From Streptomyces sp. NBC_01298 (lineage in GTDB: Bacteria > Actinomycetota > Actinomycetes > Streptomycetales > Streptomycetaceae): a stretch of 64,000 nucleotides of DNA. The notes beneath the pieces were generated by a model, which was given only the letters and a program-made list of their open reading frames with translations, was not told the DNA's origin and did no database searches. This document shows, in pieces, positions 1-64,000 of the stretch; the stretch's first letter is position 1, and every line of letters begins with the position of its first letter. The stretch covers positions 620,001-684,000 of the forward strand of contig NZ_CP108414.1 in assembly GCF_035978755.1 (NCBI RefSeq), read 5' to 3'. The translations under genes and the position numbers were made by a program.

Positions 1-116
1 TCCCCGTACGCGACTGACCGCACGGGCGGCTCGCCCGGCCCCGGCCGCACCGGCCGACCCGCACGGCCGACCCGCACCGGCCAGCCACCTCCGGCCGCCC
101 GGCTCCGCCCGGCCGT

Positions 117-854
117 CTACGGCGCGAGCACGTCCAGTTCCTCCAGCGCGCCCACCGCGATCTGCCGCGTCAGCGCCTCCGCGCGGGCCGCGTCGCCCTC
201 CCGTACGGCCTCGGCCACCCGCACGTGCAGGGTGACGGCCGCCGGGTCGGGGTCGTGGAACATCACCGCGTGCTGGGTGCGCCCGGTCAGGACCTCGGCG
301 ACGACATCGCCGAGCCGCGCGAACATCTCGTTGCCGGAGGCGTTGAGCACGATCCGGTGGAAGGCGATGTCGTGGTGGAGGTACCCGTCGAGCTGGTGAC
401 CGCGTGAGGTGCGGACCATGCCCAGGGCCGCCTCGGTGAGCTCGGCACACTGCTCCGGGGTGGCCCGCAGCGCCGCGAGTCCGGCCGCGACCGGTTCGAT
501 GGCCGAGCGCAGCACGGTGAGGGAGCGCAACTGCCGCGGTCGGTCCGCGCCGGCGAGGCGCCAGCGGATGACGCGCGGGTCGTAGACGTTCCACTCCTCG
601 GTGGGGCGCACGGTGACGCCGACCCGGCGGCGGGACTCGACCAGCTGCATCGATTCCAGTACGCGGACCACCTCGCGGACCACCGTCCGCGAGGCGCCGA
701 AGCGTTCCGCGATCTCGTCGGTGCGCAGCACGCTGCCGGGCGGGTGCTCCCCGGCCGTGATCGCCAGGCCGATGGTGTCCAGCACGTGGGAGTGGAGCCC
801 TTGGCTGCCCTGCTCGGCCGGTCCGCCCGGTGCGCCCGGCACTTCAGTGGTCAT
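117..854 (-). CDS. GntR/FadR-type regulator of the gluconate genes
   Basis: This is a 245-residue DNA-binding repressor. The N-terminal winged helix-turn-helix (about residues 20-85, with GASRTVVREVVRVLES as the recognition part) is followed by an all-helical FadR C-terminal domain. That domain carries the HDIAFHRIVLNASGN signature, whose histidines usually bind a metal or ligand. The ATG at 854 was chosen because the HTH starts about 20 residues later; the open frame extends far upstream but that part is not protein-like. It is divergent from gluconokinase and the GntP permease, so it probably represses them and releases with gluconate or gluconate-6-phosphate (inferred from position). The family is certain; the ligand is inferred. 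Confidence 0.9.
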   Translation of the reverse strand: MTTEVPGAPGGPAEQGSQGLHSHVLDTIGLAITAGEHPPGSVLRTDEIAERFGASRTVVREVVRVLESMQLVESRRRVGVTVRPTEEWNVYDPRVIRWRLAGADRPRQLRSLTVLRSAIEPVAAGLAALRATPEQCAELTEAALGMVRTSRGHQLDGYLHHDIAFHRIVLNASGNEMFARLGDVVAEVLTGRTQHAVMFHDPDPAAVTLHVRVAEAVREGDAARAEALTRQIAVGALEELDVLAP

Positions 855-1034
855 GGCGTAAGCGTACGGTGACCAGCGAATGGCCAAAAGGTGTGATGTT
901 TTACCGAGAACCTCTTGAATAAGTACTACGTAATGGGCTTCAGTGGTGCCCAGGCCCTCCGGGGCCCATGTCAACGAAGACGAAGAACGCGAAGAACGCG
1001 AAGAACCCCAAGAACAACGAAAACGAGGTGCGCG
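855..1034. promoter_or_regulatory. Divergent promoter region, gluconate regulator / gntK
   Basis: This 180-base gap between divergent genes is AT-richer than its surroundings around 890-935. A GT-N3-AC core, typical of FadR-subfamily operators, lies at 923-929 (GTACTAC), with TTGAAT at 915-920. The flanking bases do not fit the full FadR consensus, so this is only a candidate operator. Confidence 0.35.
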
Positions 1035-1550
1035 ATGACGCGCGTCATTGTGGTGATGGGCGTGGCCGGGACGGGAAAGACGACCGTGGGCCGGCTCATC
1101 GCCGACGCGCTCGTCCTCCCCTATGCGGAGGGCGACGCCTTCCACCCGGCGGCCAACGTCGCCAAGATGTCCGCCGGCACCCCCCTGGACGACGCGGACC
1201 GCCGGCCCTGGCTGGACTCGATCGGTGAGTGGATGCGCAACCGGGCCCGCGTCGGGGGCGGGGTCATCTCCGCCTCCTCCCTCAAGCGGGCCTACCGCGA
1301 CCGGCTCCGGGCCGTCGCGCCGGACACCGTCTTCGTCCACCTCACCGGCGACCGGCCGCTGATCGAGGAGCGGATGGCCGCGCGCAAGGGGCACTTCATG
1401 CCCACCACGCTGCTGGATTCGCAGTACGCCACGCTGGAGCCGCTCCAGCCGGACGAACTCGGCGTCCTCGTCGACGTGTCCGGGTCCCCGGAGGAGATCA
1501 CCGCGCGGGCCCTGGCCGCCCTGCGCCGCCTGCCGTCGCCGGTCGCGTAG
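1035..1550 (+). CDS. gntK: Gluconokinase
   Basis: A 171-residue kinase that phosphorylates D-gluconate to 6-phosphogluconate with ATP, feeding the pentose phosphate pathway. The P-loop GVAGTGKTT is at residues 9-17. The GDAFHP and KMSAGTPLDDADRRPWL blocks are diagnostic of the GntK/IdnK family, and the length is normal. The ATG at 1035 follows a GAGGTG ribosome site at 1025-1030; an upstream in-frame TTG would add an implausible basic leader. The permease gene follows 119 bases later on the same strand, so the two probably form one unit controlled by the divergent GntR-type regulator. Confidence 0.95.
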   Translation: MTRVIVVMGVAGTGKTTVGRLIADALVLPYAEGDAFHPAANVAKMSAGTPLDDADRRPWLDSIGEWMRNRARVGGGVISASSLKRAYRDRLRAVAPDTVFVHLTGDRPLIEERMAARKGHFMPTTLLDSQYATLEPLQPDELGVLVDVSGSPEEITARALAALRRLPSPVA

Positions 1551-1669
1551 CCGCACCCGCCCGGGCCGCACCTCACGCCTCCCCCTCACCCACCCCACCC
1601 CACCCCACCCCCGCCCACGCCCCGCGCCACCCTGTCCTGCCCGCAAGCGAGAACGAAGGAACCGTCACC

Positions 1670-3067
1670 GTGACCAGTCTCAGCGTCGAGACTCTGGCAG
1701 CGGCCGCCACCGAGCCGATCACCTCGGCCGGCAACACCCAGCTGGGGATAGCCGTCCTCGCGGGCATCGCCGTCATCGTCCTGCTCATCACGCGCCTCAA
1801 GCTGCACGCCTTCCTGGCGCTGACGCTCGGATCGCTCGCCCTGGGGGTGTTCGCCGGCGCCCCCCTGGCCAAGACCGTCTCCAGCTTCACCACCGGGCTC
1901 GGCGCCACCGTCGCGGGCGTCGGCGTACTCATCGCGCTCGGCGCCATCCTCGGGAAACTGCTCGCCGACTCGGGCGGCGCGGACGAGATCGTGGACACCA
2001 TCCTGGCGCGCGCCAAGGGCCGGGCCATGCCCTGGGCGATGGTGCTGATCGCCTCGGTGATCGGCCTCCCGCTCTTCTTCGAGGTCGGCATCGTGCTGCT
2101 GATCCCGGTGGTCCTGCTCGTGGCCAAGCGGGGCAACTACTCGCTCATGCGGATCGGCATCCCCGCCCTGGCCGGCCTGTCCGTGATGCACGGGCTGATC
2201 CCGCCGCACCCCGGCCCGCTGGTGGCCGTCGACGCGCTCCACGCCAATCTGGGCCTCACCCTGGCGCTCGGCGTGCTCGTCGCCATCCCGACCGTCGTCA
2301 TCGCGGGTCCGGTGTTCTCCCGGTACGCGGCCCGCTGGGTGGACATCCCGGCGCCCGAGCACATGATCCCGCAGCGGCCCTCGGAGGAGCTGGAACACCG
2401 CCCGAGCTTCGGGGCGACGGTCTGCACCGTGCTGCTGCCGGTGGTCCTGATGCTGATGAAGGCCCTGGTCGACATCGTGGTCGACGACCCGGCCAACAGC
2501 GTCCAGCGGGTCACCGACGTGGCGGGCTCCCCGCTGATCGCGCTGCTCGCGGCGGTGCTCGTGGGCATGTTCACCCTCGGCCGGGCGGCCGGCTTCACCA
2601 AGGCGCGGCTGTCCGTGACGGTGGAGAAGTCGCTGGCCCCGATCGCGGGCATCCTGCTGATCGTGGGTGCGGGCGGCGGCTTCAAAGCCACGCTGATCGA
2701 CGTGGGCGTCGGCCAGATGATCATGGATCTGTCCGAGAGCTGGGCGATACCGACCCTCCTGCTGGCCTGGCTCATCGCGGTGGCCATCCGCCTGGCGACC
2801 GGCTCGGCCACGGTGGCCACCATCTCCGCGGCCGGCCTCGTGGCCCCGCTCGCGGCGGGCATGCCGGCCACGGAGACCGCCCTGCTGGTCCTCGCCATCG
2901 GAGCCGGTTCGCTGTTCTTCAGCCACGTCAACGACGCCGGGTTCTGGCTCGTGAAGGAGTACTTCGGCATGACGGTCGGCCAGACCCTCAAGACCTGGTC
3001 GGTGATGGAGACCATCATCTCGGTGGTCGGCCTGGGCTTCGTCCTCCTGCTGTCACTGGTCCTCTGA
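1670..3067 (+). CDS. gntP: GntP family gluconate:H+ symporter
   Basis: A 465-residue inner-membrane permease with about 12 hydrophobic segments, predicted to import gluconate or a related sugar acid. Family blocks include GAILGKLLADSGGADEI, FFEVGIVLLIPV, IPPHPGPL and FFSHVNDAGFWLVKEYFG. The GTG at 1670 was chosen because GAAGGA lies nine bases upstream and a short leader precedes the first membrane segment; the earlier frame is low-complexity and unlike a protein. It lies downstream of gluconokinase, so uptake and phosphorylation are paired. The 119-base gap between them contains repeated CACCC tracts. Confidence 0.93.
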   Translation: MTSLSVETLAAAATEPITSAGNTQLGIAVLAGIAVIVLLITRLKLHAFLALTLGSLALGVFAGAPLAKTVSSFTTGLGATVAGVGVLIALGAILGKLLADSGGADEIVDTILARAKGRAMPWAMVLIASVIGLPLFFEVGIVLLIPVVLLVAKRGNYSLMRIGIPALAGLSVMHGLIPPHPGPLVAVDALHANLGLTLALGVLVAIPTVVIAGPVFSRYAARWVDIPAPEHMIPQRPSEELEHRPSFGATVCTVLLPVVLMLMKALVDIVVDDPANSVQRVTDVAGSPLIALLAAVLVGMFTLGRAAGFTKARLSVTVEKSLAPIAGILLIVGAGGGFKATLIDVGVGQMIMDLSESWAIPTLLLAWLIAVAIRLATGSATVATISAAGLVAPLAAGMPATETALLVLAIGAGSLFFSHVNDAGFWLVKEYFGMTVGQTLKTWSVMETIISVVGLGFVLLLSLVL

Positions 3068-3117
3068 CCCCTGGCCCCTGGCCGCCCGCTCCCCTACCGC
3101 CCCCCGCCGGCCTACGG

Positions 3118-3402
3118 TCAGCCGGTCCGCCGGTGCCTGCCCCGCGTCCCCTCCCGGGGCCCGGGGCGGGCCAGTTGGGCCGCCGCCAGGTCGAAGCCGC
3201 CCGCCGCGGTGGCGCAGCGGGCCGCCAGGGACTCCACCTCGGCGCGGAAGGCATCGCCCCCCGGGCCCTGCCAGTTCAGGTCTCCGGCGGCGCGGCGCAG
3301 CCGCTCGGCGTGCGAACGCAGGGCGGCCGAGTGGGCGCGCAGGCCCTCGGCCGGGGCCGGACGGGTCTCGGCCCGGGGCACGGGCCCGGCGGTGTCCGTC
3401 AC
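3118..3402 (-). CDS. Small WXG100-like protein
   Basis: This 94-residue, mostly helical protein carries WQGPGGDAFRAEV near its middle. It resembles the W-x-G turn and following helix of WXG100 (EsxA/ESAT-6) proteins, which form helical hairpins and often accompany type VII secretion. The C-terminal tail is basic and rich in Gly and Arg. The GTG start at 3402 overlaps the stop of the upstream gene (GTGA), so translation is probably coupled. No type VII secretion gene is visible in the window. The fold assignment rests on one motif and size, so it is tentative. Confidence 0.6.
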   Translation of the reverse strand: MTDTAGPVPRAETRPAPAEGLRAHSAALRSHAERLRRAAGDLNWQGPGGDAFRAEVESLAARCATAAGGFDLAAAQLARPGPREGTRGRHRRTG

Positions 3403-4592
3403 TGGGAGCTCCCCGGAACGTAGACGTCGGGATGGCCGGGCAGCCGTACGAGGTGGCTTCCGGTGACCCTGCCCCCGAAGGCGGCGAGGGCCGCCGCCGG
3501 ACCGGGCTCGGGGCCGGAACCCACCCAGGTGACCCGGTAGACCGCGGTGAACTCCCGGCTCGCGGCCAGCCGTCCGGCCGTCCGCGCACCCGGACCGTGA
3601 CCGAGCAGGGCGAGTTCGGTCCCGGACGGCACGAGGCGTCGTACGGTCGCGGCCACGTCCCGGACGTGCGCGGCCGGCCCTGCGTACGGAGCGCCGTACG
3701 GAGCGTCGAAAGGGGCGCCGTACGGGGTATCGGCGCGGCCCGACTCCTTTGGTGGTCCCGCGAGTTGGAGCACGCACCGCTCGACCCCGTCGGGGCCCGT
3801 GACCTGCTGGAGCAGGACCGCGCCCGGGGAACCGCCGATCCGGTCGGCGTTGCCCCGGTACCCGGCCGGGGTGCCGGTGGTGTCCAGCTCGGCCAGGAGG
3901 CGGCTCCCCGGATCGGAACAGGCGGGCCCCCCGTCGAAGAAGGCCCGCAGGGCGGCGGCGATCCCGAGGAACGGCTCCGGGGCCACGGCCCTGCCGGTGG
4001 CGACCTGCCAGCCGGCGTGGTCGTTGAACGGGTTGTCGTCGGTGAGCGCGTTCCACGCCAGGATGTCGGCGAAGGAGGGGTTCAGGAGTGCGAAGGCGGG
4101 CCCTTCGCCGCGTCGGCGCACGAGCTCGCGGAACGCCCGGACCGCGTCCGCCTGCCGGCCCTCCTCCACCGCGAGGAACACCTCGGCGGCGGCCGGGTCC
4201 TCCCACCTCGCCGGGTTACGGGTGCTCTCGGCCCGGATCCGGCCCCTGAGGCCGCACACCGCGAGGCTCACGGCCAGGCTCTCGCGGCCGGTGAACACCC
4301 CGGCGAGCCACCCGGCCCGCGCCACGCCCCGGCCCCGGGCGGCCCAGCCGAGTCCGTCCCGGTCGGTGAGGGTGCGCAGCAGGGTGCGCCAGGCCGCGCG
4401 GCGGCGGCTGCCGAGGCCCAGGGCGGTGACCGGCAGCCGGGAGCCGAGGGCCAGCCGGGAGGCGTAGCGGGCGGCTTCGCCCACGGCGTCGGCCGCCTCG
4501 GCCAGTTCCCGGCACAGGGCGCCCAGTTGATCGGCGTCCGGGTCGGAAGGCGCTGAGGTCGCGGAGGTCCCGGGGGTCGCGGCGTCGGACAT
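3399..4592 (-). CDS. Hypothetical protein coupled to the WXG100-like protein
   Basis: A 397-residue protein with no signal peptide. The N-terminal half is helical (ELAEAADAVGEAARYASRLALGSRL). The C-terminal half reads like an alpha/beta fold, with ELALLGHGPGARTAGRLA where an alpha/beta hydrolase would have its GxSxG elbow. The expected serine is replaced, so activity is doubtful. Proteins pairing a WXG-like partner with a hydrolase-like domain (DUF1023-type) are common in Streptomyces, and this may be a diverged relative. The ATG at 4592 is the first start that gives sensible sequence. Its stop overlaps the GTG of the following gene. Function is unknown. Confidence 0.6.
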   Translation of the reverse strand: MSDAATPGTSATSAPSDPDADQLGALCRELAEAADAVGEAARYASRLALGSRLPVTALGLGSRRRAAWRTLLRTLTDRDGLGWAARGRGVARAGWLAGVFTGRESLAVSLAVCGLRGRIRAESTRNPARWEDPAAAEVFLAVEEGRQADAVRAFRELVRRRGEGPAFALLNPSFADILAWNALTDDNPFNDHAGWQVATGRAVAPEPFLGIAAALRAFFDGGPACSDPGSRLLAELDTTGTPAGYRGNADRIGGSPGAVLLQQVTGPDGVERCVLQLAGPPKESGRADTPYGAPFDAPYGAPYAGPAAHVRDVAATVRRLVPSGTELALLGHGPGARTAGRLAASREFTAVYRVTWVGSGPEPGPAAALAAFGGRVTGSHLVRLPGHPDVYVPGSSQ

Positions 4593-4810
4593 GGATTCCT
4601 CGTCGGGTCGGATGAACGTCGGGCAGGACGGGGCGGGTCGGTGCGGGCAGGTGCAGGTGCAGGTGCAGGTCGGTGCGGGACGGACAGGTCTGCCGCGCAG
4701 GTGGATCGGGTGATACGGGTGATACAGGTGCTGCGGGTGGGCCGGATGCCCGGGCGCCGCCGGGGTGCGGGCGGGGCCGGTGGTGGGGTCAACAGCGGGT
4801 CAGCGGCAGG
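4593..4810. repeat. Short tandem repeats between P450 and hypothetical gene
   Basis: This intergenic stretch holds four perfect GCAGGT hexamers at 4647-4670, followed by two GGGTGATAC copies near 4707-4725. It is upstream of the minus-strand hypothetical gene and downstream of the P450 gene. No other gene or clear promoter is seen. Confidence 0.6.
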
Positions 4811-6061
4811 TCAGCGCCGGGTAAGGCGCAGGCGGATGCCCTGGGCGTCCAGGGCCGCGGGGAGCGGGCCGAGGGGGTCGAGCACGGGCCGGGCGGGCAG
4901 GACCCGGTGTCCGCGCAGCACCTCCGCGCAGAGCGCCGCGGTGACCAGCAGCCCCAGCTGTTCGCCGGGGCAGCGTCCGCCGGCATGACTGAACGGGGCC
5001 ATCCGGACGTCCAGGTCGGCTTCCCGCGAGGCCCACCGGCCCGGTACGAAGACGTGCGCGGCGGGCACGTGTTCGGGGTCGCGCTGGTGGAACAGCACGG
5101 GAAGCACCACACAGGTTCCGGCGGGATGCCGCACGCCCCGCCATTCGGTCTCGGCCCGGGTGATCCGTATCAGGTCGGGCACCGCCGGATAGAGCCGCAG
5201 CGATTCCCGGACGCAGGCCCGCAGCCGGGGCAGCGCGCCCTGGGCACTGCCCTGCGCCCATCCGGCGGCCCGGGCCTCGGCGGCGACGGCGTCCTGTTCG
5301 GCCGGGTGCGCGCCGAGCAGCAGCAGGGTGCGCAGCAGGATGCCGGGGACGAGGTCGAAGGCGGCCAGCCACTGGCGGACCTGCCCGACCGGGTCCGGCC
5401 CGGCCCCGCCCCACCCCGCGAGGGGCTCCGCGTGGCGGCGGGCCCGCCCGATGAGGGTGTGCGGCTCCGCGAGGTCGGCGTACGCGGCGATCCTCGCGCC
5501 CGCCCTGTCGGGCAAACGCCCGAGCCGGCGGCCGAGTTCCGCGTCCTCGGCGGCGGCGTCGCCGAGGACGATGCGTCGGGCGGCGCGGGCCACGGAGTGC
5601 CGGACGCGGGTGAGTTCGAGGGAATCGCCGGCCGTCAGGCGCCGGGCCTCGTCGGCGAGGACCGAGAGGAAGGCCCCGCACGAGGGGTGCACGGTCAGCC
5701 CCGCGGCGAGCACGGAGTCGTCCACGGACCGCCGACCGGAGCCGAGCCCGGCGTGGGCGCAGCCGTCCGCCCCGGTGGCGGGCCGGCCGGTGGAGGCGAC
5801 GGGTTCGGCGTAGAACTGCCGGATGTCCCGCGGATCGAGGATGAGCAGGACGGTGCCGGTCAGCCCGCGTACGAGCACGGGCGCCCCTCCGTGCCGCTCC
5901 CGCAGGGCCCGCAGGGTGGCGGCGGACCAACGGGGCCGGCCCGGCCCGGCGTGCCCGGGCGCCGCGCGGGGGCGGGCGCTCACGAAGCCCCGTACCAGGG
6001 CGGGCAGCGTGTGGGCGGCGGCGAACCGCGCGCTCTCGCCGCGCCCCGCCCGCGCCGTCAT
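4811..6061 (-). CDS. Cytochrome P450, atypical I-helix
   Basis: A 416-residue P450. The K-helix ExxR is present (RESLRLYP, E286/R289), and so is the heme loop FSHAGGRCPGEQL with ligand Cys364. In the I-helix, where most P450s have an acid-threonine pair for oxygen activation (A/G-G-x-D/E-T), this protein reads AAFDLVPGILL (about 233-243) and lacks both the glycine and the threonine. This suggests peroxygenase-like, altered or lost chemistry. The ATG at 6061 is preceded by GGAGG at a good distance. No ferredoxin or reductase lies nearby. The substrate is unknown. Confidence 0.85.
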   Translation of the reverse strand: MTARAGRGESARFAAAHTLPALVRGFVSARPRAAPGHAGPGRPRWSAATLRALRERHGGAPVLVRGLTGTVLLILDPRDIRQFYAEPVASTGRPATGADGCAHAGLGSGRRSVDDSVLAAGLTVHPSCGAFLSVLADEARRLTAGDSLELTRVRHSVARAARRIVLGDAAAEDAELGRRLGRLPDRAGARIAAYADLAEPHTLIGRARRHAEPLAGWGGAGPDPVGQVRQWLAAFDLVPGILLRTLLLLGAHPAEQDAVAAEARAAGWAQGSAQGALPRLRACVRESLRLYPAVPDLIRITRAETEWRGVRHPAGTCVVLPVLFHQRDPEHVPAAHVFVPGRWASREADLDVRMAPFSHAGGRCPGEQLGLLVTAALCAEVLRGHRVLPARPVLDPLGPLPAALDAQGIRLRLTRR

Positions 6062-6448
6062 ACGGGGACCTCCGCGGCCGGGGCCGGTGGCGTGCGCGCA
6101 TCGCGGGCGATCTCGTGGGCCGTACGCATCCGTGTACCTCCGCGCAGCCTGGACTATACGGTCGGTGATCTCGCGCTCACCGTACGTCGCCCACCCCGCG
6201 TCCGCGCCCCGAGGACCACGGGGGAGGTACGCAGGCCCGCAGGCGGGCTACGGAGGGGCTGGGCGCAGAGCGGCGCGCCGACGCACAGCGCACCGTGGAC
6301 GGGGCGGGGGCCGGCTCACCGGCCAGGGGCTCCACGCACGGATCGGGGCGTGGCCCGGGCGGGTGACGAGACTGGTGAGGGGTCGGCGATGCCCGGACGC
6401 GGCTCCCCGGCGGCGTCGGCCCGGCCGGGGCCGGAAAGGCGGACGGGC
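6062..6448. promoter_or_regulatory. Upstream region of the P450 gene
   Basis: No convincing gene is seen in these 390 bases. On the minus strand GGTGAG (6181-6176) and TATAGT (6158-6153) are spaced by 17 bases and could be the P450 promoter. This is weak because the -35 box is poor. The remainder is GC-rich, with nothing recognised. Confidence 0.3.
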
Positions 6449-7041
6449 CTACGGTGGTGACCCTGCGGCCGGTGCGGGAAGGTCGAGCGCGCGGGCGAGC
6501 GCAGAGATGACCGGGGCGCGGTGGCCGGGCAGATGGCGCGGTAGCCAGTCGGTGGCCAGCGCGAGGAAATCGACCAAGTGGCGTTCGGCGGCGTCGAGCA
6601 GGGTGCGGAGCTCGGTCACGGACAGGGCTATCACCGGGCTGTCGTTCTGCTCGGCGTTGACGGTGAGCCGGACGGTGCTGCCGAAGCGCTCGGCCACGGG
6701 CGACACCGGCTCGTGGCCGAATCCGAGCAGGTCCCCACCGTCGGCGAACCGGTACCAGTCGCGCCAGTCCTCCAGCCCGTAAGGGTCAGCAACCCGTGGA
6801 AGAACGAGGCGAGCGGGTCGGCCGGCCGAGGCGGTCCGCCGCCGTCGGAGTCGCCGTCGGAGTCGCCGTCGGAGTCGCCGTCGGAGTCGCCGTCGTTCCA
6901 ACGGGCGATGCTCGCAACAGCCGCCCCGACCTCAGCGGGTGAGAGCTCGCCACCGAGGGGCAGGAAGGCGAACCGCTCGAGCTCGGCCACACGCCAGAGG
7001 TCGAAGCCGTCGGGGATGAGGATTTCCAGTACGGGTCGCAT
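6449..7041 (-). pseudogene. Frameshifted conserved hypothetical gene
   Basis: Two overlapping minus-strand frames together make one protein of about 197 residues. The first frame runs from the ATG at 7041 (GGTGA five bases upstream) through LRPVLEILIPDGFDLWRV-like sequence to FFHGLL. The second continues from DPYGLEDWRDWYRF to the stop at 6449. Joining them needs a -1 shift near 6787, as if one G were missing in the CTG-ACC junction. Either this is a real one-base deletion or an assembly error. The N-terminal part contains a GDSD-type repeat. No family recognised. Confidence 0.7.
6844..6891. repeat. 12-bp tandem repeat, four copies, inside a gene
   Basis: Four perfect copies of GTCGGAGTCGCC, read on the minus strand as a Gly-Asp-Ser-Asp repeat. 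The unit length is a multiple of three, so copy-number change would not shift the frame. The frameshift at about 6787 lies outside the repeat. Confidence 0.9.
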
Positions 7042-7130
7042 CACGATCACCCGGCGAAGCGTTCCGCATCCCGCGCACGCACCGCCTCCCCCTTACGGCG
7101 CCCCGGCACCATGGGGTGGGGTTGTGGGGC

Positions 7131-8165
7131 TCAGGCGAAGACCGCGTCGCGGAAGGCGGTGCGGAGCGGGGCCGACGGGGTGGTCGGGAGGAGGGCTGCC
7201 CAGCGTCGTCCGCGCGGGGAGATCCACAGGGCCGGGCCCTCGCCGTGGGACCAGGAGCCGTGGGCGGAGGGGTGCCAGAGGAGGCCGCGGGCGGGTAGGA
7301 GTTCGCCGGTGCGGATGCGGAGCGACTGCGCCGTCCAAGCCCGGCTGACGGGGCCGCCGGCCGGGGCCAGGAGGTGACTCAGGAAGCGCCCGAGGTCGGA
7401 GACGGGCGCGTACAGGGTCCCGTCGGCGGCGAAGCCCGTACGGGTCATGCCGAGCGGGCGCCAGATCCGGTCGGCGGCGAACCCCGCGAGGGGGCTCCCG
7501 CACAGCCGCTCGGCGAGCCCGACGAGCGCGGGCGACACCCCGGCGCCGTGGGTGAGCAGATGGTGCGCGGTGATCCCGGCGGGCAGGCCGTCGCCCGCCC
7601 CGTAGGCGGTGAGCGGGGTGTGCAGGGCCAGTTCCCCCGCGTCCACGAGCATCCCGATGACGGGCCAGACGGCCAGCACCCCGACCAGCACGCCGAGGTC
7701 GGGGGCGGGTACTGGTGCGGGGGCCCGCTCCGCGGCCCGGAGGCCGGCTCCGGCAGGCTCCCCGGCCCGGGCGTCGGCTCCGGCGCGCTCGCCGGACCCA
7801 AGGTCGGCTCCCGCAAGGTCTCCGGCCCCAAGGTCGGCTCCCACAAGGTCTCGGGCCCGAAGGCCCGCTCCCACAAGGTCTCCGGCCCGAAGGCCCGCTC
7901 CGGCACAGGCCCCGGACCCGCGTCCGGCCCCGGCCCCGGCTCCGTCCCGGAAGCCGGTCGCGGCCTCCACCACCGCCTCCGGACCGTCCGCGCCGCCGAC
8001 GGCCCACCCGGCCCCGGGGTCAGCGTCCCGTAAGGCTGATGCGATCCGGTCGACGGCCCCGGCCGCAGCGGGCCGTGTGGTCGGCTCGCGCTGCTCGGCG
8101 TGCCCGGTCCCGTCCGCCTGTCCGCGCTGCTCGGCCTGTCCGGCCCGGTCGCTCTGGAGCGTCAT
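7131..8165 (-). CDS. Degenerate beta-lactamase-fold protein with inserted repeats
   Basis: A 344-residue protein. The C-terminal 180 residues match the class C beta-lactamase/DD-peptidase-like serine hydrolase fold: LVDAGELALHTPLTAYG, ITAHHLLTHGAGV, YAPVSDLGRFLSHLLAP and WSHGEGPALW. The segment that should hold the catalytic S-x-x-K, just before VIGMLVDAGEL, is absent. Its place is taken by a run of ten-residue repeats rich in A-D-L/G-D-L units, reminiscent of pentapeptide repeats. The ATG at 8165 follows GGTGG. The protein is probably not a hydrolase; it may be a decaying gene or one reused for binding. Confidence 0.65.
   Translation of the reverse strand: MTLQSDRAGQAEQRGQADGTGHAEQREPTTRPAAAGAVDRIASALRDADPGAGWAVGGADGPEAVVEAATGFRDGAGAGAGRGSGACAGAGLRAGDLVGAGLRARDLVGADLGAGDLAGADLGSGERAGADARAGEPAGAGLRAAERAPAPVPAPDLGVLVGVLAVWPVIGMLVDAGELALHTPLTAYGAGDGLPAGITAHHLLTHGAGVSPALVGLAERLCGSPLAGFAADRIWRPLGMTRTGFAADGTLYAPVSDLGRFLSHLLAPAGGPVSRAWTAQSLRIRTGELLPARGLLWHPSAHGSWSHGEGPALWISPRGRRWAALLPTTPSAPLRTAFRDAVFA
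7740..7919. repeat. 30-bp tandem repeat, six imperfect units
   Basis: Six consecutive 30-base units start at 7740, 7770, 7800, 7830, 7860 and 7890, the middle ones nearly identical. They lie in frame in the beta-lactamase-like gene and encode alternating AGDLV/GADLG-type pentapeptides. The near-identity of the central units points to recent expansion. Confidence 0.85.
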
Positions 8166-8349
8166 GGTCAGCCACCGTACGGCTCCCGCCGCACCCGGCA
8201 CCGCGCGTCGCACGGTCCGGTCGCGGCGGGCCACCCGAATGCCCCGCACCCCCGGCTACCGCCGCCCTGGATGCGGGGCCCGGCCTCGGACGGGCCATTG
8301 GGGGCCGGCCCGTACGCCCGCCCCCGTACGCCCGCCCCCGTAAGCCCGT

Positions 8350-9231
8350 TCAGGCCGCCCCCGCCCCCTCCGCCGCCGGAGGCTCCGCGCGGAGGCCCGT
8401 GACGACCACCGTGATCAGGCAGAACGCGATGAGGATCTCCGCCCAGAGGAAGGCGAGGTAGTCGAGCAGGCAGCCGATCGGCGGGGTGCCCGGAGCGGTG
8501 TTGCGGAAGGCGGCCAGGGCGAACAGGGTGGCGGCCATCCAGCCGAGGGCGGGCCAGGTGAGCCCCTTGCGGCGGGTGACGAGGTAGTACCCGCCGATCA
8601 GGACGGACACCGCGAGCGCCCACATCGCGATCATCATGAACACCGCGAACACGAGCACGCTGTTGGAGCGGGCCAGCCCGATGTCGAGGACGGCGGCGCC
8701 GTCGCCCGCCGTCGAGGCCTCCACCGTGGACGAGAAGAGCACGTCGTTGTTGGAGAACAGGACCCGCACCGGAACCTTCTCGTGGCCCATGACGGCCGCG
8801 AACTCCACGTCCGCCCCGTAGGCGTCGAACGGGTAGTCCGTGATGGAGCCGCCCGTCATGGCCACCGGTACGTCCAGGGTGGAGATGCGCTGGTGGGCCT
8901 TGAAGGTCAGGTCGCCGCGGGTGGCCGTCGAGGTCTGGAGGGTGAGGTCCTCGGCGGGTGCGATCCCGCCGGCTTCGGCGAGCGCCCCTCGGGGCGTGAC
9001 CAGGACCCGCAGCAGCAGCTCGCGCCCGGCCGCGTCGACCCGCTGGATCGTCGCCTCGACGTCCACCCGGTCCGGATCGGCCCGCCCCGCGGTGTGGACG
9101 GTGTCCTGGGCCTGGCGCTCGCCGAACTGCAGCCAGGACCCCACGCCCACCGCCGCCACGATGACGAGCAGGAGCAGACCGGGCAGCAGCGGGAAGCGCC
9201 GCCCGGACGACCGCCGTCGCACAGCGCTCAC
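8350..9231 (-). CDS. DUF4436 family membrane protein
   Basis: A 293-residue protein with one N-terminal membrane segment (FPLLPGLLLLVIVAAVGVGSW). A beta-rich extracytoplasmic domain follows (about 45-195, including ITDYPFDAYGADVEF). Three hydrophobic helices occupy the C-terminal third (VLVFAVFMMIAMWALAVSVLIG and following). This layout matches DUF4436 proteins, whose function is unknown. The GTG at 9231 overlaps the stop of the upstream deiminase gene (GTGA), so the two are translationally coupled. Confidence 0.8.
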   Translation of the reverse strand: MSAVRRRSSGRRFPLLPGLLLLVIVAAVGVGSWLQFGERQAQDTVHTAGRADPDRVDVEATIQRVDAAGRELLLRVLVTPRGALAEAGGIAPAEDLTLQTSTATRGDLTFKAHQRISTLDVPVAMTGGSITDYPFDAYGADVEFAAVMGHEKVPVRVLFSNNDVLFSSTVEASTAGDGAAVLDIGLARSNSVLVFAVFMMIAMWALAVSVLIGGYYLVTRRKGLTWPALGWMAATLFALAAFRNTAPGTPPIGCLLDYLAFLWAEILIAFCLITVVVTGLRAEPPAAEGAGAA

Positions 9232-10391
9232 GCGGCGGGCTTGCCGGGCTGGTCGTGGGTCGAGCAGTGGATGCCGCCGCCGCCCGAGGCGATCGTGTCG
9301 ATCGCGACGGGGACGATGTCCCGCTTGGGGAAGTGCTCCTGCAGGATGCCGCGGGCCCGGTCGTCGGCCTGGCGGTCCCCGAACTTCGGCATGAAGACGG
9401 AGTCGTTGGCGATGTAGAAGTTGGCGTAGGTCGACACGAAGTCGTCGCCCTCGCCCGTGATCTTGTCCAGGTCGGGCTGCGGCAGGTCGATGATCTCGAA
9501 CTTCCGGCCGCGGGCGTCCGTGGCCTTCGACAGGACCGCCTTCGCCTGGTCCGCGGAGCGGGACCAGGAGTCCTTCGGGGTGTTGGGGTGCGCGCGGTCC
9601 AGCAGGACGACGCCGGGGGCGGCGAACCGTACGAGGCTGTCCACGTGGGCGTCGGTGATGTCCTGGCCGCGTACGCCGGCCAGCCAGACCACCGTCTCCA
9701 CGCCCAGGGTCCGCTTGAGCTCGGCCTCGATCTGGTCCCGGCTCTTGCCGCGGTTGCGGTTGTCGTTGACGATCGAGCTCTCGGTGATCAGCAGGGTGCC
9801 CTCGCCGTCGGTCTCGAAGGAGCCGCCCTCGGCCACCAGCGGAGCCTGGACCCGGGGGATCCCGTACTTCTGGAGCAGGAGGCGCCCGACCTGGGCGTCG
9901 TTCTTGTGCTCCTGCTTGTTGCCCCAGCCGTTGAAGTTGAAGTCGACTCCGATGAGCTTGTCGCCCTCCTCCACGAAGACGGGGACGATGTCGCGGGCCC
10001 ACAGGTCGTCCACGGCCAGCGGGATCACCTCGACGTCGGAGCCGCAGGCCTTCTGCGCCGCGGCCACCTGCTCGGGCCGGGCCATCATGACGACCTCCTC
10101 GTACCCGCCGACGGCCCGGGCGATCCGCGCGATGTCCTCGCGTACGTAGCGCAGGTCTTCCATCCAGACCGCGTCCAGGGCCGGCCAGGCCATGAAGGTG
10201 CGGGTGTGGCTGTCCCACTCGGCGCCGAACCGGCGCTCGGGGCCGGCCGGCGACGGCTGGGCGGAGCCTTCGGGGGCCTGGGAGTTCGGGGCGCTCTGCG
10301 AGGGGCTGCAGGCCGCGGCCCCGAAGGCGAGGGCTCCGAGCCCGGCGAAGGTACGGAGGGCGGTCCGGCGCGTGGGGGGCAGGTGGGACAC
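9228..10391 (-). CDS. Exported agmatine deiminase / peptidyl-arginine deiminase family enzyme
   Basis: A 387-residue enzyme of the guanidino-group hydrolase fold (PAD_porph/AguA). The catalytic-cysteine loop GGGGIHCSTHDQP is near the C-terminus. VAEGGSFETDGEGTLL and DAHVDSLVRF supply the acid and histidine. The N-terminus TRRTALRTFAGLG followed by a hydrophobic stretch and Cys suggests Tat export, possibly lipid-anchored; the lipobox is weak. It would convert agmatine or peptidyl-arginine to the citrulline form plus ammonia outside the membrane. The GTG at 10391 was chosen for its GGAG site and the signal right after it; a longer frame upstream is not protein-like. Confidence 0.85.
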   Translation of the reverse strand: MSHLPPTRRTALRTFAGLGALAFGAAACSPSQSAPNSQAPEGSAQPSPAGPERRFGAEWDSHTRTFMAWPALDAVWMEDLRYVREDIARIARAVGGYEEVVMMARPEQVAAAQKACGSDVEVIPLAVDDLWARDIVPVFVEEGDKLIGVDFNFNGWGNKQEHKNDAQVGRLLLQKYGIPRVQAPLVAEGGSFETDGEGTLLITESSIVNDNRNRGKSRDQIEAELKRTLGVETVVWLAGVRGQDITDAHVDSLVRFAAPGVVLLDRAHPNTPKDSWSRSADQAKAVLSKATDARGRKFEIIDLPQPDLDKITGEGDDFVSTYANFYIANDSVFMPKFGDRQADDRARGILQEHFPKRDIVPVAIDTIASGGGGIHCSTHDQPGKPAA

Positions 10392-10660
10392 GGGAGGGCT
10401 CCGATCAAGGGCCGGCAGGACGTCTGTGTCCGGCCGGGGCGGGCTCGGGAGGCACGGCACGGGCCGACCGTCCCGGGCCCCTGAGACAAGGGTGCGCCCT
10501 CCGTCCGCAAAGGGCCGCGACGCGGGACGGGTGGTGCGGGCACGTGTCGCCCACTCTGGCACTGACTGAAAATTCAGTCAATTCATGGCACGATGCGCGC
10601 AGGCCCCTGCCGCATCGCGGCGCGTCTTGTCTCGCCCCGCCTCGTTGAAAGAGCCACCGC
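10392..10660. promoter_or_regulatory. Divergent intergenic region with 18-bp palindrome at 10563-10580
   Basis: This region between the deiminase and kinase genes holds a perfect inverted repeat, TGACTGAA-AA-TTCAGTCA, at 10563-10580 (8-bp arms, 2-bp spacer). It sits in the only AT-rich patch of the gap. Its size and symmetry resemble a TetR-family operator. No TetR gene is visible nearby. The remainder contains no gene. Confidence 0.6.
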
Positions 10661-12433
10661 ATGTCCGAACAGCACTCCGGCGCACAGCCGGCCCGTACGG
10701 CACTGTCCGCAGACGATCCCCGGGAGATCGGCGGCTACCGCCTGAACGCCCGGCTCGGCTCCGGCGGCATGGGCGTGGTCTACCTGGCCCATACGCCCGG
10801 CGGCCGCCCCATCGCGCTGAAGGCCGTCCGCAGGGAACTCGCCTCCGATCCCGAGTTCCGCCGGCGGTTCGCCCAGGAGGTGGCCAGCGCCCGCCGGATC
10901 CACGGCCTGTTCACGGCCCAGGTGATCGACTCCGGGGTGGAGGACCCCACGCCGTGGCTCGCCACGGCGTACGTGTCCGGGCCCTCGCTGCACGAGGTCG
11001 TACGGCGGCACGGGCCGCTGCCGGCGCGCACCGTCCTGCTCCTCCTCGCGGGCATAGCCGAGGCGCTCCAGGCCATCCACGGGGCGGGCGTCGTCCATCG
11101 CGACCTGAAGCCGGCCAACGTGCTGCTCGCGGAGGACGGCCCCCGGGTGATCGACTTCGGCATCGCCCGCGCGGCCGACGCCGCCGCGCTCACCGGTACG
11201 GGGCTGCGGATCGGCACGGCGGCCTTCATGGCGCCGGAGCAGGCGCTCGGCCACCCGGCGACGCCCGCGACCGACGTCTTCGCGCTCGGCACGCTGGCCG
11301 CGTACGTCGCGTGCGGGATCGCCCCCTTCGGCAACGGGCCGGAGTCCAGCGCCCTCTACCGGGTCGTCCACGAGCATCCCGACCTCACCCGGGTGCCGCA
11401 CGAGCTGTACGGCCTCGTGTCGTGGTGCCTGGCGAAGCAGCCCGGGGACCGTCCGCAGCCGGCGGAGGTGATCGCCTCCGTACGGGCGCACCCGCTGGTG
11501 TGCGGGCACCCGGAGTTCACCGACGGCTGGCTGCCCCGGCCGGTCCGGGAGGAGATCGGCGGCGGTGGCCCGGTCGCGGGGGCCGGCACGGCCGGCGGCG
11601 ATACCGCTCGGCCCGCGCCCGCGCCGTTCCAGGCCACCAGGACGGCCACCGCGCTCCCGGGCGCGGCGGGGAGCACGCCGTACTCCCCCGGGGCGGCCTT
11701 CCCCGGACCGCGCACGGATTCCGGAGCCCGGCCCGACGGACAGGCGGCGCCGGCACCCGCGTCCGTACCCGGCCCCGCGTCCGTACCGGCACCCGCACCG
11801 TTCCCCGATCCGTTCCCCGCTCCGGCACCCGTCCCCGGTCCGGGCCGCGGCAGACCGGCCCGGGGGCGGCGGCTTCCGCTGCTGCCGGCCCTGCTCGTGG
11901 CCGGCACCCTGCTCGTCGCCACCGGAGCCTGGTACTACCTGGACGACCCGGCGGGCGAGGCCGGCAGCACGGGCGGCCCCGTCACCGGCCCGACGGCATC
12001 CGCAGCCGCCACGCCCCCGCCCGGTTCCGCCCCGCCCGGTACCACCGCGCCCGACCCGGCCGCCGCGTACCTCCCCGGCTACACGAAGGCCAGGCTCACC
12101 GCCCCCGACTCCGGATACGAGTTCGATCTCAAGGCCGGGCAGGTGGCGCCCGCGGAGACGGCCGCCTGGTACCTGGCGCGCGACGGACAGTCCCTGGTGC
12201 CCTCCGAGGACTCTGACTCCTTCGTGTCCGACACCGGCGAGCTGACGGTGGCCGACTGCCTCCGGGGCATCGAGACCCGCCCGGCCGCCGGCCTGCCGCT
12301 CGCCGCCCTCGCGAAGGCCCGCCCGTTCTGCGTGCGCAGCCCCGACCGCAGCGAGGTCGCGATCGTGAGGCTGGTCGAGGCCCCGGCCGACGATTCCGCA
12401 ACGATCCTGGTGGACCAGTACCGCCGGAGCTGA
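10661..12433 (+). CDS. Hanks-type Ser/Thr protein kinase, membrane anchored
   Basis: A 590-residue receptor-like kinase. The kinase domain spans about 25-280, with glycine loop LGSGGMGVVY, ATP-lysine K54 (ALKAVRRE), catalytic HRDLKPAN (D148) and magnesium loop DFG (D165). A Pro/Ala-rich linker (290-400) leads to one membrane helix (LPLLPALLVAGTLLVATGAWYY). An external domain of about 150 residues (YTKARLTAPDSGYEFDLKAGQV onward) may sense ligand. It lacks PASTA repeats. Start at 10661 after GAAAGAG. Targets are not evident from the context. Confidence 0.93.
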   Translation: MSEQHSGAQPARTALSADDPREIGGYRLNARLGSGGMGVVYLAHTPGGRPIALKAVRRELASDPEFRRRFAQEVASARRIHGLFTAQVIDSGVEDPTPWLATAYVSGPSLHEVVRRHGPLPARTVLLLLAGIAEALQAIHGAGVVHRDLKPANVLLAEDGPRVIDFGIARAADAAALTGTGLRIGTAAFMAPEQALGHPATPATDVFALGTLAAYVACGIAPFGNGPESSALYRVVHEHPDLTRVPHELYGLVSWCLAKQPGDRPQPAEVIASVRAHPLVCGHPEFTDGWLPRPVREEIGGGGPVAGAGTAGGDTARPAPAPFQATRTATALPGAAGSTPYSPGAAFPGPRTDSGARPDGQAAPAPASVPGPASVPAPAPFPDPFPAPAPVPGPGRGRPARGRRLPLLPALLVAGTLLVATGAWYYLDDPAGEAGSTGGPVTGPTASAAATPPPGSAPPGTTAPDPAAAYLPGYTKARLTAPDSGYEFDLKAGQVAPAETAAWYLARDGQSLVPSEDSDSFVSDTGELTVADCLRGIETRPAAGLPLAALAKARPFCVRSPDRSEVAIVRLVEAPADDSATILVDQYRRS

Positions 12434-12493
12434 CGCCCCGTCCGGCGTCGAAACCCGGGTGACGCCGGCCCCGGCCTTCGGCAGGATCGCCGC

Positions 12494-13263
12494 ATGACCC
12501 TGCTGCTCCCGCCCCGTGTCACCGCGTCCGCCGCCCGGATCCGGGACGCGGCCCACGCGCGCGGGCTGGCCACCGTACAACTGGCCGGCTTCACCGTGCC
12601 GGAGGGGGTGCGGGGCCGTCACGTGCACGCCGGGCCGCGGTTCGCCGATGCCGTGGCCCCCGGGCTCGGCATCGGTCTGCTGGAGGCCCCGTCCGACTGG
12701 CTGGCGCGGCTGCCCCGGGAGTTCACCGGGCGGGAGGTCCGGCTGATGCCGATCCGCGAGGCGTACGGGCTGCGCCGGCCCGTCTTCGTCAAATCGCCGA
12801 ACGACAAGGACATCCCGGCCCTCGTCTACGCTGACGGCTCGCGCCTGCCGGGGCCCGACGCGGTGGATCCGGGGACGGAGGTGCTGGTCAGCGACGTGGT
12901 CCGGTTCACGGCGGAGTACCGCGTGTTCCTGCTCGACGGGGCCGTGCACACGGCGAGCCGCTATGCCCAGGACGGCCGTCTCAGCCTCGGCCCGGCCCCG
13001 GCCGACGCCCTCTCCTTCGCGTCCGGGCTGCCCTTCGCCACCCTCCCGTCCGCGATCGTGGTCGACGTGGGCCTCGCCGGCGGCCGGTGGTCGGCGATCG
13101 AGGCAACGCCGCATGGGCCGGCGGTACGTACGCCTGCGACCCGGCGCGCGCCCTGGACGTGGTCCTGCGCGCCGCGGCCCCGCTCGCCTCCTTCGCCGAC
13201 CGCGACCGGGGTTTCTCCGCTGACCACCGGGCCGGACCGCAAGCCGGACGGAGGGCCGGATGA
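12494..13263 (+). pseudogene. ATP-grasp domain protein, frameshifted near its end
   Basis: The frame from the ATG at 12494 encodes an ATP-grasp-like protein (DUF4343-type) through SDVVRFTAEYRVFLLDG and PSAIVVDVGLAGGRWSAIEA. A base is then missing after about 13104. In the shifted frame the expected NAAWAGGTYACDPARALDV follows at once and ends at a TGA at 13261, giving about 256 residues. The shift falls inside the E-A-N metal-binding motif, so the unshifted product would lack catalysis. Without it, the frame reads on for over 3 kb antisense to the subtilase, which is not credible. Deletion and sequencing error cannot be distinguished here. Confidence 0.75.
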
Positions 13264-13274
13264 CCGACGGCGAA

Positions 13275-13302
13275 GGGCGGGGCCCCCGGAGGAGCCCCGC
13301 CC
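13275..13302. terminator. Bidirectional terminator hairpin
   Basis: A perfect 9-bp stem, GGGCGGGGC (13275-13283) with GCCCCGCCC (13294-13302), encloses a 10-base loop. It sits between two convergent genes, so it can end both transcripts. There is no U-tract, as is usual in Streptomyces. Confidence 0.7.
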
Positions 13303-13321
13303 GTGGCGCAGCCGCCCCGGG

Positions 13322-16300
13322 TCAGCTCTTGTCGGGGCGGTCCGTCACGCGCAGGGAGTTGAGCAGGGGTTTGCCGAATCCGGTGTGGGTGACGAAGCGG
13401 ACGTTCAGGGTGCCGTCCGTGACCGTGACCGTGTAGGTGCGGGTCAGGGCCGTGTACGGGCCCGCCTCCAGGGCGATGTCCAGGGAGGGCAGTACCTGGG
13501 TGTTCTCCGCCAGGACGTCGAAGACGCGCTTGTTCGGCTTGGTGGAGGAGAGCTCCGCGAAGCCGAGTTCCACGGTGTAGGTGCCGTTGGGGACGTTGTC
13601 GAAGCGGTACTCGTACATGCCCTCACGCGCGTTGCGGAAGAGCTTCTGGTCCTCCGTGCCCGCGATCGTGCGGCTGGTGGACTGGGAGGAGCCGTTGCCC
13701 TGGTAGCCGTACGAGCCCGTCGTGTACTTGCGGTCCGGAGACCAGCCGTCGCCCAGCGAGTCCGTGCTCGCGCCGGTGGAGCCGGCGTCCAGGGCGACCT
13801 GGTAGCGCGGGACGACGAGCTTGACGGGGACGGTGAGCACCGGGGTCCGGCCGCTGGCCGAGGTGATCTTCAGGTCGGCCGTCAGGACGGTGCCCGGGGT
13901 CAGGCCCGTGGTGTCCACGGACAGGGCGAGCGGGGCCTTCCCGCCCGTCGGGAGGTTCCCGGCGCCCGGGGTCACCGTGAGCCAGGCCGCGTCCTCGGCG
14001 GCCGTGAAGGCCGTACCGAGACCGGGGTTGGCGAGGTCGAGGGTCCGCGTCCGTTTCTGGCCGGGCGGCAGGACGATCTCCACCGCCGGCTTCGACGCGG
14101 TCACCTTGCCGGTGCGCAGGGACCGGGTCACCTCGGTGACGTCGGCCGCCTTGACGTCCACGGTGGCCGCCGCGGGCTCGTACTGGGCGGCGGTCACGGC
14201 GAGTTCCCGCGCTCCCGAGGGGCTCTGGACCACGTACCCGCCGTCGGCCGCCGTGGTGGCGGAGACCGCGGTGGCGCCCGTGCCGACGGTGACGGTGGCT
14301 CCGGCGAGGCCGTTGCCGTCGTTCGCGTCCAGCACCCGGCCGGCCACGACCCCGCTCTTGGTGGTGCGGAAGGAGACGGACAGGCCGTCCGTGATCACGG
14401 GCGTGTTGAAGGAGTACTTGTAGGCGTCGGTGCCGGTCGCGTTCTCCACGCCGACCGTGGCGGTGGAGCCGCCCTTGATGCCGGCGCCGCCGGTGCCCTT
14501 GTAGGCGTACCGGACGGTGCCGTCCTCGCCGATCGCCGCCGAGAAGGAGAACTTGTCGGACTGCGCCGACCAGTGCGACACCTCGCGCCACTCGATGACG
14601 TAGCTGCGGTGCGGCGCGGTGCCGGTGACCGCCGTGAAGACGCCGGATCCGCTGCCGTCGGCGCCAACGACCAGGTCGTCCCAGAACGGGTACAGCGCCG
14701 CGTTGGGCGTGGCCGTGCTCGGGATGTCCCCGTTGACGTCCCCGGTGTTGTTGCCGCCGAGGCTGACCGTGCCGTTCGTGCCGATCCAGGCCTGCCCGTA
14801 CGTCTTGCCGTAGAGCGGCAGCGGGAAGGGCAGGTCGACGCGCTCGGTGGTGTTGTCGCCGGTCAGCGCGAGCCGCCGGTCGCCCGGCTGGTACGGGCCG
14901 CCGCTCGAGGCGGCGCAGGCGTAGCCGTAGCCGTCGGTGCGTTCGGGCAGGTTCACCGCGACGGTGGTGTCCCCGGCGACGGTGACCGCGGCCGATCCGG
15001 CGGTGAGGCAGCGCGAGGAGTGGGTGGCGTCCACGGTGTAGGCGCCGTTCGGCAGGGTGACCTCGAAGCGGCCCTGGGCGTCGGTGGTCGCGGTCACCGG
15101 GGTGTCCGCCACGCTCACCACGGCGCCGGAGACCGGGCCCGCGGCTGCCGAGACGGTGCCGGTGAGCTTCCCGGAGTCCGCCTGGACGAGGTCGATGTCA
15201 CCGGTGGCGGTGGCGTCCTCGGTCACCTCCACGGTCGCACCTTGCTGCCCGTAGCCGAACTTCGACGCGGTGAGCGCGTACGAGCCCACGGACAGGGTGG
15301 GGAAGCGGTACGTGCCGTCGGCGGCGGTGGTCGTCGTACGGTCGATGGGGCCGTCGGCGGCGACCTTCACCCCGGCTACGGGCTGCCCGCCGGAGCGGAC
15401 GGTGCCGGCGAGCGCGCCGAGGGCTCCGCGCGGGGCCGCGTTGACGGCGGCGAGCACGTCGAGCTTGCCCTCGCCGAAGACGTTGTTGTCGGCGGCGCTC
15501 CCACCGCACTGGCTGCTGTCGGTGTCCTGCGCGGTGCCGTCGAGCAGCGCTTCGGTCTGCGCGATGTCGCCTTCGAGGGCGGGCGCGGCGGACCAGAGCA
15601 GGGCCACGGCCGCGGCGGTGTGCGGGGAGGCCATGGAGGTGCCGGAGAAGGACGCGTAGCCGCCGCCGGGGACGGAGGAGCGCACGTTCACGCCGGGGGC
15701 CGCGATGTTCGGCTTGAGGATCCCGCCGGGGCCCGCGCCGCGCGAGGAGAAGGAGGCGATGGCGCCGTTGATGTCGAAGGCGCCGGAGCTGTAGGAGCTC
15801 GCGTAGTCACCGGGCGATCCGCTGGTGGCGCAGCCGGGTCCGGAGTTGCCGTTGGAGAAGGCGGGGAAGATGCCGGCGGCCCGCCAGGTGTCGACGATCT
15901 GCTGGTACCAGGTGTCCGCGCCGGGGCCGCCCCAGGAGTTGTTGACGATGTGGGGGGCCAGGTCGGGGCGCGGGTTCTGGCCGTTCAGGTCGGTCGGGGC
16001 GACGATCCACTGGCCCGCGGCGAGCAGCGAGGCCTCGGAGCAGGAGGTGGTCTCGCAGCCCTTGGCGGCGATCCACTTCGCTCCCGGGGCGACGCCGGTC
16101 CGGTTGGCGCCGCCGTCGTCGCCGACCATCGTGCCCATGGTGTGGGTGCCGTGGTCGTTGTTGTCGCAGGGGGCGGCCGTGGGGCACACCCCGGCCGGGT
16201 CGAACCAGTTGTAGTTGTGGTCGTAGGACCCGTCCGCGCCCTTGCCGCGGTACTTGCCGGCCACGGCGGGGTGGGTGAAGTCCACGCCGCTGTCGATGTT

Positions 16301-16906
16301 GGCGACGACGATGCCCTCGCCGCGCACGCCGAGCTGGTCCCAGACCTGCGGTGCCTTGATCCGGTCGACGTTCCACTCGACGGCGTCGGCGGCGGTCTTC
16401 TCCCGGCTGCCCTCGGCGGGCTTCGCCAGGGCGATCCGGTCGTCGGCGTCGATCCGGGCGACCTCGGGGCGCTGGGCGAGGGCGGTGGCGAGCTTCTCGG
16501 TGCCGACGACGCGGACCGCGTTGACGATCCAGTACGAGGTGTACTCGGCCCGGGTGCCCTCGATGGCCTTGATCACCTCGGTCTGGCTCCGCGCGGCCTG
16601 CTCCTTCTTGAGCCGCAGCACCGTCCCGGCCTTCGCGGCGCGGGTCGGCTGGGCGGCCGCGGCGGTGAGGTCGGCGGCGCTGTCGAGGTAGACCCAGAAG
16701 ACCGCCTTGGCGGAGCCGTCGAGCTGGGCCCGCAGCTCCGGCTCGATCTTGCGCTCGGCCGTGCCCGGAGCGGGGGCCGGATCGGGGGCGGCGGCGGCCA
16801 CGCCCGCGCCGAGGGGCAGGAGCAGGGCCGCGGTGAGGGCGGCGAGCCCCGCGCGCAGGGGTCGTAATCGTGCTCGGGAGGATCGTCGGCTGTCGCTTGG
16901 GGCCAC
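13322..16906 (-). CDS. Secreted subtilisin-family (S8) protease with accessory domains
   Basis: An 1,194-residue exported protease with a Sec signal (LRAGLAALTAALLLPLGAGVAAAA). A propeptide runs to about 160. The S8 domain has Asp205 (ANIDSGVD), His252 (NDHGTHTMG) and Ser424 (FSGTSMASPH), resembling bacillopeptidase F. Downstream are carboxypeptidase-regulatory-like Ig domains (about 490-660 and 860-930), a region with IGTNGTVSLGG, and a malectin-like C-terminal domain (YRFDNVPNGTYTVELGFAE). Several cysteines suggest disulfides outside the cell. The GTG at 16906 follows GAGGAG. It likely degrades extracellular protein; the C-terminal modules may bind substrate or carbohydrate. Confidence 0.93.
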   Translation of the reverse strand: MAPSDSRRSSRARLRPLRAGLAALTAALLLPLGAGVAAAAPDPAPAPGTAERKIEPELRAQLDGSAKAVFWVYLDSAADLTAAAAQPTRAAKAGTVLRLKKEQAARSQTEVIKAIEGTRAEYTSYWIVNAVRVVGTEKLATALAQRPEVARIDADDRIALAKPAEGSREKTAADAVEWNVDRIKAPQVWDQLGVRGEGIVVANIDSGVDFTHPAVAGKYRGKGADGSYDHNYNWFDPAGVCPTAAPCDNNDHGTHTMGTMVGDDGGANRTGVAPGAKWIAAKGCETTSCSEASLLAAGQWIVAPTDLNGQNPRPDLAPHIVNNSWGGPGADTWYQQIVDTWRAAGIFPAFSNGNSGPGCATSGSPGDYASSYSSGAFDINGAIASFSSRGAGPGGILKPNIAAPGVNVRSSVPGGGYASFSGTSMASPHTAAAVALLWSAAPALEGDIAQTEALLDGTAQDTDSSQCGGSAADNNVFGEGKLDVLAAVNAAPRGALGALAGTVRSGGQPVAGVKVAADGPIDRTTTTAADGTYRFPTLSVGSYALTASKFGYGQQGATVEVTEDATATGDIDLVQADSGKLTGTVSAAAGPVSGAVVSVADTPVTATTDAQGRFEVTLPNGAYTVDATHSSRCLTAGSAAVTVAGDTTVAVNLPERTDGYGYACAASSGGPYQPGDRRLALTGDNTTERVDLPFPLPLYGKTYGQAWIGTNGTVSLGGNNTGDVNGDIPSTATPNAALYPFWDDLVVGADGSGSGVFTAVTGTAPHRSYVIEWREVSHWSAQSDKFSFSAAIGEDGTVRYAYKGTGGAGIKGGSTATVGVENATGTDAYKYSFNTPVITDGLSVSFRTTKSGVVAGRVLDANDGNGLAGATVTVGTGATAVSATTAADGGYVVQSPSGARELAVTAAQYEPAAATVDVKAADVTEVTRSLRTGKVTASKPAVEIVLPPGQKRTRTLDLANPGLGTAFTAAEDAAWLTVTPGAGNLPTGGKAPLALSVDTTGLTPGTVLTADLKITSASGRTPVLTVPVKLVVPRYQVALDAGSTGASTDSLGDGWSPDRKYTTGSYGYQGNGSSQSTSRTIAGTEDQKLFRNAREGMYEYRFDNVPNGTYTVELGFAELSSTKPNKRVFDVLAENTQVLPSLDIALEAGPYTALTRTYTVTVTDGTLNVRFVTHTGFGKPLLNSLRVTDRPDKS

Positions 16907-17118
16907 GTGTGTCTCCTCGTACGCCGTGTGCAGAACGTGCGGAAAGGGTGTGCGTGACGTGCGCGGGCCATGGTGCGGGAGATGTCATGACCCGTACAAG
17001 GGGGCCTAATGAGCCGCACCCCGCCTTATCCCGCCGCACCCCGCCACATCCCGCCACATCCCGCCGCGCCACGCCGCACCGGGTGGCCGATCCGGGCCGT
17101 GCGGGCCAGCCTGGGGGA

Positions 17119-18603
17119 ATGACCGCCCCCGCCCCGTCCCCCGCCCCCGGGGTGCGCCTCGGCACCGCGCAGGGCCGGTGGATCGTGCTGACCACCGTGC
17201 TCGGGTCCGCCATGGCGCTGCTCGACTCGACCGTGGTCAATGTGGCCCTCCCCGCCATCGGCCGGGACCTCGGCGCCGATCTGGCCGTGCTCCAGTGGAC
17301 GGTCAACGCCTACCTGCTGACCCTCGCGGGCCTGATCCTGGTCGGCGGAGCCCTCGGGGACCGGTTCGGGCGGCGCCGGATCTTCGTGCTCGGGGTGGTG
17401 TGGTTCGCGGCCGGCTCCCTGCTGTGCGGGATCGCGCCGAACGCCGGGGTGCTCATCGCCGCCCGCGCCCTGCAGGGCGTCGGCGGGGCGCTGCTGACGC
17501 CCGGTTCCCTCGCGCTGATCCAGGGGTCCGTCCATCCGGACGACCGGGCCCGGGCGGTGGGCCTGTGGTCGGGTTTCGGCGGGGTGGGCGCGGCCGTGGG
17601 GCCGTTCCTCGGCGGCTGGCTGGTGGACGGGCCCGGCTGGCGCTGGGTGTTCCTGCTGAACGTGCCGGTGGCCGCGCTCTGCGTCCCGGTCGCGCTGCGG
17701 CACGTACCGGAATCGCGGGATCCGACGGCGCACGGGCGGTTCGACGTGGCCGGGGCGGTCCTCGGCGCGGCCTCGCTCGCCCTGCTGACCTACGCGCTCA
17801 TCGAGGCCCGGTCGGGCACCGCGCTCGTGGCGGGCGCCGCCGTGGGCGGTGTGCTGCTGGCCGGTCTGTTCGTGGTGGTCGAGCGGCGGCGGACCGATCC
17901 GATGGTGCCGCCGGACATCTTCTCCTCGCGCCAGTTCACCGCCGTCAACCTGGTCACCCTGTGCGTGTACGCGGCCTTCGGCGGGTTCTTCTTCCTCGTA
18001 GTGCTCCAGCTCCAGGTGGTGTCCGGGTACTCCGCCCTGGGCGCCGGGGCCGCCCTGCTGCCCACCACGGCGCTGATGCTGCTGCTGTCGGCCCGCTCCG
18101 CGCAGCTCGGGGAGCGGATCGGCCCGCGGATCCCGCTGACCGCGGGACCGCTGCTGTGCGCGGCGGGGATGCTGCTGATGCTTCGGGTGGGCCGCGAGGC
18201 CTCGTACGTACGGGACGTGCTGCCGGCGCTGCTGGTGATGGGCCTGGGCATGGCGGCCCTGGTGGCCCCGCTGACGGCGACCGTCCTGTCCTCGGTGGAC
18301 CCCGGCCGGGCGGGTCTGGCCAGCGGCGTCAACAACGCGGCCGCGCGCGCCGCCGGGCTCCTCGCGGTGGCCGCGCTGCCGCTGCTGGCCGGGATGGGGC
18401 CGGACGCGTACCTGTCGGCCGGCGCCTTCGACGCGGCCTTCGGGCGGGCGATGTTCTGGTGCGCGGGGGTGCTGGTGGCCGGGGCGTGCCTGGCCTGGGC
18501 GACCGTACGCTCCCCCGCGCCCGGCGCCTGTCACCCGCAGTGCCGTACGAACTGCGCGGTGACCGCTCCGCCGCTCGAACCCCCGGGAGCGGCGGAGCGG
18601 TGA
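17119..18603 (+). CDS. MFS drug exporter, DHA2 (14-helix) type
   Basis: A 494-residue membrane transporter with about 14 hydrophobic segments. The family motifs are present: LDSTVVNVALPAIGRDL (motif D1), LGDRFGRRRIFVLG (motif A), and GVGAAVGPFLGGWLVDGPGWRWVFLLNVP (written here in part; motif C region). Such EmrB/QacA-like proteins expel drugs or natural products using the proton gradient. The ATG at 17119 is directly preceded by a G-run and starts a short tail before helix 1. Upstream (17025-17085) are short CCGCCACATC-type direct repeats. No adjacent regulator was found. Confidence 0.9.
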   Translation: MTAPAPSPAPGVRLGTAQGRWIVLTTVLGSAMALLDSTVVNVALPAIGRDLGADLAVLQWTVNAYLLTLAGLILVGGALGDRFGRRRIFVLGVVWFAAGSLLCGIAPNAGVLIAARALQGVGGALLTPGSLALIQGSVHPDDRARAVGLWSGFGGVGAAVGPFLGGWLVDGPGWRWVFLLNVPVAALCVPVALRHVPESRDPTAHGRFDVAGAVLGAASLALLTYALIEARSGTALVAGAAVGGVLLAGLFVVVERRRTDPMVPPDIFSSRQFTAVNLVTLCVYAAFGGFFFLVVLQLQVVSGYSALGAGAALLPTTALMLLLSARSAQLGERIGPRIPLTAGPLLCAAGMLLMLRVGREASYVRDVLPALLVMGLGMAALVAPLTATVLSSVDPGRAGLASGVNNAAARAAGLLAVAALPLLAGMGPDAYLSAGAFDAAFGRAMFWCAGVLVAGACLAWATVRSPAPGACHPQCRTNCAVTAPPLEPPGAAER

Positions 18604-18622
18604 TCACCGGGCCTCCAGGCCT

Positions 18623-20656
18623 CTACCAGGGGCTCGGCGCCGGCGGGGCGACGACCGGCGGGCGGTCGTCGCAGGTGATGGTGTTGGGGAGTTCCCAGCC
18701 GGCCAGCCAGGGTCCCGTCGTACCGCCGCCGTCGTTGCCGCCGCGGTCGACGAGGGTGAACTCCGATCCGGTGGCGGGGAAGTTGAAGGAGCCGCAGTTG
18801 TTGACGCCGACGGCCCCCACGCCCCGGGCGTCGACGTTCTCGAAGCTCGCCGAGCCGGCCACCCGGGCGCTGACCACGGAGGTGCCGGTGCCGTCGACCC
18901 GGACGTCCTTGAAGTGGACGTTCTCGATGCGGACCTTGTCCTTCACCGGCCAGTCGCTGACCAGCATGACGGCGTTGTAGGTGCTGTCGAGGAAGGAGTT
19001 GCCGGTGACCTGGATGTCGGCCTGGTCGATGCTGCGGTCCAGGGCGTAGAACCAGATCGCGCCGAGCCCGATGTTCCAGTTCAGTTCGTACGTCCCCGCC
19101 CGCACGGTGGTGTTGCCGTCGATCCGCAGGCCGCCGGTGAAGGGTTCGGCTCCGAAGCGGGAGCCGACGTGCAGGGCGCTGCCCTCGCGGACCGGGTCGG
19201 CCACGAGGTTGGCGCTGACGGTGGTGTCGGCGCCGCCGTAGATCGCGATGCCATTGGCCAGCGTGGGGCTCTGCACGGTGTTGTGGTCGAAGGTGTTGCG
19301 GGCGTTCGTGGTCTTCTCCGCCCACATGGCGAGGCCGTCGTCGCCCGTGTTGCGGACGAAGTTGTCCCGGACGAGGGAGTCGGTGACCCCGGTGTGGAAG
19401 TTCAGGCCGTCGGCGATCTGGTCGGCGATGACGTTGCGGGTGACCTTCACGTTGCCCATCGGGCCGTCGAACCAGAGGCCGACCTTGGTGTGGTGGATGT
19501 AGAGGGAGTCGACGGTGGAGTCGCTCATCGCGCCGCCGACCCCGTTGACCTGGTCGGTGTCCACGCGCTCGCGGACGTCGCCCTCGATGGCGAAGCGGGA
19601 GAGGTGGACGCCGCGGCTGCCGCCGTCCGCGGCCTCCTTGCCGTAGAAGCCGACGCCCTTGCCCTTGACGGTGGTGTACCAGCTGCCGGCGCCGGTGACG
19701 GTGACCCCGTCCACGATGATGTGGCGGTTGACCTGGTAGGTGCCCGGCGGCAGGTAGACGGGCAGCCGGTGGCGCTTGGCGAAGGCGATGGCCCGGTCGA
19801 TGGCGTCGGCGGAGTCGCGGCGGCCCGTCGGGTCCGCGCCGAAGAGGAGGGCGTTCGCGGCGGCCGCCTCCACGTGCGGGGCGCCGACGCGCTGCGAGTC
19901 GAGGAGGTCGATCACCGTCCAGGCGGCGGGGCTGCCGGCCGGGACGGTGAGCCGGATCGTGTCGCCCGCCCGGTAGGTGCGGCCCAGGAGCAGGCGCTGC
20001 TCGTCGTACATGTGGGTGGGCCGGAACGGCTTGGCGATGACCGGGGCCGGGGTGGTGGCCGCCGGGACGCAGCCGCACTCGGTGATCCACCAGTCGGGGT
20101 GCAGGAGGCCGGCCTGCGGGTCGTTGCTGAAGGGGTACTGGTTGTAGAGCCAGGAGTACTGCGAGGTCAGCGTCATGGAGCGGCGGTTCTTGCCGTTGAC
20201 CGTGACGTCGAGGGGGGCGGTGATGCCGCCGCCCGCCGGGGCGTCGGGCAGGCTGTAGCGGACGGTGATCGCGTCGGCCGCGGCGGGCAGGGTGAACTCC
20301 ACGTACTGGCCCGGAACCAGCTTCACGGCCTTGCGGCCGGAGGCCTCGGCGGGCAGGGAGTACGCGGTGCGGTCGGGACCGATGAGCGTGCCGGAGGTGG
20401 CGGCGTTCTCCGCCTCCTGCTCGGCGAAGTCCACCCGGGCGCCGCGGCCCTCGGCCAGTGCGGGGTCGAGGGCGGCGCGGGTGACGGCCGTGGGCGGCGC
20501 GGGGTCCGCGGCCGCGGGCCGGGCCTCGGCCGCGCCCGCGCCCAGGGCGCCGAGGCCGAGGGCGGACGCGGCGAGCGCCGCGAGGACGGCGCCGGACCGT
20601 GCGGGGACGGCTCTTCTGCTTGCTGCGGCGGGGCGTGCGGCTCTTCTTGGGGGCAT
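18623..20656 (-). CDS. Secreted right-handed beta-helix protein, probable glycoside hydrolase
   Basis: A 677-residue exported protein. The basic N-terminus and hydrophobic segment form a signal ending near AEARPAAA. A CBM-like beta-sandwich follows (about 60-260: VDFAEQEAENAATSG, VPGQYVEFTLP). Then comes a pectate-lyase-type beta-helix starting FGADPTGRRDSADAIDRAI, with repeated N-x-V/I and TGDDGLAMWAEKT turns. This layout is seen in GH87-type alpha-1,3-glucanases and GH55/28-related proteins. The substrate cannot be fixed by eye. The ATG at 20656 has no strong ribosome site. It is convergent with the MFS gene (19-base gap). Confidence 0.75.
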   Translation of the reverse strand: MPPRRAARPAAASRRAVPARSGAVLAALAASALGLGALGAGAAEARPAAADPAPPTAVTRAALDPALAEGRGARVDFAEQEAENAATSGTLIGPDRTAYSLPAEASGRKAVKLVPGQYVEFTLPAAADAITVRYSLPDAPAGGGITAPLDVTVNGKNRRSMTLTSQYSWLYNQYPFSNDPQAGLLHPDWWITECGCVPAATTPAPVIAKPFRPTHMYDEQRLLLGRTYRAGDTIRLTVPAGSPAAWTVIDLLDSQRVGAPHVEAAAANALLFGADPTGRRDSADAIDRAIAFAKRHRLPVYLPPGTYQVNRHIIVDGVTVTGAGSWYTTVKGKGVGFYGKEAADGGSRGVHLSRFAIEGDVRERVDTDQVNGVGGAMSDSTVDSLYIHHTKVGLWFDGPMGNVKVTRNVIADQIADGLNFHTGVTDSLVRDNFVRNTGDDGLAMWAEKTTNARNTFDHNTVQSPTLANGIAIYGGADTTVSANLVADPVREGSALHVGSRFGAEPFTGGLRIDGNTTVRAGTYELNWNIGLGAIWFYALDRSIDQADIQVTGNSFLDSTYNAVMLVSDWPVKDKVRIENVHFKDVRVDGTGTSVVSARVAGSASFENVDARGVGAVGVNNCGSFNFPATGSEFTLVDRGGNDGGGTTGPWLAGWELPNTITCDDRPPVVAPPAPSPW

Positions 20657-20813
20657 GGCCGGGACAGTAGGACCCCGCACACAAACACAGCAAGAGTCGT
20701 GCAGGATTCTTCTCCATCTTGTCGAGTTTTTCCATTGATCCGTATCGTGGCAGACACGTACGGACGCGTGGCAGACGTCCGCGCCTCGGCTTACCGTGGG
20801 ATCGGGAGGGCCC

Positions 20814-21476
20814 ATGTGCTGGAGCGCGACGGCCGACCTGACGGCCGGTACGGTCATCACCGCCGCCGGGATCGCCTGTCTGGCCCGCACCCGGCGCACC
20901 CGGGACCTGCCCCTCGCGGCGCTCCCGCTGATCCTGGGCGCGCACCAGCTGATCGAGGCCGCCGTCTGGCGCTCCGCCGACGGCGGCGGCTGCGGCCCGG
21001 CCACCACCGCCTGGGCGGTGATCGCCCTCCCGCTCCTGCCCGTATGGGTGCCGCTCGCCGTGCTGCCGGCCGCCGCGCCCGAGGTCAGGCCCCGGCTGCT
21101 GCCTCCCGCCGCCGTCGGACTCGCCACCGGCGCGTACCTCGCGTACTGCCTGGCGACCCGCCCGGTGAGCGCCGAGATCCGCGGGCACACCCTCGGATAC
21201 GGGGTGAACGTTCCGTGGATGCCCTTGGCCCTCGCGGGCTATCTGTACGCCACGCTCGGCGCCCTGCTCCTCGCGGGGGACCGCCGGCTGCGCCTCCTGG
21301 GCCTGCTGATGGCGGTCGGGGCCCTGGTCTGCGCCGCCCTGTGGAGGCTGGAGTTCGCCTCCACCTGGTGCGCCTTCGCGGCGGCCGCCTCGACGCTGAT
21401 CCTGGTCTGGACCGGCGACCGCGCGCGTTCCCCTTGTGTACGCGAGGGCGCCGGACGGGCGGCGCCGGACCTGTAA
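20814..21476 (+). CDS. Small polytopic membrane protein (DUF6629-like)
   Basis: A 220-residue protein starting MCWSATADLTAGTVITAAG with about six to seven hydrophobic helices. A conserved-looking GAHQLIEAAVWRS segment follows helix 2, and LWRLEFASTWCAFAA lies near the end. The MCWSxxAD opening and this HQxIE motif are typical of a widespread actinobacterial membrane family with no known function. GGGAGGG precedes the ATG at 20814. It is divergent from the beta-helix gene. Confidence 0.7.
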   Translation: MCWSATADLTAGTVITAAGIACLARTRRTRDLPLAALPLILGAHQLIEAAVWRSADGGGCGPATTAWAVIALPLLPVWVPLAVLPAAAPEVRPRLLPPAAVGLATGAYLAYCLATRPVSAEIRGHTLGYGVNVPWMPLALAGYLYATLGALLLAGDRRLRLLGLLMAVGALVCAALWRLEFASTWCAFAAAASTLILVWTGDRARSPCVREGAGRAAPDL

Positions 21477-23581
<2,105 letters not shown>

Positions 23582-23608
23582 GTCGTCTCGGGCTGTACAC
23601 AGCGAGAA

Positions 23609-23643
23609 GGCCGGGGCCGTCGGATCGTCCGACGGCCCCGGCC
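23609..23643 (+). terminator. Terminator of choA
   Basis: A perfect 16-bp stem (23609-23624 with 23628-23643) and a 3-base TCG loop lie 28 bases after the choA stop. It is also symmetric for the convergent carboxymuconolactone-decarboxylase-like gene. Confidence 0.85.
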
Positions 23644-23685
23644 CCGTGTGCGCACCGCACGCGCTCCGCGCCCGGTGGGCCGCCC

Positions 23686-24165
23686 TCAGTGACCCGGCAG
23701 CACGCAGACACTGTCCAGGCCGAGCACGTGGTTGAGCCGGCCGAAGGCCAGCCAGGAGCCGATGCTCATCGTCAGCTCCACGATCTCCACCTGGCTGTAG
23801 CGGGCCGTCATCCGGTCCCAGAACTCCTCGTCCAGGCCGTGGTGGTCCAGGCAGTACCGCTCCGCGTACTCCGCCGCCAGCCGGGTCCGCTCGTCAAAGC
23901 GGTCCGTGGTGCGCCAGTCGGTGACGGCCTCGGGGAACTCGTCCTCGACCTTCTCCCCGTCCCGGTCGGTGCGCCAGTCCAGGCAGAAGACGCAGCCGTT
24001 GATCTGGGCCACGCGCAGCCGCGCCGCCTCGAACTCCCGCAGCCCCAGGGTGGTGTGGGCGTACACGGAGAGGGAGAAGTTGGCGGCGGCCATGCCGATG
24101 CCGGGGACCAGGTCGCCCCACACGTACTCGATGGGGTGCTGGCCTTCGGGTATGTCGATCCTCAT
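23686..24165 (-). CDS. Carboxymuconolactone decarboxylase / AhpD-like protein
   Basis: A 159-residue all-helical protein with the redox motif CVFC inside RVAQINGCVFCLDWRTDRD and the following ERYCLDHHGLD region. This is the AhpD-like subgroup, which acts in peroxide or alkylhydroperoxide reduction; decarboxylase activity is less likely. The ATG at 24165 overlaps the stop of the upstream dehydrogenase gene (ATGA) and has a strong GGAAGGAAA site. The two genes form one operon, so the partner oxidoreductase may share a substrate. Confidence 0.85.
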   Translation of the reverse strand: MRIDIPEGQHPIEYVWGDLVPGIGMAAANFSLSVYAHTTLGLREFEAARLRVAQINGCVFCLDWRTDRDGEKVEDEFPEAVTDWRTTDRFDERTRLAAEYAERYCLDHHGLDEEFWDRMTARYSQVEIVELTMSIGSWLAFGRLNHVLGLDSVCVLPGH

Positions 24166-25244
24166 GACAGTTTCCTTCCGAGTTTGCCGACGGCGGGGCG
24201 CAGGGGGACGTCCAGGGCGTCGTAGAGCCCCGGTTCGGCTTCCACCAGCCAGTCGATGGCCCCGACGAGGCGTCCGACGGCGGTGGCGTTGCCGCCGGCG
24301 GAGCGGTTCTCGCCCTCGTCGGTGGCCTCGATGGTGACCTCGATGTGCGGGCGGCCCTCGATGATCACCCGGTGGGCGCCGTCCCCGCCGTCGGGCGGGC
24401 TCGGCCAGTCGGGGGCGCAGGAGGCGTGGATGCGGGTGACGTGCTCGATGACGATGCGGGGTTCGCCCTCGACGATCCCCTGCACCTCGAAGCGGATGGC
24501 GCCCTGGGTGCCCCCCTCGAACTCCCCCATCGCGCGCGTGGTGACGGTGGTGTCGAGGGCGCGGCGCTCCACCGTCTCGCGGATGTCGTCGAGTTCGACG
24601 CCCAGCGCGCGGGCCATCATCCGTATCTGCCCGCCCCACACCATGCTCGGGATGGACGGCATGAGCATCATCGGCTCGTAGTCCATGGGCTGGCCCATGC
24701 CGATGAGGTAGCGGACGGAGTCCGGCTGGTCGTAGGTGGAGTAGTCGAAGATCTCCTGGCAGCGGATGACGTCGATCCGGGTGCCGAGGCCGCTGAGCAG
24801 CAGCGGGAGCACGTCGTTGCCCCAGCCGGGGTCGACGCCGGAGGCGAAGAGCGAGCCGCCGCCCTCCGCGACCGCGGCGGTCACCGGGTCGAGGAACTCC
24901 GGTGGGGCGCTGCGGTAGTCGTAGAGCGGATAGAGGGCGGGGCTCACGACGACGGCCCCGGAGCGGATCGCCCGGGTGATGTCGGCGAGCGCGTCGTCGG
25001 GGCGGATGTCGCCGGACGCCGCGTAGACGACCGCCTGCGGTCGGGCCGCGAGGACCGCCTCGATGTCGTCGGTGGCCGCTACGCCCATCTCGTAGTCGAG
25101 TTCGCCGAGTTCACCGGCGTCGCGGCCGACCTTCTCTGGATTGTGGACGATGACGGCGGCCAACTTCAGCGCCGGATGGGCCTCTACGGCACGGATGGCC
25201 AAACGGCCGACGTTGCCGGTACCCCAGACAACCGTGGAAATCAT
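24162..25244 (-). CDS. NAD(P)-dependent dehydrogenase, DapB/2,4-diaminopentanoate dehydrogenase-like
   Basis: A 360-residue oxidoreductase. The N-terminal Rossmann fold shows VVWGTGNVGRLAIRAV (GxGxxG, residues 8-13). A dihydrodipicolinate-reductase-like C-terminal half follows, with GVDPGWGNDVLPLLL and EVQGIVEGEPRIVIEHVTRI. Members of this family act on amines or on unknown steroid-type substrates. The position near choA and the coupling to an AhpD-like gene are suggestive only. Start at 25244. Specific substrate unknown. Confidence 0.8.
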   Translation of the reverse strand: MISTVVWGTGNVGRLAIRAVEAHPALKLAAVIVHNPEKVGRDAGELGELDYEMGVAATDDIEAVLAARPQAVVYAASGDIRPDDALADITRAIRSGAVVVSPALYPLYDYRSAPPEFLDPVTAAVAEGGGSLFASGVDPGWGNDVLPLLLSGLGTRIDVIRCQEIFDYSTYDQPDSVRYLIGMGQPMDYEPMMLMPSIPSMVWGGQIRMMARALGVELDDIRETVERRALDTTVTTRAMGEFEGGTQGAIRFEVQGIVEGEPRIVIEHVTRIHASCAPDWPSPPDGGDGAHRVIIEGRPHIEVTIEATDEGENRSAGGNATAVGRLVGAIDWLVEAEPGLYDALDVPLRPAVGKLGRKLS

Positions 25245-25308
25245 GCGCGGAGGGTAGCTTCAGGACCTGTAGGTTCCTAGAGCCGTGTACGGAAATTCCG
25301 GCCCGCTG

Positions 25309-25509
25309 TCACTGGTTTTGCGCACCCAGCACGAACAGCAGGTAGACGAAGAACGCGAAGAGATGGCCTACGAACAAGTAGGCGATGAGCCGGATGATGA
25401 GACCGCGCGGGAACTTCGACTGCTGCTTCTGCCGGGGCTGCTGGGGCTGTTGCGCCTCCGGCATCTGCTGCGTCTGCTGCGCCTCCGGCGTGTGCTGCGT
25501 ATCGGGCAT
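25309..25509 (-). CDS. Small membrane protein (DUF6126-like)
   Basis: A 66-residue protein. The first 35 residues are Gln/Pro-rich and hydrophilic. They are followed by a single membrane helix, IIRLIAYLFVGHLFAFFVYLLF, ending close to the C-terminus. Similar proteins sit immediately downstream of XRE-cupin regulators in many Streptomyces, as here (18-base gap). The role is unknown; co-transcription with the regulator is likely. Confidence 0.75.
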   Translation of the reverse strand: MPDTQHTPEAQQTQQMPEAQQPQQPRQKQQSKFPRGLIIRLIAYLFVGHLFAFFVYLLFVLGAQNQ

Positions 25510-25527
25510 GGCGTACGGGCTCCTCGC

Positions 25528-26178
25528 CTATCGGTGGTGTGTGGTCGTGCCGGTCCCGCCGCCGAGGCACAGGCCGGCGAGGCTGCTCTGCAGCAGGGTG
25601 TGGACGAACAGCAGCTCCGCCCCGGCGGCCGAGGCGGCGCCGATCCGGTGCGCGGTGAGCGAGTCGAAGTGGGCGCTGTCCCCGGGCTCCAGCAGGTGCT
25701 CGGTCTCCCCCAGGTGCAGCCGCAGCCGCCCCTGGAGCACGTACAGCCACTCCTCCCCGGGATGTACGCGGACCAGCTCGCCCTGGCTGCGCCCGTAGGG
25801 GACGTGCACGCGCAGCGCCTGCATTCCGCGGCCGGAGCCGCCGGCCTGCCAGTACGTCCAGCCGTCCGCCTCACGGGCGCCGGGGCCGCCGGCCCGTACG
25901 ATGGGATCGGCTGCGGCCGGGGTCTCCCCGAGCAGTTCCGAGACGGTCGTGCCGTAGGTGCGGGCGAGTCCGAGGAGCAGGGGCAGCGAGGGCTGGCGGC
26001 GGCCGGTCTCCAGCCGCGACAGGTGAGCCGGCGAGAGCCGGGCCCGGGCGGCGGCGGCTTCCAGGGTGAGTCCGGCCCGGCGGCGCAGATCGCGCAGCCG
26101 CGGGGCCACGGTGGGCAGCTCGGCGTCGGTGGCGGGGTCTGGGTCGGCTGCTTCGCCGGGGGCAGGACCGGTTGTCAT
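25528..26178 (-). CDS. XRE-family regulator with C-terminal cupin
   Basis: A 216-residue regulator. The helix-turn-helix (about 28-85) has LTLEAAAARARLSPAHLSRLETGRRQPSLP. A cupin sensor domain follows (about 115-205), with GEEWLYVLQGRLRLHLG and LEPGDSAHFDSLTAHRI. Such proteins control small regulons in response to a bound metabolite. The ATG at 26178 lies directly downstream of two matching palindromes, so autoregulation is expected. The neighbouring small membrane gene is the likely second target. Confidence 0.92.
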   Translation of the reverse strand: MTTGPAPGEAADPDPATDAELPTVAPRLRDLRRRAGLTLEAAAARARLSPAHLSRLETGRRQPSLPLLLGLARTYGTTVSELLGETPAAADPIVRAGGPGAREADGWTYWQAGGSGRGMQALRVHVPYGRSQGELVRVHPGEEWLYVLQGRLRLHLGETEHLLEPGDSAHFDSLTAHRIGAASAAGAELLFVHTLLQSSLAGLCLGGGTGTTTHHR

Positions 26179-26198
26179 GCCCCGATTGAGCCAGATCC

Positions 26199-26234
26199 TT
26201 ACCTCTCTGGCAATCCGCGTTGCCTCTGAGGCAA
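26199..26234. promoter_or_regulatory. Twin palindromic operators of the XRE-cupin regulator
   Basis: TTGCCTC-T-GAGGCAA at 26220-26234 is a perfect palindrome. A weaker copy, TTACCTCTCTGGCAA, lies at 26199-26213. Their centres are 21 bp apart, two helical turns, so two dimers could bind the same face of the DNA. They lie 21 and 42 bases upstream of the regulator's start codon. Confidence 0.7.
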
Positions 26235-26240
26235 AGCATC

Positions 26241-27791
26241 CTAGGTCGGGTCGCCGGGTCCGGGCGGGCCCGCGAGCACCGTCTCCACCGTGTCCGCGTC
26301 CTGCGCCCGCTTGTCGGGGCGGTGGCGCAGGACCCGGGCGAAGCGCAGGGCGACCCCGGCCGGGTAGCGCGGGGAGCGCTGCAGGCCGTCGTAGGCGATC
26401 TCCACCACCAGTTCGGGGCGCACCCGGACCGTGTGTCCGTCGTCCTCGACCGCGAGCTCGCCGAGCCGCTCGGTCTGCCAGCGCAGCATCTCGTCGGTCA
26501 GGCCCTTGAAGGTCTTGCCCAGCATCGCGTAGCCGCCGTCGGGAGTCCGGGCGCCGAGGTGGAGGTTGGACAGCAGGCCGGTGCGGCGGCCGTGGCCCCG
26601 TTCGACCGCGAGCACCACCAGGTCCAGGGTGTGCACCGGTTTCACCTTGAGCCAGTGTTTGCCGCGCCGCCCGGCCGCGTAGGCGGAGTCGAGGGCCTTG
26701 CACATCACGCCCTCGTGCCCCCGGCTCAGGGTCCGCGCCCAGAACTCCTCCGCCTCGGCCGCCCGCGCCCGCGGGTCCTCGACCACGAGCCGCCCGACCC
26801 GGAACTCCTCCGGTACCAGGGCGGCGAGCTCCGCGTACCGTTCGCGCACCGGCAGGTCGAGGAGTACGCGGTCCCCCGCCACCAGTACGTCGAAGAAGTA
26901 GGGGCCCACCGGAAGGGTCCGCCGGGCGGCCTCGACGTCGGCTCGGGAGCCGACCCGGCTCGCCACCTCCTGGAACGGCACCGGCCGACCGTCCGCCGCG
27001 GAGCGTCCGATGACCTCCCCGTCGAGGATGAACCGGTCCCCCGGAAAGGTCCGGGCCAGCTCGGCCACTTCCGGCAGCCGGTCGGTGATCTCGTCGAGGG
27101 AGCGCGTGTACAGCCGTACGTCGTCCCCCTCGCGGTGCACCTGCACCCGGATCCCGTCGAGCTTCTCCTCCACGGCACACGGCCCGAGCGCGGCCAGGGC
27201 CGCCGCCACCGACTTGGCGGTGTTCGCCAGCATGGGCTGTACGGGCTGTCCCACGCGCAGGGTGATCCCGCGCAGGGCCGCCGCCCCGTCGGCGAGCACG
27301 GCCGCCGCGACCCGGGGCAGGGAGCCGTCGAGCATCGCGGCCCGGCGCAGTTCGGCGGCGGGCACCCCCGCCGCGGCGGCCACTCCTTCCAGAGCCACGG
27401 CGTCGAGCGCGCCCTGGCGCACCTCCCCGCCGAGCAGACCGCGCAGGAACCGCTGCTCGGCCGCGGTGGCGGCGCCGAGCAGGGCATCCAGGATCCGGCG
27501 GCGTTCGGCCTGGGAGCCGGTCCCGGACACGGCGGCGAGCCGGGTCACGGCCTCGTCGACGGCGGTCACGGTCAGGGTGGGCTCGGCGGCCGGTTCGCTC
27601 TCCGCGGCGAGCGCGCGCCAGCCGATCCCCGGGCGGCCCTGTGGAAGCCGGCCGGCGAGGTAGGAGACGACCAGCGCCGCTTCCTCCCGGGGCGCGGCGG
27701 CGAACAGCTCCGCGAGCAGGGCCGTCTTCCCGGACCTGGCGGAGGTCTCGGCGACCTCCCGTGACACGCGCGCGACCTCGGCCAGCAGCAT
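26241..27791 (-). CDS. ligB: ATP-dependent DNA ligase
   Basis: A 516-residue ligase that seals nicks through an enzyme-AMP intermediate. The nucleotidyl lysine is K210 in EEKLDGIRVQVH (motif I). RFILDGEVIG is motif III, SRGHEGVMCKALDSAYAAG is motif IV, and GKHWLKVKP is motif V. An N-terminal helical DNA-binding domain (1-180) is followed by adenylation and OB domains, the LigB/LigI arrangement. It has no nuclease or polymerase domain, so it is not LigD. The ATG at 27791 follows GGGAGGA. It probably serves a repair role alongside the NAD-dependent ligase. Confidence 0.93.
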   Translation of the reverse strand: MLLAEVARVSREVAETSARSGKTALLAELFAAAPREEAALVVSYLAGRLPQGRPGIGWRALAAESEPAAEPTLTVTAVDEAVTRLAAVSGTGSQAERRRILDALLGAATAAEQRFLRGLLGGEVRQGALDAVALEGVAAAAGVPAAELRRAAMLDGSLPRVAAAVLADGAAALRGITLRVGQPVQPMLANTAKSVAAALAALGPCAVEEKLDGIRVQVHREGDDVRLYTRSLDEITDRLPEVAELARTFPGDRFILDGEVIGRSAADGRPVPFQEVASRVGSRADVEAARRTLPVGPYFFDVLVAGDRVLLDLPVRERYAELAALVPEEFRVGRLVVEDPRARAAEAEEFWARTLSRGHEGVMCKALDSAYAAGRRGKHWLKVKPVHTLDLVVLAVERGHGRRTGLLSNLHLGARTPDGGYAMLGKTFKGLTDEMLRWQTERLGELAVEDDGHTVRVRPELVVEIAYDGLQRSPRYPAGVALRFARVLRHRPDKRAQDADTVETVLAGPPGPGDPT

Positions 27792-28038
27792 GCGGCCATC
27801 CTCCCGCGGGGCGGCGGCCGCCGCAGCCCGGCGGGGGGCGTCCCGGTTCCGGCCCGGAGACCGGAACCGGAGACCGGAAGCGGGGGGCCGGCCCCCGGGC
27901 CGGACTCAGGGCCCCGCCCCGTCCCGGCGGGCATACCGCAGGCGCGGTACATGCCGCAGGGCGCGTAGTCCTTGAGGACGTCCGCAGTTCAGCCTGCGGG
28001 AGCGCGGCCACCGGCGGCCTGGCGCTTAGGGTTCCCGT
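27792..28038. other. Divergent intergenic region, ligase / hydrolase-ABC gene
   Basis: This 247-base GC-rich spacer contains an imperfect GACCGGAA-type repeat (27848-27880). No promoter stands out and no gene is supported. Confidence 0.4.
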
Positions 28039-30765
28039 ATGAAGCTCCGACTGCCCCGGCGCCGCCGAAGCCGCCTGCTCGCGGGCGCGGCCGCGCTCGC
28101 CGTCGTCGCGGGGGCGGGCACCCTCACGGCCACCGCCGCGGCCGGCGACACCCCGGCCGTGCACCGCGAGGACACGGTCCTCGACATGCCCGGCGCCGGC
28201 ATCGACATCTCGTACTTCACCGACGGGGAACCAGGAAAGGACGGTGCGGCGAAACGTCCCGCCGTGCTCCTCGCCCACGGCTTCGGCGGCAGCAAGGAGG
28301 ACGTGCGCCCGCAGGCCGAGCGCCTCGCCCGCGACGGCTACGCCGTGCTGACCTGGTCCGCGCGCGGCTTCGGCCGCTCCGGCGGAAAGATCGGGCTGAA
28401 CGACCCCGCGTACGAGGTCAAGGACGTCTCCCGGCTGATCGACTGGATCGCCGCCCGGCCCGGGGTGCGCCTCGACGCGAAGGGAGATCCGCGCGTCGGC
28501 ATCGCGGGCGGCTCCTACGGCGGGGCGGTCTCGCTGCTCGCGGCGGGCGCCGACCCGCGCGTGGACGCCATCGCCCCCTCCATCACCTACTGGAACCTCG
28601 CCGACTCCCTCTTCCCGAACGGCGTCTTCAAGAAGCTGTGGGCGGGCCTCTTCTTCACCACCGGTTCCGCGGGCGGGCTGCAGCCGGGGGCCTCCGGCCC
28701 GGGCGCCGCCCCGCGGGCGGCCCCGGCCGCGCCCGGCTGCGGACGCTTCCAGCCGGAGCTGTGCGCCATGTACGAGCGCGTCGCGGTGGCCGGCAAGCCC
28801 GATCCCGAGGCCCGGGCCCTGCTGGAGGCGCGCAGCCCCTCGGCGGTCGGCGGCGCGATCAAGGTGCCGACCCTGATCACGCAGGGCCAGGACGACTCCC
28901 TCTTCCCGCTGGACCAGGCCGATGCCATGGCCCGGGCGATCGCCGCCAACGGCGCGCCCGTCTCCGTGGACTGGGCGGCCGGCGGTCACGACGGCGGCAT
29001 GCGCGAGGCGGACCGCGTCGAGGACCGGGTGAAAACCTGGTTCGACCGCTACCTCAAGGACGACACGTCCGTGGACACCGGCCCCGCCTTCCGCGTCTCG
29101 CGCTCCGGCGGCATCGACTCCACCGACGGCCAGGTCACGTTGCGCGGAGCGAGCGGCTCCACCTATCCCGGGCTGCTGTCCGGGCCCCGCGAGTTCGCCC
29201 TGACCGGCCGGGAGCAGACCTTCGCCAACCCGGCCGGCGGGGCTCCGCCCGCGCTGTCCGCGCTGCCCGGCATCGGCGGGCAGCTCGCCGCCCTCGGAGG
29301 CGGCCTCTCGCTGGACTTCCCCGGGCAGAACGCCCGCTTCGACTCGGAGCCGCTGACGGCGGAAACCCGGATCACCGGGACCCCGACCATCACCCTAAAG
29401 GTGAGGTCTACAGCTGCGGACGGTTCGGCCGTCCTGTTCGGCAAGGTGTACGACGTCAGCCCCGACGGGCGCCAGCAGGTACTGCCCAGTCAGCTGGTGG
29501 CCCCGGTCCGGGTGGAGGGCGCCCAGCAGGACAAGACCGTCGAGCTGCGGCTGCCCGCGATCGACCACGCGGTCGAGGCCGGACACCGGCTGCGGCTCGT
29601 CGTCGCCGCCACCGACCTCGGCTACGCCTCCCCGGCCGCGCCGGCGGCCTACACCGTCTCGGCGCAGGGCCCGCTGGCCGTGCCCGTCGCGGGCGGGGTG
29701 CGCACGGCGTCCTCCGGGCTGCCCGCCTGGACCTGGTGGATGCCGCTAGGGGCCGCGCTGCTGGCCGCCGCGCTGGTGGGCATCCGCAGGACCGGCCGGG
29801 GGCCGGGCGGAGGCCGCGCGGGCGGGGCGCAGCCCGACCCGGCGCTGGCCGGCGTACCGCTGGAGATCACCGGGCTGACCAAGCGCTATGCCAAGGCGCA
29901 GGACCGGTACGCCGTACGGGACCTGTCGTTCCGGGTGGAGAAGGGCCAGGTCCTCGGCCTGCTCGGCCCCAACGGCGCGGGCAAGACCACGACCCTGCGG
30001 ATGCTGATGGGCCTGATCAGTCCGGATGCCGGGGAGATCCGGGTCTTCGGGCACCAGATCCGGGCCGGCGCGCCGGTGCTCTCGCGGGTCGGGGCGTTCG
30101 TCGAGGGTGCCGGCTTCCTGCCGCACCTGACCGGGCGGGCCAACCTGGAGCTGTACTGGCAGGCCACGGGCCGCCCCGCCGCCGACTCCCACATGGAGGA
30201 GGCCCTGGAGATCGCAGGGCTCGGCGACGCGCTGGAGCGGGCGGTGCGCACGTACTCGCAGGGCATGCGCCAGCGCCTCGCGATCGCGCAGGCCATGCTC
30301 GGCATGCCGGACCTGCTGATCCTCGACGAACCGACGAACGGTCTGGACCCGCCGCAGATCCGTGAGATGCGCGACGTGATGATCCGGTACGCGGCCGGCG
30401 GGCGGACGGTCATCGTCTCCAGCCACCTACTGTCGGAGGTCGAGCAGTCCTGCACGCACCTGGTGGTCATGGACCGCGGCCGGCTCGTCCAGGCGGGCGA
30501 GGTCGCCGAGATCACCGGCGGCGGGGACGTGCTGCTGGTGTCGCTCGCCGAACCGGTGGACGAGACGGTCGTCGGAAAGGTCGCCGCGTTGGAGGGAGTG
30601 GAGTCCGTGGCGCGCGCCGAGGACGGTCTGCTCGTACGGCTCGACGGTGCGAGCGCCGCCGAGCTGATCGCCGAACTCGTACGACTGGAGGTGCCGGTCT
30701 CGGGAGTGGGTCCGCACCGGCGGCTCGAGGACGCGTTCCTCACCCTGATCGGAGGCGCGGCATGA
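28039..30765 (+). CDS. Fusion: exported CocE/X-Pro-type hydrolase + ABC transporter ATPase
   Basis: A 908-residue two-part protein. Residues 1-36 form a signal or anchor. About 45-550 are a CocE/NonD-type alpha/beta hydrolase with nucleophile Ser159 (AGGSYGG), acid in TQGQDDSLFP, histidine in AGGHDGG and a jelly-roll C-terminal part. A helix near 560-585 (WWMPLGAALLAAALVGI) should return the chain to the cytoplasm. The remainder is an ABC ATPase: Walker A GPNGAGKTT, signature YSQGMRQRLA, Walker B LLILDEPTNGLDP. Its TGA overlaps the permease ATG. It would couple an external peptidase or esterase to an exporter; the substrate is unknown. Confidence 0.9.
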   Translation: MKLRLPRRRRSRLLAGAAALAVVAGAGTLTATAAAGDTPAVHREDTVLDMPGAGIDISYFTDGEPGKDGAAKRPAVLLAHGFGGSKEDVRPQAERLARDGYAVLTWSARGFGRSGGKIGLNDPAYEVKDVSRLIDWIAARPGVRLDAKGDPRVGIAGGSYGGAVSLLAAGADPRVDAIAPSITYWNLADSLFPNGVFKKLWAGLFFTTGSAGGLQPGASGPGAAPRAAPAAPGCGRFQPELCAMYERVAVAGKPDPEARALLEARSPSAVGGAIKVPTLITQGQDDSLFPLDQADAMARAIAANGAPVSVDWAAGGHDGGMREADRVEDRVKTWFDRYLKDDTSVDTGPAFRVSRSGGIDSTDGQVTLRGASGSTYPGLLSGPREFALTGREQTFANPAGGAPPALSALPGIGGQLAALGGGLSLDFPGQNARFDSEPLTAETRITGTPTITLKVRSTAADGSAVLFGKVYDVSPDGRQQVLPSQLVAPVRVEGAQQDKTVELRLPAIDHAVEAGHRLRLVVAATDLGYASPAAPAAYTVSAQGPLAVPVAGGVRTASSGLPAWTWWMPLGAALLAAALVGIRRTGRGPGGGRAGGAQPDPALAGVPLEITGLTKRYAKAQDRYAVRDLSFRVEKGQVLGLLGPNGAGKTTTLRMLMGLISPDAGEIRVFGHQIRAGAPVLSRVGAFVEGAGFLPHLTGRANLELYWQATGRPAADSHMEEALEIAGLGDALERAVRTYSQGMRQRLAIAQAMLGMPDLLILDEPTNGLDPPQIREMRDVMIRYAAGGRTVIVSSHLLSEVEQSCTHLVVMDRGRLVQAGEVAEITGGGDVLLVSLAEPVDETVVGKVAALEGVESVARAEDGLLVRLDGASAAELIAELVRLEVPVSGVGPHRRLEDAFLTLIGGAA

Positions 30766-31700
30766 ACACCGTGACGGATGTGAACGCGGGCTCCGGCCCG
30801 GGCTCGGGCTCGCCCGCGAACGGCGACGTGACGCCGGACGGCATCGGCCGCGAGGTCGCCCACGGCTACCGGGCGAACCGGACGCTGCCGCTGCGCGTGG
30901 AGGCGCTGCGGCAGTGGCGCCGGCGGCGGACGCTGGTGATGGGCGGGATCCTGGCCGCGCTGCCCTTCATCCTGATGATCGCCTTCGCGGTGGGCGGCGG
31001 CCCGGGCAGCCGGAGCGGCGGCGACGGCCGGATCACCCTGATCGACACGGCGACGGCTTCGGGCGCGAACTTCGCGGCCACCTGCCTGTTCGTGTCGGCC
31101 GGGTTCCTGCTGGTGGTGCCGGTGGCACTGTTCTGCGGGGACACGGTGGCCTCGGAGGCCAGCTGGTCCTCGCTGCGCTACCTGCTGGCCTCCCCCGTAC
31201 CCAGGGCCCGGCTGCTGTGGAGCAAGCTGGTGGTGGCCCTCGGGTTCAGCCTGGCCGCGATGGTGCTGCTGCCGCTGGTGGCGCTCGCCGCGGGTACGGC
31301 GGCCTACGGGTGGGGGCCGCTGGAACTCCCCGCGGGCGGCTCGCTGCCGGCCGGGGACACGGTCGGGCGGCTCGCGATCGCCGTGGCGTTCGTCTTCGTG
31401 TCGCAGCTGGTCACGGCCGGGCTGGCGTTCTGGCTGTCGACGCGGACGGACGCGCCGCTGGGCGCGGTGGGCGGGGCGGTCGGGCTGACGATCGTCGGCA
31501 ACGTGCTGGACGCGGTGACGGCGCTGGGGTCCTGGCGGGAGTTCCTGCCGGCGCACTGGCAGTTCGCCTGGGCCGACGCCTTGCAGCCGCAGCTCGAATG
31601 GGGCGGGATGATCAAGGGGACCGTGGTGTCGGTGTCGTACGCCGTGGTGCTGTTCGCGCTCGCGTTCCGCGGGTTCGCGCGCAAGGACATCGTGTCCTGA
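30762..31700 (+). CDS. ABC-2 type permease partner of the fusion protein
   Basis: A 312-residue membrane protein with about six helices, starting with RTLVMGGILAALPFILMIAFAVG. It includes SSLRYLLASPVPRARLLWSKLV, the cytoplasmic coupling segment typical of ABC-2 permeases, and ends HWQFAWADALQPQ...FARKDIV. The ATG overlaps the stop of the ATPase gene, so permease and ATPase are made together. With the fusion protein it makes a complete exporter if both act as dimers. Confidence 0.88.
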   Translation: MNTVTDVNAGSGPGSGSPANGDVTPDGIGREVAHGYRANRTLPLRVEALRQWRRRRTLVMGGILAALPFILMIAFAVGGGPGSRSGGDGRITLIDTATASGANFAATCLFVSAGFLLVVPVALFCGDTVASEASWSSLRYLLASPVPRARLLWSKLVVALGFSLAAMVLLPLVALAAGTAAYGWGPLELPAGGSLPAGDTVGRLAIAVAFVFVSQLVTAGLAFWLSTRTDAPLGAVGGAVGLTIVGNVLDAVTALGSWREFLPAHWQFAWADALQPQLEWGGMIKGTVVSVSYAVVLFALAFRGFARKDIVS

Positions 31701-31722
31701 GGCTGCGGGCCTCGGGGGCTGC

Positions 31723-31770
31723 CTCGGGCTCTGGCTCGGGCTCTGGCTCGCGGTCTGGCTCGGGCTCTGG
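31723..31770. repeat. 12-bp tandem repeat, four copies
   Basis: CTCGGGCTCTGG occurs at 31723, 31735 and 31759, with one variant copy at 31747, directly after the permease gene. It is non-coding. Confidence 0.85.
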
Positions 31771-31780
31771 CCCTGGTCGG

Positions 31781-31810
31781 ACGGGACCGTGCTCCGGCGC
31801 ACGGTCCCGT
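31781..31810 (+). terminator. Terminator of the fusion-ABC operon
   Basis: Perfect 12-bp arms (31781-31792 and 31799-31810) enclose a 6-base loop, 80 bases after the permease stop. Confidence 0.75.
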
Positions 31811-31937
31811 TCGGCCGTCGGGGGCCGACACGGGCGGCCCCGCGTGAGCCTGCCGGACCGGCGGCCCGTACCGCCCGAGAATCGCCCTCGGTCCGGGCGT
31901 ACGGACGCGTCCGAACGGCACCGAGGGGTACGACCCG

Positions 31938-32825
31938 ATGGACAGAGCAGGACTTCCGCCGCGCAGGCTCGTACTGACGGGTGGCCTCACGGCCGCCGCC
32001 GCCCTGCTCGCGGGATGCTCGGCGAAGAGCACCCCGAAGGCGACGACGGCCGCGCCCGAGCCCCGGCCGAGCACCCCCGAGGGGGCGTACAGCCGCCTGA
32101 TGGAGGGCAACAAGCGCTGGGTGAGCGGCAGCCTCAACCACCCCGACCGGGATCCGGGCCGCCGTGAGCTGGTGGCGCAGGCGCAGGACCCCTTCGGCGT
32201 GATCCTGGCCTGCATCGACTCCCGGGTGCCGCCGGAGCTGCTCTTCGACACCGGGCTCGGCGACCTGTTCGTGCTGCGCACGGGCGGTCAGGCGGTCGGC
32301 CCGGTGGTGACCGGGTCGGTGGAGTTCGGGCCCATGACGGCGGGCACCCCGCTGATCCTGGTCCTCGGGCACCAGCGCTGCGGAGCCGTCGACGCCTCGT
32401 ACAAGGCGCTGCGGGACGGCGACCCGCTGCCCGGCAACCTGCGGGCGATCGAAAGGGCGCTGGTGCCGGCCTACGAGCTGACGGTCAAGGACCCGGGCTC
32501 CGACCCGGTCGACACGATGATCCGCCATCAGATCAAGGTGACGGCGGACGAGCTGCGGGCCAACGCGGATCTGGCGCCCCTGGTGAAGAAGGGCTCGCTG
32601 GCCGTGGTCGGCGCCTACTACTCGCTGGACACCGGCCAGGTGGAGATCCTGACCGGGGCCCCGACGGGCACGGCTTCCGCCAGCCCGTCGGCCAGTACGT
32701 CGGCCGGCGCCTCGGGGAGCGCCTCGCCGAGCCCGTCGGAATCGGCATCGGCATCTGCGTCCGCGTCCGCCTCCGCGTCCCCCTCGGAGTCCGCTTCCGC
32801 GAGTCCGTCGCCCGACGCCTCCTGA
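31938..32825 (+). CDS. Lipoprotein beta-carbonic anhydrase
   Basis: A 295-residue zinc enzyme interconverting CO2 and bicarbonate. The signal LVLTGGLTAAAALLAGC carries a lipobox, so it is predicted to be anchored outside the membrane. The zinc ligands lie in ACIDSRV (Cys, Asp-Ser-Arg dyad) and GHQRCGAV (His, Cys). The last 60 residues are a Ser/Ala/Pro low-complexity tail, unusual for the family and possibly a wall-spanning stalk. Start at 31938. It is convergent with the aldo/keto reductase gene (25-base gap). Confidence 0.93.
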   Translation: MDRAGLPPRRLVLTGGLTAAAALLAGCSAKSTPKATTAAPEPRPSTPEGAYSRLMEGNKRWVSGSLNHPDRDPGRRELVAQAQDPFGVILACIDSRVPPELLFDTGLGDLFVLRTGGQAVGPVVTGSVEFGPMTAGTPLILVLGHQRCGAVDASYKALRDGDPLPGNLRAIERALVPAYELTVKDPGSDPVDTMIRHQIKVTADELRANADLAPLVKKGSLAVVGAYYSLDTGQVEILTGAPTGTASASPSASTSAGASGSASPSPSESASASASASASASPSESASASPSPDAS

Positions 32826-32850
32826 AAACGGGACCACGGCAGGACTCCGG

Positions 32851-33801
32851 TCAGCCGGCGGCAGCCTCCGCGACGGCGTCGACCTCCGCGAGGAGTTCGG
32901 CGTCGAGCGGCCGGTCGGCGACGGCGGCGTTGGCCCGTACCTGCTCGGCCGAGGTGGCGCCGGCGATGACGGAGGCGCAGCCGGGCTGGGCGGAGAGCCA
33001 GCCGATGGCGAGTTCCAGCACGGTGCGCCCGTGCTTCTCGGCGAGCACCGCCAGGGCTTCCACGATGTCGAGGCGCTCGTCGGTGAGGTAGGCGTCGCGG
33101 CCCTCGAGGCGGGAACCCGCGGGGACCGGCGCGCCCCGGCGGATCTTCCCGGTGAGCAGCCCGTTGGCCAGCGGGAAGTACGGCAGCACGCCCACGCCGT
33201 AGTGGAGGGCGGCCGGGACGAGCTCGCGCTCCGCCGACCGCTGGAGCAGCGACCATTCGTTCTGGGCCGACACGAAGGGCGCCGCGCCGGTCTCGCGGGC
33301 CACATGGGCGGCTTCGGCGAGCTGCCATCCGCTGAAGTTGGAGTGTCCGATGTAGCGGATCTTGCCCTCGGTGACGAGTTCGGTGAGCGCGGCGAGCGTC
33401 TCGGCCACGGGAACGGCCGGGTCGGGGCTGTGGAGTTGGTAGAGGTCGATGTGATCGGTCCCCAGACGGGTCAGGGACGCTTCGACCGCGCGCCGGATGT
33501 ACGCGCGGCCGGCCCGGGAGCCGGCGGCGGGTCCGTAGCCCATGTCCACGCCGTCGTAGCCGAACTTGGTGGCGAGGACGACCTGGTCCCGACGCCCCTT
33601 GAGGGCCTCGCCGAGGTGGCTTTCGGAGCCCCCGGCGCCCCCGTAGATGTCGGCGGTGTCGAGGAGGGTGATGCCCGCGTCGAGTGCGGCGTCGACGACG
33701 GCACGGGTGGCCCGGGCGTCGAGGCGGCCGCCGAAGTTGTTGCAGCCGAGCCCGATGGCCGAGACCTGAAGACCTGAACTGCCCAGGGGGAGATGGCGCA
33801 T
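32851..33801 (-). CDS. Aldo/keto reductase
   Basis: A 316-residue NADPH-dependent reductase with a TIM-barrel. LDTADIYGGAGGSESHLGEAL carries the catalytic Asp and Tyr, KFGY the lysine, and DLYQLHSPDP the histidine. IAGATSAEQVRANAAV is the cofactor-binding end. A GGAGGAA site precedes the ATG at 33801. The substrate is unknown; the subgroup resembles YghZ/Kv-beta-type enzymes. Confidence 0.92.
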   Translation of the reverse strand: MRHLPLGSSGLQVSAIGLGCNNFGGRLDARATRAVVDAALDAGITLLDTADIYGGAGGSESHLGEALKGRRDQVVLATKFGYDGVDMGYGPAAGSRAGRAYIRRAVEASLTRLGTDHIDLYQLHSPDPAVPVAETLAALTELVTEGKIRYIGHSNFSGWQLAEAAHVARETGAAPFVSAQNEWSLLQRSAERELVPAALHYGVGVLPYFPLANGLLTGKIRRGAPVPAGSRLEGRDAYLTDERLDIVEALAVLAEKHGRTVLELAIGWLSAQPGCASVIAGATSAEQVRANAAVADRPLDAELLAEVDAVAEAAAG

Positions 33802-33895
33802 TCTTTCGTTCCTCCGCACTCGTCCGGCACTTGATCGACAGGACGGCAGTGTAGATCGCCGCCCGGCGCCCGAGGAGGGGGCGGGCGGCCCGTGC

Positions 33896-33939
33896 GGGCT
33901 CCTTCCGGGCTCCTTCCGGGCTCCTTCCGGGCTCCTTCC
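33896..33939. repeat. 11-bp tandem repeat, four perfect copies
   Basis: GGGCTCCTTCC repeats at 33896, 33907, 33918 and 33929. It is located between the reductase and the regulator gene, in non-coding DNA. The 33802-34320 interval otherwise shows no supported gene. Confidence 0.9.
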
Positions 33940-34222
33940 GGTTCCCTCTCGGTGCCCTCGGAAGAGGTAGGCGAGCCGTTTTCCGAGGGCCCGGCCCTCG
34001 TCCACGGAGCAGACCGCGAGGTCGGAGTCGGCAGCCGCTGCCGCCCCGGCCGGTTCGGGGGCGGCGTAGAAGTTCACACGATCGCAAAGGACCTCACGGA
34101 CGGCCGGCCGAGCGGCAACCGTCGGGCGGTCGGGGCCCAGCTGGTCCCGCAGGGGCAGTGCGGTGCCGGGGCTCTCCCCTTTCCTCTTCCTCAGCGGCGA
34201 ACAGCGTCCGGCCGACGTCGCC

Positions 34223-34251
34223 TTGACCTGATTCGATCGAATCGATCGTTT
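34223..34251 (+). promoter_or_regulatory. Promoter/operator of the DeoR/LacI hybrid regulator
   Basis: TTGACC (34223-34228) is followed after 17 bases by TCGTTT (34246-34251). The spacer holds the perfect palindrome ATTCGATCGAAT (34231-34242). Binding there would block RNA polymerase, so autorepression is likely. The core TTCGATCGAA recurs upstream of the next gene. Confidence 0.55.
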
Positions 34252-34320
34252 CGGCTTTCTGTGGTGGAATCGAGCGGCACACACCGCCGACCACGGACCA
34301 GGCAAGCCGCAGGGGGATCC

Positions 34321-35460
34321 TTGAGACCACATGTCGACCAGCGCCAGGCCCGAGTTCTCGCCCTCGTCCGGGAACGGGGCACTGCCCGTGTCGCGGACCT
34401 CGCCGGAGAGCTCGGCATTTCCCCCGTGACCCTGCGGCGGGACGTAGAGGCGATGGCGGCGCGGGGCGAGATCCAGCGGATGCACGGGGTGATCAGCCGG
34501 CTGGGGTCCGACCCGGCGGGAGCGGAGCCGGGCGCCGCAGCAGGCACGGGCGCCGGCACGGAGCGCGGCGCCGCCGGGCCGGTGATCGGGATGGTCGTAC
34601 CGACCACCGAGTACTACTTCGCGGACGTCGTCCGGGGGGCCCGTGAGGTGGTCGAGGCGAGGGGCGCGCGGCTCGCCGTAGGGCTGACCCGGTACCTCGC
34701 GGGCGAGGACCGCACACAGGCGGACCGGTTGCTTTCGACGGGGGCCGACGGGCTGCTCCTGACCCCGACCTGGCAGGCCGGAACGCCCGGACCCGGCGAA
34801 GGGGCGTGGACGGCCGAACTGCCGGTGCCCACCGTCCTGGTGGAGCGATGGGCGCCGCCGGGGCATCCGGCGGCCTCCCTGGACCGGGTGGCCTCCGACC
34901 ATGCCGACGGCGCGGCGCGGGCCGTGCGGCACCTGGCGGACCTGGGCCACAAGCGGATCGCGCTGGCCAGCCGCGAAACCCCGACGTCGGGCCGGCTGAG
35001 GACGGGCTTCGCGGCGGCTGTGGCCACCCTCGGGCTGGAGCCCGCTCCGGCGTGGCCCGCCACCGGGGCCGCCTCGTCCGCTGCCGCGGGCACGGCGGCC
35101 GGGGCGGCGTCGCTCGCGGAGGCGGAGGCCTTCGCGCGGACCCTGGACTACTTGTGCGCGGCGGTGGCCGAGGGTGGCGTGACCGCCGCCCTGATCCACA
35201 GCGACACGGACGCGATCATGCTGATCCCGCGGCTCCAGGCGCGGGGGGTGCGGGTGCCGGAGGACCTGGCGGTGATCACGTACGACGACGAGGTGGCCGA
35301 GCTGGCCGACGTGCCCCTGTCGGCGGTGGCCCCGGCCAAGCGGGAGGTGGGGGCTCGGGCGGCCGGGATGCTGCTGGACCGGCTGGAGGACCGCGCGGCG
35401 GGGCGGGAGGGGCCGCGGCAGCATCTGGACCTGCTTCCCCGGCTGACTGTCCGCCCGTAG
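34321..35460 (+). CDS. Transcriptional regulator: DeoR HTH + LacI-type sugar-binding domain
   Basis: A 379-residue regulator. The N-terminus RPHVDQRQARVLALVRERG with VADLAGELGISPVTLRRDVEAMAARGEI is a DeoR-type winged helix. From about 85 the protein is a LacI/periplasmic-binding fold (IGMVVPTTEYYFADVV, LGHKRIALAS, TYDDEVAELADVPLSAVA). It therefore senses a sugar or sugar acid. A TTG at 34321 is chosen as start because AGGGGGA precedes it and the HTH starts at once; no nearby in-frame ATG exists. The dehydrogenase gene downstream carries the same operator core. Confidence 0.88.
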   Translation: MRPHVDQRQARVLALVRERGTARVADLAGELGISPVTLRRDVEAMAARGEIQRMHGVISRLGSDPAGAEPGAAAGTGAGTERGAAGPVIGMVVPTTEYYFADVVRGAREVVEARGARLAVGLTRYLAGEDRTQADRLLSTGADGLLLTPTWQAGTPGPGEGAWTAELPVPTVLVERWAPPGHPAASLDRVASDHADGAARAVRHLADLGHKRIALASRETPTSGRLRTGFAAAVATLGLEPAPAWPATGAASSAAAGTAAGAASLAEAEAFARTLDYLCAAVAEGGVTAALIHSDTDAIMLIPRLQARGVRVPEDLAVITYDDEVAELADVPLSAVAPAKREVGARAAGMLLDRLEDRAAGREGPRQHLDLLPRLTVRP

Positions 35461-35482
35461 TCCGTAGCCCGTAGCCCGTAGC
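35455..35482. repeat. 7-bp tandem repeat at the regulator's stop codon
   Basis: Four units of CCGTAG(T/C) start within the last codons of the regulator gene; the TAG in the first unit is its stop codon. Confidence 0.8.
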
Positions 35483-35536
35483 CGCGGCCGCGGCCCGGCA
35501 GGGATCCGAGACCACATGCGCGTTTTGTGTGTTCGT

Positions 35537-35546
35537 TTCGATCGAA
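35537..35546. promoter_or_regulatory. Second TTCGATCGAA operator core
   Basis: TTCGATCGAA here is identical to the centre of the palindrome at 34231-34242. It is 180 bases upstream of the dehydrogenase gene, marking that gene as a likely target of the regulator. Confidence 0.5.
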
Positions 35547-35607
35547 TACTCGATGCGCCCTTGACGACATGATCGTCCGCGCAAAAGGATGAGGACCGCG
35601 AACAACT

Positions 35608-35641
35608 CCGGGGCCGCCTCTTTGGGGAGCGGCGGCCCCGG
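35608..35641 (+). terminator. Strong hairpin between regulator and dehydrogenase genes
   Basis: A perfect 11-bp stem (35608-35618 with 35631-35641) encloses a 12-base loop. It may terminate the regulator transcript. It lies after the operator at 35537, so it would also be in the leader of the next gene if transcription starts near the operator. Confidence 0.55.
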
Positions 35642-35725
35642 GGCCCCTTCGCCCGTGTCGCTCCCGGCGCCGCGGCCGGGGTTTGTGACCATCGGGACTT
35701 CGGATCTCACCGCAGGAGCCGTCAA

Positions 35726-36802
35726 GTGACCCACCCCGCCGCCGAGTCCGCCCCCTCCCCTCCCTCCTCTCCTTCCTCCTCCCCCCGCAGGCCGGTCACC
35801 GTGCTCGCCATGAGCCCCGTGACCCGGGCCGCCGTCCTCGGCGACCGGATCCTTCCGGAGCTGACCCGCGTCGCAGACGTGGACCCCGCGCTCCTCGTCA
35901 CCGACTTCGGCCGGGCCCGCTCCGAGGAGACCCTGCGCCGGAGGCTGGCCGTGACCGAGGTCCTGTTCACCGGGTGGGGCTGCCCTCCGCTGGACGCGCG
36001 GGCGCTGGAGCTGATGCCGCAACTCCGGGCGGTCGTGCACGCCGCCGGAAGCGTCAAACACCATGTCACCCGCGCCTGTTGGGAGCGCGGGCTGCTCGTC
36101 TCCAGCTCGGCCGCCGTGAACGCCCTGCCGGTCGCGGAGTACGCGCTCGCCGCCATCCTCTTCTCCAACAAGCGCGTACTGGACTCCGCGCACGCCTACC
36201 GGGCGGCACGCGGCCACATCGACCCGCTCCGCCACTACCCCGCCGTCGGCAACTACCGCCGTACCGTCGGCCTGGTCGGCGCCTCGCTCATCGGCCGGCG
36301 CGTGCTGGAGCTACTGCGCCCCTTCGACCTGCGGGTGCTCGTGCACGATCCGTACGCGGATCCGGCCGGCCTCGCCGCCCTCGGCGCCGAGGCCGTCGCC
36401 CTGGACGAACTGCTCTCCCGCAGCGACGTGGTGAGCCTGCACGCCCCCGAGCTGCCGGAGACCCGCCATCTGCTGGACGCGGCCCGGCTGGCCCTGATGC
36501 CGGACGGAGCCACCCTCGTGAACACCGCGCGCGGCTCGCTCGTCGACACCCCGGCGCTGACCGCGGAGCTGGTCTCGGGCCGGCTGCACGCCGTACTCGA
36601 CCACACCGAGCCGGAGGTACTGCCCGCCGACTCCCCGCTGTACGACCTGCCCAACGTGCTGCTCACCCCGCACGTGGCCGGTTCGCTGGGCGGCGAACTG
36701 GACCGCCTGGCGGCATCGGCCATCGAGGAAGTGGGGCGCTACGCCCGGGGCATCGACTTCCACCACCCCGTCGACCAGGCCCGGCTGACCCGCTCGGCTT
36801 AG
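35726..36802 (+). CDS. D-isomer-specific 2-hydroxyacid dehydrogenase
   Basis: A 358-residue NAD-dependent dehydrogenase. The NAD site is VGLVGASLIGRRVLELL with a second-strand DPYAD. LVNTARGSLVDTPAL has the catalytic Arg region, and LLTPHVAGSLGG holds the histidine. The N-terminus is Ser/Pro-rich. The first glycine of the usual GxGxxG is present but the second is Ser-Leu (GASLIG), a common variant. The GTG at 35726 has AGGAG seven bases upstream. It probably interconverts a sugar-derived hydroxyacid and its keto acid, given the sugar-sensing regulator upstream. Confidence 0.9.
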   Translation: MTHPAAESAPSPPSSPSSSPRRPVTVLAMSPVTRAAVLGDRILPELTRVADVDPALLVTDFGRARSEETLRRRLAVTEVLFTGWGCPPLDARALELMPQLRAVVHAAGSVKHHVTRACWERGLLVSSSAAVNALPVAEYALAAILFSNKRVLDSAHAYRAARGHIDPLRHYPAVGNYRRTVGLVGASLIGRRVLELLRPFDLRVLVHDPYADPAGLAALGAEAVALDELLSRSDVVSLHAPELPETRHLLDAARLALMPDGATLVNTARGSLVDTPALTAELVSGRLHAVLDHTEPEVLPADSPLYDLPNVLLTPHVAGSLGGELDRLAASAIEEVGRYARGIDFHHPVDQARLTRSA

Positions 36803-36811
36803 ACCCTTGCC

Positions 36812-37600
36812 CTACGCCGCCGCGCGGACCAGCCGCTCCAGGTACTCCCGGCCCGGCCCGAGCCGCTCGGGGAGTTCGTCGGCGGCGGGGTACCAGCGCT
36901 TCTCGTACTCCCAGCAGAGCCAGCCGTTGCGCGGTGCGAGGGCCACCGCCTCGGCGAGCGGCAGCGTGCCCCCGCCGAGCCCGAGCGGGGTCAGCTCCCG
37001 CGCGGACGCCACGTCCTTGACCTGTACGTACCCCAGGTGCCGGGCGAGGGCCCGGCTCGACTCGGCCGGTGACTCGCCCCCGAGCCAGGTGTGCAGTACG
37101 TCCCACAGCGCGCCCGCGCCCGGATGCGCGACCCGGTCGAGGACCCGGGCCGTGGCGGTCCCCGTGCGGTGCGAGTCGTGGGTCTCCAGCAGGATCCGCA
37201 CCCCGTGCCGCTCGGCGAACGGTGCGGCGGCCCGGAGCCTGCGGACCGCGTGGTCGTCGGCGTCGGCCGGCGGCTGTTCACCGCCGCCGGGGAAGACCCG
37301 TACGTAGGGGGCTTCGAGGTCGGCGGCGAGCCGGACCAGGGCCTGGATCTCGGCGAGGACCGGCTCGTCGGGGTCGGGCGCAGCGACCCTGGCGTACCCC
37401 GCGACGCCGAGGACGGCGACGCCCGCGGAGGTCAGGGTGCGCCGGCCGGCCGCGCGGTCGGCGGCGGAGCTGGCGGGATGCAGGGGCTCCTCGGGGTGGG
37501 CGCGCAGCTCGAGGCCCTGGTAGCCGTGCGCGGCGGCGAGGCCGGCGCTGCGCTCCAGCGGGGTGCCGGGCAGGCCGAGGGTGGAGAAGGCGTACTTCAC
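36812..37600 (-). CDS. Sugar phosphate isomerase/epimerase (xylose isomerase-like barrel)
   Basis: A 262-residue TIM-barrel protein of the AP_endonuc_2 superfamily: KYAFSTLGLPG at strand 1, GYQGLELRAHPEE, VRIFLETHDSH-like metal site (RILLETHDSHRTG), GALWDVLHTWLGGES and WLCWEYEKRW. Metal ligands are the Glu, Asp and His residues of these motifs. The ATG overlaps the LacI gene's stop, so regulator and isomerase are co-expressed. It is convergent with the 2-hydroxyacid dehydrogenase. The substrate is unknown. Confidence 0.87.
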   Translation of the reverse strand: MKYAFSTLGLPGTPLERSAGLAAAHGYQGLELRAHPEEPLHPASSAADRAAGRRTLTSAGVAVLGVAGYARVAAPDPDEPVLAEIQALVRLAADLEAPYVRVFPGGGEQPPADADDHAVRRLRAAAPFAERHGVRILLETHDSHRTGTATARVLDRVAHPGAGALWDVLHTWLGGESPAESSRALARHLGYVQVKDVASARELTPLGLGGGTLPLAEAVALAPRNGWLCWEYEKRWYPAADELPERLGPGREYLERLVRAAA

Positions 37601-38682
37601 GGACGGCCCCCTTCGGTGGTGACGGCGGGCGGAGGCCCGGTGGAGGCGCGCACCGTCAGTTCGGCGGGAAGCGTGGTGATGCCGCCCGGGGGCAGGGCTC
37701 TGCGGCCCGTGACGAGCTGGGCCGCGAGCACCCCGGCTTCACGCAGCGGCAGCCGGACCGTGGTGAGGGCGGGGGCGGTGTCCACGCAGACGGGCAGGTC
37801 GTCGAAGCCCGCGACGGAGACGTCCTCGGGTATCCGCAGACCGGCTTCGCGCAGGGCCGCGGCGACGCCGGTCGCGACGGTGTCGTTGGCGGCGGCCACG
37901 GCGGTGAAGGGCGTCCCGCGGCGGAGCAGTTCGCGGGTGGCGTCGTATCCGGCGGAGCGCTCGAACCCGGCGTGCACGGTGAGCCCCGCGCAGTGCGCGG
38001 GCAGCGCGGGGTCGTGGTCGCGCAGGGCGTCCCGGTGTCCGGCGAGGCGTTCTCGGGTGGTGCTCAGGCCGGGCGGGCCGGCCACGTAGGCGATGTGCCG
38101 GTGCCCGAGCGTGAGCAGGTGCTCGGTGAGCCGGAAGGCGCCGCCCCGGTCGTCGAACATGACGGTGGCGACGGGGAGTCCGGCGGGCATGGGCAGCGGG
38201 GGCCGCCCGCACAGCACCACCGGGGCGCCGGTGGCCGCGATGCGGGCGAGCCGGGCGGCGAGCGCCCGGGTGTGGTCCGGTTCCTCCACGGCGCCGCCGG
38301 TCAGGACGACCCCGCCGGCCCGCTGGCCCTCCAGGAGGGCGAGGTAGTCCAGCTCTGCGGACGGGGCGCCCTCGGTGTTGCAGACGACGGCGAGCCGGCG
38401 CGGGCCGCCCTGTCCGCCGGGGGTCAGGGCGCTCTGCAGGGATCCGGCGAGGATCCCGAAGAAGCTGTCGGCGACATCGTGGACGAGGACGCCGATCAAA
38501 TCCGAGGTCGCGGCGGCGAGGGCCCGCGCGGGACCGTTGGCGATGTAGCCGAGGTCCTCGATCGCCCGCTCCACGCGGGTCCTGGTGGCGCCCGCCACCG
38601 GGTATCCGCCGTTCAGCACGCGCGAGACCGTGGCGGGCGATACGCCCGCGTGCACCGCCACTTCGGCGAGTGTGACCGCCAT
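37597..38682 (-). CDS. LacI family regulator of the sugar operon
   Basis: A 361-residue repressor. The HTH MAVTLAEVAVHAGVSPATVSRVLNG is at the very N-terminus. The hinge ends near residue 60, and the effector domain contains LIGVLVHDVADSFFG, GHRHIAYVAGP and AAANDTVATGVAAAL. AGGAGGGG precedes the ATG at 38682. It is divergent from the Gfo/Idh operon. Two identical palindromes in the shared region are its likely binding sites. Confidence 0.93.
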   Translation of the reverse strand: MAVTLAEVAVHAGVSPATVSRVLNGGYPVAGATRTRVERAIEDLGYIANGPARALAAATSDLIGVLVHDVADSFFGILAGSLQSALTPGGQGGPRRLAVVCNTEGAPSAELDYLALLEGQRAGGVVLTGGAVEEPDHTRALAARLARIAATGAPVVLCGRPPLPMPAGLPVATVMFDDRGGAFRLTEHLLTLGHRHIAYVAGPPGLSTTRERLAGHRDALRDHDPALPAHCAGLTVHAGFERSAGYDATRELLRRGTPFTAVAAANDTVATGVAAALREAGLRIPEDVSVAGFDDLPVCVDTAPALTTVRLPLREAGVLAAQLVTGRRALPPGGITTLPAELTVRASTGPPPAVTTEGGRP

Positions 38683-38752
38683 GATCCCCTCCTTCCGATC
38701 TGTCCCGGGTCATCGTCTCACCCGGTGTGTGGATCTCCATAGTCGCCGATGA

Positions 38753-38834
38753 AGAAAGCGCTTTCTATCACCCGTAAGAGTCTTGCATCTCGCCGGGGAG
38801 CGGCCCTAGCCTGATCGCAGAGAAAGCGCTTTCT
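38753..38834 (+). promoter_or_regulatory. Dual LacI operators bracketing the sugar-operon promoter
   Basis: AGAAAGCGCTTTCT occurs as a perfect 14-bp palindrome at 38753-38766 and again at 38821-38834. It has the central CG pair typical of LacI-family sites. Between them lies a possible promoter, TTGCAT (38783-38788) with CTAGCC (38806-38811) at 17-bp spacing. The second operator would cover the transcription start. The centres are 68 bp apart, so a repressor tetramer could loop the DNA. Confidence 0.75.
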
Positions 38835-38892
38835 ATCCGTTTTCTCGGCAGCTCCGCACAAGAACACGCAACAAGACGAAGGAGGGGACACC

Positions 38893-40044
38893 GTGCAGCG
38901 CAGGACGATCAAGATCGCCATGAACGGCGTCACCGGGCGGATGGGATACCGCCAGCACCTGGTCCGCTCCCTGCTCGCACTGCGCGAGCAGGGCGGTCTC
39001 GACCTCGGCGACGGCACGGTGCTGTGGCCGGAGCCGGTGCTGGTCGGGCGCCGCGAGGAGGCCCTGCGGGCCATCGCGGAGCGGCACGGCCTGGAGCACG
39101 TGAGCACGGACCTGGCCGCGGTGCTGGCCGACCCCGAGGTCGAGATCTACTTCGACGCCCAGGTCACCAGCGCCCGCGAGGCGGCCGTGCGGCAGGCCGT
39201 GGCGGCCGGCAAGCACGTGTACTGCGAGAAGCCCACGGCCCTCACCTTCGAGTCCTCCCTGGAGATCGCGCGGCTGGCCGACGCGGCCGGCGTCAAGCAC
39301 GGGGTGGTGCAGGACAAGCTGTTCCTGCCGGGCCTGCTGAAGCTCAAGCGGCTCATCGACGGCGGCTTCTTCGGCGAGATCCTGTCCGTGCGCGGGGAGT
39401 TCGGCTACTGGGTCTTCGAAGGAGACTGGCAGCCCGCCCAGCGCCCCTCGTGGAACTACCGCTCCCAGGACGGCGGCGGCATCGTCGCCGACATGTTCCC
39501 GCACTGGGAGTACCTGCTGCACGAGCTGTTCGGCCGGGTCCGCACGGTGCAGGCGCTGACGCGCACCCACATCGGCCGCCGCTGGGACGAGGAGGGCAAG
39601 CCGTACGAGGCCACCGCGGACGACGCGGCGTACGGGATCTTCGAACTGGAGGGCGGCGCCGTCGCGCAGATCAACTCCTCCTGGGCGGTGCGGGTCAACC
39701 GTGACGAGCTCGTGGAGTTCCAGGTCGACGGGACGCACGGCTCGGCCGTCGCCGGACTGCGCGGCTGCCGGATCCAGCACCGCGCGACGACCCCTAAGCC
39801 GGTGTGGAACCCGGACCTGCCGCTGACCGAGACGTTCCGCGACCAGTGGCAGGAGGTCCCGGACAACTCCCCCGCCGACAACGGCTTCAAGGCCCAGTGG
39901 GAGCTCTTCCTGCGCCATGTCGTACGGGACGAGCCCTGGCAGTGGGACCTGCTGGCCGGGGCCCGCGGGGTACAGCTGGCCGATCTCGGGCTGCGCTCCT
40001 CCGCGGAGGGCCGGCGGCTCGTGGTCCCGGAGGTGGCGCTGTGA
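38893..40044 (+). CDS. Gfo/Idh/MocA family oxidoreductase
   Basis: A 383-residue NAD(P)-dependent sugar dehydrogenase. The N-terminus KIAMNGVTGRMGYRQHLVRSL carries a GxxGRMG-type nucleotide loop more like dihydrodipicolinate reductase. EKPTALTFESS holds the catalytic lysine, and HWEYLLHELFGRV the histidine region. It oxidises a sugar or inositol-like substrate. The GTG at 38893 has GGAGGGG five bases upstream. It is first in an operon with two more genes overlapping by GTGA. Confidence 0.9.
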   Translation: MQRRTIKIAMNGVTGRMGYRQHLVRSLLALREQGGLDLGDGTVLWPEPVLVGRREEALRAIAERHGLEHVSTDLAAVLADPEVEIYFDAQVTSAREAAVRQAVAAGKHVYCEKPTALTFESSLEIARLADAAGVKHGVVQDKLFLPGLLKLKRLIDGGFFGEILSVRGEFGYWVFEGDWQPAQRPSWNYRSQDGGGIVADMFPHWEYLLHELFGRVRTVQALTRTHIGRRWDEEGKPYEATADDAAYGIFELEGGAVAQINSSWAVRVNRDELVEFQVDGTHGSAVAGLRGCRIQHRATTPKPVWNPDLPLTETFRDQWQEVPDNSPADNGFKAQWELFLRHVVRDEPWQWDLLAGARGVQLADLGLRSSAEGRRLVVPEVAL

Positions 40045-41198
40045 GCATCCGGCTCCCCTCCGCGGACGGCGGGCTGCGGCTCCACGCGCCCGTCACCGCT
40101 CCGCTGGCGCCGCTCACCTGCGGTCCGGCCCGCAGCCGCACCTTCTACTCGGCCGCGCACGTGGTGGCCGATCCCCTCGCCGCCTCGGCCGATTCCGGAC
40201 CGGTCATCGACTGGGAGTCCACGCTGGCCTTCCGGCGCACGCTGTGGGCGCAGGGACTCGGGGTCGCCGAGGCCATGGACACGGCGCAGCGCGGGATGGG
40301 CCTGGACTGGCCGGCCGCGGCCGAACTGATCCGCCGTTCGACGGCGGAAGCCCGGTCGGTGGGCGGCCGGATCGTCTGCGGGGCGGGCACCGACCAGCTG
40401 GCTGCGGACACCACGCATTCCCTGGCCGCCGTCACCGCGGCGTACGAGGAGCAGCTGGCGCTCGTGGAGGAGTGCGGGGCGACGGCCGTGCTGATGGCCT
40501 CCCGGGCCCTGGCCGCGGCGGCGCGCGACCCGGAGGACTACCTGGAGGTGTACGGGAGGCTGCTGCGCCAGAGCTCCCGGCCGGTGGTCCTGCACTGGCT
40601 GGGGCCGATGTTCGACCCCGCGCTGGAGGGGTACTGGGGGCACGCCGGTCTGGACGAGGCCACGGACGTCTTCCTGAAGATCATTTCGGAGTGTCCGGAG
40701 AAGGTCGACGGCATCAAGGTCTCGCTGCTCGACGCGGGGCGCGAGGTGGACATCCGGCGGCGGCTGCCCGCTGGCGTGCGCTGCTACACGGGCGACGACT
40801 ACCACTATCCGGAGCTGATCGCCGGGGACGGCGAGCTGGCCAGCGACGCCCTTCTGGGGATCTTCGACCCGATCGCCCCGATCGCGGCGCGGGCTGCGCT
40901 CGCCCTCGACCAGGGCGATACGGCCGGATTCCGGGAGCTGCTGGATCCGACGGTGGCGCTGTCCCGGCACCTGTTCGCTCCGCCCACCCGCTACTACAAG
41001 ACGGGTGTCGTGTTCCTGGCCTGGCTCGCGGGACACCAGGAGCACTTCGCGATGGTGGGCGGGCTGCACTCGGCCCGCTCGCTCCCCCATCTGGCCACCG
41101 CCTACGAACTGGCGGACGATCTCGGGCTGTTCCCGGACCCGGAGCTCGCCGAGGCCCGGATGCGGCAGCTGCTGGCGCTGCACGGGGTGGCCTCGTGA
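40041..41198 (+). CDS. DUF993 protein, dihydrodipicolinate synthase-like
   Basis: A 385-residue protein predicted as a DapA-type TIM-barrel (DUF993). FDPALEGYWGHAGLDEATD and EKVDGIKVSLLDAG contain the position expected for the Schiff-base lysine (K in DGIKVSLLD). YTGDDYHYPELIAGDG and APPTRYYKTGVVFLAWLAG follow. Aldolase or lyase cleavage of a keto-sugar acid is a reasonable inference. The GTG start overlaps the stop of the dehydrogenase gene and its own stop overlaps the next GTG, so the three proteins are coupled. Confidence 0.85.
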   Translation: MSIRLPSADGGLRLHAPVTAPLAPLTCGPARSRTFYSAAHVVADPLAASADSGPVIDWESTLAFRRTLWAQGLGVAEAMDTAQRGMGLDWPAAAELIRRSTAEARSVGGRIVCGAGTDQLAADTTHSLAAVTAAYEEQLALVEECGATAVLMASRALAAAARDPEDYLEVYGRLLRQSSRPVVLHWLGPMFDPALEGYWGHAGLDEATDVFLKIISECPEKVDGIKVSLLDAGREVDIRRRLPAGVRCYTGDDYHYPELIAGDGELASDALLGIFDPIAPIAARAALALDQGDTAGFRELLDPTVALSRHLFAPPTRYYKTGVVFLAWLAGHQEHFAMVGGLHSARSLPHLATAYELADDLGLFPDPELAEARMRQLLALHGVAS

Positions 41199-42034
41199 GC
41201 CCGGCACCGGCGCCCGCCCGGTTCAGCCTGAACCAGGAGACGATCCGCCAGTGGTCCCTTCCCGAGCTGGTGGCCGGGTGTACGGCGGCCGGGGTCGGCG
41301 CCGTCGGGCTGTGGCGCGATCCCGTCCAGCGGTTCGGGGTGCGGGAGGCCGCGAAACTGGTCGCCGACGCCGGACTGCGGGTCAGCTCTCTGTGCCGGGG
41401 CGGCTTCTTCACCGCCGCCGATCCGGCCGGGCGGGCGGCGGCCCTCGAAGACAACCGCCGTGCCGTGGAGGAAGCCGCCGAACTGGGCGCCGACGCTCTG
41501 GTCCTGGTCTCGGGCGGCCTGCCGGACGGCGACCGGGATCTGGCGGGAGCGCGGCGGCGGATCGTCGACATCCTGGGCGAGCTGGTCCCGTACGCCGCCG
41601 GGCACGGGGTGCGGCTGGGGATCGAGCCGCTGCACCCGATGTACGCGGCGGACCGCTGCGTGGTCTCCACCCTCGGTCAGGCCCTGGACATCGCCGAGGA
41701 GTTCCCGGCGTCGCGGGTGGGCGTGGTCGTCGACTCCTACCACCTGTGGTGGGACGAGCGGCTGCCTTCCGAGGTCCGGCGGGCCGGGGAGGCCGGACGG
41801 ATCGTGTCCGTCCAGGTGGCCGACTGGGTGACACCCCTCCCCGAGGGCGTGCTGCTGGGGCGGGGACAGCTGGGCGACGGCTCGATCGACCTGAGGGCCT
41901 TCCGGGAACTGACCGAGTCCGCGGGGTACCTGGGGCCGGTGGAGGTGGAGATCTTCCATCCCGGGCTGTGGGCCCGGGACGGCGCGGAGGTACTGCGGGA
42001 GGTGATCGACCGCTACCGCGAGCACGTCGCATGA
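41195..42034 (+). CDS. Sugar phosphate isomerase/epimerase, second paralogue
   Basis: A 279-residue TIM-barrel epimerase: FSLNQETIRQWSLPELV at strand 1, LGIEPLHPMYAADR and VVVDSYHLWWDERLP as metal-binding motifs, and VEVEIFHPGLW at the end. It is diverged from the isomerase at 36812 but belongs to the same superfamily. It closes the coupled three-gene unit. Confidence 0.88.
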   Translation: MSPAPAPARFSLNQETIRQWSLPELVAGCTAAGVGAVGLWRDPVQRFGVREAAKLVADAGLRVSSLCRGGFFTAADPAGRAAALEDNRRAVEEAAELGADALVLVSGGLPDGDRDLAGARRRIVDILGELVPYAAGHGVRLGIEPLHPMYAADRCVVSTLGQALDIAEEFPASRVGVVVDSYHLWWDERLPSEVRRAGEAGRIVSVQVADWVTPLPEGVLLGRGQLGDGSIDLRAFRELTESAGYLGPVEVEIFHPGLWARDGAEVLREVIDRYREHVA

Positions 42035-42056
42035 GGTGAAGGGGGGTGCGTGAGCC

Positions 42057-42117
42057 GAAGTTCACGGGGACGAAGTTCACGGGGACGAGGCGCACGGGGA
42101 CGAGGCGCACGGGGGAC
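42057..42117. repeat. 15/16-bp tandem repeat upstream of the lyase gene
   Basis: Two perfect copies of GAAGTTCACGGGGAC (42057-42086) are followed by two of GAGGCGCACGGGGAC-type (42087-42117). It lies in the 156-base gap between isomerase and lyase genes, possibly in the 5' leader of the latter. Confidence 0.85.
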
Positions 42118-42190
42118 GCAGCACACGGACCAAGTACACGGGGGACACAGCGTTTCGGGCGAGTCAGCGTTTCAGTCAAAGGAGACTGTG

Positions 42191-44584
42191 ATGACAGATG
42201 TGTGGAGCCGCCGTGCCTTCCTCACGGCGGTCGGCGGCAGCGTGGTGCTGCTCGGTACCCCCGTCCTCCCGGCGACCGCCGGGACGGTGACCTCGGTGCA
42301 CGCCGCCATGCGCGCGGTGTGGCAGGGCCTCGTCCTGGGGACCGTGTCCTCCCCCACCGCGGAACCCTTCCGCACCCGGCTGGCCGCGCTGGGTGCGCAG
42401 GCCGGACAGTGGCGCACCTCGATGGCCCCTTCGACCGGCTCGCTCTGGCCCGATCAGGTCTTCACCACCGACCCCGAGTGGATGGCCCAGAGCTACTACC
42501 GGCTGCGGACGATGGCGGAGGCCTATGTCAGACCGGGCACGGGGCTCACCGGCGACGCCGCGCTGCGGACGGCCGTGCTGACCGGGCTGGACCATCTCCA
42601 CGCCCAGGTCTACAACGCCGGCCAGGCGCGGTACGGAAACTGGTGGTGCTGGCAGATCGGAGCCCCCCAGGCGCTGCTCGACACGGTCGTCCTGATGTAC
42701 GGCCAGCTCTCCGCGGCCCAGCTCACCGCCTACTGCGCCGCCGTGGACCACTTCGTACCGGATTCCACGGTCGGCTCGTACACGGGGACCAGTACGGGAG
42801 CGAACCGGGTGGACCTGTGCCGGGTGCTCGCGCTGCGCGGTGTGGTCGGCGGCGACGACGCGAAGATCGCCCTGGCCCGGGACGCGCTCACGCCGGTGTT
42901 CCCGTACGTCACCTCCGGCGACGGGCTCTACCGGGACGGCTCCTTCATCCAGCACACCTACGTGGCGTACACCGGCTCCTACGGCTCGGTCATGCTCGGC
43001 GGACTGGGCATGCTGTTCGGCCTGTTGAAGGGAACGGCCTGGGAGGTGACGGACCCCGGGGCGCAGATCGTCTTCGACGCGGTGGAGCACGCGTGGGCGC
43101 CGTTCCTCTACAACGGGCTGATGATGGACGCCGTATCGGGGCGAGCCCCCAGCCGGGGGGTCCAACTGGCCGACCCCCTCCAGGCCCAGCTGGACGACCA
43201 CACCCGCGGGCACTCGGTCCTCGCCGCGATCCTGCTCCTCGCCGAGGGCGCGTCCACCGCCGAACGGACCCGCTGGCGCGGACTGGTGAAGGGCTGGACG
43301 GCGCGGGACTACTACAGCCCCCCGCTGGCGGACGCCACGCAGGGCCTGTCGGCCCTGGCCCGCCTCGCGGAGGTCGCGGCGGACGCCACGGTGACGGCGG
43401 TGCCCGAGCCGGTGGCGCACCGGCTGTTCCCCTCGATGGACCGGGCCACGCACCGCAGGCCGACGTGGGCGGCCTCCCTGTCCATGGCCTCGAAGCGGAT
43501 CACGCACTACGAGACGGGCAACGGGGAGAACCTGCGCGGCTGGCACACGGGCAGCGGCATGCTCTCCTGGTGGGGCTCCGCCTCCGGGAACGGCCAGTAC
43601 TCGGACGCCTTCTGGCCCACGGTCGATCCCTACCGGCTGCCCGGGACCACCGTTTCCCGCAAGGCCCTGGCCGACGGGGCCGGGGGTGACTGGGGCGCCT
43701 CCCGGCCCGACGCCACGTGGGTGGGCGGCACGACAGACGGGGAGTTCGCCTCCGTGGGCCAGCACCTGAAGGGGCTGGGCAGCACGCTCACGGCCCGCAA
43801 GTCCTGGTTCTTCCTCGACGACACGGTGGTCTGCCTGGGCGCCGGGATCAGCTCCACGGACGGCGCCGCGGCCGACACGGTCATCGACAACCGGAACCTG
43901 GGCGCGACGGGCACCCACGCCCTGACCGTGGGCGGCACGGTCCAGCCGGCCACCCTGGGCTGGACCGCGTCCTTCCCCGGGCCCGGCTGGGCGCATCTGG
44001 CGGGCTTCGGCGGCTATGTGATGTCGGGTTCGGGCACCTTCCGGGCGCTGCGGGAGGCCCGCACCGGTCGGTGGAGCGACATCAACCGGAGTGCTTCCAC
44101 CACGGCCCTCACCCGGCGCTACCTGACCCTCTGGTACGACCACGGGACGAACCCGGTCGCCGGCAGCTACGTCTACCAGCTGATGCCGGGCGCCTCGGCC
44201 GCCCAGACCTCGGCCCGGTCCGCCGCCACCGGATGGCTCACGGTGCTCGCCAACAACACGACCGCCCAGGGCGTGACGGTGGGCTCGCTCGGCTTCACCG
44301 GGGTGAACTTCTGGCAGCCCGCGACGATCGGCGCCCTGCAGGCGAGCGCGCCGTGCTCGGTCACGGTGCGGGAACTCGGCGACGGCACGGCCGTGGTCTG
44401 CGTCTCGGATCCGACCCGCACCCTGCCGGGACTGACCCTGGTGTGGAACCGGCCCGTCACCCAGGTGCTGTCCCAGCCGGCGAGCGTGGTCTCGGCGAGC
44501 ACCGGGTCCGGCCTCCAGCTCGGCTTCGGCAGCCTCACGTCCCTGGAGGGAGCGAGCCAGGCGGTGCGGGTCAAGCTGGGATGA
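42191..44584 (+). CDS. Polysaccharide lyase family 8 (hyaluronate/chondroitin/xanthan lyase-like)
   Basis: A 797-residue exported lyase. The Tat signal is WSRRAFLTAVGGSVVLLG. The alpha/alpha-toroid domain contains NWWCWQIGAPQ, catalytic Asn205 (GANRVDLC), His255 and Tyr264 (QHTYVAYTGSYG). The Asn-to-His spacing of 50 and His-to-Tyr spacing of 9 match the known PL8 triad (Asn349, His399 and Tyr408 in the pneumococcal enzyme). Beta-sandwich domains form the C-terminal half. AGGAGA precedes the ATG at 42191. It cleaves a uronic-acid polymer outside the cell; the operon upstream may degrade the products. Confidence 0.92.
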   Translation: MTDVWSRRAFLTAVGGSVVLLGTPVLPATAGTVTSVHAAMRAVWQGLVLGTVSSPTAEPFRTRLAALGAQAGQWRTSMAPSTGSLWPDQVFTTDPEWMAQSYYRLRTMAEAYVRPGTGLTGDAALRTAVLTGLDHLHAQVYNAGQARYGNWWCWQIGAPQALLDTVVLMYGQLSAAQLTAYCAAVDHFVPDSTVGSYTGTSTGANRVDLCRVLALRGVVGGDDAKIALARDALTPVFPYVTSGDGLYRDGSFIQHTYVAYTGSYGSVMLGGLGMLFGLLKGTAWEVTDPGAQIVFDAVEHAWAPFLYNGLMMDAVSGRAPSRGVQLADPLQAQLDDHTRGHSVLAAILLLAEGASTAERTRWRGLVKGWTARDYYSPPLADATQGLSALARLAEVAADATVTAVPEPVAHRLFPSMDRATHRRPTWAASLSMASKRITHYETGNGENLRGWHTGSGMLSWWGSASGNGQYSDAFWPTVDPYRLPGTTVSRKALADGAGGDWGASRPDATWVGGTTDGEFASVGQHLKGLGSTLTARKSWFFLDDTVVCLGAGISSTDGAAADTVIDNRNLGATGTHALTVGGTVQPATLGWTASFPGPGWAHLAGFGGYVMSGSGTFRALREARTGRWSDINRSASTTALTRRYLTLWYDHGTNPVAGSYVYQLMPGASAAQTSARSAATGWLTVLANNTTAQGVTVGSLGFTGVNFWQPATIGALQASAPCSVTVRELGDGTAVVCVSDPTRTLPGLTLVWNRPVTQVLSQPASVVSASTGSGLQLGFGSLTSLEGASQAVRVKLG

Positions 44585-44668
44585 TCTCCGGCCCATCCGG
44601 TCCCCGGACCGTCCGATCCCGGGACACTCCGCGGGGCGACAAAAGCCAGGCCCACAGGGTGACATAGC

Positions 44669-46303
44669 GTGACCCGTATGGATCAGGAGCACATATCCGG
44701 GGACGGCGAAGGCGCGGGCAGGCGGCGGTTCCTCGCCCTGGCGACGGGGGCCGCGGCCACCGCCGCCGGGCTGGCAGCCGTGGCCGGCTGCGCGAACGGC
44801 GACGCCGGGAAGCGGGACGGGGCGGACGGGGCGGGGACCGGCGAGAGCCCGGCACCGTCCGGTCCGCCGGGAAAGAAGGAGGGGCCGCACGGCTTCGACG
44901 TCCGGGCCGAGAACGCCCGCCCGGGGAACGCCGACTGGCAGGTCTCCAAGGCCGGCCCGGCCCGCGCCATCGAGGGCTTCGCCGACCGGGTCAGTGTGCT
45001 GCCCGGCGAGTCCTTCGGCCTGCACGTCTCCACCACCGCGCCCCGGTTCACCGTCTCCGCGTACCGCATGGGCTGGTACGGCGGCGCCCGGGCCCGCCTG
45101 GTCTGGCGCTCCGAGGCCCTGCCCGGGGTGCGTCAGCCGGACCACACCGTGGAGGCCTCGACCCGTACGGTCCGCACCCGGTGGGCCCGTAGCACCACCG
45201 TCGAGACCAAGGACTGGCCCGAGGGCTGCTACCTGCTGCGCCTCGACGCGCAGGGCGGCGAGGGCCAGCGGTTCGTCCCCGTCACGGTGCGGTCCGCCGC
45301 CACGGCCGGACGTACCGTCGTGGTCAACGCGGTGGCGACCTGGCAGGCGTACAACCGCTGGGGCGGCTACGGCAGTTACGACGGCCCCAGCGGCGGATAC
45401 GCCTCGCGCGCGCTCGCCGTGACCTTCGACCGGCCCTACGAGTACGACGACGGCGCGGGTCTCTTCCTCGTGTACGAGGCTCCGCTGCTCGCGCTCGCCG
45501 AGCGGCTCGGCATCCCGCTGGCGTACACGACGACCACCGACGTGGCCCGGGAGAAGCGCCTGCTGGAAGGCGCCGCGGCGGTGCTCTCCCTCGGCCACGA
45601 CGAGTACTGGTCGCCCGAGCAGCGCGCACACGTCACGGCGGCCCGGGACGCGGGCACCAACATCGCGATCCTGGGCGCGAACTGCTGCTACCGCCGGATC
45701 CGGCTGGAGGCCTCCGAGCTCGGACCGGACCGTACGGTGGTCTGCTACAAGTCCTCCTACGCGCAGGACCCCGGCTTCAAACGCGGCCACCCCGCCACCG
45801 TCGACTTCCGTTCCGCGCCGGGCGCTGACCCGGAGAGCTCGCTGCTCGGCGTGATCTACGACGGCTACCCGGTAGACGCCCCGTACGTGGTGACCAACCC
45901 GGGCCACTGGCTGTTCGAGGGCACGGGCGCGAAGGCCGGCGACAGCTACCCGCACCTGGTCGGCGTGGAGTACGACAAGGTCAACACCGGTTTCACCACT
46001 CCGCGTCCGATCGAGATCCTGGCCCACTCCCCCGTGGTCTGCGAGGGCCGCCCCAGCCACCAGGACACGGCGTACTACACGACTCCGAGCGGCGCCGCCG
46101 TCTTCGCGACGGGGACGATGCGCTGGGTGGAGGCCCTCGACGCGAAGGGCGACGGGCGCAGCGGAACCAACCACGGCCTGGACGCGCGCTCGGGCGCTCT
46201 GACCACCCGGGTGACGGAGAACCTGCTCCGCGTCTTCGCGGCCGGCCCGGCGGGACGGACCCGTGCGGCGCAGGACAACGTGAAGGCGGTGTACGGGGGG
46301 TAG
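44669..46303 (+). CDS. N,N-dimethylformamidase large-subunit-like lipoprotein
   Basis: A 544-residue exported protein with a Tat-like GRRRFLALATGAAATAAGLAAVAGC signal (quoted in part: RRRFLALATG ... AVAGC) and a lipobox. The rest resembles the beta subunit of N,N-dimethylformamidase: FTVSAYRMGWYGG, VVNAVATWQAYNRWGG, LSLGHDEYWSPEQR and ILGANCCYRRIR. The HDEYW motif contains residues used for iron binding in that enzyme. No alpha subunit is present, so another activity is possible. The GTG at 44669 was chosen for its AGGGTG site; an ATG at 44678 is the alternative. Confidence 0.82.
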   Translation: MTRMDQEHISGDGEGAGRRRFLALATGAAATAAGLAAVAGCANGDAGKRDGADGAGTGESPAPSGPPGKKEGPHGFDVRAENARPGNADWQVSKAGPARAIEGFADRVSVLPGESFGLHVSTTAPRFTVSAYRMGWYGGARARLVWRSEALPGVRQPDHTVEASTRTVRTRWARSTTVETKDWPEGCYLLRLDAQGGEGQRFVPVTVRSAATAGRTVVVNAVATWQAYNRWGGYGSYDGPSGGYASRALAVTFDRPYEYDDGAGLFLVYEAPLLALAERLGIPLAYTTTTDVAREKRLLEGAAAVLSLGHDEYWSPEQRAHVTAARDAGTNIAILGANCCYRRIRLEASELGPDRTVVCYKSSYAQDPGFKRGHPATVDFRSAPGADPESSLLGVIYDGYPVDAPYVVTNPGHWLFEGTGAKAGDSYPHLVGVEYDKVNTGFTTPRPIEILAHSPVVCEGRPSHQDTAYYTTPSGAAVFATGTMRWVEALDAKGDGRSGTNHGLDARSGALTTRVTENLLRVFAAGPAGRTRAAQDNVKAVYGG

Positions 46304-46328
46304 ACCCGGCCCCCCGCGCCGAACGCAC

Positions 46329-46358
46329 TGGACTCCGCCCGTAAGGGATGTTTAGGAT
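46329..46358 (+). promoter_or_regulatory. Possible promoter of the VOC gene
   Basis: TGGACT (46329-46334) and TAGGAT (46353-46358) are separated by 18 bases, in the 135-base gap before the VOC gene. It is an ordinary sigma-70-like pattern; moderate to weak. Confidence 0.35.
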
Positions 46359-46438
46359 CATGTCGCGGCATCGCGTGTCGGTCACCGGCCGGGTGAGGCA
46401 TGGAGGTGCCGAGATGTGCCTTTCGGAGGCATCCACTC

Positions 46439-46828
46439 ATGGCTGTTCAGCTCAACCACACGATCGTCCAGTCCCGTGACCACCGGGAGTCGGCCGAGTT
46501 CCTGGCGTACTTCCTCGGCCTGGAGGTCGGAGCCCCCTGGGGCCCCTTCATCCCGGTCGACGTCGCCAACGGCGTCACCCTGGACTTCGCGACCATCCCC
46601 GCCGAGTCCATCACCCCGCAGCACTACGCGTTCCTCGTCTCCGAGGCCGAGTTCGACGAGGCCTTCGAGAAGATCAAGCGGGCGAGGATCACCTACTTCG
46701 CCGACCCGCACGGGCAGCTCCCCGGCGAGATCAACCACAACGACGGCGGCCGCGGCGTCTACTTCCAGGACCCCTCGGGCCACGGCATGGAACTGATCAC
46801 CGTCCCGTACGGCGGCTTCAAGAAGTAG
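46439..46828 (+). CDS. VOC (glyoxalase/bleomycin-resistance) family protein
   Basis: A 129-residue two-module protein of the vicinal oxygen chelate fold. LNHTIVQSRDHRESAEFLAYFLGLEV is module 1, and VYFQDPSGHGMELITVPYG holds the terminal metal Glu. GGAGGC sits eight bases before the ATG at 46439. A possible earlier start at 46400 would add 13 residues unlike the family. It could be a small dioxygenase, lyase or resistance binding protein. Confidence 0.87.
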   Translation: MAVQLNHTIVQSRDHRESAEFLAYFLGLEVGAPWGPFIPVDVANGVTLDFATIPAESITPQHYAFLVSEAEFDEAFEKIKRARITYFADPHGQLPGEINHNDGGRGVYFQDPSGHGMELITVPYGGFKK

Positions 46829-46887
46829 GGCCGCCCCGGCCCGCCCCGGCCCGCACGGGCCCGCACGGCCCCACCCCGGCGCTCCGT

Positions 46888-48426
46888 TCAGTCGAGCATG
46901 CGCCGCATGACCCACTCCGGCAGCGCCGGGTTCCGGGCCGCCGACCGGGCCGTCTCCTCGTCGGCGAGCAACCCGGCCAGCGCGGGCCCGGGAAGCCGCG
47001 GATGTTCCGCGGCTTCCCGGCGCACCGCCGGCGACGGGTCGCCGAGCAGCCGCAGCGCCGACTCCCCGGACAGCCGGGGGTCGGTCGCCGCCCGGGCCCG
47101 GACCTCCTCGTCCTCGTCCCGGCTGAAGCGTTCCACCAGCTCCGCCGTGGAGTCGGGGTCGTCCAGCGCGAGCTGCCGCAGCCGCCGGTCGGGGTCCTCG
47201 GCGTAGCGGAGCAGGTTCCGGCCGGGGAAGTTCGGGTGGCCGTAGGGGCGGTTCGGGGTCGAGAAGCTGCCGGTCCACCAGGTGAACACCTCCAGCAGCA
47301 TGTCCGCCGGGGCGTCGTCGCACCGCTCCGCGAGGAACAAGCGCACGGTCCGGTCCTCGTCCCGGGCGAGCCGCTCCACCACGTCGGCCGGCAGCCGCCG
47401 GGCCATCGCGACGCTGCCGCGCAGCACGGGGTGGACCGAGCCGGCGAGCCGCCGCATGGCCTCGGGATCACCGTGCAGGGCCGTCACCCAGGGGGCTGGG
47501 CGGCGCATGCCGTCCTTTTCCAGTCCCGCCAGGAGGCCGGCCCGCTCCTCCTCCGTCAGCTCGGGCCTCAGCGATACGGCGAGGCGTACGGCGTGCTCCG
47601 GATCGGCGGCGAGTACGGCGACCTGCCCGGGCTCCAGGTACGGGTTGCGTGCGAGGCAGCTGCGCCAGGTGGTGTCCGGGTCGGCGCCGAGGCGGAGCAC
47701 CAGTTCCGGTGCCAGCCGCCGGGTCTCCACGAGGTCGAAGGTCACCCGCGCCCCGTCGAAGAGCGCGCAGGTGACGGGGACCTCCTCGTGCCGGGCCAGG
47801 CCGACCGCCGTCCGCACCGCTTCGGCGGGGTCCGCGGTCAGGCGGGCCCGGACCCCGTCGTCGAAGCCCGCCCAGCCGGCCTCGACCGCCGCCGCGCGCA
47901 CGGCGGCCACCGGGTCAGCGGACAGGGCCCGCAGCAACCGCTCCGGCATCGCGGCCAGGCTCGCGGCGGCCGCCCGCGCCTCGTCGGAGCGGGCCGCGGC
48001 CAGCGCTTCGTAGACATCCGGCGCGGGCCGTCCCCCGGCGGCCTCCGCCGCGGACGCCAGTTGGTACCGGCGCCGCTCGGACGGCTCTCCCCGTACGAGC
48101 CGGGACCACTGTTCGGTGGTGAGCGTGACGCAGGTCCGGGTGCCGGTCCTGGAGAAACGCAGCGTGGTGCCCCGGTGCTCGGCCAGACTGCCGCGCACGC
48201 CCCACGCGGGGTGTGCGATCGCCGCCTCCACCACCGCCTGCGGCAGGTCCGCCCGGTACAGCAGCTGGTCACTGATGCCGAGCATCGCCACCAGGATCCC
48301 GTCGGGCGCGGCGCGGTTCATGCTCAGGCCCTCCAGGCGCTCCTGGCGCAGCCGTGGGCCCACGGCCTCCCCGAACCGCAGCCCGTCCCAGCTCGCCGTC
48401 ACGCCGCTACCCCGTTCGCTCCCCAT
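46888..48426 (-). CDS. Leucine-rich-repeat-variant (LRV/HEAT-like) protein
   Basis: A 512-residue protein built of about ten to twelve helical repeats of the form D-P-x-x-x-V-R-x-x-x-A (DPVAAVRAAAVEAGW, DPAEAVRTAVGLARH, DPEHAVRLAVSLRPE, DPSPAVRREAAEHP). These are variant leucine-rich or HEAT-like repeats used for protein binding. It overlaps the end of the cobalamin ATPase gene by 20 bases if it starts at 48426. A GTG at 48402, just after that stop, is an equally good start. It is probably co-transcribed with the transporter; its role there is unknown. Confidence 0.75.
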   Translation of the reverse strand: MGSERGSGVTASWDGLRFGEAVGPRLRQERLEGLSMNRAAPDGILVAMLGISDQLLYRADLPQAVVEAAIAHPAWGVRGSLAEHRGTTLRFSRTGTRTCVTLTTEQWSRLVRGEPSERRRYQLASAAEAAGGRPAPDVYEALAAARSDEARAAAASLAAMPERLLRALSADPVAAVRAAAVEAGWAGFDDGVRARLTADPAEAVRTAVGLARHEEVPVTCALFDGARVTFDLVETRRLAPELVLRLGADPDTTWRSCLARNPYLEPGQVAVLAADPEHAVRLAVSLRPELTEEERAGLLAGLEKDGMRRPAPWVTALHGDPEAMRRLAGSVHPVLRGSVAMARRLPADVVERLARDEDRTVRLFLAERCDDAPADMLLEVFTWWTGSFSTPNRPYGHPNFPGRNLLRYAEDPDRRLRQLALDDPDSTAELVERFSRDEDEEVRARAATDPRLSGESALRLLGDPSPAVRREAAEHPRLPGPALAGLLADEETARSAARNPALPEWVMRRMLD

Positions 48427-49240
48427 GCTCCGGAAGGTAGACGATGTGCGGCGCGCCCGTCGTCGGGTGGGCGGTGACGCGGGTGCGGACCCCGTAGACC
48501 TCGGCCAGCAGGGGTTCCGTCAGTACCTCCGCCGGGGTGCCGGAGGCCGCCACGCGGCCTCCCTCCAGGACGTACAGGCGGTCGCAGTACAGGGCCGCCA
48601 GGTTGAGGTCGTGCAGGACCAGCAGGGCGGAGGCCGGCAGGGCACGGACCAGGCCGAGGATCTCCAGTTGGTAGCGGATGTCCAGGTGGTTGGTCGGTTC
48701 GTCCAGGGCGAGCAGGCCGGGATCCTGCACGAGGGCGCGGGCCACCAGGGCGCGCTGGCGCTCGCCGCCCGAGAGCCCGTCGAAGCGGCGGCCCGCGAGG
48801 GCGGCCGCGCCGACGGTCTCCAGGGCCCCCGCCACGCGGCGCACGTCCTCGGGTCCGTCCTGCTCCCAGAAGCGCTTGTGCGGGCTGCGCCCCATGGCCA
48901 CCACCTCGCGCACGGTCAGCCCGAAGGTGCCGGCCGCGTCCTGGGGCACCACCGCCACCCGCCGGGCGCGGTCCCTGACGCCCAGCGAGGCCGCGTCCAC
49001 GCCGTCGAGCAGCACGCGGCCGCCGGTCGGGCGCAGGGCGCCGTAGACGCAGCGCAGCAGGGTGGTCTTGCCGCTGCCGTTGGGGCCGACGACTCCGACC
49101 GTCTCACCGGGGCGGGCGGTGAGGTCGATCCCGTGCAGCAGCGGCTGCCCGTCGATCTCGTACCGGACGCCTTCGACGGCGAGTTCCGCCGCCTCGGCCG
49201 CTGCCCGCGCCACCGGACCGGTCGGCCGTCGCGCCCTCAT
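48407..49240 (-). CDS. btuD: Cobalamin ABC transporter ATPase
   Basis: A 277-residue ABC ATPase of the FecE/BtuD class: Walker A GPNGSGKTT, Q-loop VVPQD, signature LSGGERQR, Walker B LLALDEPTNHLD, H-loop VLHDLN. Cobalamin is inferred as the substrate because the operon begins with a cobalamin riboswitch. The ATG overlaps the permease stop. Confidence 0.9.
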   Translation of the reverse strand: MRARRPTGPVARAAAEAAELAVEGVRYEIDGQPLLHGIDLTARPGETVGVVGPNGSGKTTLLRCVYGALRPTGGRVLLDGVDAASLGVRDRARRVAVVPQDAAGTFGLTVREVVAMGRSPHKRFWEQDGPEDVRRVAGALETVGAAALAGRRFDGLSGGERQRALVARALVQDPGLLALDEPTNHLDIRYQLEILGLVRALPASALLVLHDLNLAALYCDRLYVLEGGRVAASGTPAEVLTEPLLAEVYGVRTRVTAHPTTGAPHIVYLPEHGERTG

Positions 49241-50292
49241 CCCACGACCCCTTCGGTACGGGTGGACCTGCGCAGCATCCACAGGAAGAACGGCCCGCCG
49301 ACGAGCGCCGTGACCACGCCCACCGGGATCTCCTCCGGCGCGGCGGCGGTACGGGCGATCAGGTCGGCCAGGGTCAGGAACACCGCCCCGCCCAGCGCGG
49401 CCACGGGCAGCAGCGCCCGGTGCCCGGCGCCGACGACCATCCGTGCGGCGTGCGGGACCATCAGCCCCACGAATCCGATCGCCCCGCTGTAGGCCACCAG
49501 TACGCCGATGACGAGCGAGGTGAGGACGAACACGGCGGCCCGGAACCGGCCGGTGTCCAGGCCCAGCGTCTGCGCGCCCTCCTCTCCCGCGAGCAGCAGG
49601 TCCAGCGGCCGGGCCAGGGCGACGAGCGAGCCGGTGCCCAGGAGCAGGGCCCCGGCGGGCAGGGCCAGTTCGCTCCAGCGTGCCCCGCCGAGCCCGCCGA
49701 GGGTCCAGAACAGCACGCTGCGCACCTGATCGGGCCGCGCGGACAGCACGAGGACCAGGCTGGTCAGCGCGGACAGCACGTACTGGACGGCGACTCCGGC
49801 GAGGATCAGCCGGCCGGTGGTCATCGCACCGCCGCGCCGGGCCATCGCGTAGACGGCGACGAGTGCGCCCATCGACCCGGCGAACGCGGCGAGCGGTAGG
49901 GCGGCGGTGCCCGCGAAGCCGAGGAATCCGGCGCCGAAGACGATCACCAGCACCGCTCCGGCGGAGGCCCCGGAGGAGGCCCCGAGCAGGAACGGGTCGG
50001 CGAGCGGGTTGCGTACGAGGGCCTGGAGCACGGTTCCCGCGACGGCCAGTCCCGCGCCGACGACGGCCCCGAGCAGGACCCGCGGCATGCGCACGTCCCA
50101 CACGATCGCCCCGAAGGCGCCCCCTCCGGCCCGGGGCCCCGGCCCCGCGAGCACGAGGTCGAGCACCCGGCCCGGGGGGATCCGTACCGGCCCCAGGACC
50201 AGCCCCGCCAGGGCCGACGCGGCCAGGGCGGCGGCCAGCAGGGCCAGTACGACCGGGGTACGGGTGAACGCGCGGGCGGCCCGGAGCCTCAC
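49237..50292 (-). CDS. btuC: Cobalamin ABC transporter permease (FecCD/BtuC family)
   Basis: A 351-residue permease with about ten helices: RMPRVLLGAVVGAGLAVAGTVLQALVRNPLADPFLLG is the diagnostic segment (shortened here: RMPRVLLGAVVG ... NPLADPFLLG). GFVGLMVPHAARMVVG is the cytoplasmic coupling helix. The GTG start overlaps the stop of the binding-protein gene by GTGA. Substrate assignment rests on the riboswitch. Confidence 0.92.
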   Translation of the reverse strand: MRLRAARAFTRTPVVLALLAAALAASALAGLVLGPVRIPPGRVLDLVLAGPGPRAGGGAFGAIVWDVRMPRVLLGAVVGAGLAVAGTVLQALVRNPLADPFLLGASSGASAGAVLVIVFGAGFLGFAGTAALPLAAFAGSMGALVAVYAMARRGGAMTTGRLILAGVAVQYVLSALTSLVLVLSARPDQVRSVLFWTLGGLGGARWSELALPAGALLLGTGSLVALARPLDLLLAGEEGAQTLGLDTGRFRAAVFVLTSLVIGVLVAYSGAIGFVGLMVPHAARMVVGAGHRALLPVAALGGAVFLTLADLIARTAAAPEEIPVGVVTALVGGPFFLWMLRRSTRTEGVVG

Positions 50293-51281
50293 GCGGCGTC
50301 GGGGTGGAGCCGGGCGCCCAGCGATTCGACGGCGTCCGCGACGCGTACGCCGAGCACGGCGGAGGACAGCGGCAGCACGACGAACCGCTGGTTCCTGATC
50401 GCGGGGACCTGCGCCAGCGCGGGGTCCTTCAGCAGGCGCTGCTTCTTGGCCTCGACGGTGGTGCCGCCGTAGTCGTAGATGAGGACGACCTCGGGCTTGC
50501 GCTCGATGACCTTCTCCCAGGACACGTCGCCGAAGGTGTCCTGGAGGTCGGCGAACACGTTCGTGCCGCCCGCGAGTGAGACGATCTCGTTGCCGATGCC
50601 GTTGCCGCCGGAGGTGAAGGCGGAGGCCTCGCCCGAGTCGTAGACGAAGACGGCGGGCCTGCCCTTGTCCTTCACGCGCGCGGTGACGGCGTCGATGCGT
50701 CGCTGTTCGTCCGCGATGAGCCGCTCGCCGCGCTCGGGGACGCCGAAGGTCCGTGCCACCTCGGTGATTTCGGTCCTGAGCTGATCGAGGCCGACCTTGC
50801 CCTGGGTGCAGTACTCGACGCTGAGGCGGGAGTTGATGCCGGACTTGGCGAGTTGCTCGCGGTCGCGTCCCTGCGCCTTGTCGAAGGCGCTGGAGTAACC
50901 CCCGTACACGAAGTCGGGGTTGGCTCCGAGGAGGACCTCCCGGGAGGGGTACTCCTTCGCCAGCACCTTGATCTTGTCGTACGCGGGCCGGTAGGCGGGC
51001 AGTACCGCGTCGTCCAGGTAGGCCGTCCCGGCCGTCTTCCCCTCCAGCCCGAGGGCCAGCAGGATCTCGGTGGCGTGCTGGTTCATGGCGACCGCGCGCC
51101 GCGGCGGTGCCTGATAGGTGCTGGTGACACCGCAGTTGGTGACCGAGTACGGGAAGCCGGGCGCGGCGCCCGCCGTGGCCTTCGCGTCCTGCGCCGCGGG
51201 GGATCCCCCGCACGCGGCCAGCGGTATCAGGAGGGGTACGGGCAGGAGCGCGCGCAGCAGCGCACGGGGGTACGAAGACAT
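50289..51281 (-). CDS. btuF: Cobalamin-binding lipoprotein
   Basis: A 330-residue class III binding protein. The signal LLRALLPVPLLIPLAACGG carries a lipobox. The two-lobe fold contains RRAVAMNQHATEILLALGLEGKTAG and NPDFVYGGYSSAFDKAQG. It delivers substrate to the permease. By sequence it could be a siderophore binder. The leader RNA is a cobalamin riboswitch, which points to corrinoids. The ATG at 51281 has a GGGAGAGG site. Confidence 0.9.
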   Translation of the reverse strand: MSSYPRALLRALLPVPLLIPLAACGGSPAAQDAKATAGAAPGFPYSVTNCGVTSTYQAPPRRAVAMNQHATEILLALGLEGKTAGTAYLDDAVLPAYRPAYDKIKVLAKEYPSREVLLGANPDFVYGGYSSAFDKAQGRDREQLAKSGINSRLSVEYCTQGKVGLDQLRTEITEVARTFGVPERGERLIADEQRRIDAVTARVKDKGRPAVFVYDSGEASAFTSGGNGIGNEIVSLAGGTNVFADLQDTFGDVSWEKVIERKPEVVLIYDYGGTTVEAKKQRLLKDPALAQVPAIRNQRFVVLPLSSAVLGVRVADAVESLGARLHPDAA

Positions 51282-51328
51282 GGTGGAGCCTCTCCCGGGG
51301 ATCCGCGTCCCCTGGTCGAACCGAAAGA

Positions 51329-51438
51329 GGCGGTGCGTCAGTGTCTGACTCCCGGGTCCCCGCGCGGCAAGCGCGGGGCGTCCGGTCACAGTGGCGGGAC
51401 CGCACCGGATTCGCACCGGTTTCCTGTCCTGCACCGCC
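51329..51438 (-). promoter_or_regulatory. Cobalamin riboswitch
   Basis: The minus-strand leader of the transporter operon contains the B12-box core. GGCGGTGC (51438-51431) pairs with GCACCGCC (51336-51329) as the closing helix. Between them are ACAGGAAACCGGTGCGAATC and GGTCCCGCCACTG, the conserved elements, and AGTCAGACACTGACGC near the 3' end. The ribosome site of btuF lies about 35 bases further, so repression is probably by blocking translation. The promoter must lie inside or next to the end of the upstream XRE gene. Confidence 0.93.
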
Positions 51439-51473
51439 TGGATAACCCGGCCCAGTGTGCCAGAAGGACGACG

Positions 51474-52439
51474 TCAGCGTTCCGCGCGCACCGCGCCGGC
51501 CACCCGGGAGGCGAGGGCGCGCAGCGCCTCGTCGGAGGGGGATCCGGGCTCGGCCGTGTAGAGGTAGAGGGTCTGGTCGGGGTCGTCCGGGAAGGCCAGG
51601 GACTCGTACTCCAGGGCCAGTTCACCGACGACGGGGTGCCGGAATCGTTTGGTGCCGTGGGTGTGTTCGAGTACGTCGTGACCGGCCCACCAGCGCCGGA
51701 AGTCCCGGTCGAGCGAGCTCAGTTCCTCGACGAGCGGACTCAGATCCGGATCGTACGGGTGCCTGCCGGCGTAGAACCGCAGCGCGGCCACGACTCCGCG
51801 CGCGGCGCCCTCCCAGTCGGCGAAGAGCTCGCGGGCGGCGGGGTCGCGGAAGAGGAACCGCGCCAGATTGCGGCCGCGTTGATCGGGCGCACCCGACTCC
51901 GGGGTGCGCGACCCCTGGGTACGCGACTTCGGGTCGCCCGGCCCCGGGGCGCCGAAGTCGGCGTACAGGGCCTCGGCGAGCCGGTTCGCGGCCAGGACTT
52001 CGAGCCGGCGCCCCATGATCATCGCCGGGGTGCCGTCCTCCAGGGCGTCCAGGACCCGGTACAGGCCCGCCCGCACCCGCTGCGGGCCGTCGGCGTCCGC
52101 GCGGCCGGGGGCGCCGGCGGCGCGTCCGGGCCCGGTGGCCCGCTGGGGCCGGGCCAGCTCGAAGAGGTGGGACCGCTCGGTGGCGTCGAGCCGCAGCGCA
52201 CGGGCCACCGCGTCGAGGACCTCGGCGGAGACGTGCTGGGTACGGCCCTGCTCCAGCCGGGTGTAGTAGTCGACGCTGACCCCCGCGAGCTGCGCGACCT
52301 CCTCGCGCCGCAGCCCGGGCACGCGCCGCCTTCCCGGGTGGGCGGCGGCCCCCACCTCCTCGGGGCCGATCCGGGCGCGCCGGGAACGCAGGAAGTCCCG
52401 CAGGTCGGAACGGGGCTCGGGCCCGGCGGTGGCGTTCAT
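51474..52439 (-). CDS. XRE/MmyB-type regulator
   Basis: A 321-residue regulator. The HTH lies at about 15-95, with RVPGLRREEVAQLAGVSVDYYTRLEQG, the MmyB hallmark. A PAS-like C-terminal ligand domain follows (about 110-310: YRVLDALEDGTPAMIMGRRLEVLAANRLAEAL). MmyB-type domains often bind fatty acids or small ligands. Its stop is 36 bases before the riboswitch. No obvious target operon; it may regulate a neighbour or itself. Confidence 0.92.
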   Translation of the reverse strand: MNATAGPEPRSDLRDFLRSRRARIGPEEVGAAAHPGRRRVPGLRREEVAQLAGVSVDYYTRLEQGRTQHVSAEVLDAVARALRLDATERSHLFELARPQRATGPGRAAGAPGRADADGPQRVRAGLYRVLDALEDGTPAMIMGRRLEVLAANRLAEALYADFGAPGPGDPKSRTQGSRTPESGAPDQRGRNLARFLFRDPAARELFADWEGAARGVVAALRFYAGRHPYDPDLSPLVEELSSLDRDFRRWWAGHDVLEHTHGTKRFRHPVVGELALEYESLAFPDDPDQTLYLYTAEPGSPSDEALRALASRVAGAVRAER

Positions 52440-52490
52440 TCCCCCAGGCTAGGCGTTCTTCCCGGGTTCCTCCGGCACCTCCGCACCGGT

Positions 52491-52530
52491 CCGGCCGGCT
52501 TCGCACCGGGCCGGCCGGCTTCGCACCGGG
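52491..52530. repeat. 20-bp tandem duplication
   Basis: CCGGCCGGCTTCGCACCGGG is present twice in direct succession, 52491-52510 and 52511-52530, in the region between divergent genes. The 52440-52616 interval has no gene. Confidence 0.85.
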
Positions 52531-52616
52531 CCGGGGGGCGGCGCGGCGCGTCACAGCCCGGTCACAGCGGCCCCCACGGGGCCCCACCGGGCCCCGCCCC
52601 GGGTGACGATGACCCG

Positions 52617-53075
52617 ATGCGCAGACACCACGTGATCACCGCCCTCACCGGCGCCGCACTCCTCGCCCTCGCCGGGTGCGGCGACTCGGACGCCCCGGCC
52701 CCCGGCAAGTCCTCCGGCCCGGCCCCGGCCTCGACCGTACCGAGCGTCGATCCGAGCGCCGGACGGCCCAGCGCCGATCCCAGTGCGGCCCGCCCCGACA
52801 GCGGTCTCCCTCCGAGCCCCGCACCTGCGCAGCGCGCCGCCTACCTGGCCGCCCTGAACGCGATCGACCCCGAGATCGTCAACGGCAAGGAAGACAAGGC
52901 CGTTTCGCGCGGCCTCGACCAGTGCCAGTCCATGAAGGGCGAGAAGGACCCGGCCAAGCGCGTGGCCGGTGCCAACCAGCGCTTCATCGGCCCCAACGAC
53001 CCCGACGGCTTCGGCCCCGTCAAGTCCGCCCTGATCGTCGCGGCCGCCCAGGCCAACCTCTGCCCGACGTACTGA
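52617..53075 (+). CDS. Small lipoprotein of unknown function
   Basis: A 152-residue exported protein. The signal VITALTGAALLALAGC carries a lipobox. A Pro/Ala/Ser linker (25-75) leads to a compact C-terminal domain (AYLAALNAIDPEIVNGKEDKAVSRGLDQC, LCPTY) with two cysteines. It has no recognised family. The ATG at 52617 starts directly at the signal. Confidence 0.75.
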   Translation: MRRHHVITALTGAALLALAGCGDSDAPAPGKSSGPAPASTVPSVDPSAGRPSADPSAARPDSGLPPSPAPAQRAAYLAALNAIDPEIVNGKEDKAVSRGLDQCQSMKGEKDPAKRVAGANQRFIGPNDPDGFGPVKSALIVAAAQANLCPTY

Positions 53076-53184
53076 GCCCCGCCGGGGGGCGCACGCCGAG
53101 CCGGGCCACGCCGAGGAACCGAAGGGGCCGGGCATGGCCTGGTGCCGTCCCGGTGTCAGACCCCCGCCCTATGGTGCGCAGGTG

Positions 53185-53718
53185 ATGATTCCTGATGCGT
53201 TCGACCGCCGGGTCGCAGAGGCCGCGGCCGCCGATGTGCGGCTGGCAAGGATCCACCTCGACGGCGCCGGCCAGTGGTTGACCACCGAAGGCCAGGGGTC
53301 CACGGCGCCGCTCGCCGCAGAGGTGTGGGTCTTCGACGAGGATCTCGCCCGGGTGCTCCTGGTTCATCACCGGTGGCGTGGCTGGGTTCCGCCGGGCGGC
53401 AGCGTCGAGCCGGGTGAAACCCCCCGCGAGGGAGCACGTCGCGAACTCTTCGAGGAGACCGGCATCGCGGTGGAGCTGCTGCCCGAACCCGCGGCGGCGA
53501 CGGTGCGTTCCTACCGCGCGGAGTGGGCGGCGACCCTCGGGCTGTCGTTCGTCGCGATCGCGAGTGCGGCGACCCCCTTGGCAGCGGAGAGCGGACAGCC
53601 CGCCGCCTGGACGCCCCTCGACGAGGACTGGGCCGGCTACTTCCCCCAGGACGCGTCGCACGTCCGCCGGCACGCCCGATGGCTGCGCGAGACCTCTGGC
53701 CGCCGACAGGCCCTGTGA
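53185..53718 (+). CDS. NUDIX hydrolase
   Basis: A 177-residue pyrophosphohydrolase. The Nudix box GGSVEPGETPREGARRELFEETGI has all catalytic residues (quoted in part: REGARRELFEETG). It acts on a nucleoside diphosphate derivative; which one is unknown. The ATG at 53185 starts the domain; ATG 53134, which has a good AAGGGG site, would add 17 residues and cannot be excluded. Confidence 0.88.
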   Translation: MIPDAFDRRVAEAAAADVRLARIHLDGAGQWLTTEGQGSTAPLAAEVWVFDEDLARVLLVHHRWRGWVPPGGSVEPGETPREGARRELFEETGIAVELLPEPAAATVRSYRAEWAATLGLSFVAIASAATPLAAESGQPAAWTPLDEDWAGYFPQDASHVRRHARWLRETSGRRQAL

Positions 53719-53722
53719 TCCT

Positions 53723-54196
53723 CTAGATCACGTGGTGTTGTGCCCAATCGGAGACACCGCCCAGCCGGACGGCGGCCTTGGCAGGGTCACCGGTTCGGGT
53801 GGGCTGGCCCACCTCGAAGTCGTGTCCGGTCAGGCCGGTTTCGTCCTCCACGATCCGAGCGATGCGATAAGCCAGTTCCATCACTTCCAACGCCGCCGCA
53901 CCCGAGTGGCGGTAGGGGATCTCGATGTGGGCCGTGTCCCCGTAGTAGTCGAGCTGTACGCGCCCCGGCGGACCGAGCGTCTCAAGGGTGAGGCTGTACA
54001 GGTACTCCGCTGACTCGACAGGACCGATGTCCCGAGAGACTCGGCGCAGGGTCCGGTCCCACTCGCCGCGTTGCGCGTCGGTAACGCGAAGCAGCGGCAG
54101 GTCGGCATCGGGATCGAAGTCGGCGTTGAGGCCCTCGAGCGTTTCCTGAAGCGTCAGGCCCGGCCGCACCCGCACGAGCATGATGTCGTAGGTCAC
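53723..54196 (-). CDS. Hypothetical protein
   Basis: A 157-residue soluble protein. MTYDIMLVRVRPGLTLQETLEGLN is followed by YYGDTAHIEIPYRHSG and LEVMELAYRIARIVEDETG. The style is conserved-looking but no family is recognised. It is convergent with the NUDIX gene (4-base gap). The start is the GTG at 54196, with no clear ribosome site. It may belong to an accessory island with its neighbours. Confidence 0.65.
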   Translation of the reverse strand: MTYDIMLVRVRPGLTLQETLEGLNADFDPDADLPLLRVTDAQRGEWDRTLRRVSRDIGPVESAEYLYSLTLETLGPPGRVQLDYYGDTAHIEIPYRHSGAAALEVMELAYRIARIVEDETGLTGHDFEVGQPTRTGDPAKAAVRLGGVSDWAQHHVI

Positions 54197-54265
54197 CGGG
54201 TGAATCTACGGTGTCCGTGAAGTCGCGGCGGATGGTGTCCGCTTGACAGGCCGACCCGGCATTGG

Positions 54266-54778
54266 TCAGGGCATGTTCGAGTCCGACACGCCTTCTTCTT
54301 CGGTCTTGAAGGTACGAAACCCGTGGCGGTGGTAGTTGGGCAGCGCGTTCGGGTTGTCGGCCGACGACGTGTGCAGCCACACCCGGCGCACGCCGGGCAC
54401 CAGATTCCAGCCCTGCCGGATCGCGAGCGTCAGCGCATGACCGCCGAGCCCCTTCCCGGTGAACTCGGGCAGGAGCCCGAACGTCCTGATCTCGACGTCG
54501 GCACCCGGGTGGAGGTCGTAGCAGACCACGCCGGCCGGCTCGTCCCCCAAGTGCAGCAGCCAGCAGGTCCGGTCCGGATGCCCGGCGAACCACGCCTGCC
54601 ACTCCTGGGGACTCCGGCGGGCGCTGCGCCACCGGTACGGAGCACCGATCCTGGCCATCAGGCCGGGAACCAGCGACAGGTCCGCGTCCACAGCGACGAG
54701 CGCGAGTTCCGGAACCGGAACACCGGGCACGAGCTGACCGGGGTCCGTCATCTCTACATGCGTCACGGTCTTCGTCAC
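54266..54778 (-). CDS. GNAT family acetyltransferase
   Basis: A 170-residue acetyltransferase. The acetyl-CoA loop LLPEFTGKGLGGHALTLAI (R/Q-x-x-G-x-G/A) and GVRRVWLHTSSADNPNALPNYHRHGFR are diagnostic. LGDEPAGVVCYDLHP is the preceding strand. The GTG at 54778 was chosen; ATG 54751 is the alternative. The substrate is unknown. Its upstream region is the foldback element at 54829-54991. Confidence 0.85.
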   Translation of the reverse strand: MTKTVTHVEMTDPGQLVPGVPVPELALVAVDADLSLVPGLMARIGAPYRWRSARRSPQEWQAWFAGHPDRTCWLLHLGDEPAGVVCYDLHPGADVEIRTFGLLPEFTGKGLGGHALTLAIRQGWNLVPGVRRVWLHTSSADNPNALPNYHRHGFRTFKTEEEGVSDSNMP

Positions 54779-54828
54779 CCGGAGAAGGCTACGCGCCCTG
54801 TCCGAGGGGAAGGGGCCTCTGCCTCCTA

Positions 54829-54991
54829 GGCCGTCTCTCTCGGATCTTGCCGGGCCCGCGACGCCTGGCACCGCGCCTGGCCGCACTGCCGAGGCGACCA
54901 CGTACACCCAGTACGCGAGCGCCCCGACAGCACGCCCAGGCACGGCACCAGACGCCGCGGACTCGGCCGACAAGATCCGAAAGAGACGGCC
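54829..54991. mobile_element. 163-bp foldback MITE-like element
   Basis: The ends are inverted repeats: GGCCGTCTCTCTCGGATCTT on the left and, inverted on the right, GGCCGTCTCTTTCGGATCTT. TA flanks both ends (54827-54828 and 54992-54993), consistent with a TA target duplication. The similarity continues inward for about 70 bases per arm to an apical CGTAC-ACCCA-GTACG stem-loop (54901-54915). The whole element can therefore fold back. It has no coding capacity of its own. It resembles a non-autonomous element moved by an IS5- or IS630-type transposase. Confidence 0.8.
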
Positions 54992-54994
54992 TAG

Positions 54995-56390
54995 TAGTGC
55001 TTCGTTACGTCGGGTGATCTCGCCTGGTGGTGGGCATCTTCCGGTTATGAGGCTTGGGGAGGTGGAACGACTCCGAGGTGAGTTGGCGGAGTTCGTTGCC
55101 GATGTGTTCGCTTCGCTTCCGCGGCGGGATCAGCGCAGGTGGGGCGGGTGTTATCTGCGGGGTTTGATGTTGGACGGGCGGCGTAAGTCGATCCAGCCGA
55201 TGGCCGAGCGATTGCCGGACGGGAACATGCAGGCCCTGCAACAGTTCGTGAATCAGTCGCCGTGGGATCCGCTGCCGGTGCGGCAGCGGATCGCCGAACG
55301 GCTGACGGAGGCTGTCGGGCCTGAGGTGTGGGTGGTCGACGACGTGTCCTTCCCCAAGTGCGGGACGGCATCCGTGGGGGTGGCCCGACAGTACTGCGGC
55401 GCGTTGGGCAAGACGGCCAACTGCCAGGTCGCGGTCAGCGTCCACGCGGCAACCGACCTCGCGTCCTGCCCGTTGGAGTGGGAGTTGTTCCTGCCGGAGG
55501 ACTGGGCGGCGGACGAGGGCCGGCGGCAAAGGGCCGGGGTGCCCGACGAGATCGGGCACGTGTCGAAGACCCGTCTGGCTCTGGGCCTGCTCGACCGCCT
55601 CGCCACCTGGTTGCCGCGGGTGCCGGTGATCGTGGCCGATGCCGGCTACGGCCGCAGCGTCTCCTTCCGGCTCGCGCTGGAGGAACGCGGCTGGTCCTAC
55701 GTGGTGGCGGTCGATCCCAAAGAGGTCGCACGGCCTGCCTCCGCCGAGCCGTTCCGGCCGGCTTACGGCGGGCTGGGGCCGCCCACGCTGCCCCGCTACC
55801 GCGATGCGGCCCAGTCCCTGCAGAGTTTCATCGATCCCGGCACCTGTTTCCAGGACATCACCTGGCGCCATGGCAGCAAGAGTGCGATGACCTCGCGTTT
55901 CGCTGTCCTGGAAGTGCGTCCGTCGGGCAAGGAAGCCTGCCGGACCGCCCAGGAACAGGCCGGTGGACGCAGCCAGTGGAACGGGGTCCTGCCGCTGCGA
56001 ACCCTGCTGGTCGAACAGCCCGCAGGAGCGGACGAGCCGACCGGCTACTGGATGACCAACCTGCCCGCCACTACCCCGATCGCCGACCTGGTGCGGTGGG
56101 CGAAGATGCGCTGGCGGATCGAACACGACTACCGCGAACTCAAGCACGGCCTGGGCCTGGACCACTTCGAAGGCCGGACCTGGCGCGGTTGGCACCACCA
56201 CGTCACCCTCGTCACCGCCGCACAGGCCTTCCTCACCCTCAGGCGGCTCGACCCAAAAGCACCCACGCCGGCCTGACCCTCTACCAAGTCCTGGACGTGC
56301 TCCAGAACCTGCTGAGGTGCTGGACCGGCACCTGCACCACCTGCGGCCGCCCCCTGACCGCCAGCAGATCCAGAACCTAACGAAGCACTA
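54995..56390 (+). mobile_element. IS701 family insertion sequence
   Basis: A complete 1,396-bp element. The terminal inverted repeats are TAGTGCTTCGTTA (54995-55007) and its complement TAACGAAGCACTA (56378-56390). CTAG flanks both sides (54991-54994 and 56391-56394), a 4-bp target duplication fitting the YTAR target of the IS701 family. It contains one transposase gene. Confidence 0.92.
55047..56276 (+). CDS. IS701 transposase, apparently truncated by a frameshift
   Basis: A 409-residue DDE transposase: VVDDVSFPKCGTASVGVARQ holds the first Asp, VIVADAGYGRS the second, and WRIEHDYRELKHGLGLDHFEGR the Glu. The frame stops at 56276. In the -1 frame an uninterrupted STHAGLTLYQVLDVLQ and CWTGTCTTCGRP tail runs to 56380, close to the right terminal repeat. 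CCCAAAA (56252-56258) lies at the switch in slippery register. The ATG at 55047 was preferred to a GTG at 55014 because the conserved region starts there. Confidence 0.88.
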   Translation: MRLGEVERLRGELAEFVADVFASLPRRDQRRWGGCYLRGLMLDGRRKSIQPMAERLPDGNMQALQQFVNQSPWDPLPVRQRIAERLTEAVGPEVWVVDDVSFPKCGTASVGVARQYCGALGKTANCQVAVSVHAATDLASCPLEWELFLPEDWAADEGRRQRAGVPDEIGHVSKTRLALGLLDRLATWLPRVPVIVADAGYGRSVSFRLALEERGWSYVVAVDPKEVARPASAEPFRPAYGGLGPPTLPRYRDAAQSLQSFIDPGTCFQDITWRHGSKSAMTSRFAVLEVRPSGKEACRTAQEQAGGRSQWNGVLPLRTLLVEQPAGADEPTGYWMTNLPATTPIADLVRWAKMRWRIEHDYRELKHGLGLDHFEGRTWRGWHHHVTLVTAAQAFLTLRRLDPKAPTPA

Positions 56391-56393
56391 CTA

Positions 56394-57516
56394 GTGACCT
56401 GAGTCTGAGGTTTGTCGTTAGTTCGGCATGAGTCGTCCCGGTCCGAAGATTCCGCCGTTGTCGGTGACTGATGCCCAGCGTGCTGTGCTGGAGGGCTGGT
56501 TACGTCGTCGTTCGACAGCTCAGGCTCTGGCTCAGCGGTCGCGGATCGTGCTGGAGTGCGCGGGCGGGCATTCGGTGATGGAAGTTTCGCGGCGGCTTGG
56601 GATCGCGCCGGACACGGTCCGCACCTGGCGGCGGCGGTTTCTGGAGCACGGCCTGGACGGGCTGGGCGACGAGCCGCGGCCGGGTGTCCCGCGGAAGATC
56701 ACCGACGCTGATGTCGAGCGGGTGATCGTCAAAACACTGGAAGAGACGCCGAAGAACGCGACGCACTGGTCGACGAGGTCGATGGCCGCGGCCACGGGAA
56801 TGTCGCAGTCGACCGTCTCAAGGATCTGGCGGGCGTTCGCGCTGGCTCCGCATCGTTCGCAGACGTTCAAGCTGTCGACGGACCCGCTGTTCATCGACAA
56901 GGTCCGCGACGTGGTCGGCCTCTACCTGGACCCGCCGGAGAAGGCTCTGGTCCTCTGCGTGGACGAGAAGTCGCAGATCCAGGCCCTGGACCGGTCCCAG
57001 CCGGTCCTGCCGATGATGCCTGGCGTTCCAGAGCGCCGCAGTCACGACTACATCCGCGCCGGCACAACCACCCTCTTCGCGGCCCTGGAGGTCGCCACCG
57101 GCAAGGTCATCGGGTCTCTCCACCGCCGCCACCGGGCCGCCGAGTTCAAGAAGTTCCTGGCCAAGATCGACAAAGAAGTGCCGGCGGATCTTCAGATCCA
57201 TCTGATCCTCGACAACTATGCGACCCACAAGACGCCGGACATCAAGAAATGGCTGCTGGCACACCCGCGGTTCCACCTGCACTTCACACCGACGAGTGCG
57301 TCGTGGCTGAACCTGGTGGAGCGGTGGTTCGCCGAGCTCACCCAGAAGAAGCTCAAGCGTGGAGTCCACCGCTCCGTCCAGGCTCTCGAGCGCGACATCC
57401 GTTCATGGCTGGCCGACTGGAACGACCAGCCCAAGCCCTTCCTCTGGACGAAGACAGCCGACGAGATCCTCGACAAAGTCGCCGCCTACTGCCACCGAAT
57501 CTCTGACTCAGGTCAC
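56394..57516 (+). mobile_element. IS630 family insertion sequence
   Basis: A complete 1,123-bp element. The ends GTGACCTGAGTC (56394-56405) and GACTCAGGTCAC (57505-57516) are inverted repeats; similarity extends a few bases further with mismatches. TA is present at 56392-56393 and 57517-57518, the TA target duplication typical of IS630/Tc1. The left TA is inside the right CTAG duplication of the IS701 element. Confidence 0.9.
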
Positions 57517-57519
57517 TAG
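56428..57519 (+). CDS. IS630 transposase
   Basis: A 363-residue transposase. The HTH lies at about 30-75, with VMEVSRRLGIAPDTVRTWRRRF. The DDE triad lies in LCVDEKSQIQALDR, LILDNYATHKT and SWLNLVERWFAELT. It is a single intact frame, so it is probably active. The gene reads through the right inverted repeat; its stop TAG at 57517-57519 consists of the duplicated target TA plus the first flanking base. Confidence 0.94.
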   Translation: MSRPGPKIPPLSVTDAQRAVLEGWLRRRSTAQALAQRSRIVLECAGGHSVMEVSRRLGIAPDTVRTWRRRFLEHGLDGLGDEPRPGVPRKITDADVERVIVKTLEETPKNATHWSTRSMAAATGMSQSTVSRIWRAFALAPHRSQTFKLSTDPLFIDKVRDVVGLYLDPPEKALVLCVDEKSQIQALDRSQPVLPMMPGVPERRSHDYIRAGTTTLFAALEVATGKVIGSLHRRHRAAEFKKFLAKIDKEVPADLQIHLILDNYATHKTPDIKKWLLAHPRFHLHFTPTSASWLNLVERWFAELTQKKLKRGVHRSVQALERDIRSWLADWNDQPKPFLWTKTADEILDKVAAYCHRISDSGH

Positions 57520-57539
57520 TGGACTCCAGAGACGAAGAA

Positions 57540-57567
57540 GTCCCCCGGCCCTGATCGGCCGGGGGAC
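57540..57567 (-). terminator. Terminator of tRNA-Trp
   Basis: An 11-bp perfect stem (57540-57550 with 57557-57567), loop CTGATC, lies 30 bases beyond the tRNA 3' end on the minus strand, with a following T-rich stretch. It is also 20 bases from the right end of the IS630 element. Confidence 0.8.
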
Positions 57568-57597
57568 TAAAAACAAGCTTTCACCTGCTACTTCGTC

Positions 57598-57673
57598 TGG
57601 CAGGGGTGGCAGGGCTCGAACCTACGACAACCGGTTTTGGAGACCGGTGCTCTACCAACTGAGCTACACCCCT
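57598..57673 (-). tRNA. tRNA-Trp (anticodon CCA)
   Basis: A 76-base cloverleaf on the minus strand. The acceptor stem AGGGGTG pairs with CACCCCT. The D arm is GCTCAGTTGGTAGAGC, the anticodon arm CCGGTCTCCAAAACCGG with anticodon CCA, and the T arm is GTAGGTTCGAGCCCTGC (region). The 3' CCA is encoded. Terminator follows. Insertions have accumulated just downstream. Confidence 0.96.
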
Positions 57674-58091
57674 TCGGTGAGACCAACCATGCCACGGCGC
57701 ACACCGAAGATCCACTGAATTCGGTGGTCAACCGCGGGAAATTTCGCCCCGGGTCCGCGCGCCGGAAGATTCGAGCCGGTCGACGAGCGGACCGTCTTCG
57801 CTGGTCAGGGACATGACGAGTGGGGCCTGCCCGCCGGGGACGATCCAGTTGACGTCCGCAGGTTGAGACGGCGCGTATCGGGTCGTGGACAGCTGACCCC
57901 CGCACCGCCACCCTCGACCCCGGCCGCAGTGCGACCGACTCCGCCGCCTTCCGGGTGTTGCGGGACGCGGGCCTCGCCGGGGTCCGGTTCACCTCGACTG
58001 CGGGCTCGCCGACGATGTCGGCCAGCGGGGCCTGCCCTGATCCGGGATCAGGCCGAACGTCCCCCCGTGTGGAACGAGTTGCCCCACCCCC
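57674..58091. other. Long spacer between tRNA-Trp and chitinase, possible gene remnants
   Basis: These 418 bases contain no convincing gene. A short minus-strand stretch at about 57728-57860 reads like protein (VNWIVPGGQAPLVMSLTSED) without a start. A plus-strand stretch near 57900-58040 (FRVLRDAGLAGVRFTST) looks the same. They may be decayed ends of genes truncated by rearrangement. Confidence 0.35.
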
Positions 58092-58120
58092 TTGACCCGC
58101 TGTGGTCCAGACCAATAGTT
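58092..58120 (+). promoter_or_regulatory. Chitinase promoter with DasR-type box
   Basis: TTGACC (58092-58097) and ATAGTT (58115-58120) are separated by 17 bases. TGGTCCAGACCA, at 58103-58114, fills the spacer and matches the dre element bound by DasR, the GlcNAc-responsive GntR regulator of Streptomyces chitin genes. Binding inside the promoter would block polymerase. Confidence 0.8.
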
Positions 58121-58177
58121 TCCGCATGCACAGCGCACGCGCCCCGGCACCACTCACCGCATCCGCAAAGGAAGCCC

Positions 58178-59509
58178 ATGCGCCGCAGCATGCTCGGCAA
58201 GCTGGCAGTCGCCGCCTGCTCCCTCTCCCTGCTGACCGCCTTCGCCCCCGCCCACGACGGCTCCGGCCACGAGGGCTCCGGGCACGGCCGCTCGTACAAG
58301 AAGGTCGGCTACTTCACCCAATGGGGCGTCTACGGACGGGACTTCCAGGTTCAGGACCTGGAGAAGAACGGCAGCGCGAGCAAGCTCACGCACATCAACT
58401 ACGCCTTCGGCAACATCAGCGCGGAGGGCAAGTGCTTCACCGGCAACATCCCCGGTGAGGCCGACGCCTGGGCCGACTACGTCCGGCCGCTGGACGCCGA
58501 GAACTCGGTGGACGGCGTCGCCGACGACTGGGTGCAGCCGCTCGCCGGCAACTTCAACCAGCTCCGCGAGCTCAAGGCCAAGCACCCCGGCCTCAAGGTC
58601 CTGCTCTCCCTCGGCGGTTGGAGCTGGTCGACGCACTTCTCGGACGCCGCGCTCACCCCGGCCTCCCGCAAGGCCCTCGTGTCCTCCTGCATCGACCTGT
58701 ACATCAAGGGCAACCTGCCGCAGGACGGCACCCGCGGCGGCGCGGGTTCGGCTGCCGGGATCTTCGACGGGTTCGACATCGACTGGGAGTGGCCCGGCTC
58801 TTCGGGCGACACCGACACCACCTACCGCCCCGAGGACAAGAAGAACTTCACCGCGCTGGTCAGCGAGTTCCGCACGCAGCTCGACGACTACGCCCGCGGC
58901 CAGAAGCGGAAGGCGAAGTACGAGCTGTCCGCCTTCGTCCCGACCGCCCCCGCCAAGATCGACGCGGGCTTCGACGTCCGCCGGATCATGCGCGACCTCG
59001 ACTTCGTGACCCTCCAGGGCTACGACTTCCACGTCTCCGGCGAGGCCACCACCGCCCAGCAGTCCGCGCTGTACGCGAGGAACGACTTCAGCGTCGACGG
59101 CACGGTGGACGCCTGGGAGCGGCGCGGCGCGCCCGCGCACAAGCTGGTGATGGGCATGCCGTTCTACGGGCAGGGCTGGACCGGCGTCAGCGGCGGCGGG
59201 GACGGCATGGGGCAGCCCGCGACGGGTCCGGCGCCGGCCGCCTGGGCCAACGGGTACGCGGACTACAAGGAGCTCAAGCAGCTCGCGGCGTCCGGTACTT
59301 ACAAGCTGCACCGGGACCGCCGCAACGGCAGCGCCTGGCTGTTCGACGGCACCACCCTGTGGACGTACGACGACCCGACGGTGCTGCGCACCAAGACCCG
59401 GTACATCCGGGAGGAGGGCCTCGGCGGCGCGATGTTCTGGTCGCTCGACGCGGACACCGCCGACGGCGAGCTGATGACCGCGGTCGACGAGGGCCTGCGC
59501 GGCCGCTGA
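58178..59509 (+). CDS. Secreted GH18 chitinase
   Basis: A 443-residue exported chitinase. The signal is LGKLAVAACSLSLLTAFAPA. The catalytic barrel has LKVLLSLGGWSW and FDGFDIDWEW with proton donor Glu204, and YDFHV and GGAMFWSLDAD complete the active site. It has a catalytic domain only, with a short Gly/Ser/His linker before it and no chitin-binding module. AAAGGAAG precedes the ATG at 58178. It is regulated by the dre box upstream and followed by a strong terminator. Confidence 0.95.
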   Translation: MRRSMLGKLAVAACSLSLLTAFAPAHDGSGHEGSGHGRSYKKVGYFTQWGVYGRDFQVQDLEKNGSASKLTHINYAFGNISAEGKCFTGNIPGEADAWADYVRPLDAENSVDGVADDWVQPLAGNFNQLRELKAKHPGLKVLLSLGGWSWSTHFSDAALTPASRKALVSSCIDLYIKGNLPQDGTRGGAGSAAGIFDGFDIDWEWPGSSGDTDTTYRPEDKKNFTALVSEFRTQLDDYARGQKRKAKYELSAFVPTAPAKIDAGFDVRRIMRDLDFVTLQGYDFHVSGEATTAQQSALYARNDFSVDGTVDAWERRGAPAHKLVMGMPFYGQGWTGVSGGGDGMGQPATGPAPAAWANGYADYKELKQLAASGTYKLHRDRRNGSAWLFDGTTLWTYDDPTVLRTKTRYIREEGLGGAMFWSLDADTADGELMTAVDEGLRGR

Positions 59510-59527
59510 CGGCCCCGCCCCTGAACA

Positions 59528-59568
59528 GCGCCGCCGGGCCGCGGAAAAACGACGCGGCCCGGCGGCGC
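59528..59568 (+). terminator. Terminator of the chitinase gene
   Basis: A 16-bp perfect stem (59528-59543 with 59553-59568) and a 9-base A-rich loop lie 18 bases after the chitinase stop. Confidence 0.9.
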
Positions 59569-59588
59569 CCAACCCTTACGCTCCCCGC

Positions 59589-60845
59589 ATGAAGACGCAG
59601 ACGGTACGAGCGGTCAACGCACTGACCTCGCGCTGGGCCGGCCGGGCCGTGACGGGCGGCGAGGGCACGGTCCTCACCGCCGCCGGGGTCTGGCCGCTGC
59701 TGGCCCTGCTCGCCGACGGGGCCGCGGGACCCGCCCGAAGCGAGCTGGAGGAAGCCCTCGGCATACCCGCCGGCACGGCGGCCGAAGCCGCCCGGGAGTT
59801 CCTCGCCGCCCTGGACGGCGTACGGGGCCTGCGTGCCGCCACCGGCCTGTGGACGGGCCGGGACCTCCCGCTGGAGGCGGCCTGGTCGGCCCGGCTGCCC
59901 GCCGGGACCCGGGCCACGCTGACCGGGGACGAGGACACCGACCGCAAGGCCCTGGACGCCTGGGCCGCCGACCGCACCGACGGCCTCGTCGAGAAGATGC
60001 CGGTCCCGGTCGACGAGGAGACGCGCTGCGTGCTCGCCTCGGCGCTGGCGCTGCGCCTGCGGTGGATCCAGCCCTTCACCCCCTGGCCGACCTGGATCGA
60101 CGAAGGCCCCTGGGCCGAAGGGATCGTGGGGACCGTGCAGGGGCTGAGCCGCTGTACGGCCCTGCTGGACCGGGCCGGCGTGGCGCATGCGCCGACGGGT
60201 CCGGTGACCCTGCTGGAGGTGGTGGGCGACGGCGGGGTCGACGTCCACCTAGTCCTGGGCGAACCGCAGGCCCCGCCGGGCCAGACCCTCCGGGCGGGCA
60301 TCGCGGCGGTCACCCGGGCGATCCCGACCACGGGCGCGAGCCTGCTCCCCGAGGGGAATCCCGGGCCCGGCCTGCACATCGGCCGGGTTGCCTCCGTCGA
60401 CCGCCACCCCTGGCTGAGCATCCGGACGGTGGCCTTCGAGGCGCGGGCCGAGCACGATCTCCTCGCCTCCCCCGGGCTGTTCGGGCTGGCGAGCGCCTCG
60501 GACACGCGGACCGGACACTTCCCCGGCATCAGCAGCGATCCCCTGGCCGTCGGGTCGGCCCGGCAGGCGGCCGTGGCACGCTTCCACGCCGAGGGTTTCG
60601 AGGCGGCGGCCGTCACCGCGATCGGCACGGTCGGCGCCGGCCTGCCCCGTGTCACCTACCGCGTCCGCCGGGCCCAGGTCAGCTTCCACCGCCCCTTCGG
60701 CTTCCTCGCCGTCCACCGGACCTCCCGCCTGGTGCTCGCCGCGGGCTGGGTGGCGGCCCCCCTCCCGTACGAGGAGGAGGAGAAGGACCACGAGGCGGAG
60801 GAAGCCGAGGCCTGGGCGAAGCTGGATGCCGAGGAATGGGGTTGA
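59589..60845 (+). CDS. Serpin family protein (first copy)
   Basis: A 418-residue serpin fold with no signal peptide, so predicted cytoplasmic. Recognisable elements are VLTAAGVWPLLALLADGAAGPARSELEEALG (helix B/C region; shortened: GVWPLLALLADGA), the hinge ARFHAEGFEAAAVTA before the reactive loop, and the closing block VSFHRPFGFLAVHRTSRLVLAAGWVAAP. The reactive loop here is AIGTVGAGLPRVTYRVRRAQ. The C-terminus carries an added acidic tail rich in Glu. Active serpins trap serine or cysteine proteases; the target is unknown. Confidence 0.85.
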   Translation: MKTQTVRAVNALTSRWAGRAVTGGEGTVLTAAGVWPLLALLADGAAGPARSELEEALGIPAGTAAEAAREFLAALDGVRGLRAATGLWTGRDLPLEAAWSARLPAGTRATLTGDEDTDRKALDAWAADRTDGLVEKMPVPVDEETRCVLASALALRLRWIQPFTPWPTWIDEGPWAEGIVGTVQGLSRCTALLDRAGVAHAPTGPVTLLEVVGDGGVDVHLVLGEPQAPPGQTLRAGIAAVTRAIPTTGASLLPEGNPGPGLHIGRVASVDRHPWLSIRTVAFEARAEHDLLASPGLFGLASASDTRTGHFPGISSDPLAVGSARQAAVARFHAEGFEAAAVTAIGTVGAGLPRVTYRVRRAQVSFHRPFGFLAVHRTSRLVLAAGWVAAPLPYEEEEKDHEAEEAEAWAKLDAEEWG

Positions 60846-60888
60846 GCCGCCCCCGCTCCGCCCGGCCCCTCCCCGTAGGCTCCGTTCC

Positions 60889-62085
60889 ATGGACAACTCG
60901 ACGGTGGAGGCGGTCAACCGCCTGACGGCACGCTGGGCGGCGCGGTCCGCGGACGCGCACGCGGCCGAAGGCACGGTGTTCACGGCGGCCGGGCTCTGGC
61001 CGCTGCTGGCCCTGCTCGCGGACGGCGCCGACGGCCCGGCCCGCACCGAGCTGCAAGAAGCCCTCGGCATACCCGCGGACACGGCCGCCGAGGCCGCCCG
61101 CGAACTGCTGACCGCCCTGGACGGCGTACGGGGCCTGCGGGCCGCCACCGGCCTGTGGGCACGGCGGGACCTCCCGCTGGAGGAGGCCTGGTCGGCCCGG
61201 CTGCCCGCCGGGACCCGGGCCACGCTCACCGGGGACGAGGACACCGACCGCAAGGCCCTGGATGCCTGGGCCGCCGAGCGCACCGACGGCCTCGTGGAGA
61301 AGATGCCGGTCGAGGTCGGTCCGCACGTCGAGCTGGTCCTGGCCTCCGCGCTCGCGCTGCACCTTACCTGGGAGCAGCCCTTCTCCGAGCGGCAGGTGCG
61401 GCCGGCGCTCGGACCGTGGAGGGAGCGCCGCCTGCGCGGGCTGGCCGTCACCCACGCCTTCCCCCAGCGGATCCGGGTGGCCCGGGGGCCCTCCGGCCCG
61501 GTCACCCTGCTCCGCGTGCCCGGCGCCCTCGGCGCGGACGTGCACCTGCTGCTCGGGGAGCCCGGGGCCGCGCCCGGGGAGGTTCTGACGACCGGGATCG
61601 CCGAGGTCACCGGCGCGCTCTCCTCCTCGACCGCGGCGGAGCTTCCCGACGGCGCCGCGGGGCCCGGGCTGTCCCTGAGCACGGTGGACTCCACCAGTCC
61701 CGAACCCGTGGTCCGGATCTGCACGGTGGCCTTCGACATCCGCGCCGAGCACGACCTGTTGCGGCGGGCCGAACTGTTCGGTCTCAGCTCCGCGGCCGCC
61801 GGCCCCGGCCACTTCCCCGGGATCTCCGCCGTCCCGCTCGCGGTCGGCTCCGCCCGCCAGTCGGCCGTGGCCCGCTTCCACGCGGAGGGGTTCGAGGCCG
61901 CGGCGGTCACCGCCGTCGGCATGTTCCGCGGGGCCCGGGTGGTCCCCACGCACCGGGCCCGGCAGGCCGCGTTCGACGTGGACCGGCCCTTCGGCTTCCT
62001 CGCCGTCGACCGGGAGTCCGGTCTGGTCCTGTTCGCGGGCTGGATCACGGACCCCGACACCCTCACCGGTACCCTCACCCGATGA
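60889..62085 (+). CDS. Serpin family protein (second copy)
   Basis: A 398-residue paralogue of the preceding gene. About 200 bases (61111-61311) are nearly identical to 59812-60005 in the first copy, while the C-terminal parts differ more. The hinge ARFHAEGFEAAAVTA is identical but the reactive loop differs (AVGMFRGARVVPTHRARQA), so the target protease probably differs. The PF block is VDRPFGFLAVDRESGLVLFAGWITDP. The stop overlaps the aldo/keto reductase start (ATGA). Confidence 0.85.
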   Translation: MDNSTVEAVNRLTARWAARSADAHAAEGTVFTAAGLWPLLALLADGADGPARTELQEALGIPADTAAEAARELLTALDGVRGLRAATGLWARRDLPLEEAWSARLPAGTRATLTGDEDTDRKALDAWAAERTDGLVEKMPVEVGPHVELVLASALALHLTWEQPFSERQVRPALGPWRERRLRGLAVTHAFPQRIRVARGPSGPVTLLRVPGALGADVHLLLGEPGAAPGEVLTTGIAEVTGALSSSTAAELPDGAAGPGLSLSTVDSTSPEPVVRICTVAFDIRAEHDLLRRAELFGLSSAAAGPGHFPGISAVPLAVGSARQSAVARFHAEGFEAAAVTAVGMFRGARVVPTHRARQAAFDVDRPFGFLAVDRESGLVLFAGWITDPDTLTGTLTR

Positions 62086-62966
62086 CTTCCGACAAGATCA
62101 ACGCGGCCGACTCCGGCACCTGGCTCCTCGGCGACCTCCCGGTCCGCCGCGTCGGGTTCGGCGCGATGCGCCTCACGCACCTCGCCGACGGCTCCCCCAG
62201 CGACCGCGACCGGGTGACCGGGGTGCTGAGGCGGGCCGTCGAACTGGGCGTCAACCACATCGACACGGCCGCCTTCTACTTCTCCCCGACCCGCTCCGCC
62301 AACGAGCTCATCAACCGGGCCCTCGCCCCGTACGCCGACGAGCTGGTCATCACCACCAAGGTCGGGCCGGGCCGCGACGCCGCCGGCGAGTGGTGGTGGG
62401 CCGAGCCCGGGCAGCTGCGCGGGCAGGTCGAGGAGAACCTGCGCCAGCTCGGCCGCGACCACCTGGACGTGGTCAACCTGCGCGTCCCGCGCCAGGCCAC
62501 GACCGGTTCGATCGCCGAGCACTTCGGGGCGCTCGCCGAACTGCGCACCGCCGGGCTGATCCGGCACCTGGGCGTGTCCAACGTACGGCCGGACCACCTG
62601 GCCGAGGCGCGGGCCATCGCGCCCGTGGTCTGCGTGCAGAACGCGTACGGGATCGGTTCGCCGGCCGAGGAGCACGCCTTCCTCGACGCCTGCGGCGAGC
62701 AGGGCATCGCCTTCGTCCCCTTCTTCGCGATCGCGGGCGCGGGCAAGGAGGCCGGAGGGGTCACCGAGGAGGGCCCGGCGGTACGCGATCTCGCGCGGGC
62801 CCACGGGGTGTCCCCGGCCCAGCTCCGCCTGGCGTGGACCCTGAGCCGGGGCCCGCACGTCCTCGCCATCCCGGGCACCGGGAACCCGGACCACCTGGCC
62901 GAGAACGTCGCCGCCGGCGCGCTGCGGCTGTCGGCCGAGGACACCGCCCGGCTCGCGGCCGCGTAG
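62082..62966 (+). CDS. Aldo/keto reductase
   Basis: A 294-residue reductase with a TIM-barrel. HIDTAAFYFSPTRSANELIN carries the catalytic Asp and Tyr. KVGPGRD contains the Lys. HLDVVNLRVP replaces the usual LHxP with LRVP, so the histidine is missing from that position. The C-terminal LAIPGTGNPDHLAENVAAG binds NADPH. It is coupled by ATGA to the second serpin gene, an association not explained by function. Confidence 0.88.
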   Translation: MTSDKINAADSGTWLLGDLPVRRVGFGAMRLTHLADGSPSDRDRVTGVLRRAVELGVNHIDTAAFYFSPTRSANELINRALAPYADELVITTKVGPGRDAAGEWWWAEPGQLRGQVEENLRQLGRDHLDVVNLRVPRQATTGSIAEHFGALAELRTAGLIRHLGVSNVRPDHLAEARAIAPVVCVQNAYGIGSPAEEHAFLDACGEQGIAFVPFFAIAGAGKEAGGVTEEGPAVRDLARAHGVSPAQLRLAWTLSRGPHVLAIPGTGNPDHLAENVAAGALRLSAEDTARLAAA

Positions 62967-63015
62967 CAGCCGTCCTTATCTCCGCCGAGGCGGCAGCACC
63001 CCCTGGGCACGATGC

Positions 63016-64000
63016 TCATGTCTTCGCCCGCCCCGTCCCGAGGATGTCCTCCCGGTGGGCCGCCGCCAGGGCGGCCGTCTCGGTGAAGTGCGGGACGCGT
63101 CCGGTGCCGCCGCGGCCGGACACGGAGAGGGAGGCGGCCGCCGTCGCGTACGCGACGGAGTCCGCGAGGCTGTCGCCCAGGGTGAGCCGGGCGGTGGCGG
63201 TGCCGGTGAAGCAGTCCCCGGCGCCGGTCGCGTCGACCGGGTCGGGGTTGACCGGGACGGGGAGGTACGCCGCCCCCGTGCCGTCGTCCAGCAGCAGCCG
63301 GTCGGCGCCCGCGGTGACCGCGACGGTGCGGGCGCCCAGGGCCCGGAAGCGGGCGGCGGCCTCGGCCGGGTCGTCGGTGTCGACCATGGCCAGCGCGTCG
63401 GCCGGGCAGGAGGTCTTCAGCAGCCCGGCCAGCGGGGCGATGCGGGCCAGCAGTGTGCGCGCCTCGCCCCGACCGGTCAGCCGGGAGCGGAAGTTGGGGT
63501 CGTAGGAGAGGTGCCCGCCGGCTCCGTGCACGGTCTCGGCGGCCAGCAGGACGGCCTCGCGGCTGCTCGGTGACAGGGCGCCGGTGATGCCGCTGGTGAT
63601 GAGGGCCTTGGAGCCGGTCAGCAACTCCCGCCAGGACTCGACGTGTTCCACCGAGAGGGTGGATCCGGCGCTGCCGGTGCGCCAGTACACGAACGCGCGG
63701 TCGCCCTCGGTGTCGGCGGCCAGCAGATAGGCGCCGTTGGGGCGCGGGGAACGGCGTACGTGGGAGACGTCCACGCCGAGTTCGGCGGCGCGGGCCAGCA
63801 GCGGGACGCTCAGCTCGTCCTCGCCGACGACGGCGAGCAGGGCGGTGCGGGCGCCGGCGGCGGCCGCGGCGGCCGCGGCGTTGAGGGCGTCCCCGGAGAA
63901 GGAGACGCGGGCGGGGGTGCCGTCGGCGGCGTCCCGCAGGGCCGTCTCGGCGTGGATCTCGACGAGGACCTCGCCCAGGACCAGGACGTCGTACGCCTCC
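63016..64000 (-). CDS. PfkB family sugar kinase, 5' end outside window
   Basis: At least 327 residues of a ribokinase/PfkB-type kinase. The frame continues in register to the edge of the window (EAYDVLVLGEVLVEI), so the start lies beyond 64000. The catalytic motif DPVDATGAGDCFTGTATA is intact. FRSRLTGRGEA and GADRLLLDDGTGAAYLP are typical of KDG kinases, so 2-dehydro-3-deoxygluconokinase is plausible; fructokinase is also possible. It is convergent with the aldo/keto reductase. Confidence 0.9.
   Translation of the reverse strand, partial: EAYDVLVLGEVLVEIHAETALRDAADGTPARVSFSGDALNAAAAAAAAGARTALLAVVGEDELSVPLLARAAELGVDVSHVRRSPRPNGAYLLAADTEGDRAFVYWRTGSAGSTLSVEHVESWRELLTGSKALITSGITGALSPSSREAVLLAAETVHGAGGHLSYDPNFRSRLTGRGEARTLLARIAPLAGLLKTSCPADALAMVDTDDPAEAAARFRALGARTVAVTAGADRLLLDDGTGAAYLPVPVNPDPVDATGAGDCFTGTATARLTLGDSLADSVAYATAAASLSVSGRGGTGRVPHFTETAALAAAHREDILGTGRAKT

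Follow-up and report, generated by a model that had tools for sequence, protein, structure and literature searches.

A palindromic, CTAG-bounded mobile element of Streptomyces whose spreading copies appear to keep the minus strand foldable

Background

Why should the two arms of an inverted repeat differ almost only in ways that leave the RNA of one strand able to pair? The question is raised by a locus in a 64,000 bp stretch of Streptomyces sp. NBC_01298 (NZ_CP108414.1, positions 620,001 to 684,000), here called the window, from whose first base all positions are counted. The original prediction described a foldback at 54829..54991 whose arms differ by 12 transitions, all of them G-U pairs in minus-strand RNA, with one transversion and a 4-base bulge, and proposed that it may be selected as a structured RNA on the minus strand, directly upstream of a minus-strand acetyltransferase gene.

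Results

The hairpin and its surroundings

The foldback was confirmed and lies well outside chance expectation; a CTAG at either end, part of the element or of its duplicated target, gives it an extent of 169 bp (54826-54994), slightly longer than predicted. Its parts and the neighbouring features of the window are as follows.

54826..54994, minus strand (the strand kept pairable): whole hairpin element including both CTAG; it folds, and has 28 further near-full-length places in the genome
54826..54829: left CTAG, taken as one target copy by analogy with the copy at locus L028, where the orthologous site of genome G257 has a single CTAG
54991..54994: right CTAG, read as the second target copy on the same L028/G257 analogy
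54826..54849, plus strand: left terminal inverted repeat, from end-pattern matches; 18/21 bases as in the IS5-family copies L374 and L381
54971..54994, minus strand: right terminal inverted repeat, from end-pattern matches; 19/21 bases as in L374 and L381
54850..54970, minus strand: hairpin core, kept in relatives with different ends, from core-limited matches (~24-135 of the query) in several genomes
54906..54910: 5-base apical loop of the minus-strand fold
54963..54966: 4-base bulge of the minus-strand fold
54266..54751, minus strand: GNAT acetyltransferase gene, incidental and beyond the element (start codon chosen by eye)
55014..56276, plus strand: open reading frame for the DDE_5 transposase of a different insertion sequence, abutting the right CTAG and outside the element
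56428-57519: open reading frame for an IS630-like (DDE_3) transposase, directly after the DDE_5 element
51339-51426, minus strand: cobalamin riboswitch aptamer, a partial model match
57601-57673, minus strand: tRNA gene

Folding both strands of 54810-55010 as RNA, a check that the original prediction had proposed, bears out its preference for the minus strand, which reaches -164.8 kcal/mol (z -14.7) against -119.8 kcal/mol (z -8.8) for the plus strand, with 0 of 200 shuffles as good in either case. The element alone forms, on the minus strand, one end-to-end hairpin of 78 pairs (-159.5 kcal/mol), rather than a small subterminal hairpin at each end as in IS200/IS605 and REP elements. Fourteen of these pairs, instead of the 12 first counted, are G-U and none is of the mirror A-C kind; all 14 run in the single direction that had been predicted: read on the plus strand, the left base is C or A and the right base A or C. 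Self-alignment of the window copy, which uses no fold, yields 13 G-U and 1 A-C. The 4-base bulge is present as described, and the helix holds two transversion-type mismatches (54881/54935 and 54897/54919) where one had been described. Among 25 close own-genome copies compared, the G-U pair 54839/54981 is private to the window copy.

Searched against Rfam, the element reached the gathering score of no family, matches below threshold being at chance level, and a scan that covers streptomycete promoters poorly found no sigma-70-like promoter or terminator in the window copy. A protein-coding explanation was rejected because base changes among the own copies, judged by eye, follow no three-base rhythm. 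Elsewhere in the window, the cobalamin aptamer at 51339-51426 stands at the start of an open reading frame that resembles, by eye, an ABC-transporter substrate-binding protein.

Copies and distribution

Like a MITE, the element is short (169 bp), transposase-less and dispersed in many copies, occupying 29 near-full-length places in this genome (G000), the window copy included; the 82 genome matches obtained in all count both orientations of the palindrome as well as partial pieces. A pattern of the ends, searched with at most 3 mismatches, matched 93 times in this genome and its reversed control 0 times. The copies include shortened hairpins and single ends. Three minimal hairpins of 57 to 66 bp (L098, L099, L100) hold little beyond the two ends. 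With this genome counted each time, matches occur in 35 of 295 same-genus genomes at E<=1e-15 and in 81 of 293 sampled across the order at E<=1e-8 (3 of 9 genera), relatives being found in Streptomyces, Kitasatospora and Embleya. Matching plasmid records comprise 9 from Streptomyces, 2 from Embleya and 1 from Kitasatospora; no record of the phage collection searched matches the hairpin element, which puts carriage by phages out of favour. Among the loci scanned, no autonomous copy lies between identical ends, and a pair 1.29 kb apart in G078 consists of a full element and a separate end around an unrelated gene.

The original prediction's link to the acetyltransferase gene does not hold up, since the element is mobile and stands next to different genes in both orientations, with a G-U lean for either gene strand. 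The gene is an incidental neighbour, and a role of the element as its leader is rejected because other copies have other neighbours.

Target site and gene ends

Two further MITE features, target duplication and an empty site, were found at L028. The insert is absent there from 12 of 12 other genomes searched, whose matched flanks lie 7 to 81 bases apart; those of G257 join at a single CTAG where two surround the insert, and G278, G173 and G074 also have one CTAG, beside small differences. L031 and L032 gave no clean empty site, L028 being the one locus that did. CTAG is intact at both ends in 23/28 own copies and 32/72 copies elsewhere. It is a scarce sequence in this genome, with 141 sites in 464 kb, counted outside the 400 bases at each piece's edges, against 1188 expected from base composition.

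A TAG stop codon is abutted by 20/28 own copies and 51/72 copies elsewhere, compared with 34/141 background CTAG sites (Fisher p=3e-6 and 5e-11, respectively), genes having been called for this count by open frame and third-position GC instead of annotation. In the annotated plasmid neighbourhoods (4 of 5 records) a gene, that for a cyanophycinase in Kitasatospora fiedleri, ends in the element's TAG in one and no gene does so in three. If CTAG is duplicated on insertion, a gene so abutted keeps its stop codon, and part of the enrichment is probably due to the loss of gene-breaking insertions. Orientation with respect to the adjoining gene is even (left-only 10 and right-only 7 for own copies; 23 and 21 elsewhere), and no preference was found with respect to the presumed replication fork (17 or 18/29, the position of the origin being assumed).

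Other insertion sequences are also found at these CTAG sites. The insertion-sequence end AGTGCTTCGTTACG (window 54994-55014, beside the DDE_5 transposase) has near-identical counterparts, so that ends of this kind abut the CTAG of the window copy, L040, L041 and L050; a second end, TGACCTG..., is found next to L022 and L023, on the opposite flank of L050 and beside the single end in L092, and in L026 lies one CTAG further. Other elements that use CTAG seem to land at the hairpin ends.

Terminal repeats and the IS5 family

At L355 an IS5-family (DUF4096) transposase adjoins one hairpin end, and a search of seven genomes with this transposase led to L374 and L381, IS5-family copies of 905 bp each in G000. 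Both are bounded by CTAG and have terminal repeats in which 19/21 bases agree with the right end of the element and 18/21 with the left. The element thus has terminal repeats in common with an autonomous element, as MITEs do, though similar and not identical ones, and L374 and L381 are its likely drivers. No match to the element core was found in their interior (best E 0.39), though the longer G039 relative L377 matches the core weakly (64 bases, 72%, E 4e-4), and a distant connection between core and insertion-sequence interior may exist.

Ends such as CTAGG..TGTCCGGCGGATC occur in other IS5-family members from that search (L380, L399), and ends of the same kind bound the diverged hairpin elements L083, L088, L089, L086, L432 and L437. 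In several genomes the core alone matches (~24-135 of the query) and both ends differ together, while L429, L431, L432 and L085 have different, mutually inverted ends round a similar core. Because core-only matches come with both ends differing together, we infer that the core can switch its IS5-family partner through an exchange of ends.

Single hairpin ends also occur directly before the start codon of similar genes in three genomes (L354:2151-2796, L356:2291-2915, L355:1247-1862), assigned to SMI1/KNR4 by Pfam in L354 and by eye in the other two, and two of these loci have, overlapping the stop codon, a similar end in inverted orientation. These genes are possibly a cassette moved with hairpin ends.

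One strand is kept pairable across the family

Copies were oriented by their sequence match to the window copy, not by G-U content. After omission of 22 fetched loci without both ends, and then of L057 and repeated sequences, 97 distinct copies from 25 genomes remained. By self-alignment, G-U exceeds A-C in 90 of the 97, equals it in 4 and falls below it in 3 (totals 839 and 196), so the homologues do not show the equal numbers of transitions in both directions that the original prediction had named as its refutation. The three reverse copies come one each from G039, G042 and G095, and those of G042 and G095 are nonetheless G-U-rich on consensus pairs. When these 25 genomes, each represented by one copy, are joined by 18 further elements from 18 other genomes outside the tree, G-U exceeds A-C on consensus pairs in 43/43 genomes (362 vs 27 cells), and 18/18 of the further elements fold better on the minus strand. 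The dropped L057, a deletion derivative, gives a plus-strand fold 4.5 kcal/mol better than its minus-strand fold. Four of five plasmid elements have clearly more minus-strand G-U, and L434, which is without the right end, has 5 against 6 on the plus strand.

The covariation proposed as a check by the original prediction was found in the A1 alignment (48 of the 97 sequences), where 34/64 pairs change on both sides and 96.7% of cells are paired, with 0/500 shuffles as high and slid controls far below the observed pairing and covariation. Covariation beyond both kinds of control is a feature of structured-RNA genes; because related sequences beat such shuffles too easily, tests of mutation against selection by spread and by branch weigh more. 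At A1 columns 43/135, 48/130, 49/129 and 53/125 the G-U pair is close to fixation in the family.

Spread of pair states

Parsimony on a tree of the 97 copies and 59 consensus pairs assigned ~117 changes from Watson-Crick pairs to G-U and ~31 to A-C, 88 reversals to Watson-Crick from G-U and 6 from A-C, and 28 double changes, counts that may be inflated by exchange between copies and misjudged polarity and in which A-C states are few. The proportion of G-U to A-C is 47.6:5.6 on internal branches and 69:25.6 on terminal ones (p=0.015 on rounded counts). In the five genomes with at least 5 copies, changes private to one copy divide 13:9 and those shared by at least two 13:1 (p=0.03). When 115 elements are taken together, pair-states confined to a single copy are 7 G-U and 13 A-C, and wider states are 40 and 10 (Fisher p=0.0005). 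Bases unique in a column comprise 3 G-U and 8 A-C, which is not a rate because columns already holding the base hide new G-U changes.

As judged from these counts, new changes appear to lack a lean to G-U, and A-C states arise yet spread less. Since single-copy states do not lean to G-U and spread states are rich in it, copies that multiply appear to be those that keep the minus-strand hairpin, and the pattern is the one that a filter on multiplying copies would leave. This conclusion must be tempered by the G-U lean of the terminal branches as well (69:25.6), which counts against selection, and part of the shared G-U excess may be an old asymmetry retained. Wobble sites in the own copies revert to Watson-Crick far oftener than other sites change, as if arms or copies converted each other, in which case frequent G-U reversals would be expected.

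Discussion

We hold with moderate confidence that the element is a MITE under element-level selection for the structure of its minus strand, probably as RNA, and is moved in trans by IS5-family transposases at CTAG. IS5-family transposases that insert at CTAG would move it in trans, and the copies going on to multiply would be those whose minus strand still folds. The element would need that strand in single-stranded form, most likely as RNA transcribed from the element itself or at a master copy. Long perfect DNA palindromes are unstable in bacteria, and the wobble pairs may represent a compromise in which the RNA helix is kept and the DNA arms are less identical. DDE transposition as usually described needs no folded strand, which leaves the role of the structure in spread unexplained. 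The probabilities that we attach to the readings below are not exclusive, this one overlapping with those that invoke single-stranded DNA or a master copy.

The original proposal of a selected minus-strand RNA is upheld in so far as homologues keep that strand pairable and A-C states appear to spread less; its choice of RNA is less secure, since single-stranded DNA would leave the same mark. The folded minus strand could act as single-stranded DNA, perhaps in an intermediate of transposition or replication that exposes one strand, a reading that we consider unlikely. RNA and DNA are indistinguishable by the pattern, DNA hairpins likewise tolerate G-T better than A-C, and strand-specific cleavage sites at both ends would also leave CTAG twice. 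However, the ends resemble those of a DDE-type IS5-family element and not those served by a single-strand transposase; the element is one end-to-end helix, whereas IS200/IS605 elements have small subterminal hairpins; and copies show no preferred orientation to the presumed fork (17 or 18/29, origin assumed).

Rather unlikely, in our estimation, is selection on the host at a single master locus or a small number of them, with the hairpin acting there in cis on the stability or termination of mRNA 3' ends and all other copies being its neutral offspring. The frequent position at gene ends (20/28 and 51/72 vs 34/141) is as this would predict, and so are private changes that look near neutral beside shared ones that look constrained. 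Yet copies have no orientation bias, and because the same strand is kept in 43/43 sampled genomes and L028, the one own site compared across genomes for this purpose, is empty in 12/12, a suitable master locus would have to recur.

Strand-biased mutation, by which a once-perfect palindrome would gain minus-strand C-to-T changes (for instance while single-stranded or transcribed) with no selection at all, we regard as improbable. Minus-strand C>T is indeed the commonest of the four transitions that leave a Watson-Crick pair (82 vs 14 for G>A), and still common on terminal branches (47 vs 12). A>G also exceeds T>C, however (34 to 17.5), and because both exceed their mirrors, deamination of C alone does not explain the G-U excess. 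Changes confined to single copies are not clearly G-U-biased (7:13, 13:9, 3:8), compensatory double changes are abundant, and the lean to G-U holds in both orientations to host genes, terminal changes dividing 22:7 (G-U:A-C) where the adjoining gene transcribes the plus strand and 14:8 where it transcribes the minus strand. We think it very improbable that this is an ordinary MITE in which a strand asymmetry of ancient and chance origin passed to every copy, for although some G-U pairs are nearly fixed family-wide, G-U occurs at many other pairs in different genomes, and the double changes and the shift from private to spread states would be left unexplained.

Comparison with known elements

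Palindromic MITEs with known RNA folds include ERIC, YPAL, Correia and QMITE1, according to excerpts of two accounts (PMC2229807, PMC5896051). ERIC is a transcribed, intergenic, palindromic MITE of ~127 bp with many copies, the orientation of which, in the excerpted account, matters for its effect in RNA (PMC2229807). All 14 of the ERIC copies folded (14/14) do better on one strand, so better folding of one strand is not by itself unique to the hairpin element. The ERIC sequence is unrelated, however, its non-pairing positions are mostly not transitions (207), and its transitions are mildly one-directional (39 G-U vs 25 A-C in 14 copies, by self-alignment). YPAL, or RU-2, of Yersinia is likewise palindromic, intergenic, recently mobile and similar in length (~168 bp), but differs, as described in the same excerpts, in target duplications of 3-26 bp, the lack of an end TA motif and inverted repeats that are internal (PMC2229807). 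QMITE1 of Coxiella burnetii, also a MITE, forms a very long palindromic RNA structure and has transcripts; its authors found no orthologues in other genomes, and the excerpted account contains no test for strand-specific selection (PMC5896051).

The Streptomyces IS5-family (DUF4096) sequences share CTAG at both ends and terminal repeats (18 and 19/21 bases), but carry a transposase, and the interior of the closest own copies has no match to the core. GTAG-tagged REP elements are moved by single-strand RAYT enzymes. Their ends, too, often supply the TAG stop of a flanking gene, although at 20-40 bp they are far shorter, as given in an excerpt (PMC3733652). Among the titles and abstract beginnings listed by our literature search, the hairpin family is not described, and the word Streptomyces is absent from the main text of a review of prokaryotic MITEs (PMC10969869).

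Implications

Hairpin MITEs are common in bacteria and are, as a rule, regarded as inert remnants of insertion sequences, their folding a by-product of inverted repeats. Under our preferred reading, that of an element-level constraint on the minus strand, a structural constraint on one strand, tied to the spread of copies, would be a new feature for a MITE. A bolder form, which we put forward only tentatively and think unlikely, is that the spread of this DNA transposon depends on RNA folded from its own minus strand, and that the retained core swaps ends between IS5-family partners. If that were true, the minus-strand RNA could recruit or license the partner transposase, which would make the element an RNA-dependent DDE transposon. 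Multiplying copies that stay foldable on one strand, set against single-copy changes that show no such lean, make the need of a non-autonomous DNA transposon for RNA a testable matter, and a retained core with exchanged ends suggests how such elements may change transposase partners.
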